DNA from: Geobacter sp. FeAm09
Lineage (GTDB): Bacteria > Desulfobacterota > Desulfuromonadia > Geobacterales > Pseudopelobacteraceae
Reading direction: 5' to 3'
DNA: 64,000 nt
Assembly (NCBI RefSeq): GCF_008330225.1
Contig: NZ_CP042466.1
Location: 816,501-880,500 of the forward strand
The translations under genes and the position numbers were made by a program. The first letter of the stretch is position 1. Each line of letters begins with the position of its first letter. Shown piece by piece: positions 1 through 64,000 of the stretch. The notes under the pieces are model-generated. The model was not told the origin of the DNA. It saw nothing but the letters and a program-made list of their open reading frames with translations, and ran no database searches.

Positions 1-1
1 C

Positions 2-763
2 AACCCGATCCACCCGGCAGCGGTGGTGATCTTCCTGACCATACTCGGCGTGTCCCTGCTGCTGCGGCGCTCCTTCTGCTCGTGGATCTGTCCGGTGGCC
101 ACCATCTCGGAATGTTCCTGGAAGGGAGGGTTCAAGGGGTTCAAGCGCAACCTCCGGCTGCCCCGCTGGCTGGATGTGACCCTGCGCGGCCTGAAATACC
201 TGCTGATGGCCTTTTTCATCTACTCCATCGCCATCGCCATGCCGGCCGAGGCGTTGCGCGACTTCATCCTCTCCGACTACCACAAGGTTGCCGACGTGCG
301 GCTGTTGGACTTCTTCCTGCACATCTCCTCCACGGCCCTGGTCATCATCCTGGTGCTGGTGGCGGCTTCCATCATCCTGCGCAACCCCTTTTGCCGCTAC
401 CTCTGCCCCTACGGCGCGCTCTTGGGGCTTGTGGCCCTGCTCTCACCGGTCAGGGTCACCCGCAACAGCAGCCGCTGCGTCTCCTGCGGGGTCTGCAACC
501 AGGTCTGCCCCGCCGCTATCGACGTCATGCACAAGCAGAGCGTCAACTCCCCCGAGTGCATCGGCTGCTGGCGCTGCGTCAGCCACTGCCGGGTGGAGAG
601 CGCGCTCTCCATGCGCGCCGCAGGACGGTTCGCCATCCCCGGCATCGTCTTTGCCCTGCTGGTGGTACTGCTTTTCTGGGGGGGAACCCTGGCGGGCAAG
701 CTGACCGGCCACTGGCGCACGGTGCTGGATAGCGCCGAGTACGGCAGGCTGCTGGGGAGGTAG
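2..763 (+). CDS. NapH-like membrane polyferredoxin, 5' partial
   Basis: The frame is open from base 2 to the stop at 763, so the true start lies before the window. It encodes an integral membrane 4Fe-4S protein of the NapH/YccM type, expected to pass electrons at the cytoplasmic membrane. Visible are an FCSWICP cysteine pair, hydrophobic helices, a second pair (FCRYLCPYG), then two ferredoxin motifs (CVSCGVCNQVCP and CIGCWRCVSHC) and a last hydrophobic helix near the C-terminus. This CxxxCP-pair plus two 4Fe-4S arrangement is typical of the family. The partner redox enzyme is not visible, so the electron donor and acceptor cannot be named. Confidence 0.8.
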   Translation, partial: NPIHPAAVVIFLTILGVSLLLRRSFCSWICPVATISECSWKGGFKGFKRNLRLPRWLDVTLRGLKYLLMAFFIYSIAIAMPAEALRDFILSDYHKVADVRLLDFFLHISSTALVIILVLVAASIILRNPFCRYLCPYGALLGLVALLSPVRVTRNSSRCVSCGVCNQVCPAAIDVMHKQSVNSPECIGCWRCVSHCRVESALSMRAAGRFAIPGIVFALLVVLLFWGGTLAGKLTGHWRTVLDSAEYGRLLGR

Positions 764-922
764 GGGGAGCCGTCCTCGGGGATGCGGGGCTTTCGGCCCC
801 GCCGGCGCCTAGCCGCCCGGCGTTCCCGCTGCCCGATTACCCCATGGCATAACCGGCAAAAATATGGCATACTGATCGACCGTTTAAGTTATCGTCCGTC
901 AAGGAAAGGATGCACCTGCACC

Positions 923-2092
923 ATGGGAGTCTATGCCAACACCGTCAGCATCACCCAGTACACCATAACCGGCGACCTGCCGAAGAGCGACCAGTTCCAG
1001 TGGTTTTCCGAAAAGCTGTCCGCCCGCGGGTTCCAGTCCATCGAAAACTCCGCCGAGGAATCCTCCGAAGGATGGACCCTGGTGGATCATCCCGATAACG
1101 CCGCCTTCGAGGCGCCCTCCGATTTCTGGCGGGACAACTACTTGGTATTCTCCCTGCGCCGCGACCAGCGCAAGGTGCCGGCCGCCCTGCTCAAATCCCA
1201 CACCGGCCGGGAGGAGGGAGCCTTCCTGGCCCAGCACCCCAACCTGCGCCGGGCGCCCAAAAAGAAACGGGAGGAGATCAAGGAACAGGTGCAACTGCAC
1301 CTGTTGACCAAGTCGCTCCCGGTCCCCTCCAGCGTGGACGTGGTCTGGGACCTGAAAAGCGGCGTGCTGACCCTGTTCAGTCTGGGGACCAAGGTGCTGG
1401 AGCGCTTCGAGGATCTCTTCCGCAAGACCTTCGAGGGGTTCAGCCCGGTGATCGTCCACCCCATTGCCCGGGCCCGGATGCTGGTGGAGGGGCAGATGCT
1501 GGACAAGCTGGAAGCCGCCAACCTGGCCGGGTCGGATGCGGTGGCGGCCCAGATCCGCGACAACCAGTGGCTGGGGTGGGATTTCCTCCTCTGGCTCCTG
1601 CAGCGGGGGGTCAACGGCGAAGGGGATTTCTCCGTCAGCCGTCCGGGGCATTTCGGCACCGGCGAGCGGTTCTCCGCCTGGATCGACGACCGGATCCAGT
1701 TTCAGGGGGGAAGCGAGGAGGGGAGCATCCAGAAGGTCACCGTCTCCGGTTCCCAGGACAGCTACCTGGAGGCGATCTCGGCCCTCAAGGGGGGGAAAAG
1801 GATCACCAGCGCCACCATCTGCATGGAAAAGGACGAAAACCCCTGGAGATTGACCCTCAAGGGAGAGACCTTCGGTTTCGCCTCCCTCAAGTGCCCCCAG
1901 GTGCGCATCGAAAAGGACGCCACCGTGGACCAGATGAGCGAGCGGGAGGCGGTCTTCTACGAACGCATGTTCCTGCTGGAACAGGGCGTTCAGCTCTTCG
2001 ACAGTCTCCTCAGTGCATTCCTGAACGAGCGCCTGGCCGACGCCTGGGGCGCGCGCCTTGCGGCGGTCCAGGCCTGGCTGGACGGAAAGTAG
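923..2092 (+). CDS. rdgC: RdgC-like recombination-associated protein
   Basis: Encodes 389 residues. The open frame extends upstream to 782, but the ATG at 923 is preferred because it follows an AAGGAAAGGA Shine-Dalgarno region and starts with a typical MGVYANTVSITQY N-terminus. Family resemblance rests on the early GWTLVD and YLVFSLRRD segments, the basic KKKREEIKEQV stretch followed by the LLTKSLPVPSSVD segment, and an LFRKTF motif. RdgC proteins form DNA-encircling dimers that modulate RecA. E. coli RdgC is about 300 residues, so this is a long variant with a C-terminal extension. The gene ends 3 bases before obgE, which suggests co-transcription. Confidence 0.72.
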   Translation: MGVYANTVSITQYTITGDLPKSDQFQWFSEKLSARGFQSIENSAEESSEGWTLVDHPDNAAFEAPSDFWRDNYLVFSLRRDQRKVPAALLKSHTGREEGAFLAQHPNLRRAPKKKREEIKEQVQLHLLTKSLPVPSSVDVVWDLKSGVLTLFSLGTKVLERFEDLFRKTFEGFSPVIVHPIARARMLVEGQMLDKLEAANLAGSDAVAAQIRDNQWLGWDFLLWLLQRGVNGEGDFSVSRPGHFGTGERFSAWIDDRIQFQGGSEEGSIQKVTVSGSQDSYLEAISALKGGKRITSATICMEKDENPWRLTLKGETFGFASLKCPQVRIEKDATVDQMSEREAVFYERMFLLEQGVQLFDSLLSAFLNERLADAWGARLAAVQAWLDGK

Positions 2093-2095
2093 ACC

Positions 2096-3103
2096 ATGAA
2101 ATTCATTGATGAAGTAACCCTGTTCACCGCCTCCGGGCATGGCGGCGCCGGCTGCGTCGCCTTCCGCCACGAAAAGTTCATCGAGTTCGGCGGCCCCAGC
2201 GGCGGCGACGGCGGCAAGGGGGGGGACGTGATCTTCGTGGCCACCTCCGGCCTCTCCACCCTGCTGGAACTACGCCACCGGCCGCATCAGAAGGCGGAAA
2301 AGGGGCACAACGGCATGGGCAAGAACCGCCACGGCGCCGGAGGGGAGGATCTGGTCATCCGGGTGCCGGTGGGCACGGTGGTCAAGGATGCCGAGACCGA
2401 CGAACCGCTGGCGGACCTGACCGAGGACGGGCAACGGGTGGTCCTGCTCAAGGGGGGACGGGGAGGGCAGGGGAACGCCCGCTTTGCCACCGCCACCAAC
2501 AAAGCGCCCAAATTCGCCCAGCCGGGGGAGGAGGGGGAGGAACGCAAGCTGCGCCTGGAGTTGAAGCTCATGGCCGACGTGGGGCTGTTGGGGCTCCCCA
2601 ATGCGGGCAAGTCGTCCCTCATCAGCAAGATCTCCGCCGCCCGCCCCAAAATCGCCGATTATCCCTTCACCACCATGGTCCCCAGCCTGGGGGTGGTGGA
2701 GTACAAGAACTACCGTTCCTTCGTGGTGGCCGACATCCCGGGCATCATCGAGGGGGCCCACGCCGGCGCCGGCCTGGGGCACCGCTTCCTCAAGCACCTG
2801 GAGCGTTCCGGCATCCTCTTGCATCTGGTGGACATCTCCTGGATGCCGGAGCGGGACCCCCTGGCCGAGTACGAGGCGGTCTGCCGCGAACTGGCCCTGT
2901 TCAGCCCCGAACTGGCCGCCAAGGAACAGGTGGTGGTGATCACCAAGACCGACCTCCCCCAGACCCGGGAAGAGCTTGCCGGGATCAGGGGGTGGTTCGA
3001 GGAGCGGAAGATCAAGGTCTTCCCCATCTCCTCCGCCACCGGCGAGGGGGTCGAGGCGCTGCTGGACGAGATCGCCCGGCGGTTGTGGGCGGATAAGGGA
3101 TAG
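2096..3103 (+). CDS. obgE: GTPase ObgE/CgtA
   Basis: Encodes 335 residues. It is an Obg-family GTPase acting in late large-subunit ribosome assembly and stress control. The N-terminal Obg fold is glycine-rich ([14 protein letters not shown] near residues 32-45). The G domain has G1 GLPNAGKS at residues 166-173, a DIPG G3 motif, TKTD for G4 and an SSA G5. There is no extended C-terminal domain, in line with the short Obg form. It starts 3 bases after the rdgC-like stop. An inverted repeat separates it from proB. Confidence 0.96.
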
Positions 3104-3117
3104 ATTCTCGACGGCGG

Positions 3118-3366
3118 TTTTGCCACGGAGCCACTGGGTAAAATCAAAATCCGCCACAGAGACGCAGAGACACAGAGGTTCACGGAGAAAAACAGATTTA
3201 CATCGGATAAAGGGGATGAACAGGATAAATAACCTTCTATTTTACCCGCAATTGATTTCAGCTTTCATCCTGTTCATCCATGTAAAACAGGTTCTGATTT
3301 TGATTTCCTCTGTGTCTCTGTGTCTCTGTGGTAGATGTTGATTTTCTCCGCACCTCTGTGGCAAAT
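3118..3366. repeat. Intergenic GCCACAGAGACAC-type inverted repeat, copy 1
   Basis: A left arm near 3151-3178 (cgccacagagacgcagag) is mirrored near 3306-3332 (tctgtgtctctgtggt). Outer partial arms lie at 3118-3135 and 3347-3366. The spacer holds an inner inverted pair built on gaacaggataaa and tcctgttcatcc. It lies between obgE and proB, both on the plus strand. Confidence 0.85.
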
Positions 3367-3388
3367 TTCCTACTGATTCAGGACATTG

Positions 3389-4513
3389 ATGATGCGTAAA
3401 GAGCTTTTGAAAACCGTGAAGCGGGTGGTGATCAAGATCGGCAGCCGGGTGCTGACCGATGCCGACGGCGCCCTGGACCTGGCGGTCATCGGGCGGATCT
3501 GCCGCGATCTCGCCACGTTGCACAACCGGCACCTGCAGGTGGTGGTGGTGTCGTCCGGCGCCATCGCCGCCGGCAGGAGCGAGTTGGGGCTGACGGAAAA
3601 GCCCCGGACCATCCCCCACAAGCAGGCGGCGGCGGCCATCGGCCAGTCGCTCCTCATGCGGGCCTACGAAGAGGCCCTGGAGCCCCACGGCCTCAAGGCG
3701 GCCCAGATCCTCCTGACCAGCGAGGACCTGGTCAACCGGCAGCGCTTCCTCAATGCCCGCGCCACCATGGACGCCCTGTTGGGCTTCGGCATCATCCCGG
3801 TGATCAACGAGAACGACACCGTGGTGGTGGACGAGATCAAGTTCGGGGACAACGACAACCTGTCGGCCCTGGTCACCAACGTGGCCGAGGCCCACCTGCT
3901 GCTGATCCTGACCGATATCGAGGGGTTCTACAGCGCCGATCCCCATCATGACCCGGAAGCCCGGCTGATACCCCTGGTGAAGGGGATCACCCGCGAGGTG
4001 GAACGGGCGGCCGGAGGTTCCGACTCCACCGTCGGCACCGGCGGCATGGCCACCAAGGTGGCGGCCGCCAAGAAGGCGGGCAAGAACGGCGTCCCCACCA
4101 TCATGGTGGACGGCAAGCGCGACGGGATCATCGCCGCGGCCCTGCGGGGGGACGAGGTGGGCACCCTGTTCCTCCCCGCCGCCGTGGGGCTGAACCGGCG
4201 CAAGCACTGGATCGCCTACACCCTCAAACCGTCCGGCAGGGTGGTGGTGGACGAGGGGGCGCGGGAGGTCTTGCTGAAGCGGGGCAAGAGCCTGCTGCCG
4301 TCTGGCGTGGTGCGGGTCGAGGGGCGTTTCGAACGGGGGGGGTGCGTGCGGATCTGCGGGCCGGACGGGGTGGAGTTCGCACGGGGGCTGTCGGACTACT
4401 CCAGCGCCGAAGCGGCCCGGCTGGCGGGAAAGAAGAGCAGCCAGATCGACGCAATCCTGGGGTATCACTACGGTGATGTGATCATCCACCGGGACAATCT
4501 GGTGGTGCTGTAG
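3389..4513 (+). CDS. proB: Glutamate 5-kinase
   Basis: Encodes about 374 residues. It phosphorylates glutamate in the first step of proline synthesis. An N-terminal amino-acid-kinase domain shows [23 protein letters not shown] and an [18 protein letters not shown] segment for substrate binding. A C-terminal PUA domain (roughly the last 90 residues) matches full-length bacterial ProB. Three start codons overlap (TTG 3386, ATG 3389, ATG 3392). An AGGA at 3380-3383 fits the two ATGs better. proA is not in the window. Confidence 0.95.
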
Positions 4514-4566
4514 CGGCATGAGCCCCCGCCACCGTCCCAGTGCCGGCATCGCCCCGTAAGGTTCCC

Positions 4567-5154
4567 ATGGCCGCATTCCCTTTGTCCGCGCAGATCCCGT
4601 CCCCATCCGCCATGCTGCCGGTGCTGAAACTGTTCCTCCTCCCCGTGGGGGGCGGCATCCCTGCCGGCGTCATGCTCGCCAGCGCCAAGGGGATGGCCTG
4701 GCCCGTCACCGCGCTGCTCTACCTGGTTTCGGATCTGGTCCTGGCCCTTGCTTTCGAACCGCTCCTGCGGTTTCTCACCGCCGTGTGCGGGAAAATTCCC
4801 TTCCTGGCCCGGCTCGGCCAAGCACTCAAGGCCGCAACGGCCCGTAGCGTGGCACATTTCAGCGGCAGCGGCCCCATTGCGTTCGTCATGATCGCTTTTG
4901 GTGTCGATCCCATGACCGGGCGCGCCTCGGCGCTGGCCGCCGGCTACGGCTTCCTCGCCGGGTGGGCCTGTGCCATCGCCGGCGACCTGCTCTACTTCGC
5001 CGTCATCGCGCTCACGACCCTGCGTCTGAATGCGTACTTTCACGACCCGAACACCACCATGCTGATCGTCCTCGGCGCCATGTTCGGCGTGCCCATGCTC
5101 GTACGCCGTTTCCGAGCCACACGCTTGCCCCGGCAAAGGGCTGGAGTGGAGTGA
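4567..5154 (+). CDS. Predicted integral membrane protein of unknown function
   Basis: Encodes 195 residues. The ATG at 4567 has a TAAGG just upstream and is preferred to the GTG at 4540. Four or five hydrophobic stretches are visible (for example LPVLKLFLLPVGGGIPAGV and ALLYLVSDLVLALAF), with a short basic C-terminal tail. I do not recognise the family. It lies 53 bases downstream of proB and ends just before a strong hairpin shared with the convergent gene at 5238-6536. Confidence 0.6.
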   Translation: MAAFPLSAQIPSPSAMLPVLKLFLLPVGGGIPAGVMLASAKGMAWPVTALLYLVSDLVLALAFEPLLRFLTAVCGKIPFLARLGQALKAATARSVAHFSGSGPIAFVMIAFGVDPMTGRASALAAGYGFLAGWACAIAGDLLYFAVIALTTLRLNAYFHDPNTTMLIVLGAMFGVPMLVRRFRATRLPRQRAGVE

Positions 5155-5163
5155 TTCGGTTCT

Positions 5164-5214
5164 GTAACGCGAACGGCCTCCGGGGATGCATATCCCGGAG
5201 GCCGTTCGCGTTAC
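5164..5214. terminator. Bidirectional hairpin between convergent genes
   Basis: A 21-base arm at 5164-5184 pairs perfectly with 5194-5214 around a short loop. It sits between a plus-strand gene ending at 5154 and a minus-strand gene ending at 5238. Neither side has a strong T tract, so its efficiency as an intrinsic terminator is uncertain. Confidence 0.7.
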
Positions 5215-5237
5215 GTGCTCTTAAGTTTGTTGCGCGG

Positions 5238-6536
5238 TTAGTTGGCCTGCACCGTCGCGGAACTTGAGGCGAAGGTATCCCTGCGCTGCAACTGGCCGTT
5301 GAACACCTCCACCCGGCAGCGCACCTCCTGCCCGATGGCGCTGTCGCCGCGTACCTTGAGATTGAGATAATATTCCGTCATCTTGCCGGTTTCCAGAGGG
5401 TCGATCCTGAACGACAGGGTGTCGGCTGCTTCCCGGTGGAACTGGGGGTTCTCTGCATCCGGGAACTCGAACTGGGGCGGCAGGATCAGGCGTCCGGTCA
5501 GGTCTTGGGCCGTCCGGGAGCCGATGTTCAGCACCGTCATGCGGTAGCGGACCTGGCCGCCCGGGACGATGGACTGGCTGGCCGGGCGGGCGACCACACG
5601 CACCAGCGGCGCGGCGACGGTCACCTGGGTATCCCTGGTGAGGGCCACGTCGCCGAAGCGGGCGGAGACCGCCTTGAGCGCCATGTTTTTCCGTTCGCCG
5701 TCCACCCGGTCGGAGGGGACGTGGAACGAGATGACCCCCTTGAAGGATTGCCCCGCCCCGATGGTCACCCGGTCGGTTGCCGCGCCCGGCGCCGCCTCGG
5801 CCGACAGGTGCGCGCCGTATTCCGCGGGTGCGCTGGCCTCCAGGAGGTACTCCTCACTGTTTTTGGTGTTGTTGGCGATCTCGAAGGGGAGGGCCCCGTC
5901 CTGTCCCGCCAGGGCGATGCGGCTCTTCTCCACGGTGATGGCGGTGGCGGTGCGGATCGCCTCCTTGGCGGCCTTTTCAGCCGCAATCCGTTCCCGCTCG
6001 CGGCGCTCCAGTTCGGCCTTCTCCCGGGCGATGCGCTCCTGTTCGGCCCTGAGCCGGGCCAGGCGCTCCTGCTCCTGTTTCTCGGCGATGGCCCGCTCGA
6101 CGGCGAGCTGCTCGTTGCGCACCTTGACGGCGGCCAGGTGCAGCGTCCTGTTCTCGGCGAGTTTTTCACCCTTGTGCAGGCGCGTTCCCAGGGCGAGCAG
6201 ATCGTCCTCGATGCTCGACCGCAAGGGGTTGGCCGGAAATTCGCCGATGAACTGGTTGACGGTCCGGGCCGCCAGCGTATTGTCGCCGGATTTCAGGCCG
6301 GAACGGGCCAGAAGCAGCAGGGATACGTCCTTGAGCGGGGTGTCGGGGAAGACCTGGGTAAGCTGCTTGACCTTGTCGATGGCCAGGAGGTAATCCTTTT
6401 TCTGGTAGGCGGTGAAGGCCTCGACAAAGAGGTTTGAGTCGTCAAGCTCTGCCGCCGGGGCGCAGAACGCCCCGGCGAGCAGAAGGATAAGCGCCAGCGT
6501 CGGGATGATGGGGGAGGTGATCGCTGATCGACGCAT
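5238..6536 (-). CDS. Exported tetratricopeptide/coiled-coil protein
   Basis: Encodes 432 residues. The N-terminus (basic MRRS followed by a long hydrophobic run ending near AFCAPAAE) is a signal peptide. Residues 30-125 resemble the TPR repeats of YbgF/CpoB-type periplasmic proteins. About residues 130-200 form a highly charged E/R/A-rich coiled coil. The C-terminal ~200 residues look like two beta-sandwich modules, the last DUF11-like ([20 protein letters not shown]). It starts 6 bases after the rpoD stop and is probably the last gene of that operon. It may be an envelope scaffold. No enzymatic motif is seen. Confidence 0.65.
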
Positions 6537-6542
6537 GGGCAG

Positions 6543-8291
<1,749 letters not shown>

Positions 8292-8317
8292 TTTTCACCT
8301 CAAATGCAGCCCGTGGA

Positions 8318-10069
8318 CTACAGCTTCGATTTTCTGGTACGCAGGGCGTCGGCCTGCTGCAAAAGCGCCCGGTATTCTTCGCTGTCCGGATCCAGAACCG
8401 CCAGCCGTGCGGCGATGTCGCGGATGGAGTGGAGCGCGCGCTTTTCTTTGGTGCGCTTGTAGTGAGCAAGGACCGTACGCCAGTCTATATCGGCCAGGTG
8501 GTCGTCGCTCACGAGCACCTGGGAGAGAATTCGCCTCTGGTCGGGATCGTCCAGCCGTTCCAGGATGTTCTGCACATCAACCGGATCGTCGCCGGTGTCG
8601 AGCGACAGGAGTACCGCTTCGGCCACCTGCCGGTGCGGCCCCTCGAAAAGGTTCTCCACCCCGAATTCCCGGATTTCGCCCCGCGCCTCGGGATATCTGA
8701 TCACCAGGGCCAGCAGGGTCTCCTGGGAGCGGTCTCGCTGCTGGGCCGGGGGGTGCTGTCCGGCGGGCATGTCCCGCGCCGTGACCGCCATCCCTCCCTG
8801 GCGCTTGCGGAAGGCATGCACCGTGATGCCCAGCAGGCGGCAAATCTCCTTCTCGTACAGGTCCCGCTCCACCGGATCGGCGATCTTCCTGAAGCGGGGG
8901 ATCACCTCGTCGATGACCCGTACCTTGTTGTCCACGCTGTCCGGCGGGATGCGGACCAGCAGGGAGCGGACGAAATAGTCGAATATGGGCCGCGCCTTGT
9001 CCCGGCAGGCCGTGAAGGCCTCCGGCGGGTTCCTGGCCAGGAAGCTGTCCGGGTCGTCCCCGCTGGGCAGGGTGATGACGTAGGCCGGCATGCGCTGGTC
9101 GAGAAAGAGCTCCATGGAACGAAAGGTCGCCTTGAGGCCGGCGGCGTCGCTGTCGAACAGGGTGTAGACCTTTGCCGCGTGGCGCTTGATCAGCCCCGCA
9201 TGGGTCGTCGTCAGCGCGGTGCCGCAGGTGGCCACCACGTTGCGTATCCCGGCCCGGTACAGGGCCAGGTGATCGAAATACCCCTCGACAATGATGACGC
9301 TGTTCTCGGTTCTGATGGCCGGCAGGGCCATGTCCAGGCCGAACATCACCGCGCTTTTGTGATACAGCGGCGATTCCGGCGAGTTAATGTATTTGGGGAG
9401 CGAGGCATCCAGCACCCGCCCGGCAAAAGCGATGACGCGCCCCTTGTGGTCGCGGATCGGAAAGATCAGGCGATTGCGGAACAGGTCGTGCCAGCCGTTG
9501 TCCCCTTTACGTAGTATACCCAGCTTTCGGGCATTTTCCAGGTCCGCACCATGGGCCTTGAGATACTTGGCCAGACCGTCCCACCGGTCCGGGGCAAAGC
9601 CGAGCCGGTAATCGGCGGCCAGGGCCTCGTCCACGGCCCGTTCCTTCAGGTAATTCCTGGCGACCTGGCCCGCGGGGTCTTTGAGAAGCACCGACCGGAA
9701 ATACTCTTCGGCAAGCTCGTTGATCCGCTGGAACTGCTGCCGCTCGTCCTGGGCGTGCCGTTCGGCCGGGGTCAACTGCCGCTCCTCGATTTCGACGCCG
9801 GCTTTCCGAGCCAGCAGTTTGACCGCTTCCGGGAACCCGATCCCCTCCATTTTCATGATGAAGGAGAAGGCGTTGCCCCCCTCGCCGCAGCCGAAACAGT
9901 GAAAGATCTCCCGAGCCGGGTTGACGTTGAACGACGGCGTCTTTTCCCCGTGAAACGGACACAGCCCCACATAATTAGCCCCGGCGCGTCTCAGTTGGAC
10001 GTAATCCGAGACAACCTCAAGTATGGAGACGCGTTCCGCGACCTCCCGCACCTTTTCTTCGGGGATCAT
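8318..10069 (-). CDS. dnaG: DNA primase DnaG
   Basis: Encodes 583 residues. It synthesises RNA primers at the replication fork. The N-terminal CHC2 zinc finger shows CPFHGEKTPSF and HCFGCGEGG. The TOPRIM catalytic core includes VIIVEGYFDHLALY and a DSDAAG motif. The C-terminal helicase-interaction region is diverged, as usual. The open frame runs upstream to 10372, but MIPEEKVREVAERV at 10069 is the family N-terminus. The start overlaps the cvpA stop (ATGA), which suggests translational coupling. Confidence 0.95.
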   Translation of the reverse strand: MIPEEKVREVAERVSILEVVSDYVQLRRAGANYVGLCPFHGEKTPSFNVNPAREIFHCFGCGEGGNAFSFIMKMEGIGFPEAVKLLARKAGVEIEERQLTPAERHAQDERQQFQRINELAEEYFRSVLLKDPAGQVARNYLKERAVDEALAADYRLGFAPDRWDGLAKYLKAHGADLENARKLGILRKGDNGWHDLFRNRLIFPIRDHKGRVIAFAGRVLDASLPKYINSPESPLYHKSAVMFGLDMALPAIRTENSVIIVEGYFDHLALYRAGIRNVVATCGTALTTTHAGLIKRHAAKVYTLFDSDAAGLKATFRSMELFLDQRMPAYVITLPSGDDPDSFLARNPPEAFTACRDKARPIFDYFVRSLLVRIPPDSVDNKVRVIDEVIPRFRKIADPVERDLYEKEICRLLGITVHAFRKRQGGMAVTARDMPAGQHPPAQQRDRSQETLLALVIRYPEARGEIREFGVENLFEGPHRQVAEAVLLSLDTGDDPVDVQNILERLDDPDQRRILSQVLVSDDHLADIDWRTVLAHYKRTKEKRALHSIRDIAARLAVLDPDSEEYRALLQQADALRTRKSKL

Positions 10070-10557
10070 TGTTGTGTGGTGGCTCCACTCCGCCAGTGCG
10101 AGAGTATTTTGTCGCCCGTCTGTGCCAGCAGGTTGGCCGCTTCCGTATTCCTGATCCTGGTCTTCAGTTTTTCCGGCATGAAGCCCGCAGTGGCGGTGCT
10201 GAACAGCAGACTGAGCAGCAACACCCCTTCGGCCGTCCCGATCAGCAGGCCGCCCACCCGGTTGAGCCCCCCCAGCATGACGAGGCGCAGGGCGGTGGTG
10301 ACGATGTTGCCGACGACGTGGACGATGATGCCCGTTATCAGCAGGATCAGGATGAAGGCCAGAAAGGAGCAAATCTGTGCCGGCAGATGCGTAACGGCCC
10401 GTATCGGCTGGGAAACGGCCGGATAGAAATGATACGCCAGCCAGGCGCCCAGGATCAGCCCGACCAGGGAGGACGCCTCGTTGACGAGTCCGCGAGCCAG
10501 TCCCTTGAGGGCAAAAAAGAGGAGAACCGCCAGGATAATGATGTTGAAAGCATTCAT
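10066..10557 (-). CDS. cvpA: CvpA family membrane protein
   Basis: Encodes 163 residues with four predicted membrane helices. The N-terminal NIIILAVLLFFALKGLARG and the GLILGAWLAYHFYP segment are typical of the CvpA/colicin V production family. The role is unknown, with links to envelope homeostasis in other bacteria. It overlaps dnaG by 4 bases and sits downstream of yqeY after a gap containing a perfect hairpin. Confidence 0.85.
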   Translation of the reverse strand: MNAFNIIILAVLLFFALKGLARGLVNEASSLVGLILGAWLAYHFYPAVSQPIRAVTHLPAQICSFLAFILILLITGIIVHVVGNIVTTALRLVMLGGLNRVGGLLIGTAEGVLLLSLLFSTATAGFMPEKLKTRIRNTEAANLLAQTGDKILSHWRSGATTQQ

Positions 10558-10681
10558 CGGGGAACCATGTGCCGGCTGTCGGGCAGAGATATCAGTCGGT
10601 GAGCGGCCTTCCGGCGCTTAATGCCTGCGGGGGGGGCGTCACCTTGCTCCTGATTGATACAGACGTCATTGCACAGGCAAT

Positions 10682-10727
10682 TGTTACACGGAAGGGGCGA
10701 TCAAAAGATAGCCCCTTCCGTGTAACA
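10682..10727. repeat. 17-bp perfect inverted repeat within the rpsU-rpoD operon
   Basis: Arm 10682-10698 (tgttacacggaaggggc) pairs exactly with 10711-10727 around a 12-base loop. It lies in the 211-base gap between yqeY and cvpA, both minus strand. There is no T tract on either side, so it may be an attenuator, an RNA-processing site or an mRNA stabiliser rather than a full terminator. Confidence 0.75.
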
Positions 10728-10768
10728 GAAAACAGAACTTCGATCACCGGAAACCACCGGCAGGCACA

Positions 10769-11212
10769 TCAGGAGAGCAGTCGCCTGACCGTGTCGCTGA
10801 CGGCCTTGCCGTCGGCCCGGCCCGCCGTCAGGGGGGTAAGGGCCTTCATGACCCTGCCCATGTCCTTCATGCCCTGAGCTGCTGTTTCCCGGATGACCCG
10901 CGCCACCAGTTCGGTGATCTCGTCGCCGGTCAGCTGGGCGGGAAGGAAGCCGAGCAGAACCGCCAGCTCCGCTTCCTCCTTCGCCACCAGATCGGGACGG
11001 TTGCCCTCGCCGTAGAGCCGGATCGACTCGCGGCGTTGTTTCGTCATGGACGAGATGACCTCGATGACCCCTTGGTCGTCCAACTCGCGCTGTTGTTCGA
11101 TCTCGCGGTTCTTGATCGTGGAGCGGACCATGCGGACAGCCGAAAGGCGCAGGTCGTCCCGCGCCTTCATGGCCTCTTTCATCGCAGTGTCAAGTTGTTC
11201 CTTGAGTGTCAT
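10769..11212 (-). CDS. yqeY: GatB/YqeY domain protein
   Basis: Encodes 147 residues, the usual length for stand-alone YqeY proteins. These resemble the tRNA-binding tail of the GatB amidotransferase subunit, and their exact role is unsettled. Family features seen are the N-terminal LKEQLDTAMKEAMKARDD, the SAVRMVRSTIKNREIE helix and the MGRVMKALTPLTAGRADGK segment near the C-terminus. It is the second gene of the macromolecular synthesis operon, 14 bases after rpsU. Confidence 0.93.
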   Translation of the reverse strand: MTLKEQLDTAMKEAMKARDDLRLSAVRMVRSTIKNREIEQQRELDDQGVIEVISSMTKQRRESIRLYGEGNRPDLVAKEEAELAVLLGFLPAQLTGDEITELVARVIRETAAQGMKDMGRVMKALTPLTAGRADGKAVSDTVRRLLS

Positions 11213-11226
11213 GTTCGTCGCTCGTC

Positions 11227-11424
11227 CTAATCTACCATCTTACGCTGTTTCTTGAGGGCGCGCTTACGTGCGGCGATCGCCTTTTTCTTCCGCTTGATGC
11301 TTGGCTTCTCGTAGTGCTCGCGTTTGCGAACCTCCGAAAGAATCCCCGCCTTTTCGCACTGCTTCTTGAATTTCTTCAGGGCGAGTTCAAATGGCTCGTT
11401 TTCCTTGATCTTTACTCCTGGCAT
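11227..11424 (-). CDS. rpsU: 30S ribosomal protein S21
   Basis: Encodes 65 residues. It is a small basic ribosomal protein. It has the standard [17 protein letters not shown] and [16 protein letters not shown] segments. A G-rich run just upstream of the ATG at 11424 acts as the ribosome-binding site. It is the first gene of the rpsU-yqeY-cvpA-dnaG-rpoD operon and is preceded by a good sigma-70 promoter. Confidence 0.96.
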
Positions 11425-11502
11425 CCATAATCCCCCCCCTCATTGTAAAGTGGTAAATCCTGATGCGTACGGCGCCGTTATGGAGAAATTTGCAAGAGTG
11501 TT

Positions 11503-11530
11503 ATCTTAACAGCAAATATTCCATTGTCAA
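11503..11530 (-). promoter_or_regulatory. Sigma-70 promoter of the rpsU operon
   Basis: On the minus strand a perfect TTGACA (11525-11530) is followed after 16 bases by TAAGAT (11503-11508). Transcription would start near 11496, about 72 bases before the rpsU ATG. Confidence 0.7.
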
Positions 11531-11565
11531 TATAAAAGTCACTAATGAATCAGCGGCAAAAATCG

Positions 11566-11686
11566 ACATCTGCCACGGAGACGCCGGGACACGGAGAAAC
11601 GTCAAAGGTGCGACCTCATTTCAGGGAAACCTGCCGACACCTTTGGTTTTCCTCTGCGTCTCCGTAGCATCTGTGGCAGATGTGAG
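11566..11686. repeat. Intergenic GCCACAGAGACAC-type inverted repeat, copy 2
   Basis: acatctgccacggagac at 11566-11582 is mirrored by ctgtggcagatgt near 11671-11683. It lies between hisE and rpsU, both minus strand. Confidence 0.8.
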
Positions 11687-11698
11687 CTTTTATGGATT

Positions 11699-12024
11699 TC
11701 AGGCGGGGCGGGAGTTCTTTTCCGCGATCCCCGACGTGCCGAAGCGCCGGCGCAGTTCGGCGTAGACATCCTCGGGGGGATGTCGCAGTACCCCAGGAGG
11801 ACCAGGAGATGGAAAACGAGATCGGCGGTTTCGTAGACGATTTCGTCGCGCTTGCCCCCCTTGGCGGCGATGACCACCTCGGTCGCCTCTTCCCCCACCT
11901 TCTTGAGGATCTTGTCGATCCCCTTGTGCATCAGGGATGCGGTATAGGAGTCCCCGGTCGGGTTGTTCCTGCGGTCCAGGATGACCTGGTACACCGCCTG
12001 GATGATGTCGTCGCGTTCGTTCAT
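11699..12024 (-). CDS. hisE: Phosphoribosyl-ATP pyrophosphatase HisE, frameshifted in this sequence
   Basis: HisE removes pyrophosphate from phosphoribosyl-ATP, the second step of histidine synthesis. Reading starts at the ATG at 12024 with [19 protein letters not shown] and keeps the [14 protein letters not shown] and [15 protein letters not shown] motifs. The frame breaks at a run of six G (11774-11779). Adding one base restores [19 protein letters not shown] and a stop at 11699-11701, giving about 108 residues, the normal length. As read, the protein would run on in the wrong frame to 11602. The start overlaps the hisF stop by 4 bases. A sequence error is more likely than true loss. Confidence 0.88.
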
Positions 12025-12782
12025 AAGCGTACCGCCACTCCTTTGTCGTGCAGATACTGTTTGGCTTCGCCGATGGTGTACTCCCGGTAGTGGAAGATGG
12101 AGGCGGCCAGGCAGGCCCCGGCCCCGGCCTTCACGAAGCCGTCGTACAGGTGCTCCAGGTTCCCCACGCCGCCGGAGGCGATGACCGGGATGGATACCGC
12201 ATCCACGATGGCCCGTGTCAGTTCCAGATCATAGCCGTCCTTGGTGCCGTCCCGGTCCATGCTGGTGAGGAGAATCTCTCCCGAGCCGTACTGCTCCATT
12301 TTTACGGCCCATTCCACGGCATCGATGCCGGTGGGTGTGCGGCCGCCATGGGTATAGACCTCCCAGCGCCGCTCTCCCGGCACGCGGCGGGCATCGATGG
12401 CCACCACGGTGCATTGGGAGCCGAAGCGCTCGGCCGCCTCCTGGACGAATTCCGGCCGCTGCACGGCGGCGGTGTTGATGGAGGTCTTGTCGGCCCCGGC
12501 GTTCAACAGGCGGCGGATGTCGTCCACGGTGCGGATGCCCCCTCCCACGGTGAGCGGCATGAAGACCCGCTCGGCGGTCCGGCGCACCACGTCGATGATG
12601 ATGGCACGTTCGTCGCTGGAGGCGGTGATGTCCAGAAAGGTCAACTCGTCGGCCCCCTGCTGGTCGTACATCTCGGCGATCTCCACCGGGTCCCCGGCGT
12701 CCCGCAGCTCCAGGAACTGCACCCCCTTGACGACCCGGCCCCCCTTGACGTCCAGGCAGGGGATGATGCGTTTGGTCAGCAT
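12021..12782 (-). CDS. hisF: Imidazole glycerol phosphate synthase cyclase subunit HisF
   Basis: Encodes 253 residues. It is the TIM-barrel cyclase that makes imidazole glycerol phosphate and AICAR with His[21 protein letters not shown] carries the first catalytic Asp. The [12 protein letters not shown] and [12 protein letters not shown] phosphate loops are present. It follows hisA by one base and overlaps hisE by 4 bases, so translation is probably coupled. Confidence 0.97.
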
Positions 12783-12783
12783 G

Positions 12784-13515
12784 TCAGGCCTCTCCCTTGG
12801 TGACGGCGATCGCCTCGGCCAGCTTGATGGCGCCGGTGTACACCGCCTTGCCGGTGATGACGCCGGTGACGCCGCTCTTCTCGATGGCCATGAGGTTTCT
12901 GATGTCCTCCAGGCGGGAGACCCCGCCCGAAGCGATCACCGGGATGGCGACGGCTTCGGCCAGGGCCCTGGTCGCCTCCAGGTTGGGCCCCTGGAGCATG
13001 CCGTCGCGGCTGATGTCGGTATAGATGATGGCCGCGACCCCGAACCCCTCGAACTTCCGGGCCAGGTCGGCGGCGCTTATATCGGTCACTTCGGCCCACC
13101 CCTGCACCGCCACCATGCCGTTCTTGGCGTCAATGCCCACCACGATTTGACCGGGGAAGCGGGCGCAGGCCTCCTTCACCAGGTCAGGGTTGCGTTGGGC
13201 GGCCGTGCCGATGATTACCCGGGACAGCCCCAGGGCCAGGTAGGCTTCGATGGTGGCCAGGTCGCGGATGCCGCCTCCCAGTTGGGCCGGGATGGTGATC
13301 GCCCCGACAATGGCCTCGATGGCGGCCCGGTTTTTGGGCTCGCCGGCAAAGGCGCCGTCCAGGTCCACGATGTGGAGCAGTTCGGCCCCCTGGCGTTGCC
13401 AATCCAGGGCCTGGGCGGCCGGGTCGTCGTTGAAGACCGTATCCTTCTCCATCAGCCCCTGTTCGAGGCGGACGCATTTTCCTTCTTTCAGATCAATGGC
13501 GGGTATGACGATCAT
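12784..13515 (-). CDS. hisA: Phosphoribosylformimino-AICAR ribotide isomerase HisA
   Basis: Encodes 243 residues. It catalyses the ProFAR to PRFAR isomerisation. The start is the ATG at 13515 ([17 protein letters not shown]) with an AAAGG upstream. A longer open frame to 13593 only translates the intergenic repeat. Catalytic-barrel motifs include [11 protein letters not shown], the QLGGGIRD loop, TDISRDGM and [12 protein letters not shown]. It is followed by hisF and hisE. Confidence 0.96.
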
Positions 13516-13537
13516 GGGTACCTTTCTCATAAACAAA

Positions 13538-13733
13538 CATCTGCCACGGAGACACAGAGACACAGAGACACAGAGGAAACCGGGAAAAAGCAAACTTACG
13601 GGGGTGTACAGGATGAACAGGATAAAAGCTCTAAATTTTTGTCTTATCAGATTTTAGGTTGTTCCTGTAAATCCCTGTAAATTGTCTGTGACTTTGAAGT
13701 TCTCGGTGTCTCCGTGTCTCTGTGGCAGATTTT
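13538..13733. repeat. Intergenic GCCACAGAGACAC-type inverted repeat, copy 3
   Basis: acatctgccacggagac begins at 13538 and is mirrored by gtgtctctgtggcagat ending near 13730. The inner pair is gaacaggataaaa with a weaker mirror. It lies between hisH and hisA (minus strand). Confidence 0.85.
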
Positions 13734-13738
13734 AGGCG

Positions 13739-14365
13739 TTAATCTTTCATCGCGGCAAAGTTCCGCAGGATCGTGAGCCCCACGTCCTGGGATTTCTCCG
13801 GATGGAACTGGGTGGCGACGATGTTGTCCTTCCAGACCGAGGAACAGAATTCCATGCCGTAGTCGGTAGTGGTGGCGATGACGCCGTTATCGTCCGGCTT
13901 CACGTAGTAGGAGTGCACGAAGTAGACGTTGGCGTTGTCGGCGATCCCCTCGAAGGCGGGGGGGCGCCGCTTGAACGAGATCTGGTTCCACCCCATCTGG
14001 GGCACCTTGAGTTCCTCGCCCCCGTCCCGCATCCCCTCGGGAAAGCGGAGCACGTGGCCGGGGATTACCCCCAGGCCGTTGTAGAGGCCGAATTCGGTGC
14101 TGTCGGTGAAGAGCAGTTGCATGCCGACGCAGATCCCCAGGAAGGGGCGCCCCTGGGCGATGACCGCGAGGATCGGCTCCACGAAGCCGGCGGCCTCCAG
14201 GTTGCGCATGCAGTCGCGGAAAGCACCCACCCCCGGCAGCACGATCTTTTCCGCCTCCAGCACCACGCGGGGGTCGGCGGTAACCACCGCCTCGAAGCCG
14301 ACCTTCTCGAAACCCTTCTGGACGGAACGGAGGTTGCCCATGCCGTAGTCGATGATCGCTATCAT
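13739..14365 (-). CDS. hisH: Imidazole glycerol phosphate synthase glutaminase subunit HisH
   Basis: Encodes 208 residues. It is a class I glutamine amidotransferase that feeds ammonia to HisF. The N-terminal IDYGMGNLRSVQ, the PGVGAFRDCM loop, the nucleophile motif GICVGMQLLF and the C-terminal QFHPEKSQ His/Glu of the triad are all visible. Its ATG abuts the stop of the upstream hemerythrin chemoreceptor gene with no gap. Confidence 0.96.
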   Translation of the reverse strand: MIAIIDYGMGNLRSVQKGFEKVGFEAVVTADPRVVLEAEKIVLPGVGAFRDCMRNLEAAGFVEPILAVIAQGRPFLGICVGMQLLFTDSTEFGLYNGLGVIPGHVLRFPEGMRDGGEELKVPQMGWNQISFKRRPPAFEGIADNANVYFVHSYYVKPDDNGVIATTTDYGMEFCSSVWKDNIVATQFHPEKSQDVGLTILRNFAAMKD

Positions 14366-15922
14366 TTATTTTATCCCGTTCGCCGAAAGGTGGGGACCGT
14401 ACCGCCGGTCAACACCCTTGATGTGGTTGATCAGCCAGTCCTGGAGGAATTCGATGACGTTCTGGGTCAACAGCGTCTCCCCGGCGTTGAACTTCCGCTG
14501 CAGGTCCAGCACCTGGTCCACCAGCTTGGTGTGGTGCTGCTTGTGCTGGGCCTCTTCGGGGTAGCCGGATGTGCGGAACGCCTCTTCCTCGGCACCGAAA
14601 TGGGAGGCGGTGTATTCGATCAGGCGGCCGAGGATCGAGCCGATGGCCTCCTTGCTCCGTTTCTGCTGCATGGCGTCGTGCAGGTCGTTGACCATGTCGA
14701 ACAGCTTCTGGTGCTGCTGGTCGAAGAGGCTGATCCCGGTGGCGAAGCTTTGGTCCCACTCCAGGACCTTGGCGAGGCGGAAATGCCCCACCAGGGTGTG
14801 CAGTTCCTCCACCTGCTCCGCCAGCTTGCCCGTGGCTGCGGTGGTGCTCCGGGCGTTTTCCACGTTGCGGTTGACCACGTCGGTGATCATCTGGATGTTG
14901 TTGGTGATCTCCTGGGTGGTGGCGGTCTGCTCTTCGGCCGCGGTGGCGATCTGGCTGACCTGCATGGTCAGTTCGTTGATCCTGTTGAGGATGTCCTCCA
15001 GTGCCTCCCCGGAGCGGGCGGTTTCCGCGGTGCCCCGCTTCACCTCTCCGACCCCTTCCGACATGGAGCCGACGGCGGCCTGGGTTTCTTCCTGGATGGA
15101 CTTGATCATGGCGCTGATCTCTTTGGTCGCCTTGGTGGTGCGTTCCGCCAGGGCCCGCACTTCGTCGGCCACCACGGCGAAGCCGCGTCCCTGTTCCCCG
15201 GCCCGGGCCGCCTCGATGGCGGCGTTCAACGCCAAGAGGTTGGTCTGGTCGGCGATGTCCTGGATGGTGTTGACGATGGCCCCGATCTGGTCGGAGCGCT
15301 GGCCCAACCCCTCGACGGTGCCGGACGACTCGTTGACCCGCTGGGCGATGTTGTCCATCAGCCGGGCGCTGTTCTGGACCAATTGGGCGCCGCTGTGGGT
15401 CTGATCCGTGGCCTTCTGGGCATTCTCGGCGGCAAACAGGCAGTTGCGGGCGATGTCCCCCGAGGTGGCGGACATCTCTTCGCTGGCGGTGGCAATGGTG
15501 CCGGCCTGCAGGGCCACGTCCTCGGCCGCCAGGACCATGGACTGGGTCGTGGAGCTGACCATCTCCACCGAGCCCCGGACCAGGTCCGCCACGGAGAAGA
15601 AGTGCCGCATGGCCTTGTTCATATCGGCCATCATACTGTTGAAGGCAACGGCAAGGCGGCCCAGTTCACCGTTGCCTGAGACCTCCACACGCACCGACAG
15701 GTCGCCGGCGGCGGCCTTTTCGAGTCCGGCCACCAGACCGGCCAGGGGGCTGAAGGTACGGCTGCTGATGATGCCGAGGAGTATCGACGTGGCGGCCACC
15801 ATGGCCAGGCCGAAGAGAATGTCGAGCCAGAGCGCGTTCCCGGTATTGAGAGTGACCATGGCCGCTACGCCCAACAGGATGACGATGGTGTTGCCGATGA
15901 TGACGCGTACAATAAATGACAT
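14366..15922 (-). CDS. Methyl-accepting chemotaxis protein with C-terminal hemerythrin domain
   Basis: Encodes 518 residues. Two N-terminal membrane helices are separated by only a short loop, so there is no periplasmic sensor domain. A HAMP segment follows, then a cytoplasmic signalling domain with the conserved hairpin ([20 protein letters not shown] and [20 protein letters not shown]). From about residue 382 a bacteriohemerythrin domain carries diiron ligands in [25 protein letters not shown] and [13 protein letters not shown]. It probably senses oxygen or redox state in the cytoplasm and signals to a CheA kinase. AAGGAG precedes the ATG. It is directly upstream of hisH without a gap, an unusual pairing. 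Confidence 0.93.
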
Positions 15923-16022
15923 GGTGCCAGGCTCCTTGAGGAATGGTTGCAGTATTCAAACGCGTTGTCACCGGCGCCGTTGCCAGTGATGCCAGTATGT
16001 TACAGGTGGTTGACTGCGATCT

Positions 16023-16049
16023 CCTTCCCTCCCGTCAAGGGAGGGAAGG
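16023..16049. terminator. Hairpin between glyS and the chemoreceptor gene
   Basis: A perfect 11-bp stem (ccttccctccc at 16023-16033, gggagggaagg at 16039-16049) has a 5-base loop. It follows the glyS stop on the minus strand. It has no clear T tract. Confidence 0.55.
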
Positions 16050-16069
16050 TTGTTTGTGGTTGCCGGCAG

Positions 16070-18129
16070 CTATGCGATGCGGGAAAAGTCGGCGACCTGT
16101 CCGAACATGCGGGCGATGGCCGTTAAAAGGGCCAGGCGGTTGGCCCGCACCCGCTCGTCTTCGGCCATGACCATGACCTTGTCGAAAAAGGTATCGACGG
16201 GGCCGCGCAGGGTGGCGATCTCGGCCAGGGCCTCCTGCCAGCGGCCGTCGGCAATGCCCGCCGCCACCGAGTTCTTCACGGTCTGGAAGGCCGCGTACAG
16301 GCCGTTTTCCGCGCTGTCCTGGAACAGGGCCGGGTCCACCGGCGCATCCACCCCCTCCTTGATGATGTTGCCGACCCGTTTAAAAGCTCCGGTCAGCGGC
16401 TCGAAATCGGGATGGGACTTGAATCCCGCCAGGGCCGCGATGCGGTCCCGGACCTGGACCAGATCGTCGAAGCCCGCTGCCACCGCCGCCTCGATGACGT
16501 CGGGGGGGTAGTCGCCCGCCAGCAGGTTGACGAAGCGGCCACGGAAGAACTCTCCGACTTCGGCGGCGGCCTGCTCCTTGGGGCGGGTCAGCTTGGCGGC
16601 CAACAGGTCCAGCGCCTGGCCGATCAGGGCGGACAGGGAAAGGCGGTACCCCCTGTCCAGGATGGTGGCGATGATGCCGATGGTGGCGCGCCGCAGGGCG
16701 TAGGGGTCGGCGGCGCCGGTGGGGATGAGGCCCACGCTGAAGCAGCCGCAGACCGTGTCCAGTTTGTCGGCGATGGAGACGAAGGCGCCGATGTCCGAGG
16801 CGGGCAGTTCGCCGCCGGCCTGGATCGGCAGGTAATGCTCGGCAATGGCGCTGGCCACCGCCGGCTCCTCACCCTCCAGCAGGGCGTACTCCCGCCCCAT
16901 GATCCCCTGCACCTCCGGGAATTCACCCACCATGCCGCTCACCAGGTCGGCCTTGCAGAGCCAGGCGGCCCGCGCCGTCTGCTCCAAGACCTTCGGGTTG
17001 AGCTGCTGTGCCAGTCCCTGGGCCAGGCTGCGGAAACGTTCCATCTTCTCGAAGGAGGTGCCGAGCTTCTGCTGGTAGACCACCTTCTTGAGCGCCTCAA
17101 CCCGGTCGTCCAGCTTGACCTTCTGGTCTTCCTCGAAGAAGAAGCGGGCGTCGGAGAGCCGGGCGCGCAGGACCCGCTCGTTCCCCTTGACCACCACCGA
17201 CGGGTCGTCGGTCAGGGTGTTGTTGATGGTGATGAAGCCGGGCAGCAGCCTGCCGTTGTCGTCCACGATGGAGAAGTAGCGCTGGTGGCTGCGCATGGAG
17301 GTGATCAACACCTCCTTGGGCACCTTGAGGAACTCGGGGGAGAAGGTGCCGTGCACGGCGCTGGGATACTCGGCCAGGTAGACGATCTGGTCCAGGAGCT
17401 CCTCGTCCGGCAGGAGGTGGCCGCCGGCGGCCTTGGCCACCCGGTGCGCCTCGCGGCGGATGATCTCCTTGCGCTTTTCCGGGTCAGGGATGACGAAGTG
17501 CCGCTCGCACTCCTCCAGGTAGTGGGTAAAGTTCTTCACCGGAAAGGTGGCGTTGGCCATGAAACGGTGACCGCGGGACAGGGTGCCGCTCTCCACGGTG
17601 CCGAAGGAAAACGGCACGACGATGCCGTCGAACAGGGCCACGATCCAGTGGATCGGCCGGGCGAAACGCACGTCCAGGTCGGCCCAGCGCATGGATTTCT
17701 TGAAGGGGATGTCGGCGATCAGCTTGGGCAGGATTTCGGCCAGAAGCTCATGGGTCGGCCGGCCGGTCACCTTTTTCGTCACCGCCAGGTATTCCCCTTT
17801 TTCGGTGACCACGGTGGCAAGCTCCGAGACATCCACCCCCTGTCCCCTGGCAAAGCCTTCGGCCGCCTTGGTCGGTGTGCCGGCGGCGTCGTAGGCCGCC
17901 TTTACGGAGGGGCCGGTGGCGGTGATCTCGGCGTCGGGCTGCAGGGAGGGAATCCCCTTGACCACCAGCGCCAGGCGGCGCGGCGTGGCCAGGGTCTGCA
18001 CCATGTCGAAGGTAAGGCGGGCATTGGTCAACTCCCGGCTGATCATGGCCTCCATTTCGGCCAGGGCGCGGGGGATGAAGCCGGCCGGGATCTCCTCGGT
18101 GCCGATTTCGAGAAACAGTTCTTTGGCGC

Positions 18130-18133
<4 letters not shown>
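16070..18133 (-). CDS. glyS: Glycine-tRNA ligase beta subunit
   Basis: Encodes 687 residues. It is the tRNA-recognising subunit of the bacterial alpha2-beta2 glycyl-tRNA synthetase. The start at 18133 ([19 protein letters not shown]) has an AGGAGGTG ribosome-binding site. The longer open frame to 18355 is a shadow within glyQ. Family landmarks are [30 protein letters not shown] and a C-terminal anticodon-binding region. It overlaps glyQ by 4 bases (ATGA). Confidence 0.97.
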
Positions 18134-19011
<878 letters not shown>

Positions 19012-19717
19012 GATTATGCCTCCAAAAGGGGAAAAAATTAAAAAGAATCGTTAAAATAGCAGGTCTGGGGGCGCGGGTCAAGGATGAGCATCGGGGCACC
19101 GCAGGTAATTCACAGGGATAGACCCTGTGGCAGGGGGCAGTGGAGATATGGATAAGGACGGGGTGGCGATCGGCGCCACGGAGAATGTTCCGGCTCCACC
19201 AGGCCGGTGACGGTCCGGATCGAGGGCCACCGGAGGAACGGGGCCGGTTCAAGGGAGCTTTGTTGCAGGCACCAGTCTTTGCACAGGGGGCTTCTGTATG
19301 AATGGCTCTACTGTTGTTATGGTGCCTCCCCCGCGCCGGGGTCAAGACAATTAACGGAGAAATAAGCAGGTTTGCCGTTTATTTTCTTGTTGACAAGGCC
19401 GAGATTTTAAGGCTAACGTTTTTAAAACCTGCTAACATCGTTTCTTCGAGAAGAAAAGACTCGACCCCATATAAAAGCAAAATCCCGTTTACGTAACATT
19501 TTGTATGAATCTCCGAGTGAATCCTTAACCAATTTAGCTATTTTTCAATTTATGTAGGAAGTTTCCTGCCCCGGCACGTTCCTTCCAGAGCCGCATTTGA
19601 GGTCAATTTTTTCCGAATTGGCGCCAGTGTGATGATAGTGATAATCCCCGAGATCCCATTGCACCCCATTTTACCCCACAGCCGCACGCACGTGCCGCGT
19701 TGCACGCAGGAGAACCG
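19012..19717. other. 706-base gap holding the rho leader; no convincing gene
   Basis: This region lies between divergent glyQ (-) and rho (+). GC-rich sequence gives way to an AT-rich stretch at about 19370-19560. A perfect TTGACA at 19390-19395 is followed, at an 18-base spacing, only by a weak TAACGT. If it is the promoter, the rho leader would be about 290 bases, which would suit Rho autoregulation by attenuation. A 64-codon open frame at 19302-19496 has no ribosome-binding site or recognisable product. Confidence 0.4.
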
Positions 19718-20965
<1,248 letters not shown>

Positions 20966-20970
20966 TTTCC

Positions 20971-20989
20971 GCCCGGAAAGGGCTTTTTT
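20971..20989 (+). terminator. Weak intrinsic terminator after rho
   Basis: A short GCCC/GGGC hairpin (20971-20983) is followed by six T (20984-20989), 5 bases past the rho stop. The 4-bp stem is short, so it is likely inefficient. Confidence 0.4.
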
Positions 20990-21148
20990 CCGCCCATGGG
21001 GCGTCAATCTTCGCGTGTGCCTTGTGACTTCGGCCGCTGGCCTCGCCAGGCGGTGCGCGGCCCGAGGGCGCGTCGGAAAAGCCTCCTTTCCTGAATCGGA
21101 ATGGGGGTTGAAAAAAGTGTTGCAAAAATGAATTCGAATCATTACGAT

Positions 21149-21154
21149 TATAAT
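21149..21154 (+). promoter_or_regulatory. Possible -10 box of rpmE
   Basis: A perfect TATAAT lies in an AT-rich stretch 72 bases before the rpmE ATG. No good -35 lies at standard spacing. TTGCAA at 21120-21125 is 23 bases away, so the call is tentative. Confidence 0.35.
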
Positions 21155-21226
21155 TTGCGACCGTGCCCGCCGACGACATCCATTTTTATACAGAGACTGA
21201 GAAGCATCCCCGAGGAGGAAGAGAAG

Positions 21227-21427
21227 ATGAAAGAAGGTATCCACCCAATGTATTCCGAGGTGACCGTGAAATGCCTGTGCGGCAACACGTTCCTGACCCG
21301 CTCCACCAACAAGGAGATCAATACCGAGATCTGCTCCGCTTGCCACCCCTTCTTCACCGGCAAGCAGAAACTGGTGGACACTGCAGGTCGTGTCGAACGG
21401 TTCAAGAAGCGTTACGGCCAGCTTTAG
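21227..21427 (+). CDS. rpmE: 50S ribosomal protein L31
   Basis: Encodes 66 residues. It is the zinc-binding form of L31: CLCG and CSAC cysteines are present along with [20 protein letters not shown]. The start at 21227 ([14 protein letters not shown]) follows GAGGAGG. The upstream open frame from 21101 is not coding. It stands alone between the rho terminator region and its own terminator. Confidence 0.97.
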
Positions 21428-21450
21428 TACACCATCGGTTCAATGCATTG

Positions 21451-21484
21451 AGGGGATCTTGTCGTCAGGCAAATCCCCTTTTTT
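21451..21484 (+). terminator. Intrinsic terminator after rpmE
   Basis: aggggat (21451-21457) pairs with atcccct (21473-21479), followed by a T run through 21484. It lies 24 bases after the rpmE stop and just before thyX. Confidence 0.75.
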
Positions 21485-21523
21485 GTATCCTGGCGACGTT
21501 ACTCTCCAATCCGGCGGTACACT

Positions 21524-22216
21524 ATGAACGTAACCCTGATCGAACATACCCCCAATCCCGAATTGACGGTGGCCCTGGCGGCCCGGCTCTGCTATTCGCC
21601 CACGTCCATCGGCGAACTGCGCAACAAGCTGGAATCGGCGGACATCGAGAAGTTCCTGAACAAGATCATGTCCCTGGGGCACTACTCGGTGTTGGAGCAC
21701 ATCTCCTTCACCTTCGGCATGGAGGGAATCTCCCGGGTGACCACCCATCAACTGGTGCGCCACCGGATCGCCTCCTTCTCCCAGCAATCCCAGCGCTACG
21801 TGTCCCACAAGGATGAGTTCACCTCCATCATGCCGGACAGCATCGCGGAGAATGCCGATGCGCGGCAGATCTTCGCCTTCATGTCCGAAACGGTGCACAA
21901 GGCGTACGCCCAACTGGTGGACCTGGGCATCCCTCCCGAGGATGCCCGCTACATCCTGCCCAACGCCACCGAGACTAAGATCATCATGACCATGAACGCC
22001 CGGGAGCTTTTGCACTTCTTCGCCCTGCGCTGCTGCCAGCGGGCCCAGTGGGAGATCCGGGAGATGAGCATCGAGATGCTCAGGCTGGTGAGAAAGGCCG
22101 CGCCGATCATCTTCCGCGACGCGGGACCGGGCTGCGTGGGAGGCCCCTGTCCGGAGGGGCAGTTCTGCTGCGGCCAGACCGCCGAGGTTCGGGAGTTCTT
22201 CGCTACACTTGAATAG
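21524..22216 (+). CDS. thyX: FAD-dependent thymidylate synthase ThyX
   Basis: Encodes 230 residues. It makes dTMP from dUMP using reduced flavin. The signature motif RHRIASFSQQS (RHRx7S) is present, along with ARLCYSPTS near the N-terminus and GHYSVLEHISFTF. The C-terminus contains a cysteine-rich GPGCVGGPCPEGQFCCG tail that is unusual compared with the minimal enzyme and might bind metal or be redox-active. It lies between rpmE and a YqhQ-like gene. Confidence 0.95.
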   Translation: MNVTLIEHTPNPELTVALAARLCYSPTSIGELRNKLESADIEKFLNKIMSLGHYSVLEHISFTFGMEGISRVTTHQLVRHRIASFSQQSQRYVSHKDEFTSIMPDSIAENADARQIFAFMSETVHKAYAQLVDLGIPPEDARYILPNATETKIIMTMNARELLHFFALRCCQRAQWEIREMSIEMLRLVRKAAPIIFRDAGPGCVGGPCPEGQFCCGQTAEVREFFATLE

Positions 22217-22221
22217 AATTA

Positions 22222-22437
22222 ACATCCGCCACAGAGACACGGAGACACAGAGAAAAGCAGGGGGCACAAACAAAGCTGTTCTTTACATCGGATGAACAGG
22301 ATAAACAGGATAAAAATCTTTACGTTTTTACCCGTAACCGTTTTTTAAGGTTTTACCCCTTTCATCCTGTTCATCCGATGTAAAATTTGTTTTGCCTTTG
22401 ATGTTCTCTGTGTCTCCGTGTCTCTGTGGCAGATTTT
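22222..22437. repeat. Intergenic GCCACAGAGACAC-type inverted repeat, copy 4
   Basis: aacatccgccacagagacac at 22221-22240 is mirrored by gtgtctctgtggcagat ending near 22434. The inner pair is ggatgaacaggataaa (about 22287-22302) and tttcatcctgttcatccgat (about 22361-22380). It lies between thyX and the YqhQ-like gene (plus strand). Confidence 0.88.
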
Positions 22438-22480
22438 AAGATTTTCCCCATTGAGATTGGATCGTACAAAGAAAGGTACT

Positions 22481-23407
22481 ATGGAAAAGATCAATGTAGG
22501 CGGCCAGGCGGTTATCGAAGGCGTCATGATGCGCGCGCCCCGCTCCATGGCCATCGCCGTACGCCGTCCCGACGGCGAGATCGTGGTCAAGCGTGAACTG
22601 GTGGTGCCGCTCTCCGAACGGTACCCGGTGGTCAAACTCCCCATCGTGCGCGGTGCGGTGGCCCTGTTCACCTCGCTGATCATCGGCATCAAGGCGCTCA
22701 ACTTTTCGGCCAACGAGGCCATGACCGAAGAGGAGAAAGAGGGGGACAAGGACAAGGGGAAGGGGGAACTCTCCTCCTGGGCCATGGCCGGCACCATGAC
22801 CGTGGCCTTCGGCTTCGGCATCTGCCTGTTCTTCCTGTTCCCGCTCTACCTGACCAAGCTGCTGACGCCGGTCATCGGCACCAACAACATCGTCTTCAAC
22901 CTGGTGGACGGCGTGATCCGGGTGATCGTGTTTTTGCTCTACATCTGGGGCATCTCCCGCATGAACGACATCCAGCGGGTCTTCCAGTACCACGGGGCCG
23001 AGCACAAATCGATCTTCACCTTCGAGGCGGGCGAGGAACTGACGGTGGAAAACGTGCGCCGCTACAGCCGCCTCCACCCCCGCTGCGGCACCAGCTTCCT
23101 CCTCATCGTCATGCTGGTGAGCATCGCCGTGTTCTCCCTGATCCCCAAGCTCTGGCCCTTCTATCTCAAGGCCGGTTCGCGCATCGTGCTGCTGCCGCTC
23201 ATCGCCGGCATCTCCTACGAGTTCCTCAAGTGGAGCGCCAAGAACGACAGCCACCCCCTGGTGCGGCTGGTCATCGCCCCCGGACTGGCCCTGCAGCGCC
23301 TCACCACCCGCGAGCCGGACGACCGGCAACTGGAAGTGGCCATCCGCTCCATCAACGAGGCGCTGGAAGTGAACGCCGGATACTCGGACGACCGTTTGGT
23401 CGTGTAG
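22481..23407 (+). CDS. DUF1385 (YqhQ-like) membrane protein
   Basis: Encodes 308 residues. The ATG at 22481 has GAAAGG upstream. The open frame back to 22418 only reads through the repeat. The family N-terminus VGGQAVIEGVMMRAPRSMA and the central YHGAEHKSIFTFEAGEELTVENV segment with RRYSRLHPRCGTSFLL are clear. Several membrane helices are present. The biochemical function is unknown. Genes of this family often sit between rpmE and prfA, as here. Confidence 0.85.
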   Translation: MEKINVGGQAVIEGVMMRAPRSMAIAVRRPDGEIVVKRELVVPLSERYPVVKLPIVRGAVALFTSLIIGIKALNFSANEAMTEEEKEGDKDKGKGELSSWAMAGTMTVAFGFGICLFFLFPLYLTKLLTPVIGTNNIVFNLVDGVIRVIVFLLYIWGISRMNDIQRVFQYHGAEHKSIFTFEAGEELTVENVRRYSRLHPRCGTSFLLIVMLVSIAVFSLIPKLWPFYLKAGSRIVLLPLIAGISYEFLKWSAKNDSHPLVRLVIAPGLALQRLTTREPDDRQLEVAIRSINEALEVNAGYSDDRLVV

Positions 23408-23417
23408 TTTAAAAATA

Positions 23418-23524
23418 ATCCGCCACGGAGCCACAGAGGCCCAGAGAACGTCAAAGACACGGCATTAGGTTCATTTGTTTTTTCTTCTCCCGCTTTTCTC
23501 CGCATCTCTGCGGCTCCGTGGCAC
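23418..23524. repeat. Intergenic GCCACAGAGACAC-type inverted repeat, copy 5
   Basis: atccgccacggagccacag at 23418-23436 is mirrored by ctgcggctccgtggc ending near 23522. It is shorter than other copies and lies between the YqhQ-like gene and prfA (plus strand). Confidence 0.8.
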
Positions 23525-23544
23525 ACCCGATTGAGGTTTTAAAA

Positions 23545-24612
23545 ATGTTCGACAAGATAGAAGAACTTGAACGGCGCTACCAGGAAGTGGAGGCGCTGCT
23601 GTCCGACCCTGCGGTCATATCCAACCAGCCGGAATTCCGCAAGCTCTCCCGCGAGCACGCCGACCTGAGCGAACTGGTGGCGGCCTACCGTCGCTGGCGC
23701 AAGGTGCTGGCCGAAATCGAGGAGAACCGGGAGCTGTTGTCCGATGCGGACATGAAGGAGATGGCCGAGGAGGAGCTGAAGAACCTGGAGACGGAAAAGG
23801 AAACGCTGGAGGCCGATATCCAGTTGCTTCTGCTCCCCAAGGACCCCAACGACAACAAGAGCGTCATCCTGGAGATCCGGGCCGGCACCGGCGGCGATGA
23901 ATCGGCCCTGTTCGCCGGGGATCTGTTCCGCATGTATTCCCGCTTTGCCGACACCAACCGCTGGAAGGTGGAGACCATCTCGGCCTCCGAGTCGGAGCGG
24001 GGCGGCTTCAAGGAGATCATCGCCTCCGTGGAGGGGGAGGGGGTCTTTGCCAAGCTCAAGTACGAATCCGGCACTCACCGGGTGCAGCGCGTGCCCGAGA
24101 CCGAGGCCCAGGGGCGCATCCACACCAGCGCCTGCACCGTGGCGATCATGCCCGAGGCCGAGGACGTGGACATCGACATCAACCCGGCCGACCTGAAGAT
24201 CGACGTCTACCGTTCCTCCGGCGCCGGCGGCCAGCACGTCAACACCACCGACTCGGCGGTGCGCATCACCCACCTTCCCACCGGCACGGTGGTGGCCTGC
24301 CAGGAGGAGCGCAGCCAGATCAAGAACCGGGCCAAGGCCATGAAGGTTTTGAAGACCCGTATCCTGGACACCATCCTCCAGGAACAGAACGCCAAGCTGG
24401 CCGCCGACCGCAAGCAGCAGGTCGGTTCCGGCGACCGTAGCGAGCGCATCCGCACCTACAACTTCCCCCAGGGGCGCATGACCGACCACCGCATCGGCCT
24501 GACCCTCTACCGCCTGGATTCCATTATGGCGGGGGATATGGCCGAGATCGCCGACGCCCTGCGCGCCCATTACCAGATGGAGGCGCTGAAAGCGCAGAGC
24601 GAAGGGAACTGA
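23545..24612 (+). CDS. prfA: Peptide chain release factor 1
   Basis: Encodes 355 residues. It reads UAA/UAG and hydrolyses peptidyl-tRNA. The start at 23545 ([15 protein letters not shown]) is preferred to 23518, which lies in the repeat. The GGQ loop sits in [12 protein letters not shown], and the [12 protein letters not shown] segment of class I factors is present. A PxT-type codon-recognition region ([13 protein letters not shown]) marks RF1. A strong hairpin terminator follows. Confidence 0.97.
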
Positions 24613-24637
24613 CCGGGGTTTTGGTCCGGATGATTGA

Positions 24638-24670
24638 AAAGGGGCGCTGCCGGCAGGCAGCGCCCCTTTG
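24638..24670. terminator. Bidirectional terminator between prfA and the TRIC-like gene
   Basis: A perfect 14-bp stem (24638-24651 with 24656-24669) has a 4-base loop. AAA on the left and TTT on the right let it work on both strands. It lies between convergent genes. Confidence 0.85.
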
Positions 24671-24739
24671 TTGTCTGCGGAGTAACTCGGTTTTTAGGCC
24701 GACGTTTGAGAGCACGCCGGTGTTGCCCGTTGTGTGCAT

Positions 24740-25354
24740 TCAGTGCGTCCTGTCTGCCGCCCGCGGCAGCGCCCAGTTGTATCTGACCGCCAGCAGGCGC
24801 AGGATAATCACGGTCGAGGCCGAAAAAAGCGCGGCCCCGTCCGGCGGCACTGCGCTCCGTTGCAGCACGTAAAGCAAGGCTCCCCCCGCCAGGCAGGCAG
24901 AGGCGTAGACCTCCTTATGCAGAATCATCGGCACTTTGGCGGAAAGCAGGTCGCGGAGCATGCCCCCGGCCGTGGCCGTCATCACCCCCATCATGACGGC
25001 ACCGAAAAATCCCAGCCTGAATTCAATGGCCTTGTGGGTGCCGATCACTACAAACGTGCCCAGGCCGACGGCATCGAAGTAGGTCAGCGGGTGGGTGAGA
25101 AACGTGAGCCGGCGGTGAAAGAGAAATACCAACAGGGAAACCGCGACCGAAAGGTAGAGGTAGGTCTCGTCCTTGAAGATGAAAGGCGGGGTATCGCCCA
25201 GCAGCACGTCGCGTAGCGTACCGCCGCCGATGGCGGTGACAAGTCCCAGAACCAGCACGCCGAAGACATCCATATCCCGACGAATCCCGGCCAGCGCTCC
25301 CGAGGCGGCAAAAGCGGCGGTGCCCAGCAGGTCGAAGGTGTACAGCAGATTCAT
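24740..25354 (-). CDS. TRIC/UPF0126 family membrane protein
   Basis: Encodes 204 residues with six or seven hydrophobic helices in two similar halves. Each half has the family GGG motif followed by LRD: AIGGGTLRDVLLGD and ATAGGMLRDLLSAK. This matches YadS/TRIC-type trimeric cation channels. The substrate is not known. It is transcribed alone toward the prfA terminator. Confidence 0.88.
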   Translation of the reverse strand: MNLLYTFDLLGTAAFAASGALAGIRRDMDVFGVLVLGLVTAIGGGTLRDVLLGDTPPFIFKDETYLYLSVAVSLLVFLFHRRLTFLTHPLTYFDAVGLGTFVVIGTHKAIEFRLGFFGAVMMGVMTATAGGMLRDLLSAKVPMILHKEVYASACLAGGALLYVLQRSAVPPDGAALFSASTVIILRLLAVRYNWALPRAADRTH

Positions 25355-25565
25355 GTAAACGCGCTCCGTGGGCCTGTAAAAGATTTTGTGCGGCGGAAAT
25401 CAGACTGATTCCTGCTGTCTGAAGAGTGCCGGCAGGCGCTGTGGCGCCTCGATCCGGAGCTGCCCGTTGCCTCGTGCCCTTGTGATGGAGAAGATGCTAT
25501 CGATATATACGCAAATTTTGCGAAACTGCAAACTGAAATCCACCGGGAAAGGCCGTAATTGCAGA

Positions 25566-25599
25566 AGGCCCGCTTTCGTCACCAAACGAAAGCGGGCCT
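25566..25599. terminator. Hairpin terminator after the lutB-lutA fusion
   Basis: A 13-14 bp perfect stem (25566-25579 with 25586-25599) follows the minus-strand gene ending at 25634. The 25355-25565 region beyond it holds no gene I can support. Confidence 0.75.
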
Positions 25600-25633
25600 C
25601 TTGTTACCTGCGCAATATCCTGATAACTCCGCG

Positions 25634-27772
25634 CTAGCTTTCCACTACCTCCGCCAACAACTCCACCGTATGTTTCACCCGCACATCGGCCCGGTCCTGG
25701 TCGAACCCGCCCCTGATCTGCATGACGCAGCCGGGGCAGTCCATGGCTACGATCGGCGCGCCGGTCTCCCTGATGTTGTGCAGCTTGCGTTGCAGGATCG
25801 GCGCCGATATCTCCGGCAGCTTCATGGAGTAGGAACCGCCCATGCCGCAGCACATGTCGCACTCGAACATCTCCTTCAGCTCGTAGCCCGCTTTTTGCAA
25901 CAGCTCCCGCGGCTGTTCCGTGGCCCGCAGGGTCCGTTTCAGGTGGCAGGAGTCGTGGTAGGTGATGGCACCGAGCCGTTGCCCCTCCTTCAAGGTGAGC
26001 CGCCCCGCGTCCACCAGCCGTTTCACCAGGGTGGAGAAATCCACGGTCCTCTCAGCCAGCTCTTTCGTCCGTGGTAGCCATTCTTTCCGGCCCAGGCTCT
26101 CCAGGGTGTCGCCGAACTCGTGGGCCAGGGCCACGGTGCAGGTGGGGCAGGCGGAGACCACGTAGTCCGCTTTGTTCGCCAGCAGGGCCTCGATGTTGTC
26201 CACGGCGTTGTCGGCCGCCACCTCGTAGGCCCCGCTGTACCGTGCCGGGGCGCCGCAGCAGGTCTGCCCTTCCGGGAACACGACCCGGATGCCGGCCTTG
26301 TTGAGGATTTTCACCAGCGCCTCTCCCATCTCCGGGTAGGCGAAGTCGATCAGGCAGCCGGCAAAAAAGACGGCCGTTTCCCGGCAGCCGTCGGGCTGCT
26401 CGATCTTGGGAAAACGGTCCCGGAACGGCTCCGCGGCGATGGCGGGGAGGCTGCGGCCATCGGTCAGATCCGACAGGAACAGGGGGAGGTGGCGGATGAA
26501 GCCGCCCGAGGTGAACGGCTTGCCGGCGATGGCGGCGGCCCGCAGCATGCCGTGGAAGAGCGAGCGGTTGTTGACGATGCCGAAGATCGCCTTCTGGGTA
26601 AAGGGCTGCCCTTTCTCCACCACCAGGCGCCGCCTGATTTCCATGATCATCTCCGGGATGTCCAGCTTGCCGGGGCAGATCTCCTTGCAGTTGCCGCACT
26701 GGATGCACAGCCCCTGGATATCCTCGGAGTTCTGCAACTCCTCGAACCAGGCGGTGAGGATGGTGCCGATGCCGCCGGTGTAGATGCTGCCGAACACGTG
26801 CCCCCCCACCAGGCGGAAGATGGGGCAGACGTTGAGACACGAGCCGCAGCGGATGCACTGGAGCGCCTGTTTGAACTTGGGGTCGCCGGCCATCTCGCTG
26901 CGGCGGTTGTCCATGAGGACGATGTGCAACTCCTTGGGGGAATCGTCGGTGGTGGGCGCGGGGCCACTGATGATGGAGACGTAGCTTGTCAGCAGCTGGG
27001 CCGTGGCGCTGCGGGGGAGCGCCGTCAGGATCGGCACGATGTCGTCGAACTTCTCCACCAGTTTTTCGATCCCCACCAGGGCCACGTGGACCCGGGGCAG
27101 GGTGGTGACCAGCCGGGCGTTCCCCTCGTTGGTGACCAGGACGATGCTGCCGGTCTCGGCCACGGCGATGTTGGCGCCCGAGATCCCCATGTCGGCGGCG
27201 AGGAACTTGGCGCGCAGCTCCTTGCGGGCCACCTTGACCAGCCGGGGGATGTCGCTCTCCAGCCGTTCGTCAACCTCCTTGCTGAAGAGGTCGGCCACCT
27301 CCTCCTTGGTCATGTGGATGGCGGGCATGACCATGTGGGACGGCTTCTGGCCGGCAAGCTGGATGATCCACTCCCCCAGGTCGGTCTCGCCCACCGCGAT
27401 GCCCGCCTGTTCCAGGCAGGCGTTGAGGTGGATCTCCTCGGTGGCCATGGACTTGGACTTGACCACGCTTTTCACGCCGTTTGCGTGCGCCACCTTCAGG
27501 ATGTATTTCTTCACCTTTTCCGGGTCAGTGGTCCGGAAGACCTTGGCGCCCAGGGCCTCGGCGTTTTTGGCGAAGGTCGCCGCCAATAGTTCCAGGTTGG
27601 CGGCAGCATGGGACTTGCGCTCGGCGATGGCGCCCCGCAGCGCCTCGAAATCGATCCCTTCGTAGGCCTTGGCCCGGTTGACCTTGTAGGCCTCGGAAAA
27701 CTTCCCCAACGCGCCGGTGAGGGTGGCGTTCCCCACGGCCCTGCCGATGGATTCCCTGAATTCCTTGTTCAT
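25634..27772 (-). CDS. LutB-LutA-like fused lactate oxidation Fe-S protein
   Basis: Encodes 712 residues. It combines what are usually two subunits of the LutABC (LldEFG) lactate dehydrogenase. An N-terminal LUD domain (to about residue 300) includes the ADMGISGANIAVAETGSIVL stretch. A bis-4Fe-4S ferredoxin region follows (CIRCGSCLNVCP, CIQCGNCKEICPG). A LutA-like half has two CCG modules (TCCGAPARYSGAY; CDMCCGMGG with CHLKRTLR and CPTC). It probably oxidises L-lactate to pyruvate and passes electrons to the quinone pool. It overlaps lutC by 4 bases. Confidence 0.87.
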   Translation of the reverse strand: MNKEFRESIGRAVGNATLTGALGKFSEAYKVNRAKAYEGIDFEALRGAIAERKSHAAANLELLAATFAKNAEALGAKVFRTTDPEKVKKYILKVAHANGVKSVVKSKSMATEEIHLNACLEQAGIAVGETDLGEWIIQLAGQKPSHMVMPAIHMTKEEVADLFSKEVDERLESDIPRLVKVARKELRAKFLAADMGISGANIAVAETGSIVLVTNEGNARLVTTLPRVHVALVGIEKLVEKFDDIVPILTALPRSATAQLLTSYVSIISGPAPTTDDSPKELHIVLMDNRRSEMAGDPKFKQALQCIRCGSCLNVCPIFRLVGGHVFGSIYTGGIGTILTAWFEELQNSEDIQGLCIQCGNCKEICPGKLDIPEMIMEIRRRLVVEKGQPFTQKAIFGIVNNRSLFHGMLRAAAIAGKPFTSGGFIRHLPLFLSDLTDGRSLPAIAAEPFRDRFPKIEQPDGCRETAVFFAGCLIDFAYPEMGEALVKILNKAGIRVVFPEGQTCCGAPARYSGAYEVAADNAVDNIEALLANKADYVVSACPTCTVALAHEFGDTLESLGRKEWLPRTKELAERTVDFSTLVKRLVDAGRLTLKEGQRLGAITYHDSCHLKRTLRATEQPRELLQKAGYELKEMFECDMCCGMGGSYSMKLPEISAPILQRKLHNIRETGAPIVAMDCPGCVMQIRGGFDQDRADVRVKHTVELLAEVVES

Positions 27773-28320
27773 CGGGCCGCTCCTTCCATGTCATCCACGC
27801 AGACGATCACGAGCCGTTCCGGGCCATGGACGCCGATGGTCAGCACCCGCTCGATGTCGGCGGTCCGGCTCGGGCCGGTGATAAAGGCGATATAGCGGCT
27901 GGTCCTGGGATTGATCCTGGTTAGCAGGGCGGTTTTGTCGGGAAGGATATTGCCGGTGGGGACCAGGGCGATGTGGATGTCGGTCAGGGAGGATGCCAGC
28001 CGCTGTTCCACGGCGGTCTGGTCCTGTACCAGGGAGCCGGTATCGGCCAGGGCCCACTCGGCCTGGGTGATGCCGATGCGGGCGTCGGCCGCCGTTTCGC
28101 GGCCGAACTCGAACCTGATGCCGGCCACCTCCCGGAGCGGCTCCCGGTCCAGTCCTTCCAGGAACGGGCTCTCGGCCCAGACGGCGCAGGGGTGCGGGAC
28201 GCCGGCGCATCCCTCCTTGTGCAGGAACGGCAGGATGAACTCCAGAGCCCCATCCCGGTCCTTGAAACGGTAGACCTCCGCACCAACCCCTTCGGCCCTG
28301 GCCTTGAATTGTTCGTACAT
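27769..28320 (-). CDS. lutC: LutC-like LUD domain protein
   Basis: Encodes 183 residues. It is the third component of the LutABC system, a single LUD domain. The start at 28320 (MYEQFKARAEGVGAEVYRF) has AAGGAG. The extension to 28410 would cross the promoter region. The motif ITQAEWALADTGSLV and the C-terminal ISGPS-like TGPSRTADIERVLTIGVHGP are typical. It is first in the minus-strand pair and faces the lactate permease gene across a shared regulatory region. Confidence 0.85.
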   Translation of the reverse strand: MYEQFKARAEGVGAEVYRFKDRDGALEFILPFLHKEGCAGVPHPCAVWAESPFLEGLDREPLREVAGIRFEFGRETAADARIGITQAEWALADTGSLVQDQTAVEQRLASSLTDIHIALVPTGNILPDKTALLTRINPRTSRYIAFITGPSRTADIERVLTIGVHGPERLVIVCVDDMEGAAR

Positions 28321-28395
28321 GGTTACGGTCTCCTTATGTGCGGCCGTCCCTGGCGCCGTTGCCGTCGGGAAAACGCTCTGTGTCCCGGGATTAAA

Positions 28396-28413
28396 AATTT
28401 GTAAAACCAAATT
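28396..28413. promoter_or_regulatory. Candidate FadR/LldR-type operator, site 1, at the lutC -10 box
   Basis: An 18-base sequence has perfect 6-bp arms (aatttg/caaatt). Read on the minus strand it matches a PdhR/LldR-like AATTGGTnnnACCAATT pattern at 12 of 14 fixed positions. A perfect TATAAT on the minus strand (28411-28416) overlaps its edge, so binding would block lutC transcription. Confidence 0.6.
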
Positions 28414-28479
28414 ATATCTAAAGCTAATTCATCTTAACCTCGCTTGTCAACAGGCTTTGTGCGCTGATACAAAAAACCG

Positions 28480-28506
28480 TTGACAGGAAGTTTCAAAAAA
28501 TATAAT
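28480..28506 (+). promoter_or_regulatory. Promoter of the lactate permease operon
   Basis: A perfect TTGACA (28480-28485) and a perfect TATAAT (28501-28506) lie 15 bases apart, shorter than ideal. The -10 box is overlapped by the second operator candidate. The permease ATG is about 130 bases downstream. Confidence 0.6.
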
Positions 28507-28520
28507 TGGTAATACAAGTT
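28503..28520. promoter_or_regulatory. Candidate FadR/LldR-type operator, site 2, at the permease -10 box
   Basis: aattggtaatacaagtt at 28504-28520 matches AATTGGTnnnACCAATT at 12 of 14 fixed positions. It resembles site 1 on the opposite strand at 13 of 18 bases, giving a mirrored arrangement. The GntR/FadR gene at 33742 is the obvious candidate regulator. Confidence 0.6.
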
Positions 28521-28637
28521 TACAAAACCTGATTTTATTTTTGTTCGCTCCCGTCAAACATCCAGGACAGGCGGACAGATGATGCCATTCAGAGAACGTT
28601 TGCATACCATACTCGCGCAAGGAAGGAGTCGTTTGCC

Positions 28638-30586
28638 ATGCCCTGGATTCAGACCTACACCCCCGTAGCAGGCAGCCTGGGGATGTCGGCCCTGGTGGCC
28701 GCCGTCCCGCTCGTCGTCATCTTCATCTGTCTGGCCGTGCTCAAGATGAAGGCCCACATCGCCGGCCCCTGGCCGTGGTCTCGGCCCTGGCCATCGCCGT
28801 CGTCGTCTGGGGGATGCCGGCCAAGCTGGCCGGGCTGGCCTTCGGCCAGGGCGTCGCCTTCGGCCTGTTCCCGGTGTTCTACATCGTCATCACCACCCTG
28901 TTTCTCTACAACCTCACCGTCAAGGGGGGGCAGTTCGAGATCATCCGGGCCTCCCTGGCCGGGGTGACCGCGGACCGCCGGCTCCAGGCGCTCCTGATCG
29001 CCTTCTGCTTCGGCGCGTTCATCGAAGGGGCGGCCGGTTTCGGCACGCCGGTGGCCATTGCCGGCGCCACCCTGGTGGGGCTCGGCTTCCGTCCGCTCTA
29101 TGCCGCCGGCGTCTGCCTGGTGGCCAATACCGCGCCGGTGGCCTTCGGCGCCATCGGCATCCCGGTAGTGGCCCTGGCCGGGGTCATGGGGTACGACGAT
29201 GCCGGCCTCATGAAACTCTCCACCATGGTCGGCCGCCAGTTGCCGTTCATCTCCCTGTTCATCCCCTTTTATGTGATCGTGATCATGGTCGGCCTGAAGA
29301 AGAGCCTGGAGGTCCTGCCGGCCATCATCGTCTGCGGCGCGACCTTCGCCCTGGCCCAGTGGGGCACCGCCAGCTACCTGGGACCGTACCTCCCGGACAT
29401 CACCGCCTCCCTCCTCTCCATGGTGGCCCTGGTGCTCCTGCTGCAGGTCTGGCACCCCAAGGAGGTCTGGACCTTCGACCACGAGACCGGGGACGCCACC
29501 AGGGAACAGCACAACTACACCGCGGGCCAGGTCTTCCGGGCCTGGGCGCCGTATCTGGCGCTGACCGTCATGGTGCTTTTGTGGGGCATCCCCTCCATCA
29601 AGGCCGTGCTGGACAAGAGCGCCGTCCTGATCACGGTGGATGGGCTCCACAACCAGATCGTCAAGAAGGTCTCCAAACCGGAAGACGGGCTGAAGAAGAT
29701 CGCCAAGGTCAATGAGGAGATTGACAAACAGGTGGCCCAGCTCTCCCCCGCCGACCCGAAGCAGATGGAACTGGCGGCCAAACTGAAGGAATTGAAGGGG
29801 CTTGAGGATGCCTTTGTGCCGGTGGAGCAGGGGTTGGCGGGGAAGGGGGCGGTCCTGAGCGACGAGCGGCTGAAGAGCTGCGACCTGGTTGCCAAGAAGA
29901 TGACCGAGACCCAGAAACTGTGCAAGGAACTGGTGAAGGTCAACGCGGTGCCCAAAGACCGCTTCAAGCCGCTGGACAAGGCCGTGGCCGACCAGTTGCC
30001 CATCAAGCTGGCCGCCAAGTATAATTTCAATTTCCTGTCGGCCGCCGGCACCGCCATCCTGATCGCGGCGTTCCTCTCGGCCCTGATCTGCGGCGTGGGC
30101 ATCGGCGATACCTTCCGCATCCTCGGCAAAACCCTCTACGACATGCGCTATCCGGCGGTTACCGTGGCGTCGGTGCTCGGCCTGGCCTATGTCATGAACA
30201 CCTCGGGCATGACCAACTGCCTGGGCCTGGTGTTCACCAAGACCGGCCACTGGTTCCCCTTCATCGCCCCGCTCCTCGGCTGGCTGGGGGTTTTCCTGAC
30301 CGGTTCCGACACCTCCAGCAACGTCCTGTTCGGAGGCCTGCAGAAGGCAACGGCCGAACAACTCGGTTTGAGCCCGATCCTGACCGGGGCGGCCAACACC
30401 AGCGGCGGGGTCATGGGCAAGATGATCTCCCCCCAATCCCTGGCCGTGGCTACGGCGGCCACCGGCATGGTGGGGGAAGAGGGGACCCTGTTCCGCTTTA
30501 CCCTCAAGCACTCCCTGTTCCTGACGGTGGTGGTGGGGGTGATTGTGTACTTGCAAGCCTATGTGTTTTCGTGGATGATACCGTAG
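28638..30586 (+). CDS. lctP: L-lactate permease, frameshifted in this sequence
   Basis: An LctP/LldP family transporter that takes up lactate. The start at 28638 (MPWIQTYTPVAGSLGMSAL) follows AAGGAG. The frame breaks at four C (28766-28769). One extra base joins it to the downstream frame, giving about 649 residues. Conserved helices include GAFIEGAAGFGTPVAIAG, SNVLFGGLQ and NTSGGVMGKMISPQS. At about 29638-30030 a hydrophilic, lysine-rich insert of roughly 130 residues separates two membrane segments, making the protein about 100 residues longer than the usual 550. It is first in a plus-strand run with the flavoprotein and Fe-S genes. Confidence 0.88.
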
Positions 30587-30618
30587 TGTCTATTGCTCTG
30601 TAGTTTTTGTAACGAGTA

Positions 30619-30724
30619 GCAATCCCCCTCATCCGCCCCTTTGGGGCACCTTCTCCCCTTGGGAGAAGGTAATCAGCCCTCTCCCTCCGGGAGAGGGTGG
30701 CCGAAGGCCGGGTGAGGGGATTGC
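30619..30724. repeat. REP-like nested palindromic element
   Basis: gcaatccccctcatcc at the left is mirrored by ggtgaggggattgc at the right. Between them are two smaller hairpins (ccttctcccc..gggagaagg and ccctctccctccgggagaggg). It resembles CCCTCACCCGGCC-type repetitive elements found in many proteobacteria. It sits between the permease and flavoprotein genes and may attenuate or stabilise the mRNA. Confidence 0.75.
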
Positions 30725-30740
30725 TTCAAGAGAGGAACCA

Positions 30741-32111
30741 ATGGAACAATCATTTATCAACGAACTCAAGGCCGTGGTCGGCGAGCAGTATGCCCTGACC
30801 GACCGCGAATCCCTGGCGGTGTACGGCTACGATTCCACGCCCGAACTGGAGAGCAGGCCGGGGGTGGTCCTGTTGCCCGGCACATCCGAAGAGGTGGCCC
30901 GCATTATGGCCCTCTGCCATGGGGCCGGGATCAGCGTGACCCCGCGCGGCTCCGGCACCAACCTGTCGGGCGGCTCCCTCTCGGGGGGCGGGGTGGTGGT
31001 GCAGACCAGCCGCATGAACCGCATCGTGGAGGTGGACGAAGAGAACCTGACCGCCACGGTGGAGCCGGGGGTGATCACCAGCACCCTGCACCGGGAGGTG
31101 GAGGGGCGCGGCCTCTTCTATCCCCCCGACCCGGGGAGCATGAACATCTCAACCATGGGAGGCAACGTGGCCGAGAACTCGGGCGGGCTGCGCGGCCTGA
31201 AATACGGGGTGACGGCGGATTACGTCATGGGGCTCACCACGGTCCTGGCGGACGGGGAGCTGCTGCGTACCGGGGGCAAGACGGTGAAGGACGTGGCCGG
31301 CTACAGCCTGAATCCGCTGTTGGTCTCCTCCGAAGGCACCCTGGGGTTCTTCACCGCCATCACGGTCAAGCTGATACCCAAGCCCCGGGCCAAGACCACC
31401 ATGCTGGCCCACTTCCCCGAACTGCACCAGGCCGCCCTGGCGGTGTCGGCCATCATCGCCGCCAAGGTCATCCCGGCCACCCTGGAGTTCCTGGACAAGG
31501 TGACCATCAAGTGCGTGGAGGATTATTCCCACGTGGGGCTCCCTCTGGACGTGGATGCGGTCCTGCTGATCGAGGTGGACGGCCACCCGGCGGTGGTGGC
31601 CGAGGAGGCCGCCAGTGTGGAGGAGATCTGCAGGCGCCACGGCTGCTCCTTCTTCCAGACCGCTCGGGACGCCGACGAGGCGCTCAAGCTGGCCACGGCG
31701 CGGCGCACCGCCCTGTCGGCCCTGGCGCGGGTCAAGCCGACCACCATCCTGGAGGACGCCACCGTGCCGCGCAGCTGCGTCGCGCCCATGCTTGAGGTCA
31801 TCCAGGCGGCGGCCCGCAAGCACCATCTCACCATCGGCACCTTCGGCCATGCCGGGGACGGCAACCTGCACCCCACCTGTCTGACCGACGAGCGGGACCA
31901 GGACGAGATTGCCCGGGCCCATGCCGCTTTCGACGAGATCTTCGACGCCGCCATCGCCATGGGTGGCACCATCACCGGCGAGCACGGGGTGGGGCTGGCC
32001 AAGAAGCGCTACCTGCCGCGGCTGGTGGGTGAATCGGGGATTCGTGTCATGCGGGGGATCAAGCAGGCATTCGACCCGAAGGGGATACTCAATCCGGGGA
32101 AGGTGTTTTAA
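30741..32111 (+). CDS. FAD-binding lactate/glycolate oxidase subunit (GlcD-like)
   Basis: Encodes 456 residues. A VAO/PCMH-fold flavoprotein that oxidises a 2-hydroxy acid, here most likely D-lactate. The FAD site includes TPRGSGTNLSGGS and PPDPGSMNISTMGGNVAENS. The C-terminal cap has FGHAGDGNLHP and TGEHGVGLAKKRYLP. Together with the following Fe-S protein it forms a GlcDF-like pair that passes electrons to the quinone pool. The adjacent permease and GntR regulator support lactate as the substrate. Confidence 0.9.
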   Translation: MEQSFINELKAVVGEQYALTDRESLAVYGYDSTPELESRPGVVLLPGTSEEVARIMALCHGAGISVTPRGSGTNLSGGSLSGGGVVVQTSRMNRIVEVDEENLTATVEPGVITSTLHREVEGRGLFYPPDPGSMNISTMGGNVAENSGGLRGLKYGVTADYVMGLTTVLADGELLRTGGKTVKDVAGYSLNPLLVSSEGTLGFFTAITVKLIPKPRAKTTMLAHFPELHQAALAVSAIIAAKVIPATLEFLDKVTIKCVEDYSHVGLPLDVDAVLLIEVDGHPAVVAEEAASVEEICRRHGCSFFQTARDADEALKLATARRTALSALARVKPTTILEDATVPRSCVAPMLEVIQAAARKHHLTIGTFGHAGDGNLHPTCLTDERDQDEIARAHAAFDEIFDAAIAMGGTITGEHGVGLAKKRYLPRLVGESGIRVMRGIKQAFDPKGILNPGKVF

Positions 32112-32119
32112 CATCGTAA

Positions 32120-32223
32120 CGTCTGCCACAGAGACACGGAGACACAGAGGTTCACAGAGAAAACCGGAAGAAAATTGTTTTTTGTTTTGACGTTCTCTGA
32201 GTCTCTGTGTCTCTGTGGCAGGT
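32120..32223. repeat. Intergenic GCCACAGAGACAC-type inverted repeat, copy 6
   Basis: gtctgccacagagacacgg at 32121-32139 is mirrored by gtgtctctgtggcagg ending near 32222. It is a short-spacer copy between the GlcD-like and GlcF-like genes (plus strand). Confidence 0.88.
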
Positions 32224-32248
32224 GTAAAAGGTTTAAAGGTTCTTATCA

Positions 32249-33496
32249 ATGGACTACGTAAAACTGATAAATTGTATGCGCTGCGGCATGTGCCTCCCCT
32301 CTTGTCCCACCTACAAGGAGACCTTCCTGGAGACCGCCTCCCCCCGGGGGAGGGTGGCGCTGATACGCAAGCTTCAGGAAGGGGAACTGGACCAGTCCGA
32401 GCGCCTTCTGGAATACCTCTCCCTCTGCCTGGACTGCCAGGCGTGCGCCTCGGCCTGCCCCTGCGGGGTCAATGCCGGCGAGCTGGTGGCGGAATTCACC
32501 TGCGAGCGCAAGGGAGGGGAGGGGCTCTCCTTCATGGAAGAGCTGATCCTGCGCCGGCTGGTCCCCCACCCCGACCGTCTGGAGGCGTCTCTGGTCCCCA
32601 TGCGCCTCTACCAGCGCACCGGCCTGCAAAAACTGGTGCGCAAGCTGGGGGTCATGAAGCTGTTCCCGGAGCAGCTTGAGCGCATGGAGGGGCTGTTGCC
32701 GAACCTGCCCGCCCGGCCGTTGCGCCAAGTCATCGACGAGGTCACGCCGGCCCGGGGGGAGGAGCGTGGTACCGTCGCCTTCTTCCTGGGATGCGTCATG
32801 AGCCTGATCTTCAGCGAGGCGAGCCGGGCGACCGTCCGGCTGCTTTCCGAGCTCGGCTACCGGGTCGTCACCCCCCGCAACCAGGTCTGCTGCGGCGCGC
32901 CCAACATGCTGTCCGGGGACCTGGCGGGCCTCAAGGAGGCGGTGCGCAGCAATGTGGCCATCTTCGGCGGGATCGAGGCGGATTTCATTGTCACCGACTG
33001 CGGCGGCTGCGGGGCCGAACTGAAGCACTACGGCCATCACCTGGAGGGGGACCCGGAGGCGGCGGCCTTCAGCGCCAAGGTGCGGGATATTTCACAGGTC
33101 CTGGCGCTGCACCGGGAGGAGTTGCGCGCCAAGCTCAAGCCGCTCCCGTTGACGGTCACCTACCACGACCCGTGCCACATCGCCCACTGCCAGGGTATCC
33201 GCCGGGAACCGCGGGACCTGCTCCGGCTGATCCCGGGGCTGGACTATCGCGAGTTGGAAGCGGCCGACGCCTGCTGCGGCAGCGCCGGCACCTACAACAT
33301 CGCCAAGCCGGAGATGGCCGACCGCATCCTCACGCGCAAGATCGACACCATCCGGGCCACCGGCGCGGAGCTGCTGGTGACCGGCAATCCGGGCTGTCTG
33401 CTGCAATTGAAGAAGGGGCTGGCGGAACATCTGCCCCAGGTGGGGATCGTGCATGTGACGGAGCTTCTGGCGCGCAGTCTGGACGGGGCTGTCTGA
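32249..33496 (+). CDS. GlcF-like Fe-S oxidoreductase subunit
   Basis: Encodes 415 residues. The N-terminal bis-4Fe-4S region (CMRCGMCLPSCPTY, CLDCQACASACPCG) accepts electrons from the flavoprotein encoded upstream. Two CCG modules follow (QVCCGAPN with CGGCGAELKHYG; CHIAHCQGIRREP with DACCGSAGTYNIAKPE). This domain order is that of glycolate oxidase GlcF and related D-lactate dehydrogenase subunits. A terminator lies 40 bases downstream. Confidence 0.9.
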   Translation: MDYVKLINCMRCGMCLPSCPTYKETFLETASPRGRVALIRKLQEGELDQSERLLEYLSLCLDCQACASACPCGVNAGELVAEFTCERKGGEGLSFMEELILRRLVPHPDRLEASLVPMRLYQRTGLQKLVRKLGVMKLFPEQLERMEGLLPNLPARPLRQVIDEVTPARGEERGTVAFFLGCVMSLIFSEASRATVRLLSELGYRVVTPRNQVCCGAPNMLSGDLAGLKEAVRSNVAIFGGIEADFIVTDCGGCGAELKHYGHHLEGDPEAAAFSAKVRDISQVLALHREELRAKLKPLPLTVTYHDPCHIAHCQGIRREPRDLLRLIPGLDYRELEAADACCGSAGTYNIAKPEMADRILTRKIDTIRATGAELLVTGNPGCLLQLKKGLAEHLPQVGIVHVTELLARSLDGAV

Positions 33497-33536
33497 ACCG
33501 GCAGGGTTGCAAAGCTGTGTCATCTGTAGTAGATAG

Positions 33537-33565
33537 AAGGGGGGCCGTATACGGCACCCCTTTTT
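33537..33565 (+). terminator. Intrinsic terminator after the GlcF-like gene
   Basis: A stem of aagggg plus gccg pairs with cggc plus cccctt around a TATA loop with one mismatch, followed by TTTTT (33561-33565). The GntR gene downstream may therefore have its own promoter or depend on read-through. Confidence 0.75.
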
Positions 33566-33590
33566 ACAAACGGAAAGAATCTCAACTTCA

Positions 33591-33718
33591 CACCTGCCAC
33601 AGAGACACGGAGACACAGAGGAAAACCAGAAGCAGAGGGATAAACAGTTCATGCTCATCCCTGCAAAATAGGCTGTGGCTTTGACGTTCTCCGTGTCTCC
33701 GTGTCTCTGTGGCGGATT
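33591..33718. repeat. Intergenic GCCACAGAGACAC-type inverted repeat, copy 7
   Basis: acctgccacagagacacgg at 33592-33610 is mirrored by ccgtgtctctgtggcgg near 33699-33715. It lies between the GlcF-like gene and the GntR regulator (plus strand). Confidence 0.88.
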
Positions 33719-33741
33719 TTGGTTTTTGTGATCGGACCCCC

Positions 33742-34460
33742 ATGAAATTCCAGCCTATCAAACCCAAGAAGGTCTCGGCCCAGATCGCCGAGCAGATCCG
33801 CGCCTCGATCCTGGCGGGGGAATTCTCCCCCGGCGACAAGCTCCCCCCGAGCGCGAACTGGCCGAGATGTTCGGCGTATCCCGCCCGTCGGTGCGCGAGG
33901 CGCTCAATATTCTGGCTGCGGCCGGCCTGGTCATGTCCTATCAGGGAGGGGGGACGGTCGTGCTGTCCCTGGTGGAGATGCCGGGGGGAAATCCGCTCTC
34001 GGATCTGATCCGGTCGGAGCAGGAGCGGGCGCTGGACGTGATCGAGGTGCGCAAGGGGATGGAATCCTGGACCGCCTACTATGCGGCCCAGCGGGCGCTG
34101 CCCGAGGATATCCGGCGCATGGAGGAGATCATCGGCGGCATGGAGCGCAACCTGGACGGCCTGAAGCCCTCCGAGGACCTGGATGCCAACCTGCACATCG
34201 TGATCGCCCGCGCCACTCACAACATCGTCTGGCTCCACCTCATGCAGAGCCTGTTCGACGCCATGAAGGAGTTCCAGCAGACCGTCTGGCGTGCGGTCTA
34301 CCTGACCAGCGACGACCATCACCTGCTCTTCGGCCACCACCGCCGCATCTTCGAGGCCATCAAGGCCAGGGACGCGGAAACCGCCCGGGAGGCGATGATC
34401 GCCCACCTCACCTTTGCCGAGCAGCGCAGCAGCGCCTACGTCACGCGGCAGCAGGTATAG
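33742..34460 (+). CDS. GntR/FadR family regulator, frameshifted in this sequence
   Basis: A GntR regulator whose N-terminal winged helix starts MKFQPIKPKKVSAQIAEQIR at 33742. A run of six C (33843-33848) breaks the frame. One added base gives LPPERELAEMFGVSRPSVRE, the standard recognition helix, and about 239 residues in total. The C-terminal FCD ligand domain has metal-site residues in the DANLHIVIARATHN and GHHRRIFEAI segments. Its position after the lactate genes and the LldR-like operators near 28.4-28.5 kb make it the likely lactate-responsive regulator. It overlaps the convergent gene by 20 bases. Confidence 0.87.
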
Positions 34461-36657
34461 CCCCCCCGTCCCCGTTTTCTTTTCCCGCGCCCTGTTCTCC
34501 GGCAACCGGTTCGTCCATCCTGCAGATGCCGATCTTCTCCAGCGCCCTGATCTGGCGGTGGGAATTGCGCGACAGCTCGAACCGGTCCATCATGAACCCC
34601 ACGCTTTCGAAGTAAAAGATGGCGTCCTGGAGGGCGCGGGCGTAGTTTGCCGCACCTTCCGGCTGCTCTTCCGGCAGGCAGATCAGCACCTCGCCGCTGT
34701 CGATCAGGTGCCAGGCGAGGTTGATGGTCGTCTTCCCTTCCCGCTCCACCACGCAGACATAGGCGCCGCAGAGCTGGGAGCGCCTCCCCTCCGGGGCGGC
34801 CTGGACCACGTTGGCCGAACCGTAGAGTTCGACGATGTCGTCGGCCACATGGTAGGAAATGACCGTCACGTCCGGGGCATAGCGAAAGGTGGCCCCACCC
34901 CCTCCGACTGACGGGCCGCCGAAGCCGCCGAACCCGGAAAAACCGGGGCCGGCATCCACCAGTCCCAGGGCCGCAAATGGCGATTCCACGTGACGCTCCA
35001 TGGCTATGGGCGCCTGGGACGCGGGGAGGGGGTACACGGACGGAGCCGGTGGCGGGGGAGGGGATACGGCAAGAGAAGGGGGGGCGTGCTCCAGTTCCTT
35101 CAGCTTTTCTTCCAGGGCCTGTTTCTCCCGCTTGAGGCGTTCCACCGCCTTGTGGGCCTTTTTCTTGAAATTGCCGGCAAGGGTGTCCCACACTTTCTTC
35201 TCGCCGGTCAACTGTTCCAGCTTGGCCGCAAGGGAGTTCAACTCGGCCTGGGTGCCCTTCAGTTCGAGCTCTTTGTCGGCCAGAAGCGTTTCGGAGCGCT
35301 GCCGTTCCTCCCGTTGGCCCTCTTCCAGGCGTTTGACGCTGGCATGCAACCCTGTCCGTTCCTGCTCCAGGGCCTCCCGCTCCTGCCGCCATGCAATCCC
35401 CGCGCTCTCCTTGATGACCGCCAGTTCGGCCTTGAGCGCCTCGCGCTCGTTGATCAGTACCTGCTGTTCCTTCATGACGTTCTTCAGGGTGCCCTGCATG
35501 ACCCCGTTTTCGGTGCGGGCGGCCGCCAGTTCGTCCCGCAGGGCCTGCTCCCGCTCCGTTGCCGCAAGTTCCTCCGCGGCCCGGCCCGCAATCTCCCTGG
35601 AGAGCTGCTGTTCGGCGCTCGAGCGTTCGGCCGCCACGTCCTGATGGAGCCGGTCCAATTCCCGGCGCAGCTCGGCCGACTCCGTTTCGGCCTGTTCCAG
35701 GCGCCGGTCCAGTTCCTCCGCCCGGGCCTCCGCCTCCCGGCGTTGGGCGCTCTCCCGGGCAAGAATCCCCTCGAGGGCGCGCAGCGCCTCGGCCTTGCCC
35801 TGCAGCTCGTCACGAAGCCCGGCAACAGCGTCGTTCTCCGGCGACGCCCCCGTGTTCTTTTCGGCCAATTCCTCCCGAAGTGCCTCCTCCTGTTCCCGGT
35901 GCGAGGCGGTGGTCCGTTCCAACTCCAGCTTGATGGCCGTTATGGCCTGTTCGGCCATGCGTTCGGCTTCGGCCTTGGCCGCCTCCATGCCCGCCAACGC
36001 CTCCTTCAGGCCGGCAACCTCTGCGGCAAGGGCGGCAGCCTCAGGTGATGGGACCTTCCCGGTTTCAGCCTCGGCCGGTTCCTTATCCGCCAGGGCTTTC
36101 CTGAGATCGGCAATCTCGGCGGTCAGCGCGGCAACCGCCGGGGACGGGACATTGGGCACGGATGGTATGGCTGGGGTATGGTCGTGGGGGGCAGGGGCCG
36201 GGATCAGCTGGACGGCCGGTTGGGGCGCCATGGACGGTGCGGCGCCCCTGGCTTGCTGTCTGCCGGGGCGGGGCGGGGCGGGGGGACGCATGACGCTGAT
36301 GCCGCGTATGATGACCTGGCGCATGGCGGCACTGTAGTCGAGCTTTACCTGCTCCATGTCGAAGCCCATGGATTTGGTGAACTTCAGGGCCTCGTTGACG
36401 AGACGTTTCTGGTCGGCGGGCTTGCGGGTATCGCTGGCGGCGGAAAAGACGACGGGGCGCTGGGTGACGGTATCGAAGAAGGCCACGTAGGCGGTGAAAG
36501 CATCCTCCTCCCGCGCGGTGCAGACATAGGCTTCGCACAGATGCCCCTGGCACTGCTCCTCGGAAGGGACGACGTTGTTGGAGGAACGATAGATCTCGGC
36601 GACATGGGGCTCTTTGACCTCGATGTGGCTCAAGGATTGATTCAGGGAAAACCCCAT
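34441..36657 (-). CDS. Coiled-coil protein with the same domain at both ends, function unknown
   Basis: Encodes 738 residues. Residues about 20-125 and about 610-720 are clearly related: EIYRSSNNVV pairs with ELYGSANVV, LCEAYVCTA with LCGAYVCVV, and KSMGFDMEQVKLDYS with ESVGFMMDRFELSRN. The C-terminal copies both end in an I-x-x-C/M-R segment. Between them lies a Pro-rich linker, about 380 residues of charged coiled coil and a Gly-rich stretch. No signal peptide or membrane helix is seen, so it is probably cytoplasmic. I recognise no known family. It is preceded by a consensus promoter and a cGAMP-type riboswitch, which suggests control by a cyclic dinucleotide. Confidence 0.75.
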   Translation of the reverse strand: MGFSLNQSLSHIEVKEPHVAEIYRSSNNVVPSEEQCQGHLCEAYVCTAREEDAFTAYVAFFDTVTQRPVVFSAASDTRKPADQKRLVNEALKFTKSMGFDMEQVKLDYSAAMRQVIIRGISVMRPPAPPRPGRQQARGAAPSMAPQPAVQLIPAPAPHDHTPAIPSVPNVPSPAVAALTAEIADLRKALADKEPAEAETGKVPSPEAAALAAEVAGLKEALAGMEAAKAEAERMAEQAITAIKLELERTTASHREQEEALREELAEKNTGASPENDAVAGLRDELQGKAEALRALEGILARESAQRREAEARAEELDRRLEQAETESAELRRELDRLHQDVAAERSSAEQQLSREIAGRAAEELAATEREQALRDELAAARTENGVMQGTLKNVMKEQQVLINEREALKAELAVIKESAGIAWRQEREALEQERTGLHASVKRLEEGQREERQRSETLLADKELELKGTQAELNSLAAKLEQLTGEKKVWDTLAGNFKKKAHKAVERLKREKQALEEKLKELEHAPPSLAVSPPPPPAPSVYPLPASQAPIAMERHVESPFAALGLVDAGPGFSGFGGFGGPSVGGGGATFRYAPDVTVISYHVADDIVELYGSANVVQAAPEGRRSQLCGAYVCVVEREGKTTINLAWHLIDSGEVLICLPEEQPEGAANYARALQDAIFYFESVGFMMDRFELSRNSHRQIRALEKIGICRMDEPVAGEQGAGKENGDGGAIPAAA

Positions 36658-36740
36658 GCAGCACCCCCATTAGTGCCGTTTCCCCTGGGGAGAGAACGGC
36701 CGGAACCGACTTTGACCCCCCTTGACCACCACACTATATA

Positions 36741-36772
36741 CGGGTGCCCAGGATCTGATCTTTCGGCACCCG
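36741..36772 (-). other. Hairpin competing with the 3' end of the riboswitch
   Basis: cgggtgcc (36741-36748) pairs perfectly with ggcacccg (36765-36772). The second arm is the 3' strand of the riboswitch's last stem, so the two structures exclude each other, as expected of an expression platform. No T tract follows. Confidence 0.5.
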
Positions 36773-36836
36773 GCTGTCTCCGTGAGACCCGTAGGCTATC
36801 CGTCCCGTCATCGCTGGCGGTTTAGTAGTATCGCTT
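36757..36836 (-). ncRNA. GEMM-Ib riboswitch, predicted 3',3'-cGAMP sensing
   Basis: Read on the minus strand, the segment has the order TACTAAACC, a short hairpin with a GCGA loop, GGGACGGATAGCC, then ACGGGTCTC...GAGACAGCCGGG and TGCCGAAA. This closely follows the GEMM-Ib class described for Geobacter (TACTAAACC, GGCGGAAAGCC, GGGTCTC...GAGACAGCCGGG, TGCCGAAA). The A in the ACTAAACC element is the feature linked to cGAMP rather than c-di-GMP preference. It lies in the leader of the coiled-coil gene, about 100 bases before its ATG and about 30 bases after the predicted transcription start. Confidence 0.85.
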
Positions 36837-36875
36837 ATCAGATGGTCAGTAAATTGCTAATATATGTAGGAATTA

Positions 36876-36903
36876 ATTCTAAGCGCGGCCGCCTGTTTGT
36901 CAA
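36876..36903 (-). promoter_or_regulatory. Sigma-70 promoter of the riboswitch-controlled coiled-coil gene
   Basis: On the minus strand TTGACA (36898-36903) is followed after 16 bases by TAGAAT (36876-36881). The start would be near 36869, giving a leader of about 210 bases that contains the whole riboswitch. Confidence 0.7.
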
Positions 36904-36943
36904 GTCATATTTGGCGGTTCAGTGAATACGGCATGCCGGGGAA

Positions 36944-38230
36944 TCACCGCTTCATGGCATCGTCCATGACCTTGTAGGCGCAGAACTCGCCGCACATGGT
37001 GCAGGCCCCGTGGTCGGCAACCGGCGAGTTGGCGCGGAACTCCCGCGCCTTGTCTTCATCCAGCGCCAGGGCGAATTGCCCTTCCCAGTCCAGTTTTTTC
37101 CGGCATCTGGCCATCTGGATGTCCTTGTCCATGGCCCCCTTGACCCCCTTGGCGATGTCGGCCGCATGGGCGGCGATACGGGAGGCGATCACGCCGTCGC
37201 GCACGTCCTGCACGTCCGGCAGGCGCAGATGTTCGCTGGGGGTGACGTAGCAGAGGAAGTCGGCCCCGGCGGCCGCGGCGATGGCGCCGCCGATGGCGCA
37301 GGTGATGTGGTCGTAGCCCGGTGCGATATCGGTGACCAGGGGACCCAGGACGTAGAAGGGGGCGCCGTGGCACAGCCGCTTCTGCAACTGGATGTTGGCC
37401 TGGATCTGGTTCAGGGGCACGTGCCCCGGTCCTTCGATCATGACCTGCACCCCGGCGTCCTGGGCGCGCTGGGTCAACTCCCCCAGGATGATCAACTCGT
37501 GGATCTGGGCCCGGTCCGTGGCGTCGGCTAGGCAGCCGGGGCGGAAGCCGTCGCCCAGGGACAGGGTCATGTCGTATTCCCTGGTGATCTCCAGGAGTTT
37601 GTCGAAGTGCTCGAAGAGCGGGTTCTCCTGGCGGTTGTAGGCCATCCACTCGATGGTGAAGGCCCCCCCGCGGGAGACCACGTCCATGACGCGCCCCTCG
37701 TTCTTCATCCGCTCCACCGTGGAACGGGTCACGCCGCAGTGCACGGTGATGAAGTCCACCCCGTCCTCGGCATGCTTGACGATGCCGGCGAAGATATCGT
37801 CCACCGTCATGTCCACGATGGCCTTCTTCTTGACCCGTACGGCGTCTAGGGCGGCCTGGTAGAGCGGCACGCTGCCGATGCAGGCGGTGGTTTCCGCCAC
37901 CACGGCCCGTCTGATTTCGTCCACCGGTCCGCCGGTGGAGAGGTCCATGATGGCGTCGGCCCCGTATTTCACGGCAATGCGGGCCTTTTCCAGTTCCTTC
38001 TGCATGTCCGTATCGTCGGAGGACGAGCCGATGTTGGCGTTGATCTTGGTGCGCAGGCCGGTCCCCACCGGCAGGGGGGTGCCATTGGCGTGCTTGACGT
38101 TGTGGCAGATGACGATGGTGCCGGCGGCCAGTCCGTCGCGGATGAACTCGGGCTCCACCCCTTCCGCTGCGGCTGCGATCCGCATCTGTTCGGTAATGAG
38201 GCCCCGACGGGCGTATTCAAGCTGGGTCAT
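36944..38230 (-). CDS. thiC: Phosphomethylpyrimidine synthase ThiC
   Basis: Encodes 428 residues. It is a radical SAM enzyme that converts AIR to the HMP-P moiety of thiamine. The C-terminal cluster motif CTMCGEFC (CxxCxxxxC) is present, along with VMIEGPGHVPLNQI and the VHCGVTRSTVERM segment. It is the short form without the extra N-terminal domain of E. coli ThiC. It follows the thiE-thiD fusion by 33 bases and probably shares its TPP-controlled transcript. Confidence 0.97.
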   Translation of the reverse strand: MTQLEYARRGLITEQMRIAAAAEGVEPEFIRDGLAAGTIVICHNVKHANGTPLPVGTGLRTKINANIGSSSDDTDMQKELEKARIAVKYGADAIMDLSTGGPVDEIRRAVVAETTACIGSVPLYQAALDAVRVKKKAIVDMTVDDIFAGIVKHAEDGVDFITVHCGVTRSTVERMKNEGRVMDVVSRGGAFTIEWMAYNRQENPLFEHFDKLLEITREYDMTLSLGDGFRPGCLADATDRAQIHELIILGELTQRAQDAGVQVMIEGPGHVPLNQIQANIQLQKRLCHGAPFYVLGPLVTDIAPGYDHITCAIGGAIAAAAGADFLCYVTPSEHLRLPDVQDVRDGVIASRIAAHAADIAKGVKGAMDKDIQMARCRKKLDWEGQFALALDEDKAREFRANSPVADHGACTMCGEFCAYKVMDDAMKR

Positions 38231-38263
38231 TGCGTGCTCCGTATCAATGGGTAATGGTAAGGT

Positions 38264-39739
38264 TCAGCGGTCGCTCTGCCGGGCGGCGGCAAAATGATTC
38301 ACCGGGCTGTGCCCCCTGCCCAGGGGGTGGGCCAGGCGGATGGCGGCGGAGATGAACTCCTTGGCCTTTTCCACGGCGCATTTGAGCGGTTCCCCCTGGG
38401 CGAGGAAGGCGGCGATGGCTGAGGCGTAGGTGCAGCCGGTGCCGTGGGTGTTGCTGGTGAAGGCCCGCTCCGCCGCATATTCCCGGCATTCGTAGCCATC
38501 GAAGAGGATATCCGTGGATTGCCGGCCGGCGAGGTGCCCCCCCTTGAGCAGCACGTTGGCCGGGCCGAGGGCGTGCAGGTCGCGGGCCGCCTGCTCCATG
38601 TCCGCCTCGCAGCGGATGGCCCGTCCCAAGAGACGCTCGGCCTCGGGGATGTTGGGGGTCAAGAGGTAGGCCTGGGGCAGCAGATGCTCCTGCATGGCGC
38701 GGATCGCGTCCCGGTCCAGCAGGGCCGTGCCCCCCTTGGAGATCATGACCGGGTCGATGACCAGCGGGATGTAGGCGGAGCGCTCCGCCAGCAGTTCGGC
38801 CAGGGCCGAAACGATGGCCGCGGTGTGCAGCATGCCGGTCTTGATGACGTCCACCGGGATATCGGCCAGCACGGTCGTGATCTGGTCCATCACAAAGGAG
38901 GGGGGGAGGCCGTGGATGGCCGAAACCTCCTTGGTATTCTGGGCGGTCAGGGCGGTCAGGGCGCTGGCGGCGTAACTCCCCAGCAGGGTAATGGTCTTGA
39001 TGTCGGCCTGGATGCCCGCCCCGCCGCCCGAGTCGCTACCGGCCACGGTCAGGACCGAGCCGCGGGGGTGGGGGCAGGTGCGGTTGAAGAGGAGTTTCAA
39101 CTCGGCGGCCGCGATGTCCGGGCGGGGGCTCGACAGCACCGACGAGATCACCGCCACGGCGTCGGCGCCGGCATCGATCACCCGGCAGGCGTTGCTGGTG
39201 GTGATGCCGCCGATGGCCACCACCGGGAGCTTGATGCGGTCGCGGATGGCGCACAGGCCGCTGGTGCCCGGCATGTGGGTGATGACCTTGCTGTCCGTGG
39301 GGTACATGGCGCCGAAGCCGATGTAGTCGGCCCCTTCCTGCTCGGCCTGGAGGGCTTCCTCCAGGTTGTGGGTCGATTTGCCCACGATCTTGCCGGGGCC
39401 GAGCAGCATCCGCGCCTCGGCGATGGCACCGTCGTCCTGCCCCAGGTGAACGCCGTCCGCATCCAGTTCCTTGGCCAGGCGGGTATCGTCATTGACGATG
39501 AAGATCACGCCGAAGCGCCTGCAGAGCTGTTTCAGCTCGCTTCCTTCCGCCAGCAGGGTTTCGCGGCTTTTCTCCTTGGCGCGGTACTGCAGCACCGCCA
39601 CGCCGCCCCGCAGGGCGGTCCGCACCCGCTCCACCAGGTTGTCTCCCTGGTCGGTGATCAGGTACACCCCCTCCACCGGCGGGAATACGTGCGTCGTATT
39701 GTTGATGACGAGCCGGAACCGTCTGCTGCAATCGCCCAT
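38264..39739 (-). CDS. thiED: Fused thiamine phosphate synthase / hydroxymethylpyrimidine kinase
   Basis: Encodes 491 residues. The ThiE half (about residues 20-225) couples HMP-PP and THZ-P: GVYLITDQGD, VNDDTRLAKELDADGVHLGQ and VAIGGITTSNA are visible. The ThiD half (about 228-491) phosphorylates HMP and HMP-P: VAGSDSGGGAGIQADIKT and LKGGHLAGRQSTDILFDG. The ATG at 39739 has GAGGGA upstream. Extending to 39886 would translate the riboswitch. It is first in a thiED-thiC operon. Confidence 0.95.
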   Translation of the reverse strand: MGDCSRRFRLVINNTTHVFPPVEGVYLITDQGDNLVERVRTALRGGVAVLQYRAKEKSRETLLAEGSELKQLCRRFGVIFIVNDDTRLAKELDADGVHLGQDDGAIAEARMLLGPGKIVGKSTHNLEEALQAEQEGADYIGFGAMYPTDSKVITHMPGTSGLCAIRDRIKLPVVAIGGITTSNACRVIDAGADAVAVISSVLSSPRPDIAAAELKLLFNRTCPHPRGSVLTVAGSDSGGGAGIQADIKTITLLGSYAASALTALTAQNTKEVSAIHGLPPSFVMDQITTVLADIPVDVIKTGMLHTAAIVSALAELLAERSAYIPLVIDPVMISKGGTALLDRDAIRAMQEHLLPQAYLLTPNIPEAERLLGRAIRCEADMEQAARDLHALGPANVLLKGGHLAGRQSTDILFDGYECREYAAERAFTSNTHGTGCTYASAIAAFLAQGEPLKCAVEKAKEFISAAIRLAHPLGRGHSPVNHFAAARQSDR

Positions 39740-39817
39740 GGCATATCCCTCGTGATAATAGAAAAGCCGCGCTGTTGTGATACAGGCGGCCGGGTTCATG
39801 GATTGGATGAACAGTCG

Positions 39818-39912
39818 TGCAAGCCGCTTTCCTACGCCGGGATTAACCGGATCAGGTTCAAAGGGTCTGATTCCAAAAGGAATCATCTCAGCTCTTTCGA
39901 ACTCCCCCAGGG
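39818..39912 (-). ncRNA. TPP riboswitch (THI element)
   Basis: On the minus strand the conserved order is GGGGGAGTTCG, CTGAGATGATTCC, a short stem, AGACCCTTTGAACCTGATCC, GGTTAATCCCGGCGTAGGAA. These are the CTGAGA and ACC(C)TTTGAACCTGATC hallmarks of TPP sensors. It lies about 80 bases before the ThiE-ThiD start and should reduce expression when TPP is high. Confidence 0.97.
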
Positions 39913-39928
39913 CCTTGTGATTGTGTCT

Positions 39929-39957
39929 ACGGTACTGGATTTAACCGCTCCTGTCAA
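39929..39957 (-). promoter_or_regulatory. Candidate promoter of the thiED-thiC operon
   Basis: A perfect TTGACA on the minus strand (39952-39957) lies 17 bases from a weak TACCGT (39929-39934). The start would fall just before the TPP riboswitch. Confidence 0.45.
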
Positions 39958-40032
39958 TCCCAATGACTGTTGGGCAGGCGCGGATGCCGCAATACCGCCG
40001 TCGTCGGGGATGCCGGGAGGCGGCTTCCGCCG

Positions 40033-43000
40033 TTACAGCAGTCCGATCGTCCGGCGCAGGATGACGAGGACGTCCTCGACATTGATCTTGCCGTCCCCCA
40101 CCGATACGCCGCCTACCAGCGGCGCCACATCCAGGTGCAGGAGCTGGCTGGCGGTCGGGGTGACGGTGCCCACCGCCGCCTTCAGAGCCAGCAGGGCGTC
40201 TGCGATGGCGAAGGTGGGGGTGGAGGTGCAGGCGGCGGTGGTAAAGGTGGCGTCGCTGCCGTTGGTGGTGCCGGCGCTGTTTGTCCCTTTCACCCGGAAG
40301 TGGTAGGTGGCGTTGCAGTTGAGCCCGGTGAGGGCGACGACGGCGGGGGTGCTCCCCGCCCCGGTGCCGACCGTGGCGCCGGTGGTGGCGGCCGTGGTGG
40401 TGCCGTAGCCGGTGGTGGTGCCGTAATCGAAGGTGACGGTGGTATCGTAGCCGTTGTCGGCGACGGTGCCGTTCAGGGTGGCGCCGCTGGCGGTGACGGC
40501 GGCGGCCGCGCCGGTGACGGCGGTGGGTGCCGAGCGGCTTGGGGTGGTGACGCTGTTGGAAGCCCCCGAGGCGGTCCCGGTGCCGGCGGAGTTGGTGGCG
40601 GCGACCGTGAAGGTGTAGGCGGTACCGTCGGCAAGGCCGGTTACCGTGATGGGACTGGCGGTGCCGGTGGCGGTGATGCTCCCCGGCGACGAGGTGACCG
40701 TATAGGCGGTAATGGTGGCGCCGCCGTCCGCGGCGGGCGGGGTGAAGCTCACCGTTGCCCGGCCGTAGCCGGCCGTGGCGGCGGTGCCGATGGCGGGGGC
40801 GCCGGGTACGCAGGCGGCGGTGGTAAAGGTAGCGTCGCTGCCGTTGGTGGTGCCGGCGCTGTTTGTCCCGCTGACCCGGAAGTGGTAGGTAGTGTTGCAG
40901 TTGAGCCCGGTGATGGCGACGGCGGCGGGGGTGCTCCCCGCCCCGGTGCCGACCGTGGCGCCGGTGGTGGCGGCCGTGGTGGTGCCGTAGCCGGTGGTGG
41001 TGCCGTAATCGAAGGTGACGGTGGTATCGTAGCCGTTGTCGGCGACGGTGCCGTTCAGGGTGGCGCCGCTGGCGGTGACGGCGGCGGCCGTGCCGGTGAC
41101 GGCGGTGGGTGCCGAGCGGCTCGGGGTGGTGACGCTGTTGGAAGCCCCCGAGGCGGTCCCGGTGCCGGCGGAGTTGGTGGCGGCGACCGTGAAGGTGTAG
41201 GCGGTACCATCGGCAAGGCCGGTCACCGTGATGGGACTGGCGGTGCCGGTGGCGGTGATGCTCCCCGGCGACGAGGTGACCGTATAGGCGGTAATGGTGG
41301 CGCCGCCGTCCGAGGCGGGCGGTGTGAAGCCCACCGTTGCCCGGCCGTAGCCGGCCGTGGCGGCGGTGCCGATGACGGGGGCGCCGGGTACGCAGGCGGC
41401 GGTGGTGAAGCTTGCGTCGCTGCCGTTGGTGGTGCCGGCGCTGTTTGTCCCGCTGATCCGGAAGTGGTAGGTCGTGTTGCAGGTGAGCCCGGTGATGGCG
41501 ACGGCGGCGGGGGTGTCCCCCGCTCCGGCGCTGACCGTGGCGCCGGTGGTGGCGGCCGTGGTGGTGCCGTAACCGGTGGCGGTGCCGTAGTCGAAGGTGA
41601 CGGTGGTATCGTAGCCGTTGTCGGCGACGGTGCCGTTCAGGGTGGCGCCGCTGGCGGTAATGGCACTGGCCGCGCCGGTGACGGCGGTGGGCGTGGTGGA
41701 GACTCTCATCACCGTTGCCTGGTAGGTGGTGCTGCTGCCGTCCTGGTACGCCACGAAGGGGGCGCCGTCCGGGGCAAAGGCGAGCGAGGTGGAGAAGGCC
41801 GCCCCGAGGGAGAAGCCGGCATTCCCCATCGGAATCCAAGCGCTGCCGTCGAACTTCATCGCCGTGGCCCGGGAGGAGGTGCCGTCGTCCTGGTACGCCA
41901 CGAAGGGGGTGCCGTCCGGGGCAAAGGCGAGGGAGGGGGTATAGGCCGCCCCGGCGGAGAAACCGGCACTCCCCACCGTAAGCCAACTGCTGCCGTCGAA
42001 CTTCATCACCGTGGCCCTGGAGGAGGTGCTGCCGTCACGGTACGCCACAAAGGGGGTGCCGTCCGGGGCAAAGGCGAGCGATGTGTCTGCCGCCGCCCCG
42101 GTGGAGAAGCCGGCGCTGCCCACCGTAAGCCAGGCGCTGCCGTCGAACTTCATCACCGTGGCTTTGCCGGAGTTGCCGTCGTCTTCGTACGCCACGAAGG
42201 GGGTACCGTCCGGGGCAAAGGCGAGCGATGTGTCTGCCGCCGCCCCGGTGGAGAAGCCCGGGGCTCCCACCGCGAGCCAGCTGCCGCCGCTGTACTTCAT
42301 GACCCTGATCTTGTAGTCGCTGTCGTCCTGGTAGGCCACATAGGGGGTGCCGTCCGGGGCAAAGGCGAGCGACATGGTATAGACGACCCCGGTGGAGAAC
42401 CCCTGGGGCCCCACCAGGGCCCAGTTGCCGCCGATGTATGCCATCACCGTGGCCTTGCCGGAACTGGTGTAGTCCTGATAGGCCACATAGGGGGTGCCGT
42501 CCGGGGCGAAAGCGAGCGAGGTATACTGGACGGCCCCGGCGGAGAAGCCGAAGCCGCCCACCGCAAGCCAACTGCCGCCGCTGAATTTCATGACCGTGGC
42601 TCTGCCGGAACTGGCGTAGTCCTTGTACGCCACATGGGGGGTGCCGTCCGGGGAAAAGGCGAGTGTGGGGAACGATGCCATGCCGGTAGAAAACTTGATG
42701 TTCCCCACCGGCGTCCAGGCCGGGTTGACAAAGGCCAGCGCCCCCTTGGTGGTGAGGTTGGCCGTGGCGGGTACGGTTTGCAGGGTTGTGCCGTCATCGG
42801 CGGTGAAACAGACCGTATAAGGGGTTGCGGCCGCCAGGTTGCGCAGGGTGTAGCTGCCCGCACTGTTGGCGGTGAGCGCCAGGGAGCCGAAGCGCAGCGC
42901 GGCTGCGCCCGTGCCGTCCTTGCCGTTTTTTACCTGGGCGCCGGTGCCGCAGGCCGTATCGTTTCCGGCGAGCAGGGTGATGTAGCCGGTGCCGCTCGCG

Positions 43001-43152
43001 TCCGCTTGCAGCGACAGGGTAGCCGTGCCGACATTCACGCCGGTTGCGACCGGCGCGGCAAGGGTAGGGGCAGCCTGTGCCATTCGCAGCGGCAGGAACA
43101 GCGCCGATAAGGCGACCGCCAGGAAGGCCGCGACCGGTTTCGTAGGTGCCAT
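40033..43152 (-). CDS. Secreted seven-repeat beta-propeller/Fn3 protein with dockerin-like C-terminus
   Basis: Encodes 1039 residues. The ATG at 43152 with AAAGGAG starts a signal peptide ending near MAQA/APTL. After an Fn3-like module, seven repeats of about 46 residues carry SLAFAPDGTPFVAY and ATVMKFDGSSWLTVG, suggesting a seven-bladed beta-propeller (about 41.7-42.7 kb). A tandem array follows, alternating TASGATLNGTVADNGYDTT modules with Fn3 domains (ADGTAYTFTVAATNSAGTG). The last 60 residues are a dockerin-like EF-hand module (LDVAPLVGGVSVGDGKINVE), shared with the two other large proteins of this island. It is probably a surface or extracellular binding protein with an unknown ligand. 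Confidence 0.75.
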   Translation of the reverse strand: MAPTKPVAAFLAVALSALFLPLRMAQAAPTLAAPVATGVNVGTATLSLQADASGTGYITLLAGNDTACGTGAQVKNGKDGTGAAALRFGSLALTANSAGSYTLRNLAAATPYTVCFTADDGTTLQTVPATANLTTKGALAFVNPAWTPVGNIKFSTGMASFPTLAFSPDGTPHVAYKDYASSGRATVMKFSGGSWLAVGGFGFSAGAVQYTSLAFAPDGTPYVAYQDYTSSGKATVMAYIGGNWALVGPQGFSTGVVYTMSLAFAPDGTPYVAYQDDSDYKIRVMKYSGGSWLAVGAPGFSTGAAADTSLAFAPDGTPFVAYEDDGNSGKATVMKFDGSAWLTVGSAGFSTGAAADTSLAFAPDGTPFVAYRDGSTSSRATVMKFDGSSWLTVGSAGFSAGAAYTPSLAFAPDGTPFVAYQDDGTSSRATAMKFDGSAWIPMGNAGFSLGAAFSTSLAFAPDGAPFVAYQDGSSTTYQATVMRVSTTPTAVTGAASAITASGATLNGTVADNGYDTTVTFDYGTATGYGTTTAATTGATVSAGAGDTPAAVAITGLTCNTTYHFRISGTNSAGTTNGSDASFTTAACVPGAPVIGTAATAGYGRATVGFTPPASDGGATITAYTVTSSPGSITATGTASPITVTGLADGTAYTFTVAATNSAGTGTASGASNSVTTPSRSAPTAVTGTAAAVTASGATLNGTVADNGYDTTVTFDYGTTTGYGTTTAATTGATVGTGAGSTPAAVAITGLNCNTTYHFRVSGTNSAGTTNGSDATFTTAACVPGAPAIGTAATAGYGRATVSFTPPAADGGATITAYTVTSSPGSITATGTASPITVTGLADGTAYTFTVAATNSAGTGTASGASNSVTTPSRSAPTAVTGAAAAVTASGATLNGTVADNGYDTTVTFDYGTTTGYGTTTAATTGATVGTGAGSTPAVVALTGLNCNATYHFRVKGTNSAGTTNGSDATFTTAACTSTPTFAIADALLALKAAVGTVTPTASQLLHLDVAPLVGGVSVGDGKINVEDVLVILRRTIGLL
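40227..41560. repeat. Tandem ~583-bp coding repeat, about 2.3 copies
   Basis: The unit starting gcaggcggcggtggt recurs near 40227, 40810 and 41392. Each unit encodes one TASGATLNG module plus one Fn3 domain, and the copies are nearly identical. This points to recent duplication, so copy number may vary between strains or be mis-assembled. Confidence 0.8.
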
Positions 43153-43242
43153 GCTCGATTCTCCTTTGCCGGTTGTCTCATTACAAGCCGGGGGCGTCCG
43201 GCCGCGCTGCGGCGGCAGGGCTCCCCTGAACGATAAGGTGCA

Positions 43243-43251
43243 ATTGTACCA
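43243..43251 (-). promoter_or_regulatory. Candidate extended -10 promoter of the propeller gene
   Basis: TGGTACAAT on the minus strand is an extended -10 (TGn plus TACAAT). No good -35 lies at 17 bases. The leader would be about 85 bases. Confidence 0.4.
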
Positions 43252-43283
43252 CAGCACACGCCCTGTGGGGCAAATCGCGAAAA

Positions 43284-43313
43284 AAAAGCCTGTTCCAGAG
43301 CCAGCTCTTCAGT
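43284..43313 (-). terminator. Intrinsic terminator after the subtilase gene
   Basis: On the minus strand AGCTGG...CAGGCT forms a short bulged stem followed by eight T. It lies about 110 bases past the protease stop and upstream of the propeller gene promoter. Confidence 0.55.
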
Positions 43314-43420
43314 ATGCTGCCGGTAGCCCCATTCCCCCGCGGTACCCATGGCGGTCCCGAACCGCGTCCTGGGTCCGGGTTAACCTCATGAAGACACCCT
43401 TCGGTATATTCCGGTCATTA

Positions 43421-45619
43421 TTACATCAATCCCACCGCCTTGCGCAGGATGACGACGGCATCCTCCATATCCACCGTACCGTCCCCTACGGAAACGCCGT
43501 TCAGCAGGGGAGCCACATCCAGCTTGAGGATCTGGCTCTGGGTCGGTATGACGTACCCCACAGTCATCTTCAGTGCCAGGAGGGCGTCCGCTGCGGTAAA
43601 GGTCGCGGGGGTCGGGGTTGCGCTGTTGGATGCCGCGGATGCCGCGCCATAGCCGGAGTTGTTGTGGGCGGCGACGGTGAAGGTATAGGTTGTACCGTTG
43701 GTGAGCCCGCTGATGATGATGGGGCTGGAGGTGCCGGTGGCGGTGACGCCGCCGGGGGATGACGTCACCTTGTACAGGTCGATGGCCGGGCTGCCGTTAC
43801 TGGTCGGAGGGGTGAAGGCGACCATGGCCCGGGCGTCTCCGGCCGTGGCCGTTCCGATGGACGGCGCGCCCGGGACCGCGGCGGTGACCGTAATGGTGGT
43901 GCTGGCGGTGTCGGTTTTGCCCGCGTCGTCCGTCACCGCCAGGGACACCGTGGTTGTGCCGGCGCTGCCCGCCGTGAGGGTCGCGGTGGCCTGGTCGGCA
44001 TTGGCCAGGGTACCGCCGGTGGTGGTCCAGAGGTGGCTGGCTATGGTCCGCCCGTCGGCCGCCACGGTGCCCGTGCTGCTCAGGGTGACGCTACCACCCG
44101 TTATGGTCGCTGTCGTGGATGACGAGATGGCTGCAATGGGGCGTAGCGCCTCGGAGACGGCACCCGCGGCATTGAGCATCCCCGCCCCGCAGGTGGCGGT
44201 CGTGCAGTTGCATTCCGCCGCAGGGCTTTTTCCCAAGCTCACGCTTGCCGGGTCCACGGCCGCGCAACTCGTCACCCCGGAGAGCGTGGGAAAGCCCGAT
44301 GCGCCGGATTTGAGACGGCTTATGAGCGTCGAGGGGGGCAGCGAGGAATTGACCGAGCGCATCAGGGCCGCTACTCCCGCCGCCAGCGGGGAGGAGAAGC
44401 TCGTGCCGATCTCATTATCGCTCGCGACGGAATAGTTGTCGGTCTCGGGGGAGGTCGTGCCCGAATTTTTGGTGGAATAGAAGGGATACTGGCAGACCGT
44501 GGACGTGCCGCAATTCCCGCCGGGCGCGGCGATGCCCACCTCCGGCCCATAGTTGCTGTAACCGACCTTGCTCCCCACGTTGCGCAGCGCGGCCACCGCC
44601 AGGACCCCGGTACAATTGGCCGGCACGCCGACACTTCCCCCGTCGTTCCCGGCCGCGGCCACCACGATGGCCCCCGCGGCCCGCACCTGGCTGACCGCGT
44701 CCTGGTAGGCGGCCGTGCAACTGCCGGAGCCCCCCAGGCTCATGTTGATGATCCTGGCCGGGTAGCTGTTGATGGGCACGCCGGTGACCGACAGGCCGGC
44801 GGCCCAGCGCATGCCGTCGATGATATCGGAGTCGTAGCCGCCGCATTTCCCCATGACCCGCACCGGCAGGATCTTCGCCCCCCAGGAAACCCCCGCCACT
44901 CCCAGGCTGTTGTTGCTCTGGGCGGCGATGATGCCGGCCACCATGGAGCCGTGCCAACTGCTGTTGGTGGCTGTGCAGCCGTCGAAGACCGATGACGATG
45001 CCAGGTCTGCCGCCGTCACCCAGTCCCCCGGGTCGGAGGGGTCGCTGTCGCGGCCGTCGCCGTCATTGGCGATAGCGGTATCCGACACGAAATCGTACCC
45101 GTACAGGGTGCTGCCGTTGTAGGTCAGCTTGGTGGTCAGGTCCGGGTGGTTGGGGAGGATGCCCGTATCCAGCACCGCCACCACCACGCTGCTGCTGCCT
45201 GTGGTGGTGTCCCACGCCGCCGTGGCATTGATGGCCGAGGTCTCGGCCGCCTGCAGGTACCACTGCTGGGAATACATGGGGTCGTTGGCTACGGCGGCGA
45301 TGAACCTGCGCTCATCCGGCACGGCGTATTCCACGTCGGCCCGCGCCGCCAGGCGTGCCGCCAGTTCCCGTGAGGTCACCCCCGCCGCGCGCACGGCATG
45401 CATGCGCCCGGACATGACGCGGCTGGCTACCACGTCCAGGCCGGTTTGCGCGCTCATGGTGCGCATCCGGGCCGCATCGCTCCCCAGAGCCTGGATATCG
45501 GATTCGCTCCGGTACTTGACGATGACGCGTCCCTCGTCGGCCCATGCCGTTCCCGTCAGCAGGAGACCGCCCACACAGAGCGCACAGATCAAACCCGCAC
45601 CATTCCGTACTCTTTCCAT
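43421..45619 (-). CDS. Secreted subtilisin-like serine protease with dockerin-like C-terminus
   Basis: Encodes 732 residues. The ATG at 45619 follows GGAGGG. A signal peptide (to about GTAWA) is followed by an inhibitor-I9-like propeptide (VIVKYRSESD) and the S8 catalytic domain. The triad is Asp in VVVAVLDTGI, His in NSSWHGSMVAGII and Ser in IGTSFSSPLAAGV. The Asn of the oxyanion hole lies in VVAAAGNDGG. A PKD-like module, an Fn3 module and the dockerin-like tail (LDVAPLLNGVSVGDGTVDME) follow. It may process or remodel surface proteins of the island. A GEMM-like RNA and a terminator precede it. Confidence 0.9.
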   Translation of the reverse strand: MERVRNGAGLICALCVGGLLLTGTAWADEGRVIVKYRSESDIQALGSDAARMRTMSAQTGLDVVASRVMSGRMHAVRAAGVTSRELAARLAARADVEYAVPDERRFIAAVANDPMYSQQWYLQAAETSAINATAAWDTTTGSSSVVVAVLDTGILPNHPDLTTKLTYNGSTLYGYDFVSDTAIANDGDGRDSDPSDPGDWVTAADLASSSVFDGCTATNSSWHGSMVAGIIAAQSNNSLGVAGVSWGAKILPVRVMGKCGGYDSDIIDGMRWAAGLSVTGVPINSYPARIINMSLGGSGSCTAAYQDAVSQVRAAGAIVVAAAGNDGGSVGVPANCTGVLAVAALRNVGSKVGYSNYGPEVGIAAPGGNCGTSTVCQYPFYSTKNSGTTSPETDNYSVASDNEIGTSFSSPLAAGVAALMRSVNSSLPPSTLISRLKSGASGFPTLSGVTSCAAVDPASVSLGKSPAAECNCTTATCGAGMLNAAGAVSEALRPIAAISSSTTATITGGSVTLSSTGTVAADGRTIASHLWTTTGGTLANADQATATLTAGSAGTTTVSLAVTDDAGKTDTASTTITVTAAVPGAPSIGTATAGDARAMVAFTPPTSNGSPAIDLYKVTSSPGGVTATGTSSPIIISGLTNGTTYTFTVAAHNNSGYGAASAASNSATPTPATFTAADALLALKMTVGYVIPTQSQILKLDVAPLLNGVSVGDGTVDMEDAVVILRKAVGLM

Positions 45620-45681
45620 ATCATGCCCTCCGGCAGTGTCAGATTCCACAAGCGTCGGTTGCAGCCCGGCGACCGGCCCCC

Positions 45682-45712
45682 AAAAAAGGCCCGCCCTCAG
45701 CAAAGGCGAGCC
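45682..45712 (-). terminator. Terminator between the GEMM-like RNA and the protease gene
   Basis: On the minus strand GGCTCGCC pairs with GGCGGGCC (one G-T pair), followed by six T (45682-45687). It lies 63 bases before the protease ATG. It may end the lipoprotein transcript, act as the riboswitch switch, or do both. Confidence 0.7.
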
Positions 45713-45735
45713 TTGTCACACACAATCTTCCGTGT

Positions 45736-45806
45736 GTCCCCTAACCATCCGGGAGGGGCAGGCGGCTTTGCGTCCCCAGGTCACCTTGGCTTTGCCCGTT
45801 CGATGG
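45736..45806 (-). ncRNA. Candidate GEMM-like (c-di-GMP-I type) riboswitch
   Basis: On the minus strand ACGGGCAAAGCC, a short stem with a TGA loop, and GGGACGCAAAGCC (45764-45776) match the 5' half of the GEMM-I consensus. The GGGCAAA element resembles c-di-GMP-type rather than cGAMP-type members. The 3' half (CCCCT...AGGGG) departs from the usual AGnnAGCCGGG, so this may be a variant or degenerate copy. A terminator and then the protease ATG follow. Confidence 0.5.
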
Positions 45807-45878
45807 GAAATTTCGGCTCAAATTACCTCAACGGGACAGCGAAAGCAACTCTCCGTTCCGCTCGCACCGGACCTGGAA

Positions 45879-46433
45879 CTACCGCACCGCTCCGATGGTG
45901 ACTTTGAGCTTGTCGGTGAGCACCACCGTGCTGGCGGTGGCGCTGTCGTACCCCACGGCCTTGATGATGGTCACCGGATCGTTGGCGGCCTTGAACTGCG
46001 CCAGGGTGATGGAAGTACCGGAAGCCACGGTGCAGGTCAGGCGCAGGAACTCGCCGGAGCGGTAGCTGTTGCTGGTGGTGGCCATGGAGAGGTGGGCCTT
46101 GCGCGTGGATACGGAATAGGTGCCGAAGGCCAGGTTGGTGCCGGTCAGGGCCGAGCCGGCGGTGATGGTCGTGCTGTCGATCTGCCCCGATGCGCCACCG
46201 GCGGTTGTGGGGGTCATGCCGGCGGGCAGGGTGACGGTGAAGTCGATGCCGCTGACCGGCGCGGCCAGCTGGGCCGTGCTCATGGCGGAGAAGGTAATGG
46301 TCGCCGTGCCGCTGGGAAAGACGTAGCTGTCGGCCACCGCTGTGGGGGTGCTGCTGCCGTTGCCGCCGCCTCCGCAGCCGTACAGGGCGGCGAGCGTGAG
46401 GGTGGCGAGGATGAGTTTCAGGGTGGTCTTCAT
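45879..46433 (-). CDS. Small lipoprotein with cohesin-like features
   Basis: Encodes 184 residues. The ATG at 46433 has AAGGAGG. A lipoprotein signal peptide ends in the lipobox LYGC. The mature ~145 residues have alternating hydrophobic strands: ATITFSAM, GIDFTVTLPAGMTP, an AHLSMATTSNSY strand, FLRLTCTVASG and a final LKVTIG. This pattern resembles bacterial cohesin modules, though that rests on pattern only. It starts 34 bases after the giant-protein stop and is probably co-transcribed. It could anchor dockerin-like proteins to a membrane. Confidence 0.6.
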   Translation of the reverse strand: MKTTLKLILATLTLAALYGCGGGGNGSSTPTAVADSYVFPSGTATITFSAMSTAQLAAPVSGIDFTVTLPAGMTPTTAGGASGQIDSTTITAGSALTGTNLAFGTYSVSTRKAHLSMATTSNSYRSGEFLRLTCTVASGTSITLAQFKAANDPVTIIKAVGYDSATASTVVLTDKLKVTIGAVR

Positions 46434-46467
46434 GGAGCAATCCTCCTTGGGATAATTGTTGAATAGA

Positions 46468-49400
46468 TTAGAGTAGTCCGACCGCTTTGCGCAAGACAAT
46501 GATGACGTCTTCCATATCCACCATACCGTCACCAACGGAAACGCCACTCACCATGGGGGCCACATCCAGCCTGAGGATCTGGCTCTGGTCCGGAGTGACG
46601 AGGCCCACGGACGCTTTCAACGCCGTGAGGGCGTCCACGATGGTAAAGGCCGATCCGGCCCCGGCCACGGTGATGATGTTGCGGGGCACGGAAAGGGTGG
46701 CGCTGCCGTCGGTGGCGGTGACGCTCACCTGGTAGACCTTGCTGCCGCTGAAGGTCAGCTGCTGCTGGAAGGCCCCGGTGGTGCTGTCCACCGTGGGGGT
46801 GTAGGTCTGGCCATCCATGGTGATGGTGACGGTGACCGGTGCGCTGTTGTCCGCCACGATCCCTTGCAGCAGGTAGGAGGTCTGGGGGGTGCGGATGTCG
46901 CTGGCCGGGTCGCTGACCGTCAGGGAGAACGCGGGCTGGTAGGTGACCGTGCGCTTGGCCTGGGCGGTCTTGCCCGCCCCGTTCGCCGCCGATATCTGGA
47001 TGGTGTTCATGCCGCTGGTGAGATCGACGGTGAAGGAATAGGTCCCGTCGGTCAGGGTGGCGGTGCCGGGCGTCCCGTCGTTGATGCTGTAGCTGACCAC
47101 CATGGTTGGATCGGCGGCGGTGGCGGCCTCGGCTTTGGCCGCGATCTTGGCGGTGCCGCTGGCGAGCAGTTCCGCGATGGAGCCGGTGACGGTGACGGAC
47201 TGCTGGATAAGCGCCTTGTTGTCCGGCGGATAGGCGACCGCCAGGTGGAGCGCGCTGCTGTCCAGGGTGATGGTGCGGCTGTCGGTGGCAATGGTGCCGC
47301 TGATGTCGGTGGCGACGACGGTGATGGCATTGGCCCCGGCCAGCAGTTGGACCGGGTAGCTGAAACTGCCGTCCGCCGCCACCGCCACGCTGGTGCCGTT
47401 GATGGTGAGGCTCTTGAGGTTGGCCGGGGTGCCCGCCGTGCCGCTGACGTTGAGGGTGGTGTCGGTGGTGACCGCCCCGTCGGGCAGGGTCGAGACCTTC
47501 AGGGCCGCACCCGTGGTAATGACGGCCTTGGCGACCGCAGCCGTGGCGTTGCCCGCTGCGTCTTCGGCCACCAGGTAGATGTCGTAGACGGTGCTGGGCG
47601 CTAAACCGTTCAGGGCGATGCTGCCGGCACTGCCCGCCGGCAGTGCCCCGGTGCCGTCGGCCACGACCGTGACGCCGCCGTAGGCGACGCCCGCCTTGAC
47701 CTGGGCCACGGCGGGGGCCGTGGCGCCGCCGGCAACGGCGATCCAGTACCCCTTGGCCTTCTCGCTGGCAATAGCCGTCATGGTGCCGCCGGTGCTGGTG
47801 GCAGCGCCGATGCCGACACTGGCGAGGACCGGCGGGGTGGTGTCCAGGATATGGGCGGCACCGGATTCCGTGACCTGACCGGCGGCGTAGGTGTTGCCGA
47901 CGCTGTCGGCCAGGGTTGCGGGCGGCGTGATCCTGAGGTGGGCGTTGGCGGCGCTGTCGGTGATGAAGGTGGCGGCAGTGGTGATGTCTACCGCAGCCAG
48001 GGTCAGGGTAACCTGATTGGCGGCGGTCAACGCCGCGCCGGCGATGGCGTAGATCGGGGCGCCGCCGTTGGCGGCTGCCGCCCAGGCAGAGGCGGCGCCG
48101 ATGGTGGTGGCGTTGAGGGCCTTATTGAACGTCAGCACGATCTTGTGCGGATCGGACTGGTTGTTGACCACGATGTTCACTGCCGGCAGGGTCGGCGCCG
48201 TGGTATCGACCAATACACCGGACGTGTTTCCGACACCGGTGAGGGTCAGGGTGGCGTTGCTGTTGGCGCTGTTTCTGATGGTGCCGCCGTTGAGGGTCAA
48301 GGCGCCGACGGTGATGCCGTCGCTGTCGCTCTGGCCGGCGGTCACGGTGTAGCGGAACAGGGTGGCGGTGGTGCCCGAGCCGGACATATAGGTGGCGTAG
48401 ACCGTGCTGCTGCCGATAACCAGCGCCATGCGCGGGGTGCCGGTAACGGTGGCGACGCTGTCCCAGATGATGGTGAAGTCCAGGTTGTCGCCGATCTTGT
48501 AGGTGCCGTTGGCGGGAACGGCGACGCTGGCCACGGCGGGGCCCGGATTGGGGGTGACGCTGCTGGAGGCTGCGGAGGCTGCCCCTGTTCCGACGTTGTT
48601 GGTGGCCGTCACCGTGAAGGTGTAGGCGGTGCCGTTGGTGAGCCCGGTGACGGTAATCGGGCTGGCGGTGCCGGTGGCCGTGAGGCCGCCGGGGTTGGTG
48701 GTAACGGTATAGGAGGTGACGGCAGAACCGCCGGTAAAGGCCGGGGCGGTGAAGGTTACCGAGGCCTGGGCGTCGCCCGCCGAGGCGCTGCCCATGATGG
48801 GCGCGCCGGGGACCACGGCATTGACGGAGAAGGAGCGGGACACCGTGGTGGCGGCGTTGTAGGCGGCGTTGCCCGCCTGGGCGGCATTGATGGTGCAGGT
48901 GCCGGTGGTGAGAAAGGTCAGTACCCCGACGGGGGTGATGGTGCACACCCCGGTGGTGGACGAGGTAAAGGTGGGCGCCAGGCCGGAGGAGACGGTGGCG
49001 GAGAGGGTCGGGGTGGTGCCGAAGTTCTGCGCGCCCGGGTTGGCGAAGGTGATGGTCTGGATCCCCTTGGGGGTGAAACTTGTGGAGGGGGCCGAGGCGG
49101 GGCCGGTGCCCGCGCTGTTGGTAGCTGTGACCGTGAAGGTGTAGGCGGTGCCGTTGGCGAGCCCGGTCACGGTGATGGGGCTGCCGAGCGCCGTTGCCGT
49201 CAGATTGCCCGGGTTGGAGGTGACGGTATAGCCGGTGATGGCCGCCCCGCCGGTGAAGGCGGGCCCGGTAAAGGCAATCGTGGCCTGGGTATTGCCGGCG
49301 GTGGCACTGCCGATGGCGGGCGCGCCGGGAACCACGGCATTGACGGCGAAGGAGCGGGTGACCGTGGTGGCCGCGTTGTAGGTGCCGTCACCCGTCTGGT

Positions 49401-52169
49401 TGGCGTTGATGGTGCAGGTGCCGGTGGCGGGAAAGGTCAGGGCCCCCCGGTAGTGACGGTGCAGACCCCGGTGGTGGAGGAGGAGAAGGTGACAGTCAGA
49501 CCGGAGGAGGCGGTGGCGTTCAGGGGCGGGGTGGTGCCGAAGTTCTGGTCGCCCGGATTGTTGAAGGTGATGGTCTGGCTCGCCTTGTAGATGAACTGGT
49601 CGCTTGAGCTGGTGACGCTGGTGCCGCCCGCCGTGGTGACGGTGACATCCACGGTGCCGAGCGAGCCGGCCGGCGCGGTGGCCGTGATCTGGGTAGCCGA
49701 GTTGACGGTGATGCCGGTGGCGGCGGTGGTGCCGAACATGACGGAGGTGGCGCCGGTGAGGTTGGTGCCGGTGATGGTGACGCTGGTCCCCCCGGCAGTC
49801 GGGCCGCTCGTCGGCGAGACGGCGGTGACCGTGGGCACCGCCGCATAGGTGAACTGGTCGGCGCTGCTCGTGGCGCTGGTGCCGTTGGGGGTCGTTACCG
49901 TGATATGGACGGCGCCCGCCGACCCGGCCGGCGAGGTGGCGGTGATCTGCGTTGCCGAGTCCACGCTGAAGCTGCCGGCGGCGACGCCGCCGAATCTGAC
50001 CGACGTGGCGCCGGTGAATTTGGTCCCGGTAATGGTGACGGCGGTCCCCCCGGATACCGGGCCGTTGGCGGGGGATATGGCGGTGACGGCCGGCAGGTTG
50101 GGCGGGGTGATGTTGTTGATCACGAGCGTGTTGATGTTGAAATCCAGGGTGCCGCTGGCCGCGGTGATAGTTACCCATTTCACGCCCGCGAAGATGTCGG
50201 ACGCAAGCTCGTCGCCGATATTGTAGGTGTTGGAGAAATTGGGCTCGCTCATCATGTACGAACCGAGCGGCGAAGTTGCCGTCCATTGCCCCTTGTCGGT
50301 CGTGAAGGTGAGGGTGAGCGTCCCCCCGGAATAGGCGTTGTCGTTATTGCCGATGGTGATCGACTGGAAATCGAAGGTCGCCGAGTTTGCAAAGGCAAAT
50401 TTGATCTCGGTGGGGGCCGTCGCGCTCGGATCGGCCGACAGCGCGTCACCGCCATCCCCCCAGACATCTCCAATCAGATTCTGGCTGGACCCCGCCTTGC
50501 TGTCCGATGGCGCCAGGGTGATCTGCAGGGGGGAAACATGCCCGTTCAGGGTGTAGATGATCGGGTTCCCGGTCGTACCGGTGTCGTATCCCGAGATCGT
50601 GCCGTCCGCGAAAGCGGTGCCGCTGGTATTGGTGTCAAAGGTGTAGAGGGCGCTGCCGATGGTGCCGGTGGAGACGGTGACCGTGGCAGCCAGGCTGACC
50701 GTCGTGCTGTTGCTGGTGCTGCCGCTGTCGGTGACATTGACCAGCGTGACGACACGGTCCCCGGTCGTTACCGCCGCGGCGGTGTTTTTGTACGCGGCCT
50801 CGTTGACCAGGGCCGCCATCCCGCTGTTGTCCCGCCCCAGATTCGTCAACGTCACGGTTGCCGTGCCGCCTGAAAGGGATACGGTGTAATTGCCTCCGCT
50901 CCCGATTGTTCCGCTGCCGGCGGTCAGGGGGATAGCGGTGCCGCCGATGGTCAGGTATTCGGTGGCATCGGCCACATTCGTCACGGTAAACGTAGCGCCG
51001 GTAAAGGTCTGGGCCTGCGGAACATTATTGGTGTTTGCCGCCACCGTACCATAAAGATCCGCGCCGGTGGTGCTCCCCTGCACAAAGGTGGGAGTGCCCC
51101 CCGTGGCGGAGAGGGACGGCGCGATGTCCGCCGCTGTAAAGACGATGGTGTCGGCCGTGAAGGTAACGGTGCCCGAACCGCCGGTACGGGCTACCTTGAC
51201 GGAGGTCACCGGACCCCATCCGGACGGGGTGACCGTGTAGGTGGGGGCTCCGCCGCTATAAAGATCGCTATACCCGGGCGTGGCCGAGTAGGTGTACGTC
51301 GTTGCACCATTGGAACCCTGGATGGTGAACGCCGATACGGCACCGCTGTTGGACGCGAAACCGACGTTGAAACTGGATATATTGACCGGTTGGCTGAAGG
51401 TGAACCGGATATAGGTGCCCGAATTGGACGTATCCACGACATAGCCGCTGGAAGCGGATAGCGAGCCGCCGCTGTCCGTGGCAACGGTAACTGTCACGCC
51501 ATCGACCGTTTGCTTGTTATCGCCACTGAAGGAGCTGAAATCGAAGGTGCTCAACACGTGCGGGTAGGCGGTCTGGGCCTTTGCCGTGAATGCGACCGGC
51601 GTATCGATGGCGCCGCTTTGCTGTTCCAGCACCCAGTTCCCGTGGTGGCCGGCCGAGCCGGTGGCATCCACCGAAGCAGCCACAGCCGCCCCGGTTGCCG
51701 TCGCCAGTTTTGCGATGAACCGTTGTCCAAGGGGGCCGCGCGCCACCGAGCAGCCGTACAGCAGGATGTTCCCACCTTTTTGCAACGACCTGCCGATTAT
51801 CTTCATCTGCGGATCATAGCCTTCCAGGCGTTCCGTCGACAAAAGACCGGCCCCCAGGAAAACCATGCCCGGCTCGCCGTGGGAAACGATATGAATGGCC
51901 TTCAGGTCCCGCCTGTCTGCCAGCACTGCGCCGATCTGAGCCATTCCGTCGCCTCCGGCCTTAAGCCGGACAACCTCCAGTCCCGGCCGGACCCCGTCCG
52001 CCAGGACCCGTGCATCCTGAACGGCGGCATCGATGAAGACGATCTCCCGCAGGGCGGCCGTCTTGGGAGCGTTCACGGGATCGATGTCGGCGGCCGTTGC
52101 CGGAAGGGCGAGGCCTAACCCGATCCAGCCGATCAGGAACAGGCGAACCAAAGGTATCCACCAATTCAT
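46468..52169 (-). CDS. Giant secreted DUF4347/IPT/Fn3 protein with dockerin-like C-terminus, frameshifted in this sequence
   Basis: A signal peptide (to about LPATA) starts at 52169 with AGGAGG upstream. It is followed by a DUF4347 domain (REIVFIDAAVQDA, HIVSHGEPGMVFLG, LLYGCSVARG). A beta-rich region comes next, then two IPT/TIG domains (ISPANGPVSGGTAVTITGT and VSPTSGPTAGGTSVTITGT), Ig-like and Fn3 modules, bacterial Ig-like modules and a dockerin-like tail (LDVAPMVSGVSVGDGMVDME). A run of six C (49443-49448) breaks the frame. One added base fuses both halves into about 1900 residues. DUF4347 proteins are often large surface adhesins. It lies directly upstream of the small lipoprotein gene. 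Confidence 0.8.
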
Positions 52170-52288
52170 ACAAAACCTCCTGGTACTGCATTAGTGTAAT
52201 AGGGAACGTGATACCGCGTACCTGAATGCACTGCTGTAGATCGTCGTGATGCCGATTGTGCGCACCGAACGCTTCCATCATCTGTGAA

Positions 52289-52317
52289 ATTATGGTGATA
52301 TGACAGGACAGTGTGAA
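52289..52317 (-). promoter_or_regulatory. Sigma-70 promoter of the giant-protein/lipoprotein operon
   Basis: On the minus strand TTCACA (52312-52317) lies 17 bases from CATAAT (52289-52294), each matching consensus at five of six positions. The leader would be about 113 bases. Confidence 0.55.
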
Positions 52318-52341
52318 TGGTAATAGCATTTTTTTCACATT

Positions 52342-52369
52342 TTGTCTGTCGAGAAAACCAACGTATTAT
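52342..52369 (+). promoter_or_regulatory. Candidate sigma-70 promoter of alr
   Basis: TTGTCT (52342-52347) lies 16 bases from TATTAT (52364-52369). Transcription would start inside the long palindrome just downstream. Confidence 0.5.
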
Positions 52370-52376
52370 GTGGGTA

Positions 52377-52404
52377 AAATTACGGACACTTGTGTCCGTA
52401 ATTT
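52377..52404. promoter_or_regulatory. Perfect 28-base palindrome, possible operator
   Basis: aaattacggacac and gtgtccgtaattt form perfect 13-bp arms around TT, just downstream of the predicted alr -10 box. A related half-site (ccggacattggtgt) follows at about 52406. It could be the binding site of a dimeric regulator or an early RNA hairpin. Confidence 0.55.
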
Positions 52405-52569
52405 CCCGGACATTGGTGTAGAATCGGCACCGGCCGCGGCCGTGCCGGCAGGGGACTGTCCCGCCGGCAACGGCGCCCCCTTTCCCTTTACAGCCAGGGC
52501 CGGACGTGGTAATAACCCCTTCCTGAGACACTGTCTCGCCTTTATTCCGAAACAAGGAGCATCACGGTC

Positions 52570-53709
<1,140 letters not shown>

Positions 53710-53727
53710 AGGACAAAAGCCTGTAGT

Positions 53728-53864
53728 TACCACGGAGGACCATCGGAGGAAAAACAAACAACGAGGCGATTAACCGTCGTTGAATAGAATTAGATTCGAA
53801 TGTGCGGTCGCCTTGCTTTAAGAATCTTGTTTTCCTCCGTGCCCCTCCGTATCCTCCGTGGTGA
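53728..53864. repeat. Variant intergenic inverted repeat (CACGGAGGA type), copy 8
   Basis: ttaccacggaggacc at 53727-53741 is mirrored by tcctccgtggtgag near 53851-53864, with an inner pair cggaggaaaa/ttttcctccg. It is related in layout but not identical to the GCCACAGAG family. It lies between alr and selD (plus strand). Confidence 0.7.
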
Positions 53865-53928
53865 GCTGTTGTTGTGGGCGGGATATTCTTTATGTTGTTA
53901 CATGCATTACAAGGGAGCGATTGACCAC

Positions 53929-54957
53929 ATGATCAAGCTGACGCAACTGGTAAAAGCCGCCGGTTGAGCCGCGAAACTGGGCCCTGCGGGCCTGGCGAAA
54001 GCCCTGGACGGGCTTTGGGAGTACCGCGACGAAAACCTGCTTGTAGGCCCCGAGACCTCCGACGACGCCGGGGTCTACCGGATAGCGCCGGAGTGCGCCC
54101 TGGTGGAGACGGCCGATATCATCACCCCACCGGTGGACGATCCCTTCACCTTCGGCCGTGTCGCCGCCACCAATGCCATCTCCGATGTCTATGCCATGGG
54201 CGCCCGCCCGGTGACCGCCATGAACCTGGTGTTCTTCCCGGCCTGTTCCCTGCCGGGCGAGATCCTGGGCGAGATCCTGGCCGGGGGTAACAGCGTGCTG
54301 AAAGAGGCCGGGGTCTGTCTGGTGGGCGGGCATACGGTGGAGGACGACGAGTTGAAGTACGGCCTCTCCGTGACCGGCCTGGTGGACCCCGCCGCCATCA
54401 TCCGCAACTCCACCGCCCGGCCGGGGGACCAACTGGTCCTGACCAAGCCCCTGGGCACCGGCATCATCTCCACCGCCGTCAAGGGGGAAATGGCCCCGGA
54501 GGTGGCGGTGGCCGCGGCCTCTGCCTGGATGACCACCTCCAACCGGGCGGGCGCCGAGCTGATGCGGGAATGCAACGCCTCCGCCGCCACCGACGTGACC
54601 GGTTTCGGCCTGATCGGCCATTGCAGCGAGATGGCCCGCGGGGCCGGGGTGACCATCCGCCTGCGGCTCGACGCCATCTCCCTCATGTCCGGCGTGACCG
54701 GGCTGGTGGGCGACGGCATGGTGCCGGCCGGCTGCTACCGCAACCGGGATCATTACGCCCCCCTGGTGAGCGGCCGGGACACCCGCGACGAGGCCTTGCT
54801 GCCGCTCTTCGATCCCCAGACCTCCGGCGGGCTCCTCATCGCCCTGAGCCATGAAGATGCGGCACGGTTCCTGGCCCAGGCCGGAGAACGCGGCATCTTT
54901 GCCCGCCAGGTAGGCGAGGTGCTTCCCCGGCAATCCCACCCCATCGAGATGAACTGA
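53929..54957 (+). CDS. selD: Selenophosphate synthetase SelD containing selenocysteine
   Basis: Encodes 342 residues if the in-frame TGA at 53965-53967 (codon 13) is read as selenocysteine. The start is the ATG at 53929 after GGGAG. SelD makes selenophosphate from selenide and ATP, and the catalytic residue before the AAKLG segment is Cys or Sec in the family. Here it is Sec: KAAG-U-AAKLG. Downstream the [34 protein letters not shown] and [13 protein letters not shown] motifs are complete. Naive gene calling would start at 54103 and lose the active site. It overlaps the ASKHA gene (TGATG). Confidence 0.93.
53965..53995 (+). promoter_or_regulatory. Selenocysteine codon with SECIS-like hairpin
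   Basis: Nine bases after the TGA, ctgggccc (53977-53984) and gggcctgg (53988-53995) form an 8-bp stem with two G-T pairs around a TGC loop. This placement fits a bacterial SECIS element recognised by SelB. Confidence 0.65.
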
Positions 54958-56198
54958 TGGCCGGCTACGCCCTGGCCATGGATCTGGGGACCACCACCCT
55001 GGCCGTTTCGCTTGTTGATCGCGCCGTCGGCAAGCGGCTGGCCATGACCGGCGGCATGAACCCCCAGCGCCGCTTCGGGGCCGACGTGGTGTCGCGCCTG
55101 GACGCTGCCGTGCACTCCGACGGGGCGTTGCAGGAGATGGCCGCCCTGATCCGCGCCGAACTGCGGCGCCTGGCCCACGAGCTGTGCGCGGAGTGCGGCG
55201 TCCCGTGGAGTGGGGTCAGGCAGGTCGCCATCGCCGGGAACCCGGCCATGCAGCACCTGCTGTTGGGGCTGCCGGTGAAGACCCTGGCCTTTCCCCCCTA
55301 CCGCCCCCTGTTCAGCGGCGGCAGGCAGGTGACGACGGCGGAGTTGGGGTGGGAGGGCGCGGCCCCGGTGTATCTCTTTCCCATGCCGGGCGGCTTCGTG
55401 GGGGGGGATACGATCGCCTTCCTCTACGGCGCCCAACCGGGAGAGGCCACCCTCTGTCTGGACCTGGGGACCAACGGCGAGATGGCCCTGACCGCGGGCG
55501 ACACCATCTGGGCAACCTCGGCCGCCGCCGGGCCGGCTTTCGAGGGGGGCAACCTCTCCTGCGGCATGGCCGCCCTGCCGGGGGCCATCACTGCCATCCG
55601 CATCGAAGGGGAGCGGGTCAGGATCGCTACCCTGGGCAACCGGGAGCCGGTGGGCATCTGCGGTTCGGCCGCCATCGAATTGGTCACGGAACTGCTGGGC
55701 CACGGGATTCTGGAAGCGGGGGGGCGGCTGCGTACCAGCGTCGAGATCCCCTCGAACCTGGGGCAGCGGGTGGTCGAACAGGAGGGGGAGAGCGCCTTTG
55801 TCATCCACCGGGACGCCCGGGGAGCACTGTTCCTCACCCAGGGAGACGTCCGCCAGATCCAGTTGGCCAAGGGTGCCATCCGGGCCGGCATGGAGGTGCT
55901 GGCCGAGTGCGCCGGCATACCTTTGCCGGGCCTGCGCGAGGTGCTCCTGACCGGTTCCTTCGGTGCCGTTTTACGTCCCTCGTGGCTTAAAACCATTGGA
56001 ATTTTCGACGAAGGCATGGTACAAAAATCGAGATTTACCCCCGAAGGGGCGCTGGTCGGCGTGGAACGGGCCCTGGCGGCGAGCGACGGTTTCGAATCCG
56101 TGGAACGGCTCGGCAAACGGTGCCGGGTGGTGCCGCTCTCGGGCACGCCGCTGTTCGAGAGCATGTTCATGCGGCATATAGATTTCCCGCAGCCGTAA
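54957..56198 (+). CDS. ASKHA-domain protein (RACo C-terminal/DUF4445 type)
   Basis: Encodes 413 residues. Two ASKHA ATPase-like halves are visible: [15 protein letters not shown] and [17 protein letters not shown], with [13 protein letters not shown] and [11 protein letters not shown]. The fold matches the ATPase part of corrinoid-protein reactivases (RACo, RamA-like), but the usual N-terminal 2Fe-2S ferredoxin domain is missing. No corrinoid protein or methyltransferase is nearby. It overlaps selD by one base and may be translationally coupled to it. The substrate is unknown. Confidence 0.75.
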
Positions 56199-56222
56199 GC
56201 ACAAACAAGATAAAACCGTAAA

Positions 56223-56325
56223 TTCTGCCACAGAGACACAGAGACTCAGAGAAAACCAAGATTTTTGTCCTAAACCGTTTTGGCTTTTGACGTTCTCCGT
56301 GTCTCTGTGTCTCTGTGGCAGGTGT
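56223..56325. repeat. Intergenic GCCACAGAGACAC-type inverted repeat, copy 9
   Basis: attctgccacagagacaca at 56222-56240 is mirrored by gtgtctctgtggcaggt ending near 56325. It is a short-spacer copy between the ASKHA gene and purH (plus strand). Confidence 0.88.
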
Positions 56326-56379
56326 AAGTTGTTGAGGTTTTCCGATTACCAATTTGAGATAGAGAAGGAGCAGTTACCA

Positions 56380-57936
56380 ATGGCCAAGATCACCAGGGCG
56401 CTTATCAGCGTTTCCGACAAGACCGGCATCATCGAATTTTCCAGGCAACTGGCCGAGTACGGGGTGGAGATCCTCTCCACCGGCGGCACGGCCAAGCTGC
56501 TGCGCGAGGCGGGGCTGACCGTCAAGGACGTGTCCGAGTTCACCGGCTTCCCCGAGATGCTGGATGGCCGGGTCAAGACCCTGCATCCCAAGGTACACGG
56601 CGGCCTGCTCGGCATGCGCAGTAATCCGGCCCACGTGGCCAAGATGAAGGAACACGGCATCGAGAACATCGACATGGTGGTCGTCAACCTGTATCCCTTC
56701 GAGGCCACCGTGGCCAAACCGGGGTGCCTGCTGGAGGACGCCATCGAGAATATCGACATCGGCGGCCCCACCATGCTCCGCTCGGCCGCCAAGAACTACC
56801 CGGACGTGACCGTGATCGTGGACTGCACCGATTACGCCACGGTCCTGGAGGAGATGAAGGAGTCCAAGGGGGCCGTCTCCGCCGCCACCAACTACGGCCT
56901 GGCGGTGAAGGTCTTCCAGCACACCGCCGCCTACGACGGCGCCATCTCCAATTACCTGGGAGCGCGTCTCGGGGAGGAGCCCCAGGAGTATCCGGCCACC
57001 TTCACCATCCAGGTCAAGAAGGCCCAGGACCTGCGCTACGGCGAGAACCCCCAGCAGTCGGCCGCCTTCTACGTGGAGAAGGACATCGCCGAGCCGTGCG
57101 TCTCCAACGCCGTGCAGTTGCAGGGCAAGGAGCTTTCCTTCAACAACATCATCGACCTGGATGCCGCCATCGAGACGGTCAAGGAATTCGAGCAGAGCGC
57201 GGCGGTCATCATCAAACACACCAACCCCTGTGGCGTGGCCCTGTCCGCTACGCCGCTGAGCGCCTACCTCAAGGCACGGGAATGCGATCCGGTTTCGGCC
57301 TATGGCGGCATCGTCGGCTTCAACCGCCAGGTGGACGCGGACATCGCCCGGGAGCTGGCCTCCACCTTCCTGGAAGCGGTCATCGCCCCCGGCTACAGCG
57401 ACGAAGCCCTGGAGATCTTCAAGGCCAAGAAGAACGTGCGGGTGATGCAGGTGCCGCTTCTGGGAGAGTACGAGCCCCGGGGGTACGACCTGAAGAAGGT
57501 TGTGGGGGGCCTGCTGGTCCAGGGACGCGACCGGGGCATGGTGCGGGCGGCCGACTGCCGCGTGGTGACCGAGCGCACCCCGACCGCCTCGGAATATGCT
57601 TCCCTCGATTTTGCCTGGCGGGTGTGCAAGCACGTCAAGTCCAACGCCATCGTCTTTACCAACCGGGACCAGACCGTGGGGATCGGGGCCGGCCAGATGT
57701 CCCGGGTAGATTCCTCCAAGATCGCCGTGCAGAAGGCCCTGCTGCCCACCCAAGGGACGGTGCTGGCGTCCGACGCCTTCTTCCCGTTCCGGGACGGGGT
57801 GGACGCCGCCGTCGAGGCCGGGGTCACGGCCGTCATCCAGCCGGGGGGGAGCGTGCGGGACGAAGAGGTCATCAAAGCAGCCAACGAGCATGGCATCGCC
57901 ATGGTGTTCACCGGCATGCGGCACTTCAGGCATTAA
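56380..57936 (+). CDS. purH: Bifunctional AICAR transformylase/IMP cyclohydrolase
   Basis: Encodes 518 residues. It performs the last two steps of IMP synthesis. The start at 56380 ([20 protein letters not shown]) follows AGAAGGAG. A longer frame from 56287 reads through the repeat. The cyclohydrolase half has [13 protein letters not shown] and [14 protein letters not shown]. The transformylase half has [24 protein letters not shown] and [12 protein letters not shown]. It is followed by purD and purE. Confidence 0.97.
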
Positions 57937-57950
57937 AGCAAAAACGGGAA

Positions 57951-58093
57951 ACCCGCCACAGAGACACGGAGACACAGAGAAAACCAAGGGGCAATTCAGG
58001 GGTAAAGCAGTTTAGCAGCATTTTGTCCGGTTATCCCTGCTGATTATTTTCTGTTTTTGAATTTCTCCGTGTCTCTGTGTCTCTGTGGCAGAA
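57951..58093. repeat. Intergenic GCCACAGAGACAC-type inverted repeat, copy 10
   Basis: aacccgccacagagacacgg at 57950-57969 is mirrored by gtgtctctgtggcagaa ending near 58093. It lies between purH and purD (plus strand). Confidence 0.88.
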
Positions 58094-58123
58094 TTTAATT
58101 TTTGGATTAAGAGGGACAACGAT

Positions 58124-59397
58124 ATGAAAGTTCTAGTAATCGGCGGCGGCGGCCGGGAACATGCGTTGGTGTGGAAGATCGCCCAGTCGCCCCTGGTGAC
58201 GAAGGTCTTCTGCGCCCCCGGCAATCCGGGAATCAATGACCTGGCCGAGAACGTCCCCCTCCGGGTGGACGAACTGGACAAGCTGCTCGCCTTTGCCCGG
58301 GGCGAGGGGATCGATCTCACGGTGGTGGGACCGGAGCAGCCGCTCTCCCTGGGTATCGTGGACCTGTTCGAGGAACATGGCCTCAAGGTTTTCGGCCCTC
58401 GGAAGAATGCCGCCATCATCGAGGCCAGCAAGGCGTTCTCCAAGGACCTGATGCAGAAGTACGGCGTTCCCACCGCAGCCTACGGCGTCTTTACCGACGT
58501 GGAGGAGGCCGAGGCGTTCATCGACAAAACCGGGGTGCCGATCGTGGTCAAGGCCGACGGCCTGGCCGCCGGCAAGGGGGTCATCATCGCCCAGACCCGT
58601 GACGAGGCGGTGGCGGCCGTGAGGGACATGCTGAGCGGCAACGCCTTCGGCAGCGCCGGTTCCCGGGTGGTCATCGAGGAATTCCTCACCGGGGAGGAAG
58701 CCTCCTTCCTGGCGATCACCGACGGCAAAAACATCATCCCCCTGGCCAGCGCCCAAGACCACAAGGCGGTCTTCGACGGCGACCAGGGGCCCAATACCGG
58801 GGGTATGGGGGCCTATTCCCCGGCGCCGGTGGTAACCCCGGCGGTGCACGATGCAGCCATGGCCGAGGTGCTCCGCCGGACCGTGGACGGCATGGCGGCC
58901 GAGGGGAGGCCCTATCGCGGCGTGCTGTACGCGGGGCTGATGGTCAAGGACGGCCGGGTCAAGACCCTGGAGTTCAACGCCCGTTTCGGGGACCCGGAGT
59001 GCCAGCCGCTCCTGATGCGCATGAAGTCCGACATCGTGCCGGTTCTCATGGCCGTGGCCGAAGGGAACCTGGAGGGACGCACCATCGAATGGCACGACAA
59101 GGCGGCGGTCTGCGTGGTCATGGCCAGCGGGGGCTATCCGGGCGACTACCGCAAAGGGGATGTGATCAGCGGTCTGGACAAGGCGGCCGAATTGGAGGAC
59201 GTGTTTGTCTTCCATGCCGGCACCGCCATCAAGGACGGCGCGTGCGTCACCAGCGGCGGCCGGGTCCTGGGCGTCACCGCCCTGGGGTCAACGGTGCAGC
59301 AGGCCATCGAACGGGCCTACCGGGGGTGGGGCGCATCACCTGGCAGGGGGTGCAGTACCGCACCGACATCGGCAAGAAGGCGCTCGACCGCGGGTAA
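58124..59397 (+). CDS. purD: Phosphoribosylamine-glycine ligase PurD, frameshifted in this sequence
   Basis: PurD makes GAR in purine synthesis. The ATG at 58124 has GAGGGA. The ATP-grasp core is intact: VLVIGGGGREHALVWKI, VVKADGLAAGKGVIIAQT, QDHKAVFDGDQGPNTGGMGA and FNARFGDPECQPL. Near the C-terminus a run of five G (59322-59326) breaks the frame. One added base gives RGVGRITWQGVQYRTDIGK and a stop at 59395-59397 (about 424 residues). As read, the frame runs on to 59536. A base-calling error is likely. Confidence 0.92.
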
Positions 59398-59411
59398 GGT
59401 CAATACAGTCA

Positions 59412-59497
59412 TTTGCCATGGAGCCACAGAGGCACGGAGAAAACCGAGAATGCATTTAGCTTTTGAAGTTCTCCGGGTCTCTGTGGCTCTGTGGCAG
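59412..59497. repeat. Intergenic GCCACAGAGACAC-type inverted repeat, copy 11
   Basis: ttgccatggagccacagagg at 59413-59432 is mirrored by ctctgtggctctgtggcaga near 59478-59497. It is the shortest copy, between purD and purE (plus strand). Confidence 0.8.
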
Positions 59498-59540
59498 AAG
59501 TTTTATTTTTTTGTGGCAGAAATAAATAAGGAGTGAAGTT

Positions 59541-60062
59541 ATGCAAGTAACGGAACATTCACCGAAAGTCCTGCTCATGATGGGAAGCGATTCCGACCTG
59601 CCGGTCATGCAGGAGGCCTGCGAGGTGCTCCGGAAATTCGGCATTCCCCATGAGATGCATATCGCCTCGGCCCACCGCTCCCCCGCCAAGGCCATGGCCC
59701 TGGCTTCGGAAGCGGCCGGCCGGGGCATCAGGGCGATCATCGCCGGAGCCGGGATGGCCGCCCACCTGGCCGGGGTGGTGGCAGCCAAGACCACCCTGCC
59801 GGTGATCGGGGTGCCCATGCCGGGTGGGGCGCTGAACGGCGTGGATGCCCTCTACTCCACGGTGCAGATGCCGGGGGGGATCCCGGTGGCCACCATGGCC
59901 ATCGGCAAGGCCGGGGCCAAGAATGCCGGGCTGTTCGTCGTCCAGATGCTGGCCCTGAACGATGAAGGGCTCGCCGGGGCGTTGAAGGAGTACCGTCGCG
60001 AGATGGAGGACGAGGTGGAGCGCAAGGACGCCGCTCTGCAGACGGCCGGCCGCGAGGCCTGA
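59541..60062 (+). CDS. purE: N5-carboxyaminoimidazole ribonucleotide mutase
   Basis: Encodes 173 residues. It is a class I PurE, which converts N5-CAIR to [30 protein letters not shown] and [17 protein letters not shown] line the active site. The [19 protein letters not shown] loop is conserved. AGGAG lies upstream. It is the last of the three purine genes here. Confidence 0.96.
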
Positions 60063-60079
60063 GCCGGAGGGGTTTTTGC

Positions 60080-60106
60080 TTGACATCCATTTTCGCCCTG
60101 TAGTAG
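60080..60106 (+). promoter_or_regulatory. Candidate promoter of the cytochrome c7 gene
   Basis: A perfect TTGACA (60080-60085) is followed by weak -10 options (TAGTAG 15 bases on, TAGTTT 18 bases on). The cytochrome ATG is about 40 bases further. Confidence 0.4.
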
Positions 60107-60146
60107 TTTTGTCCGGTTTTTTACCATTTCCCCAAGGAGGAATACG

Positions 60147-60410
60147 ATGAAAAAAGCTGTTATTGCGCTGTTTGCCCTGGTTGCGTTCGCTGGCACCGCC
60201 TTTGCCGCTCCTGAAGTCATCGAGATGAAAAAAGGGGTGAAGTTCGGCCACAAGGCCCATGTTGCCGCTGTGGGCAACTGCAAGAAGTGCCACGAAACGA
60301 AACCGGGCAAGATCGAAGGCTTCGGCAAGGACTGGGCTCACAAGAACTGTAAAGGGTGCCACGCCGAAGGCAAAAAAGGCCCCACGAGCTGCAAAGAGTG
60401 CCACAAGTAA
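60147..60410 (+). CDS. Triheme cytochrome c7, PpcA family
   Basis: Encodes 87 residues. A signal peptide (cleavage after AFA) is followed by a ~67-residue lysine-rich mature protein with three CxxCH heme sites (CKKCH, CKGCH, CKECH). Additional His residues (FGHKAHVAAVG, DWAHKNC) can supply the distal heme ligands. PpcA-type cytochromes are abundant periplasmic electron carriers that link the inner membrane to outer-membrane conduits in Geobacter. AAGGAGG lies upstream of the ATG. It has its own terminator. Cytochrome maturation genes follow. Confidence 0.95.
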   Translation: MKKAVIALFALVAFAGTAFAAPEVIEMKKGVKFGHKAHVAAVGNCKKCHETKPGKIEGFGKDWAHKNCKGCHAEGKKGPTSCKECHK

Positions 60411-60443
60411 TTATCGGGATTGTATAGTTTTAACGTAGCCTTG

Positions 60444-60482
60444 AGAGGGATAACACTAGCCTGTTGTTATCCCTCTTTTTTT
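60444..60482 (+). terminator. Intrinsic terminator after cytochrome c7
   Basis: A 12-bp perfect stem (60444-60455 with 60465-60476) is followed by a T run through 60482. The stretch to resB (60483-60616) shows no gene. Confidence 0.9.
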
Positions 60483-60616
60483 GTGGCGAGTGGTGTAAAT
60501 CGGAACGATTCCGAAAAAAAAGAGTACATTTTTTGTCGTTCTTGCGCTAAAGTTACCTGCATCAGAGCCTGCCGCCCGGGGCGGCGGGCCGTCGACACCA
60601 TGATCGGGAGAGACCA

Positions 60617-61981
60617 TTGGCAACCACCAACCGCAGCTTCGCTCAGGCACTTTGGGATTTTTTCTGTTCACTCAAACTCACCATCTTCCTCCTCATATCC
60701 CTGGCCCTCACCTCCATCATCGGCACCGTTCTGCCCCAGGGTAAGCTGCCGCCGGAGTACGTGGCCGAGATCAGCCCCGCAAAGCTCCAGATCTATTCCA
60801 AACTCGGATTTTTCGACATGTATCACAGCTGGTGGTTCATACTGCTGCTGTATGTCTTCAGCATCAACCTGATCTGCTGTTCCATCAAGCGCCTGCCGCA
60901 TGTCTTCAAATTCATCAGCGAACCGGCCCTGGTATTGGGTGAAAGCCTGCGCAACGGCTTTTCCCTCAAGCAGGACCTCAAGATTACGGCGTCGCTCGAC
61001 AAGGGGCGCGAGGCCCTGGTGGCGTTTCTCGGCAAGGAGTTCGGCTCCCCGGTCGTCACGGAGCAGGACGGGGAATATCACCTCTTTGCCCAGAAGAACG
61101 CCTGGTGCCGCTTGGGCGTGTATGTCGTCCATCTGAGCATTCTCGTCATCTTTGTCGGCGCCATCATCGGATCGCTGTTCGGATATAAAGGTTTCGCCGC
61201 CATCGTCGAGGGTACCGGGGTGTCGAGTATCCAGACCAACAGCGGTGCTGAGGTCCCCCTGGGGTTTGAGGTGCGCTGCGAGAAGTTCAACGTCACCTTC
61301 TACGACTCCGGCGCACCCAAGGAGTTCAAGAGCATTCTGACGGTCCTGGAGAATGGTCGCCCGGTCCCGGGGCTTACCAATGTCCGGGTCGTGGTGAACG
61401 AACCGCTCTCCTACAAGGGGTTCACCTTTTACCAGTCCAGTTACGGCCAGGCCACCGAGAGCAGCGACCACACCTTTTCGATACAGGCGCGTTCGGGTGG
61501 GGCTGCCGACCATCTCACTCTGCGGGAGGGGCAGGGGACCATCCTGAAGGACGGCACCGCTTTCAAACTGCTGGAAACGACCCAGGATATCCGCCAGTTC
61601 ATGCCCAATTTCTCCGGGCCGGCCGCCAGGATCGAGGTGACCCCCAAGGGTGGGGCTCCCCAGACCTACATCGTGTTCAAGGACTTTCCCGATGCCAATG
61701 CCCAGCGGGGCGACGCGTTGCAGGTCGTGTACGAAGGCTCCAACGCCAAGATGTACACCGGGCTCCAGGTGGCCAAAGACCCGGGCGTCTGGGTGGTCTG
61801 GCTGGGATGCACCCTGATGGTGTGCGGTCTGTTCATCGCTTTCTTCATGTCTCACAAACGGGTCTGGATCGTCGTTGCCAAGGGGTATGCCCGCATGTAC
61901 GGCAATGCCAGCAAAAACCAGGCTCAATTCCAGATGCAGTTCGAAGAGCTGTCCGACAAGTTTAAAAACCTGAAAATCTAG
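60617..61981 (+). CDS. resB: ResB-like cytochrome c biogenesis protein
   Basis: Encodes 454 residues with a TTG start at 60617 after GGGAG. It is the ResB/Ccs1 partner of System II cytochrome c maturation. Hydrophobic helices occur at about residues 20-40 (LTIFLLISLALTSIIGTVLP), 70-90 (SWWFILLLYVFSINL) and 168-190, with a large periplasmic loop and a C-terminal helix (VWLGCTLMVCGLFIAFFM). The ICCSIKR motif after the second helix is typical. It is followed 17 bases later by ccsB. Confidence 0.93.
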   Translation: MATTNRSFAQALWDFFCSLKLTIFLLISLALTSIIGTVLPQGKLPPEYVAEISPAKLQIYSKLGFFDMYHSWWFILLLYVFSINLICCSIKRLPHVFKFISEPALVLGESLRNGFSLKQDLKITASLDKGREALVAFLGKEFGSPVVTEQDGEYHLFAQKNAWCRLGVYVVHLSILVIFVGAIIGSLFGYKGFAAIVEGTGVSSIQTNSGAEVPLGFEVRCEKFNVTFYDSGAPKEFKSILTVLENGRPVPGLTNVRVVVNEPLSYKGFTFYQSSYGQATESSDHTFSIQARSGGAADHLTLREGQGTILKDGTAFKLLETTQDIRQFMPNFSGPAARIEVTPKGGAPQTYIVFKDFPDANAQRGDALQVVYEGSNAKMYTGLQVAKDPGVWVVWLGCTLMVCGLFIAFFMSHKRVWIVVAKGYARMYGNASKNQAQFQMQFEELSDKFKNLKI

Positions 61982-61998
61982 CGGAGGTTACCTAGTTT

Positions 61999-62853
61999 AT
62001 GACAAGTTCACTGCTCTTCAACGTGACAACGCTCGCCTACATGGCGTCCATGGTTGTCTTCTTCGCATTCCTCGCCAGCAAGAACAAGGCCATCGGCCTG
62101 ACCGGCAGCCTGCTGGCCTATGCCGGCTTCGCCGTCCAGACCCTGGCCATTGCCATGCGCTGGAAGGAGTCCTACGACATGGGGTACGGCCACGCCCCCC
62201 TGTCCAACCTGTACGAGTCGGTGGTCTTCTTCTCCTGGACCATCATCCTCATCTACATGTTCATCGAGATGAAGTACAAATACCGCATCGTCGGCGCTTT
62301 CGTGGTTCCCTTTGCCCTGCTGGGCATGGCCTGGGCCCAGCTCGGCATGCGCAGCGGCATCGAGCCGCTGGTGCCGGCGCTCCAGAGCAACTGGCTGCTG
62401 TACCACGTGGTCACCTGCTTCCTCGGCTATGCGGCCTTTGCCGTGGCCTGCGGCATCTCCATCATGTACCTGGTCAAGGCCAAGAGCGAAGAGAGCGGGG
62501 GGGGCGCCGCCGGCGGCCTCATGGGCATGTTTCCGCCCATCCGGGTGCTGGACGACCTGAATTATCGCGCCATCATGATCGGTTTCCCCCTGCTCACCCT
62601 GGGCATCATCACCGGCGCGGCCTGGGCCAACTACGCCTGGGGCACCTACTGGAGCTGGGACCCCAAGGAAACCTGGTCCCTCATCGTCTGGTTCGTGTAC
62701 GCCGCGTTTCTCCACGCCCGCTTCACCCGCGGCTGGGTCGGCAAGCGCGCCGCCTGGCTCTCCATCATCGGTTTCGCGGCCACCATCTTCTGCTACCTGG
62801 GGGTCAACCTGTTCCTGTCCGGCCTCCACAGCTACGGCAGCTCGAAGATGTAG
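61999..62853 (+). CDS. ccsB: CcsB/ResC cytochrome c biogenesis protein
   Basis: Encodes 284 residues. It is the heme-handling subunit of System II. The WWD motif WGTYWSWDPKETWS is exact. Flanking His residues and about eight membrane helices match the CcsA/CcsB/ResC family. With ResB it ligates heme to apocytochromes such as the c7 encoded upstream. Its transcript ends at a strong terminator. Confidence 0.95.
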   Translation: MTSSLLFNVTTLAYMASMVVFFAFLASKNKAIGLTGSLLAYAGFAVQTLAIAMRWKESYDMGYGHAPLSNLYESVVFFSWTIILIYMFIEMKYKYRIVGAFVVPFALLGMAWAQLGMRSGIEPLVPALQSNWLLYHVVTCFLGYAAFAVACGISIMYLVKAKSEESGGGAAGGLMGMFPPIRVLDDLNYRAIMIGFPLLTLGIITGAAWANYAWGTYWSWDPKETWSLIVWFVYAAFLHARFTRGWVGKRAAWLSIIGFAATIFCYLGVNLFLSGLHSYGSSKM

Positions 62854-62915
62854 CAGGCTATTGTGTTGTTTCGGCAACATTTTAGGTGATTTTGTCCAGC
62901 GACTATGGTTATATG

Positions 62916-62943
62916 AGCCGGGAATGCTATTCCCGGCTTTTTT
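62916..62943 (+). terminator. Intrinsic terminator directly before the glycosyltransferase start
   Basis: A 10-bp perfect stem (62916-62925 with 62929-62938) is followed by six T (62938-62943). The ATG of the next gene begins at 62944, leaving no room for a normal ribosome-binding site outside the hairpin. Confidence 0.85.
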
Positions 62944-63926
62944 ATGAACAAACCAACCATTTCCATCATCATTCCGGTCAAACCCGGTTTCAGCGTGACG
63001 GCCGCCCAGCGGCTGGCGGCGGTGGAGTACCCGCGTGACCGGTACGAGATCATTGTCGCCGAGGGATACAGTCCGAGCCGCCAGAGGAACAGGGCGGCGG
63101 CGCAGGCCCGGGGGGAGATCGTCTGCTTTCTGGACGACGACTCCCTCACCGCCCCCGATTTTCTGACCACCGTCGCCAAACATTACGAGAACCCGCAGGT
63201 GACGGCCGTGGGCGGCCCGTCCCTCACCCCGGCCAGCGATTCCATCCTGCAACGGAGCATCGGCGCGGCCCTGGCCTCGGCCCTGGGGGGGGCGGGATGC
63301 GCAACCGCTACCGGGCCTGGGGCGAGGCGCGCCTGACCGACGACAGCGAGCTGATCTTGTGCAACCTGAGTTTCCGCAGGGAGCGTTTTTTGGCTTTCGG
63401 CGGCCTGGATGAGCGGCTCTACCCCAACGAAGAGAACGAACTCCTGGACCGGATGCTGCATGCCGGGGAGGGGCTGGTCCACGACCCGCATCTGGCGGTC
63501 TTCCGCAGCCAACGTCCCACCTGGCGTCTGCTTTGCCGCCAGTTTCTGAACTACGGCCGGGGCCGGGCCGAACAGACCGTCATCAGCAGGCGTCTCCGGC
63601 CGGTAAGCCTGCTGCCGGCCCTGTTCATGGCCTACGTGCTGCTGGTGCCGTTTTTCCCGGTGTCACCACTCTGGCTGCCCCTGGCCTGTTACGGGCTCCT
63701 GTTGCTGGCCGTTTCCGCCGGGGAGGCGGGCCGGGCTCGCAGCCTGGGGATGTTCGTGCGCCTGCCGTTCATCTACGCCATCATCCACCTGGCTTATGGG
63801 GCCGGGCTCTGGTGGGGGGCACTGGGCGCCCTCCCGGGCAGGCGGCCCAAACCGGGGGGCGAGGTGACCCTGCGCCAGGTGAAGGGGCTGACCGGCCCGC
63901 CGGCAGCGCCAGCAGCCGCAAAATAA
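62944..63926 (+). CDS. Family 2 glycosyltransferase, frameshifted in this sequence
   Basis: The N-terminus is a GT-A fold: ISIIIPVKPGFS, then CFLDDDSLTAPDF with the metal/nucleotide-sugar DDD. A run of eight G (63285-63292) breaks the frame. One more base joins ALGGG to MRNRYRAWGEARLTDDS, giving about 327 residues. The middle region SFRRERFLAFGGLDERL and NEENELLDRM is typical of GT2 acceptor sites. Three C-terminal membrane helices suggest transfer to a lipid-linked or exported glycan. The gene abuts a terminator hairpin with no obvious Shine-Dalgarno sequence, so its expression is uncertain. Another glycosyltransferase follows. Confidence 0.8.
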
Positions 63927-63960
63927 TGCATATCAAGTGTTTGGATACAAGGGGGACACG

Positions 63961-64000
63961 GTGAGTATGGAGTTGAGCATTGTCGTGCCGATCTACAACG
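63961..64000 (+). CDS. Start of a family 2 glycosyltransferase, 3' partial
   Basis: Only about 13 codons are in the window: from GTG 63961 (or ATG 63967) they read SMELSIVVPIYN, the standard N-terminal strand of GT2 enzymes. AGGGGG just upstream serves as a ribosome-binding site and favours the GTG. It probably continues a polysaccharide synthesis cluster. Confidence 0.65.
   Translation, partial: MSMELSIVVPIYN

Follow-up and report, generated by a model that had tools for sequence, protein, structure and literature searches.

A predicted cGAMP-type GEMM-Ib riboswitch of a diverged subtype in front of a gene of a coiled-coil protein family of the Geobacterales

The minus-strand leader of the gene for a 738-residue protein, P0001, in the window (the whole 64,000-nucleotide stretch of DNA from Geobacter sp. 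FeAm09 that was analysed) probably contains a GEMM-Ib riboswitch which senses cGAMP and which represents a diverged aptamer subtype, designated S, with P0001 as a member of the cGAMP regulon of the order Geobacterales. We have good confidence in the combined reading of the aptamer, its specificity base, a hairpin that excludes the aptamer, a recurrent link between aptamer and gene family, and cGAMP binding that leads to read-through, the last of these being predicted from relatives that have been tested. The link between switch and gene, as judged from the genome sequences, recurs across the order. An earlier note on this DNA suggested that the product might be a new effector of the cGAMP pathway; that suggestion is reduced here to the gene as a likely target of the pathway, as predicted from its leader, and the product is not taken to be a binder of cGAMP.

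The aptamer and its ligand-contact bases

The Rfam family RF01051 (c-di-GMP-I) matches the leader end to end at 36762-36836 on the minus strand (cmscan, Infernal), with 35.3 bits against a gathering score of 35 and a window-wide E of 0.0034, and TPP is the sole other Rfam family that reaches its threshold within the window. The RF01051 score is marginal because the window copy belongs to a diverged aptamer subtype. Much of what the earlier note had read from the letters is borne out: the sequence blocks that it named are all present on the minus strand in the order it gave, the covariance model agrees with the GEMM assignment by scoring above its gathering score, the specificity base is A, from which cGAMP recognition is predicted as in its GEMM-Ib call, the leader precedes the 738-residue coiled-coil gene, for which no Pfam or NCBIfam family exceeds its cut-off, and the consensus promoter lies just upstream. 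A second covariance model, R1, was built from the window leader and nine orthologous leaders (ten in total); the window leader scores 119 bits with R1, a value that is high by construction, since this leader is among those from which the model was built. The features of the leader, in the direction of transcription, are as follows.

36876..36903, minus strand: sigma-70-type promoter, TTGACA-16 nt-TAGAAT (read 36903-36876), matching 11 of 12 consensus positions; shuffled sequences hold a mean of 0.2 such sites
36753..36848, minus strand: GEMM-Ib-type aptamer, subtype S, with the P1 helix and a preceding TGACC (R1, 119 bits; RF01051 core at 36762-36836)
36837..36843, minus strand: 5' arm of P1, AUCUGAU, which pairs with AUCAGAU at 36753-36759 (sequence reading and covariation)
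36828, minus strand: C at the position equated with A12; C in seven of 42 leaders, namely all six of Oryzomonas and L113
36826, minus strand: A at the specificity position, nucleotide 20 of Vc2 or A14 of the cGAMP structure (RF01051 alignment)
36798, minus strand: U at the position equated with A42; U in 14, A in 27 and G in 1 of 42 leaders
36741..36772, minus strand: competing hairpin, the terminator stem, CGGGUGCC with GGCACCCG, which overlaps the 3' strand of the aptamer (sequence and folding)
36728..36740, minus strand: tail after the hairpin, UAUAUAGUGUGGU, which is without a U-tract (longest T run 2)

The base pairs of the aptamer were evaluated in an alignment of 47 R1 matches, which reduce to 42 distinct rows because five are duplicates or do not stand before a gene of the family. 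Changes on both sides are found in 13 of the 26 pairs (59 cells), a level reached by 0 of 500 shuffles and well above that of slid controls, in an alignment which is fitted to the structure and so favours covariation; within the P1 helix all seven pairs show such changes. This covariation is evidence against a chance match and is independent of the 119-bit score of R1. Among the ten closest leaders alone there is too little variation to tell. The GNRA-closed hairpin of the three-helix junction is present in the window with a GCGA loop. Shuffled sequences fold as well as 36725-36840 does (z 0.01), and folding energy was not kept in support of the aptamer. We also set aside a conserved long-range pairing of TGACC with GGTCA that would enclose the switch: the first ten leaders all have TGACC and GGTC without change, but TGACC is absent in L054 and in the other S leaders that were added later.

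The specificity base at 36826 corresponds to position 11 of the RF01051 model, where the consensus is G, and it is the base before the first P2 pair. Its equation with Vc2 nucleotide 20 and with A14 depends on a fit of the numbering of PMC6274999 which is our own. The bases of the cGAMP aptamer that contact the ligand are given in that source as G8, A9, A11, A12, A14, C15, G40, A41, A42 and C75. In this numbering, which again is our own fit, the window aptamer keeps eight of the ten, with C for A12 and U for A42; the remaining eight are invariant across the 42 family leaders, so that the specificity position is A in every one. The change A20G in a GEMM-Ib aptamer is reported to switch selectivity from cGAMP to c-di-GMP (PMC6456294), and the specificity position is elsewhere described as a factor in selectivity and not a hard filter (PMC9262584). 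Because A12C and A42U occur together with one base missing beside the pocket, the affinity or the selectivity of the window aptamer may be changed. A12C was not retained as a sign of altered specificity by itself, since the same C occurs in L113 and in six of 13 other GEMM-Ib loci that stand before other genes. These six ordinary aptamers (L073, L075, L076 and L078-L080) make C at A12 a recurring natural variant of the pocket.

The genome (4,099,068 bases in one contig) holds 18 RF01051 matches over the cut-off, nine of which, including the window copy, have A at the specificity position and nine G; given the nine G-type aptamers, c-di-GMP is probably sensed as well. GGDEF domains were matched 29 times with an E of at most 1e-10, and at the aligned Hypr signature position four of them have Ser (L159, L161, L165 and L175) and one has Thr (L171). 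Ser at this position is the criterion for Hypr enzymes, that is, cGAMP synthases (PMC6456294). In L175 (C1:2103784-2104077) a GGDEF-type domain combines this Ser with GGDDF, and an active enzyme with GGDDF has been reported (PMC8835794). The Ser-type GGDEF proteins and the other A-type GEMM copies thus provide a possible source of cGAMP and further likely cGAMP switches, with enzyme activity and ligand binding predicted in both cases. The frames that follow four of the other GEMM-Ib copies read as a FnIII-type protein, a CXXCH protein, a transpeptidase-like lipoprotein and an outer membrane protein, while the frames behind L010 and L015 gave no definite reading. Tandem GEMM-Ib pairs (L012/L014 and L017/L011) and a tandem G-type pair (L001/L004) also occur in this genome. 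A degenerate c-di-GMP-I-like aptamer lies in the window at 45737-45806 on the minus strand, before an open reading frame that reads as a secreted S8-type protease, and is followed by a terminator, GGCTCGCC...GGGCGGGCC TTTTTT; its DNA resembles that of intact copies in this genome, but its scores are below the Rfam cut-offs, with 22.4 against 59 bits for RF03167 and 24.8 against 35 bits for RF01051.

The gene family in the order and its link to the switch

Of the 141 genomes searched from the order, 62 matched profile A1, and two of these (G058 and G060) were dropped because their weak matches are to the coiled-coil part only, which leaves 60 genomes with 63 genes (the window, L039-L047 and L094-L146, where L054 and L110 are one record). 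In G124 and G125 the ends of the gene are on separate contigs, and the contig with the N-terminal end was taken. When R1 was run on 64 sources, a match on the same strand was found before 42 of the 63 genes. The distance from the match to the start is 42 to 283 nt in 40 loci; in L047 an ATG lies about 98 nt from the match, and in L137, which is without the N-terminal domain, the start is uncertain. In L136 (G117) a frameshift breaks the family gene into two overlapping frames, and the GEMM-Ib leader is intact.

No GEMM-Ib copy was found before the other 21 genes (L095, L096, L098, L100, L101, L104, L105, L109, L114, L115, L118, L119, L120, L124, L129, L130, L131, L132, L135, L145 and L146), which include all four family genes of genus g20 and all five of genus g22, and so work on those two genera could, we infer, have missed the link. 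Of these 21 loci, 17 (all except L130, L132, L135 and L146) were searched for Rfam families, and the single match, in L120, lies more than 3 kb from the gene; in L130 and L135 an R1 match lies downstream of the gene.

Family leaders account for all 17 top-scoring R1 matches in the order, ten of these leaders having been used to build R1, and 13 further loci among the R1 matches are ordinary GEMM-Ib copies before other genes. Genomes with any R1 match have from 1 to 26, with about ten in many, and the number of genes per genome is about 3,800 by our own estimate. By rough arithmetic, which is not a statistical test, chance would place a match before a fraction of one of the 63 genes, against the 42 observed. 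The genomic surroundings of the gene vary: when all neighbouring frames of at least 120 codons were clustered, a procedure by which some clusters may consist of antisense frames, the family itself was found in 63 of 63 loci and no other cluster of homologous frames in more than 16. In Oryzomonas the family gene follows a gene read as thiC, and a TPP switch lies upstream in the window and in four of the five other Oryzomonas loci, the fifth (L043) being a short contig. The TPP riboswitch of the window (39812-39918, minus strand, 71.3 bits) precedes genes read as thiamin biosynthesis genes, the last of which, read as thiC, adjoins the GEMM leader on its upstream side.

Two kinds of aptamer stand before the family. 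Subtype S comprises 17 leaders, including that of the window, which have CUGAUAARCG in common in the 5' part; 16 of them have one nucleotide fewer before U73, L046 retaining it, and the remaining 25 leaders are ordinary GEMM-Ib. The A42 position of the S leaders is U in 14, A in two and G in one, and the three exceptions refute U at this position as an absolute mark of the subtype. In a tree computed from both end domains of 58 of the 63 proteins (five incomplete ones were left out), clade A (local support 1.0) contains 21 proteins, 17 with an S leader and four without a switch, and clade B (0.92) contains 33, of which 23 have an ordinary leader and ten have no switch; the four proteins outside both clades are all without a switch. 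The subtypes segregate with the clades, and aptamer and gene have thus been passed on together by inheritance, and perhaps also by transfer. The genome G127 of family f4 has a clade A protein with an S leader (L102) and a second copy (L098) in clade B.

The expression platform and alternative readings

The competing hairpin which the earlier note proposed as the switch was located exactly, and here it is a terminator stem without a U-tract. The hairpin and the aptamer are mutually exclusive because the 5' arm of the hairpin belongs to the aptamer's 3' strand. For a transcript that ends at the end of the hairpin, the terminator form has a predicted energy of -29.3 against -22.1 for the enforced aptamer, and is better by about 7 kcal/mol, as expected of a ligand-dependent ON switch; an ON mode has been proposed for pgcA (PMC6456294). 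A terminator-like site was searched for in the window leader and none was found. Among the 42 leaders the T run after the hairpin is at least five long in 30 and reaches four in 36, and the poorest tails are those of the window, L039 and L040, where no run exceeds 2 and no stretch of 8 has more than 4 T. The U-tract is thus missing from the window copy and from two sister species, all three of which keep the terminator stem, while three other Oryzomonas leaders retain a partial U-tract. Because the U-tract after the stem is absent, the window copy is not classed as a proven terminator switch; tight termination has probably been lost, and the switch may be weak or leaky. What loss of termination can do is illustrated by pgcA, where an insertion predicted to weaken the terminator makes the gene insensitive to cGAMP (PMC6456294).

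In the mechanism that we propose, a Hypr GGDEF enzyme would make cGAMP, which would bind the aptamer and hold the strand AGCCGGGUGCC inside it; with this strand held, the terminator hairpin would be prevented and transcription would continue, as in an ON switch. Given the decayed U-tract in the window and the two sister species, termination without cGAMP would probably be incomplete and the gene partly constitutive. The product may then act as a soluble dumbbell-shaped scaffold that, on contact with a surface, builds or places the machinery of the type IV pilus or the envelope.

A somewhat unlikely alternative, though one to be taken seriously, is that the window copy is a decaying riboswitch, in which the aptamer still folds, the terminator is dead and the gene is constitutive. 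The lack of a terminator-like site, the T run of 2 in the three poorest of the 42 tails and the behaviour of the pgcA insertion all agree with it, but the six Oryzomonas leaders have almost the same aptamer, the stem is kept in the three that are without a U-tract, where a relic should lose it (in such close species little time may have passed), and a partial U-tract persists in the other three. That the aptamer binds mainly c-di-GMP, or both messengers, seems quite unlikely. A precedent exists in the omcST switch of G. sulfurreducens, which is reported to respond in this way (PMC6456294), the genome has nine G-type GEMM aptamers, and the specificity position is not a hard filter; the A at this position in every one of the 42 family leaders, that of the window included, together with the reported effect of A20G, nevertheless points to cGAMP.

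Folding of the leader also raised the question of a translational OFF switch, in which formation of the aptamer would free GCACCC to pair with GGGUGC at the ribosome-binding site. With the aptamer enforced, the mean unpaired probability of the Shine-Dalgarno sequence of the window does drop from 0.42 to 0.12, but in the sister species, where the same GGGGGTG site occurs and the U-tract is also missing, it changes from 0.61 to 0.59 (L039) and stays at 0.76 (L040). An effect predicted in the window and in neither of two sister species with the same site letters led us to reject this reading, which we regard as very improbable. Still less credible is a chance similarity to RF01051 in a leader conserved for some other role: the match exceeds its cut-off by only 0.3 bits, yet ordinary GEMM-Ib aptamers stand at the same place in same-family leaders from other families of the order, and the pairs covary, so that a chance match is improbable in the extreme. 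The reading retained is that of a cGAMP-sensing GEMM-Ib switch whose terminator in the window has probably become leaky.

The protein, its relatives and known systems

The open frame of P0001 is kept in its relatives, and the protein can be divided as follows.

34441..36657, minus strand: P0001, 738 residues, end domain - coiled coil - end domain
36277..36657, minus strand: N-terminal domain, residues 1-127, homologous to the C-terminal domain (model pLDDT 87.2)
35086..36135, minus strand: coiled coil by composition, residues about 175-524 (sub-threshold SMC-like matches only)
34501..34914, minus strand: C-terminal domain as modelled, residues about 582-719 (pLDDT 89.2, pTM 0.85)

The two ends are homologous to each other, with 26% identity over 88 residues and an E of 1e-9 in a single comparison. 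Between them, Ala, Glu and Leu account for half of residues 171-530, a charged region with no marked heptad peak. No family of Pfam or NCBIfam exceeds its cut-off with P0001, none of Pfam does so with the end domains alone, and PDB sequences gave nothing over the cut-off. Foldseek returned no match with E <=0.001 for the models of the end domains. Structural comparison gave a best Z of 4.4 for the C domain (rmsd 3.6, 91 aligned); for the N domain the best value, 6.7, is with the WGR domain of PARP1 (rmsd 3.5, 89-90 aligned). WGR domains, DcrB and Eag-type chaperones recur as weak rows among the candidates for fold kinship of the end domain, and nothing was concluded from them.

The end domain occurs in 23 of 395 sampled genomes of the phylum, 18 of them outside the order (profile A6, best E outside the order 2.1e-20). 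G422 was discarded as a single-domain relative: its frame can be read as a chemotaxis-type receptor, and the match is apparently fortuitous. The remaining 17 relatives have one end domain and a variable tail. In 14 of these 17 (among L181-L197) the protein ends in a short hydrophobic peptide, such as LGRLLAML, VGRMLAAF or IIRFLASI, which follows the variable, often acidic tail and is a possible docking motif. The single-domain gene directly precedes a gene for a TPR lipoprotein of Tgl/PilW-like type in all 14 loci that were read of the 17. When three of the TPR proteins were compared with NCBIfam, Tgl and PilW were the best or nearly the best matches, all under the cut-offs, with MamA slightly better than both for one of the three. 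Other neighbours in the 14 loci are a phosphorylase-like gene with an MTAP reading (8), PfkB (7), a RodZ-like gene (8) and pilM (2), and in both pilM loci a GGDEF gene lies between.

In the order of the window PfkB is found in 136 of 138 genomes. In the 31 of these loci that were read (L221-L250 and the window's own genome) it still lies beside the TPR gene, and the slot between them is empty in 30; the gap measures 54-237 nt in 29 of L221-L250 and 83 nt in the own genome. G130 (L129/L221) keeps a gene in this slot, a 767-residue frame with four tandem end domains. R1 run on 25 loci of both kinds gave one weak match, of 19 bits, far from the gene. The simplest account is that the gene was lost from an ancestral slot, that the two-headed form arose elsewhere, and that it came then or later under GEMM-Ib control. 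Since kin of the end domain are encoded beside a Tgl/PilW-like lipoprotein, the most likely role of the family, as a guess from gene context, is in the type IV pilus or the envelope. The family genes in the order of the window share no neighbour widely, so the connection with pili rests on the gene order in other orders and classes. From this context P0001 is tentatively predicted to be a soluble dumbbell-shaped scaffold with a role in pilus or envelope. A more speculative extension, which we consider rather unlikely as a whole, is that a pilus-linked single-domain gene moved away from its slot next to a secretin-pilotin-like gene, duplicated its domain on either side of a coiled coil and gained cGAMP control in the Geobacterales, that the product is a cytoplasmic scaffold which places or tunes pilus and envelope assembly, and that subtype S, with a remodelled pocket rim and a terminator that is eroding in Oryzomonas, may have shifted in ligand affinity or preference.

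Descriptions of cGAMP signalling in metal-respiring bacteria have dealt mainly with cytochromes, pilus genes and lipoproteins in a few strains of Geobacter, and GEMM-Ib control of hypothetical genes has already been reported (PMC6456294). Our literature search found no publication on the family or on an Oryzomonas riboswitch; the 2015 PNAS papers that defined the cGAMP riboswitches were outside its reach. New, as far as has been seen, are subtype S, its inheritance together with one protein family, and the kinship of the end domain to a pilus-linked family. Because the protein family follows the aptamer through changed genomic places in 42 genomes of three families, it is a strong candidate for a core pathway output. 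The occurrence of the end-domain family beside a gene for a pilus-type lipoprotein is a concrete lead on how cGAMP might act on pili, and the aptamer subtypes are natural variants with which ligand selectivity and the decay of a terminator switch can be probed.

The window switch resembles the GEMM-Ib switches of Geobacter (pgcA/GSU1761 and Gmet_0970) in having a GEMM-I aptamer with A at nucleotide 20, a stem that overlaps the 3' strand of the aptamer, an upstream promoter, and Hypr-type GGDEF genes in the same genome. It differs from ordinary GEMM-Ib switches in the U for A42, the nucleotide missing before U73, the conserved CUGAUAARCG segment and the lack of a U-tract, as compared with the eight other GEMM-Ib copies of its own genome and not with Geobacter sequences. 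RF01051 itself has a consensus G at the specificity position, where the window copy has A. In a scan ranked by E-value, RF03167 (c-di-GMP-I-GGC) is the best-scoring Rfam family for nine short GEMM copies of the genome, but all nine stay below its gathering score of 59, with 31.1 bits for the window copy. The single-domain relatives, finally, share the end domain with P0001 and differ from it in having one such domain with a variable tail.
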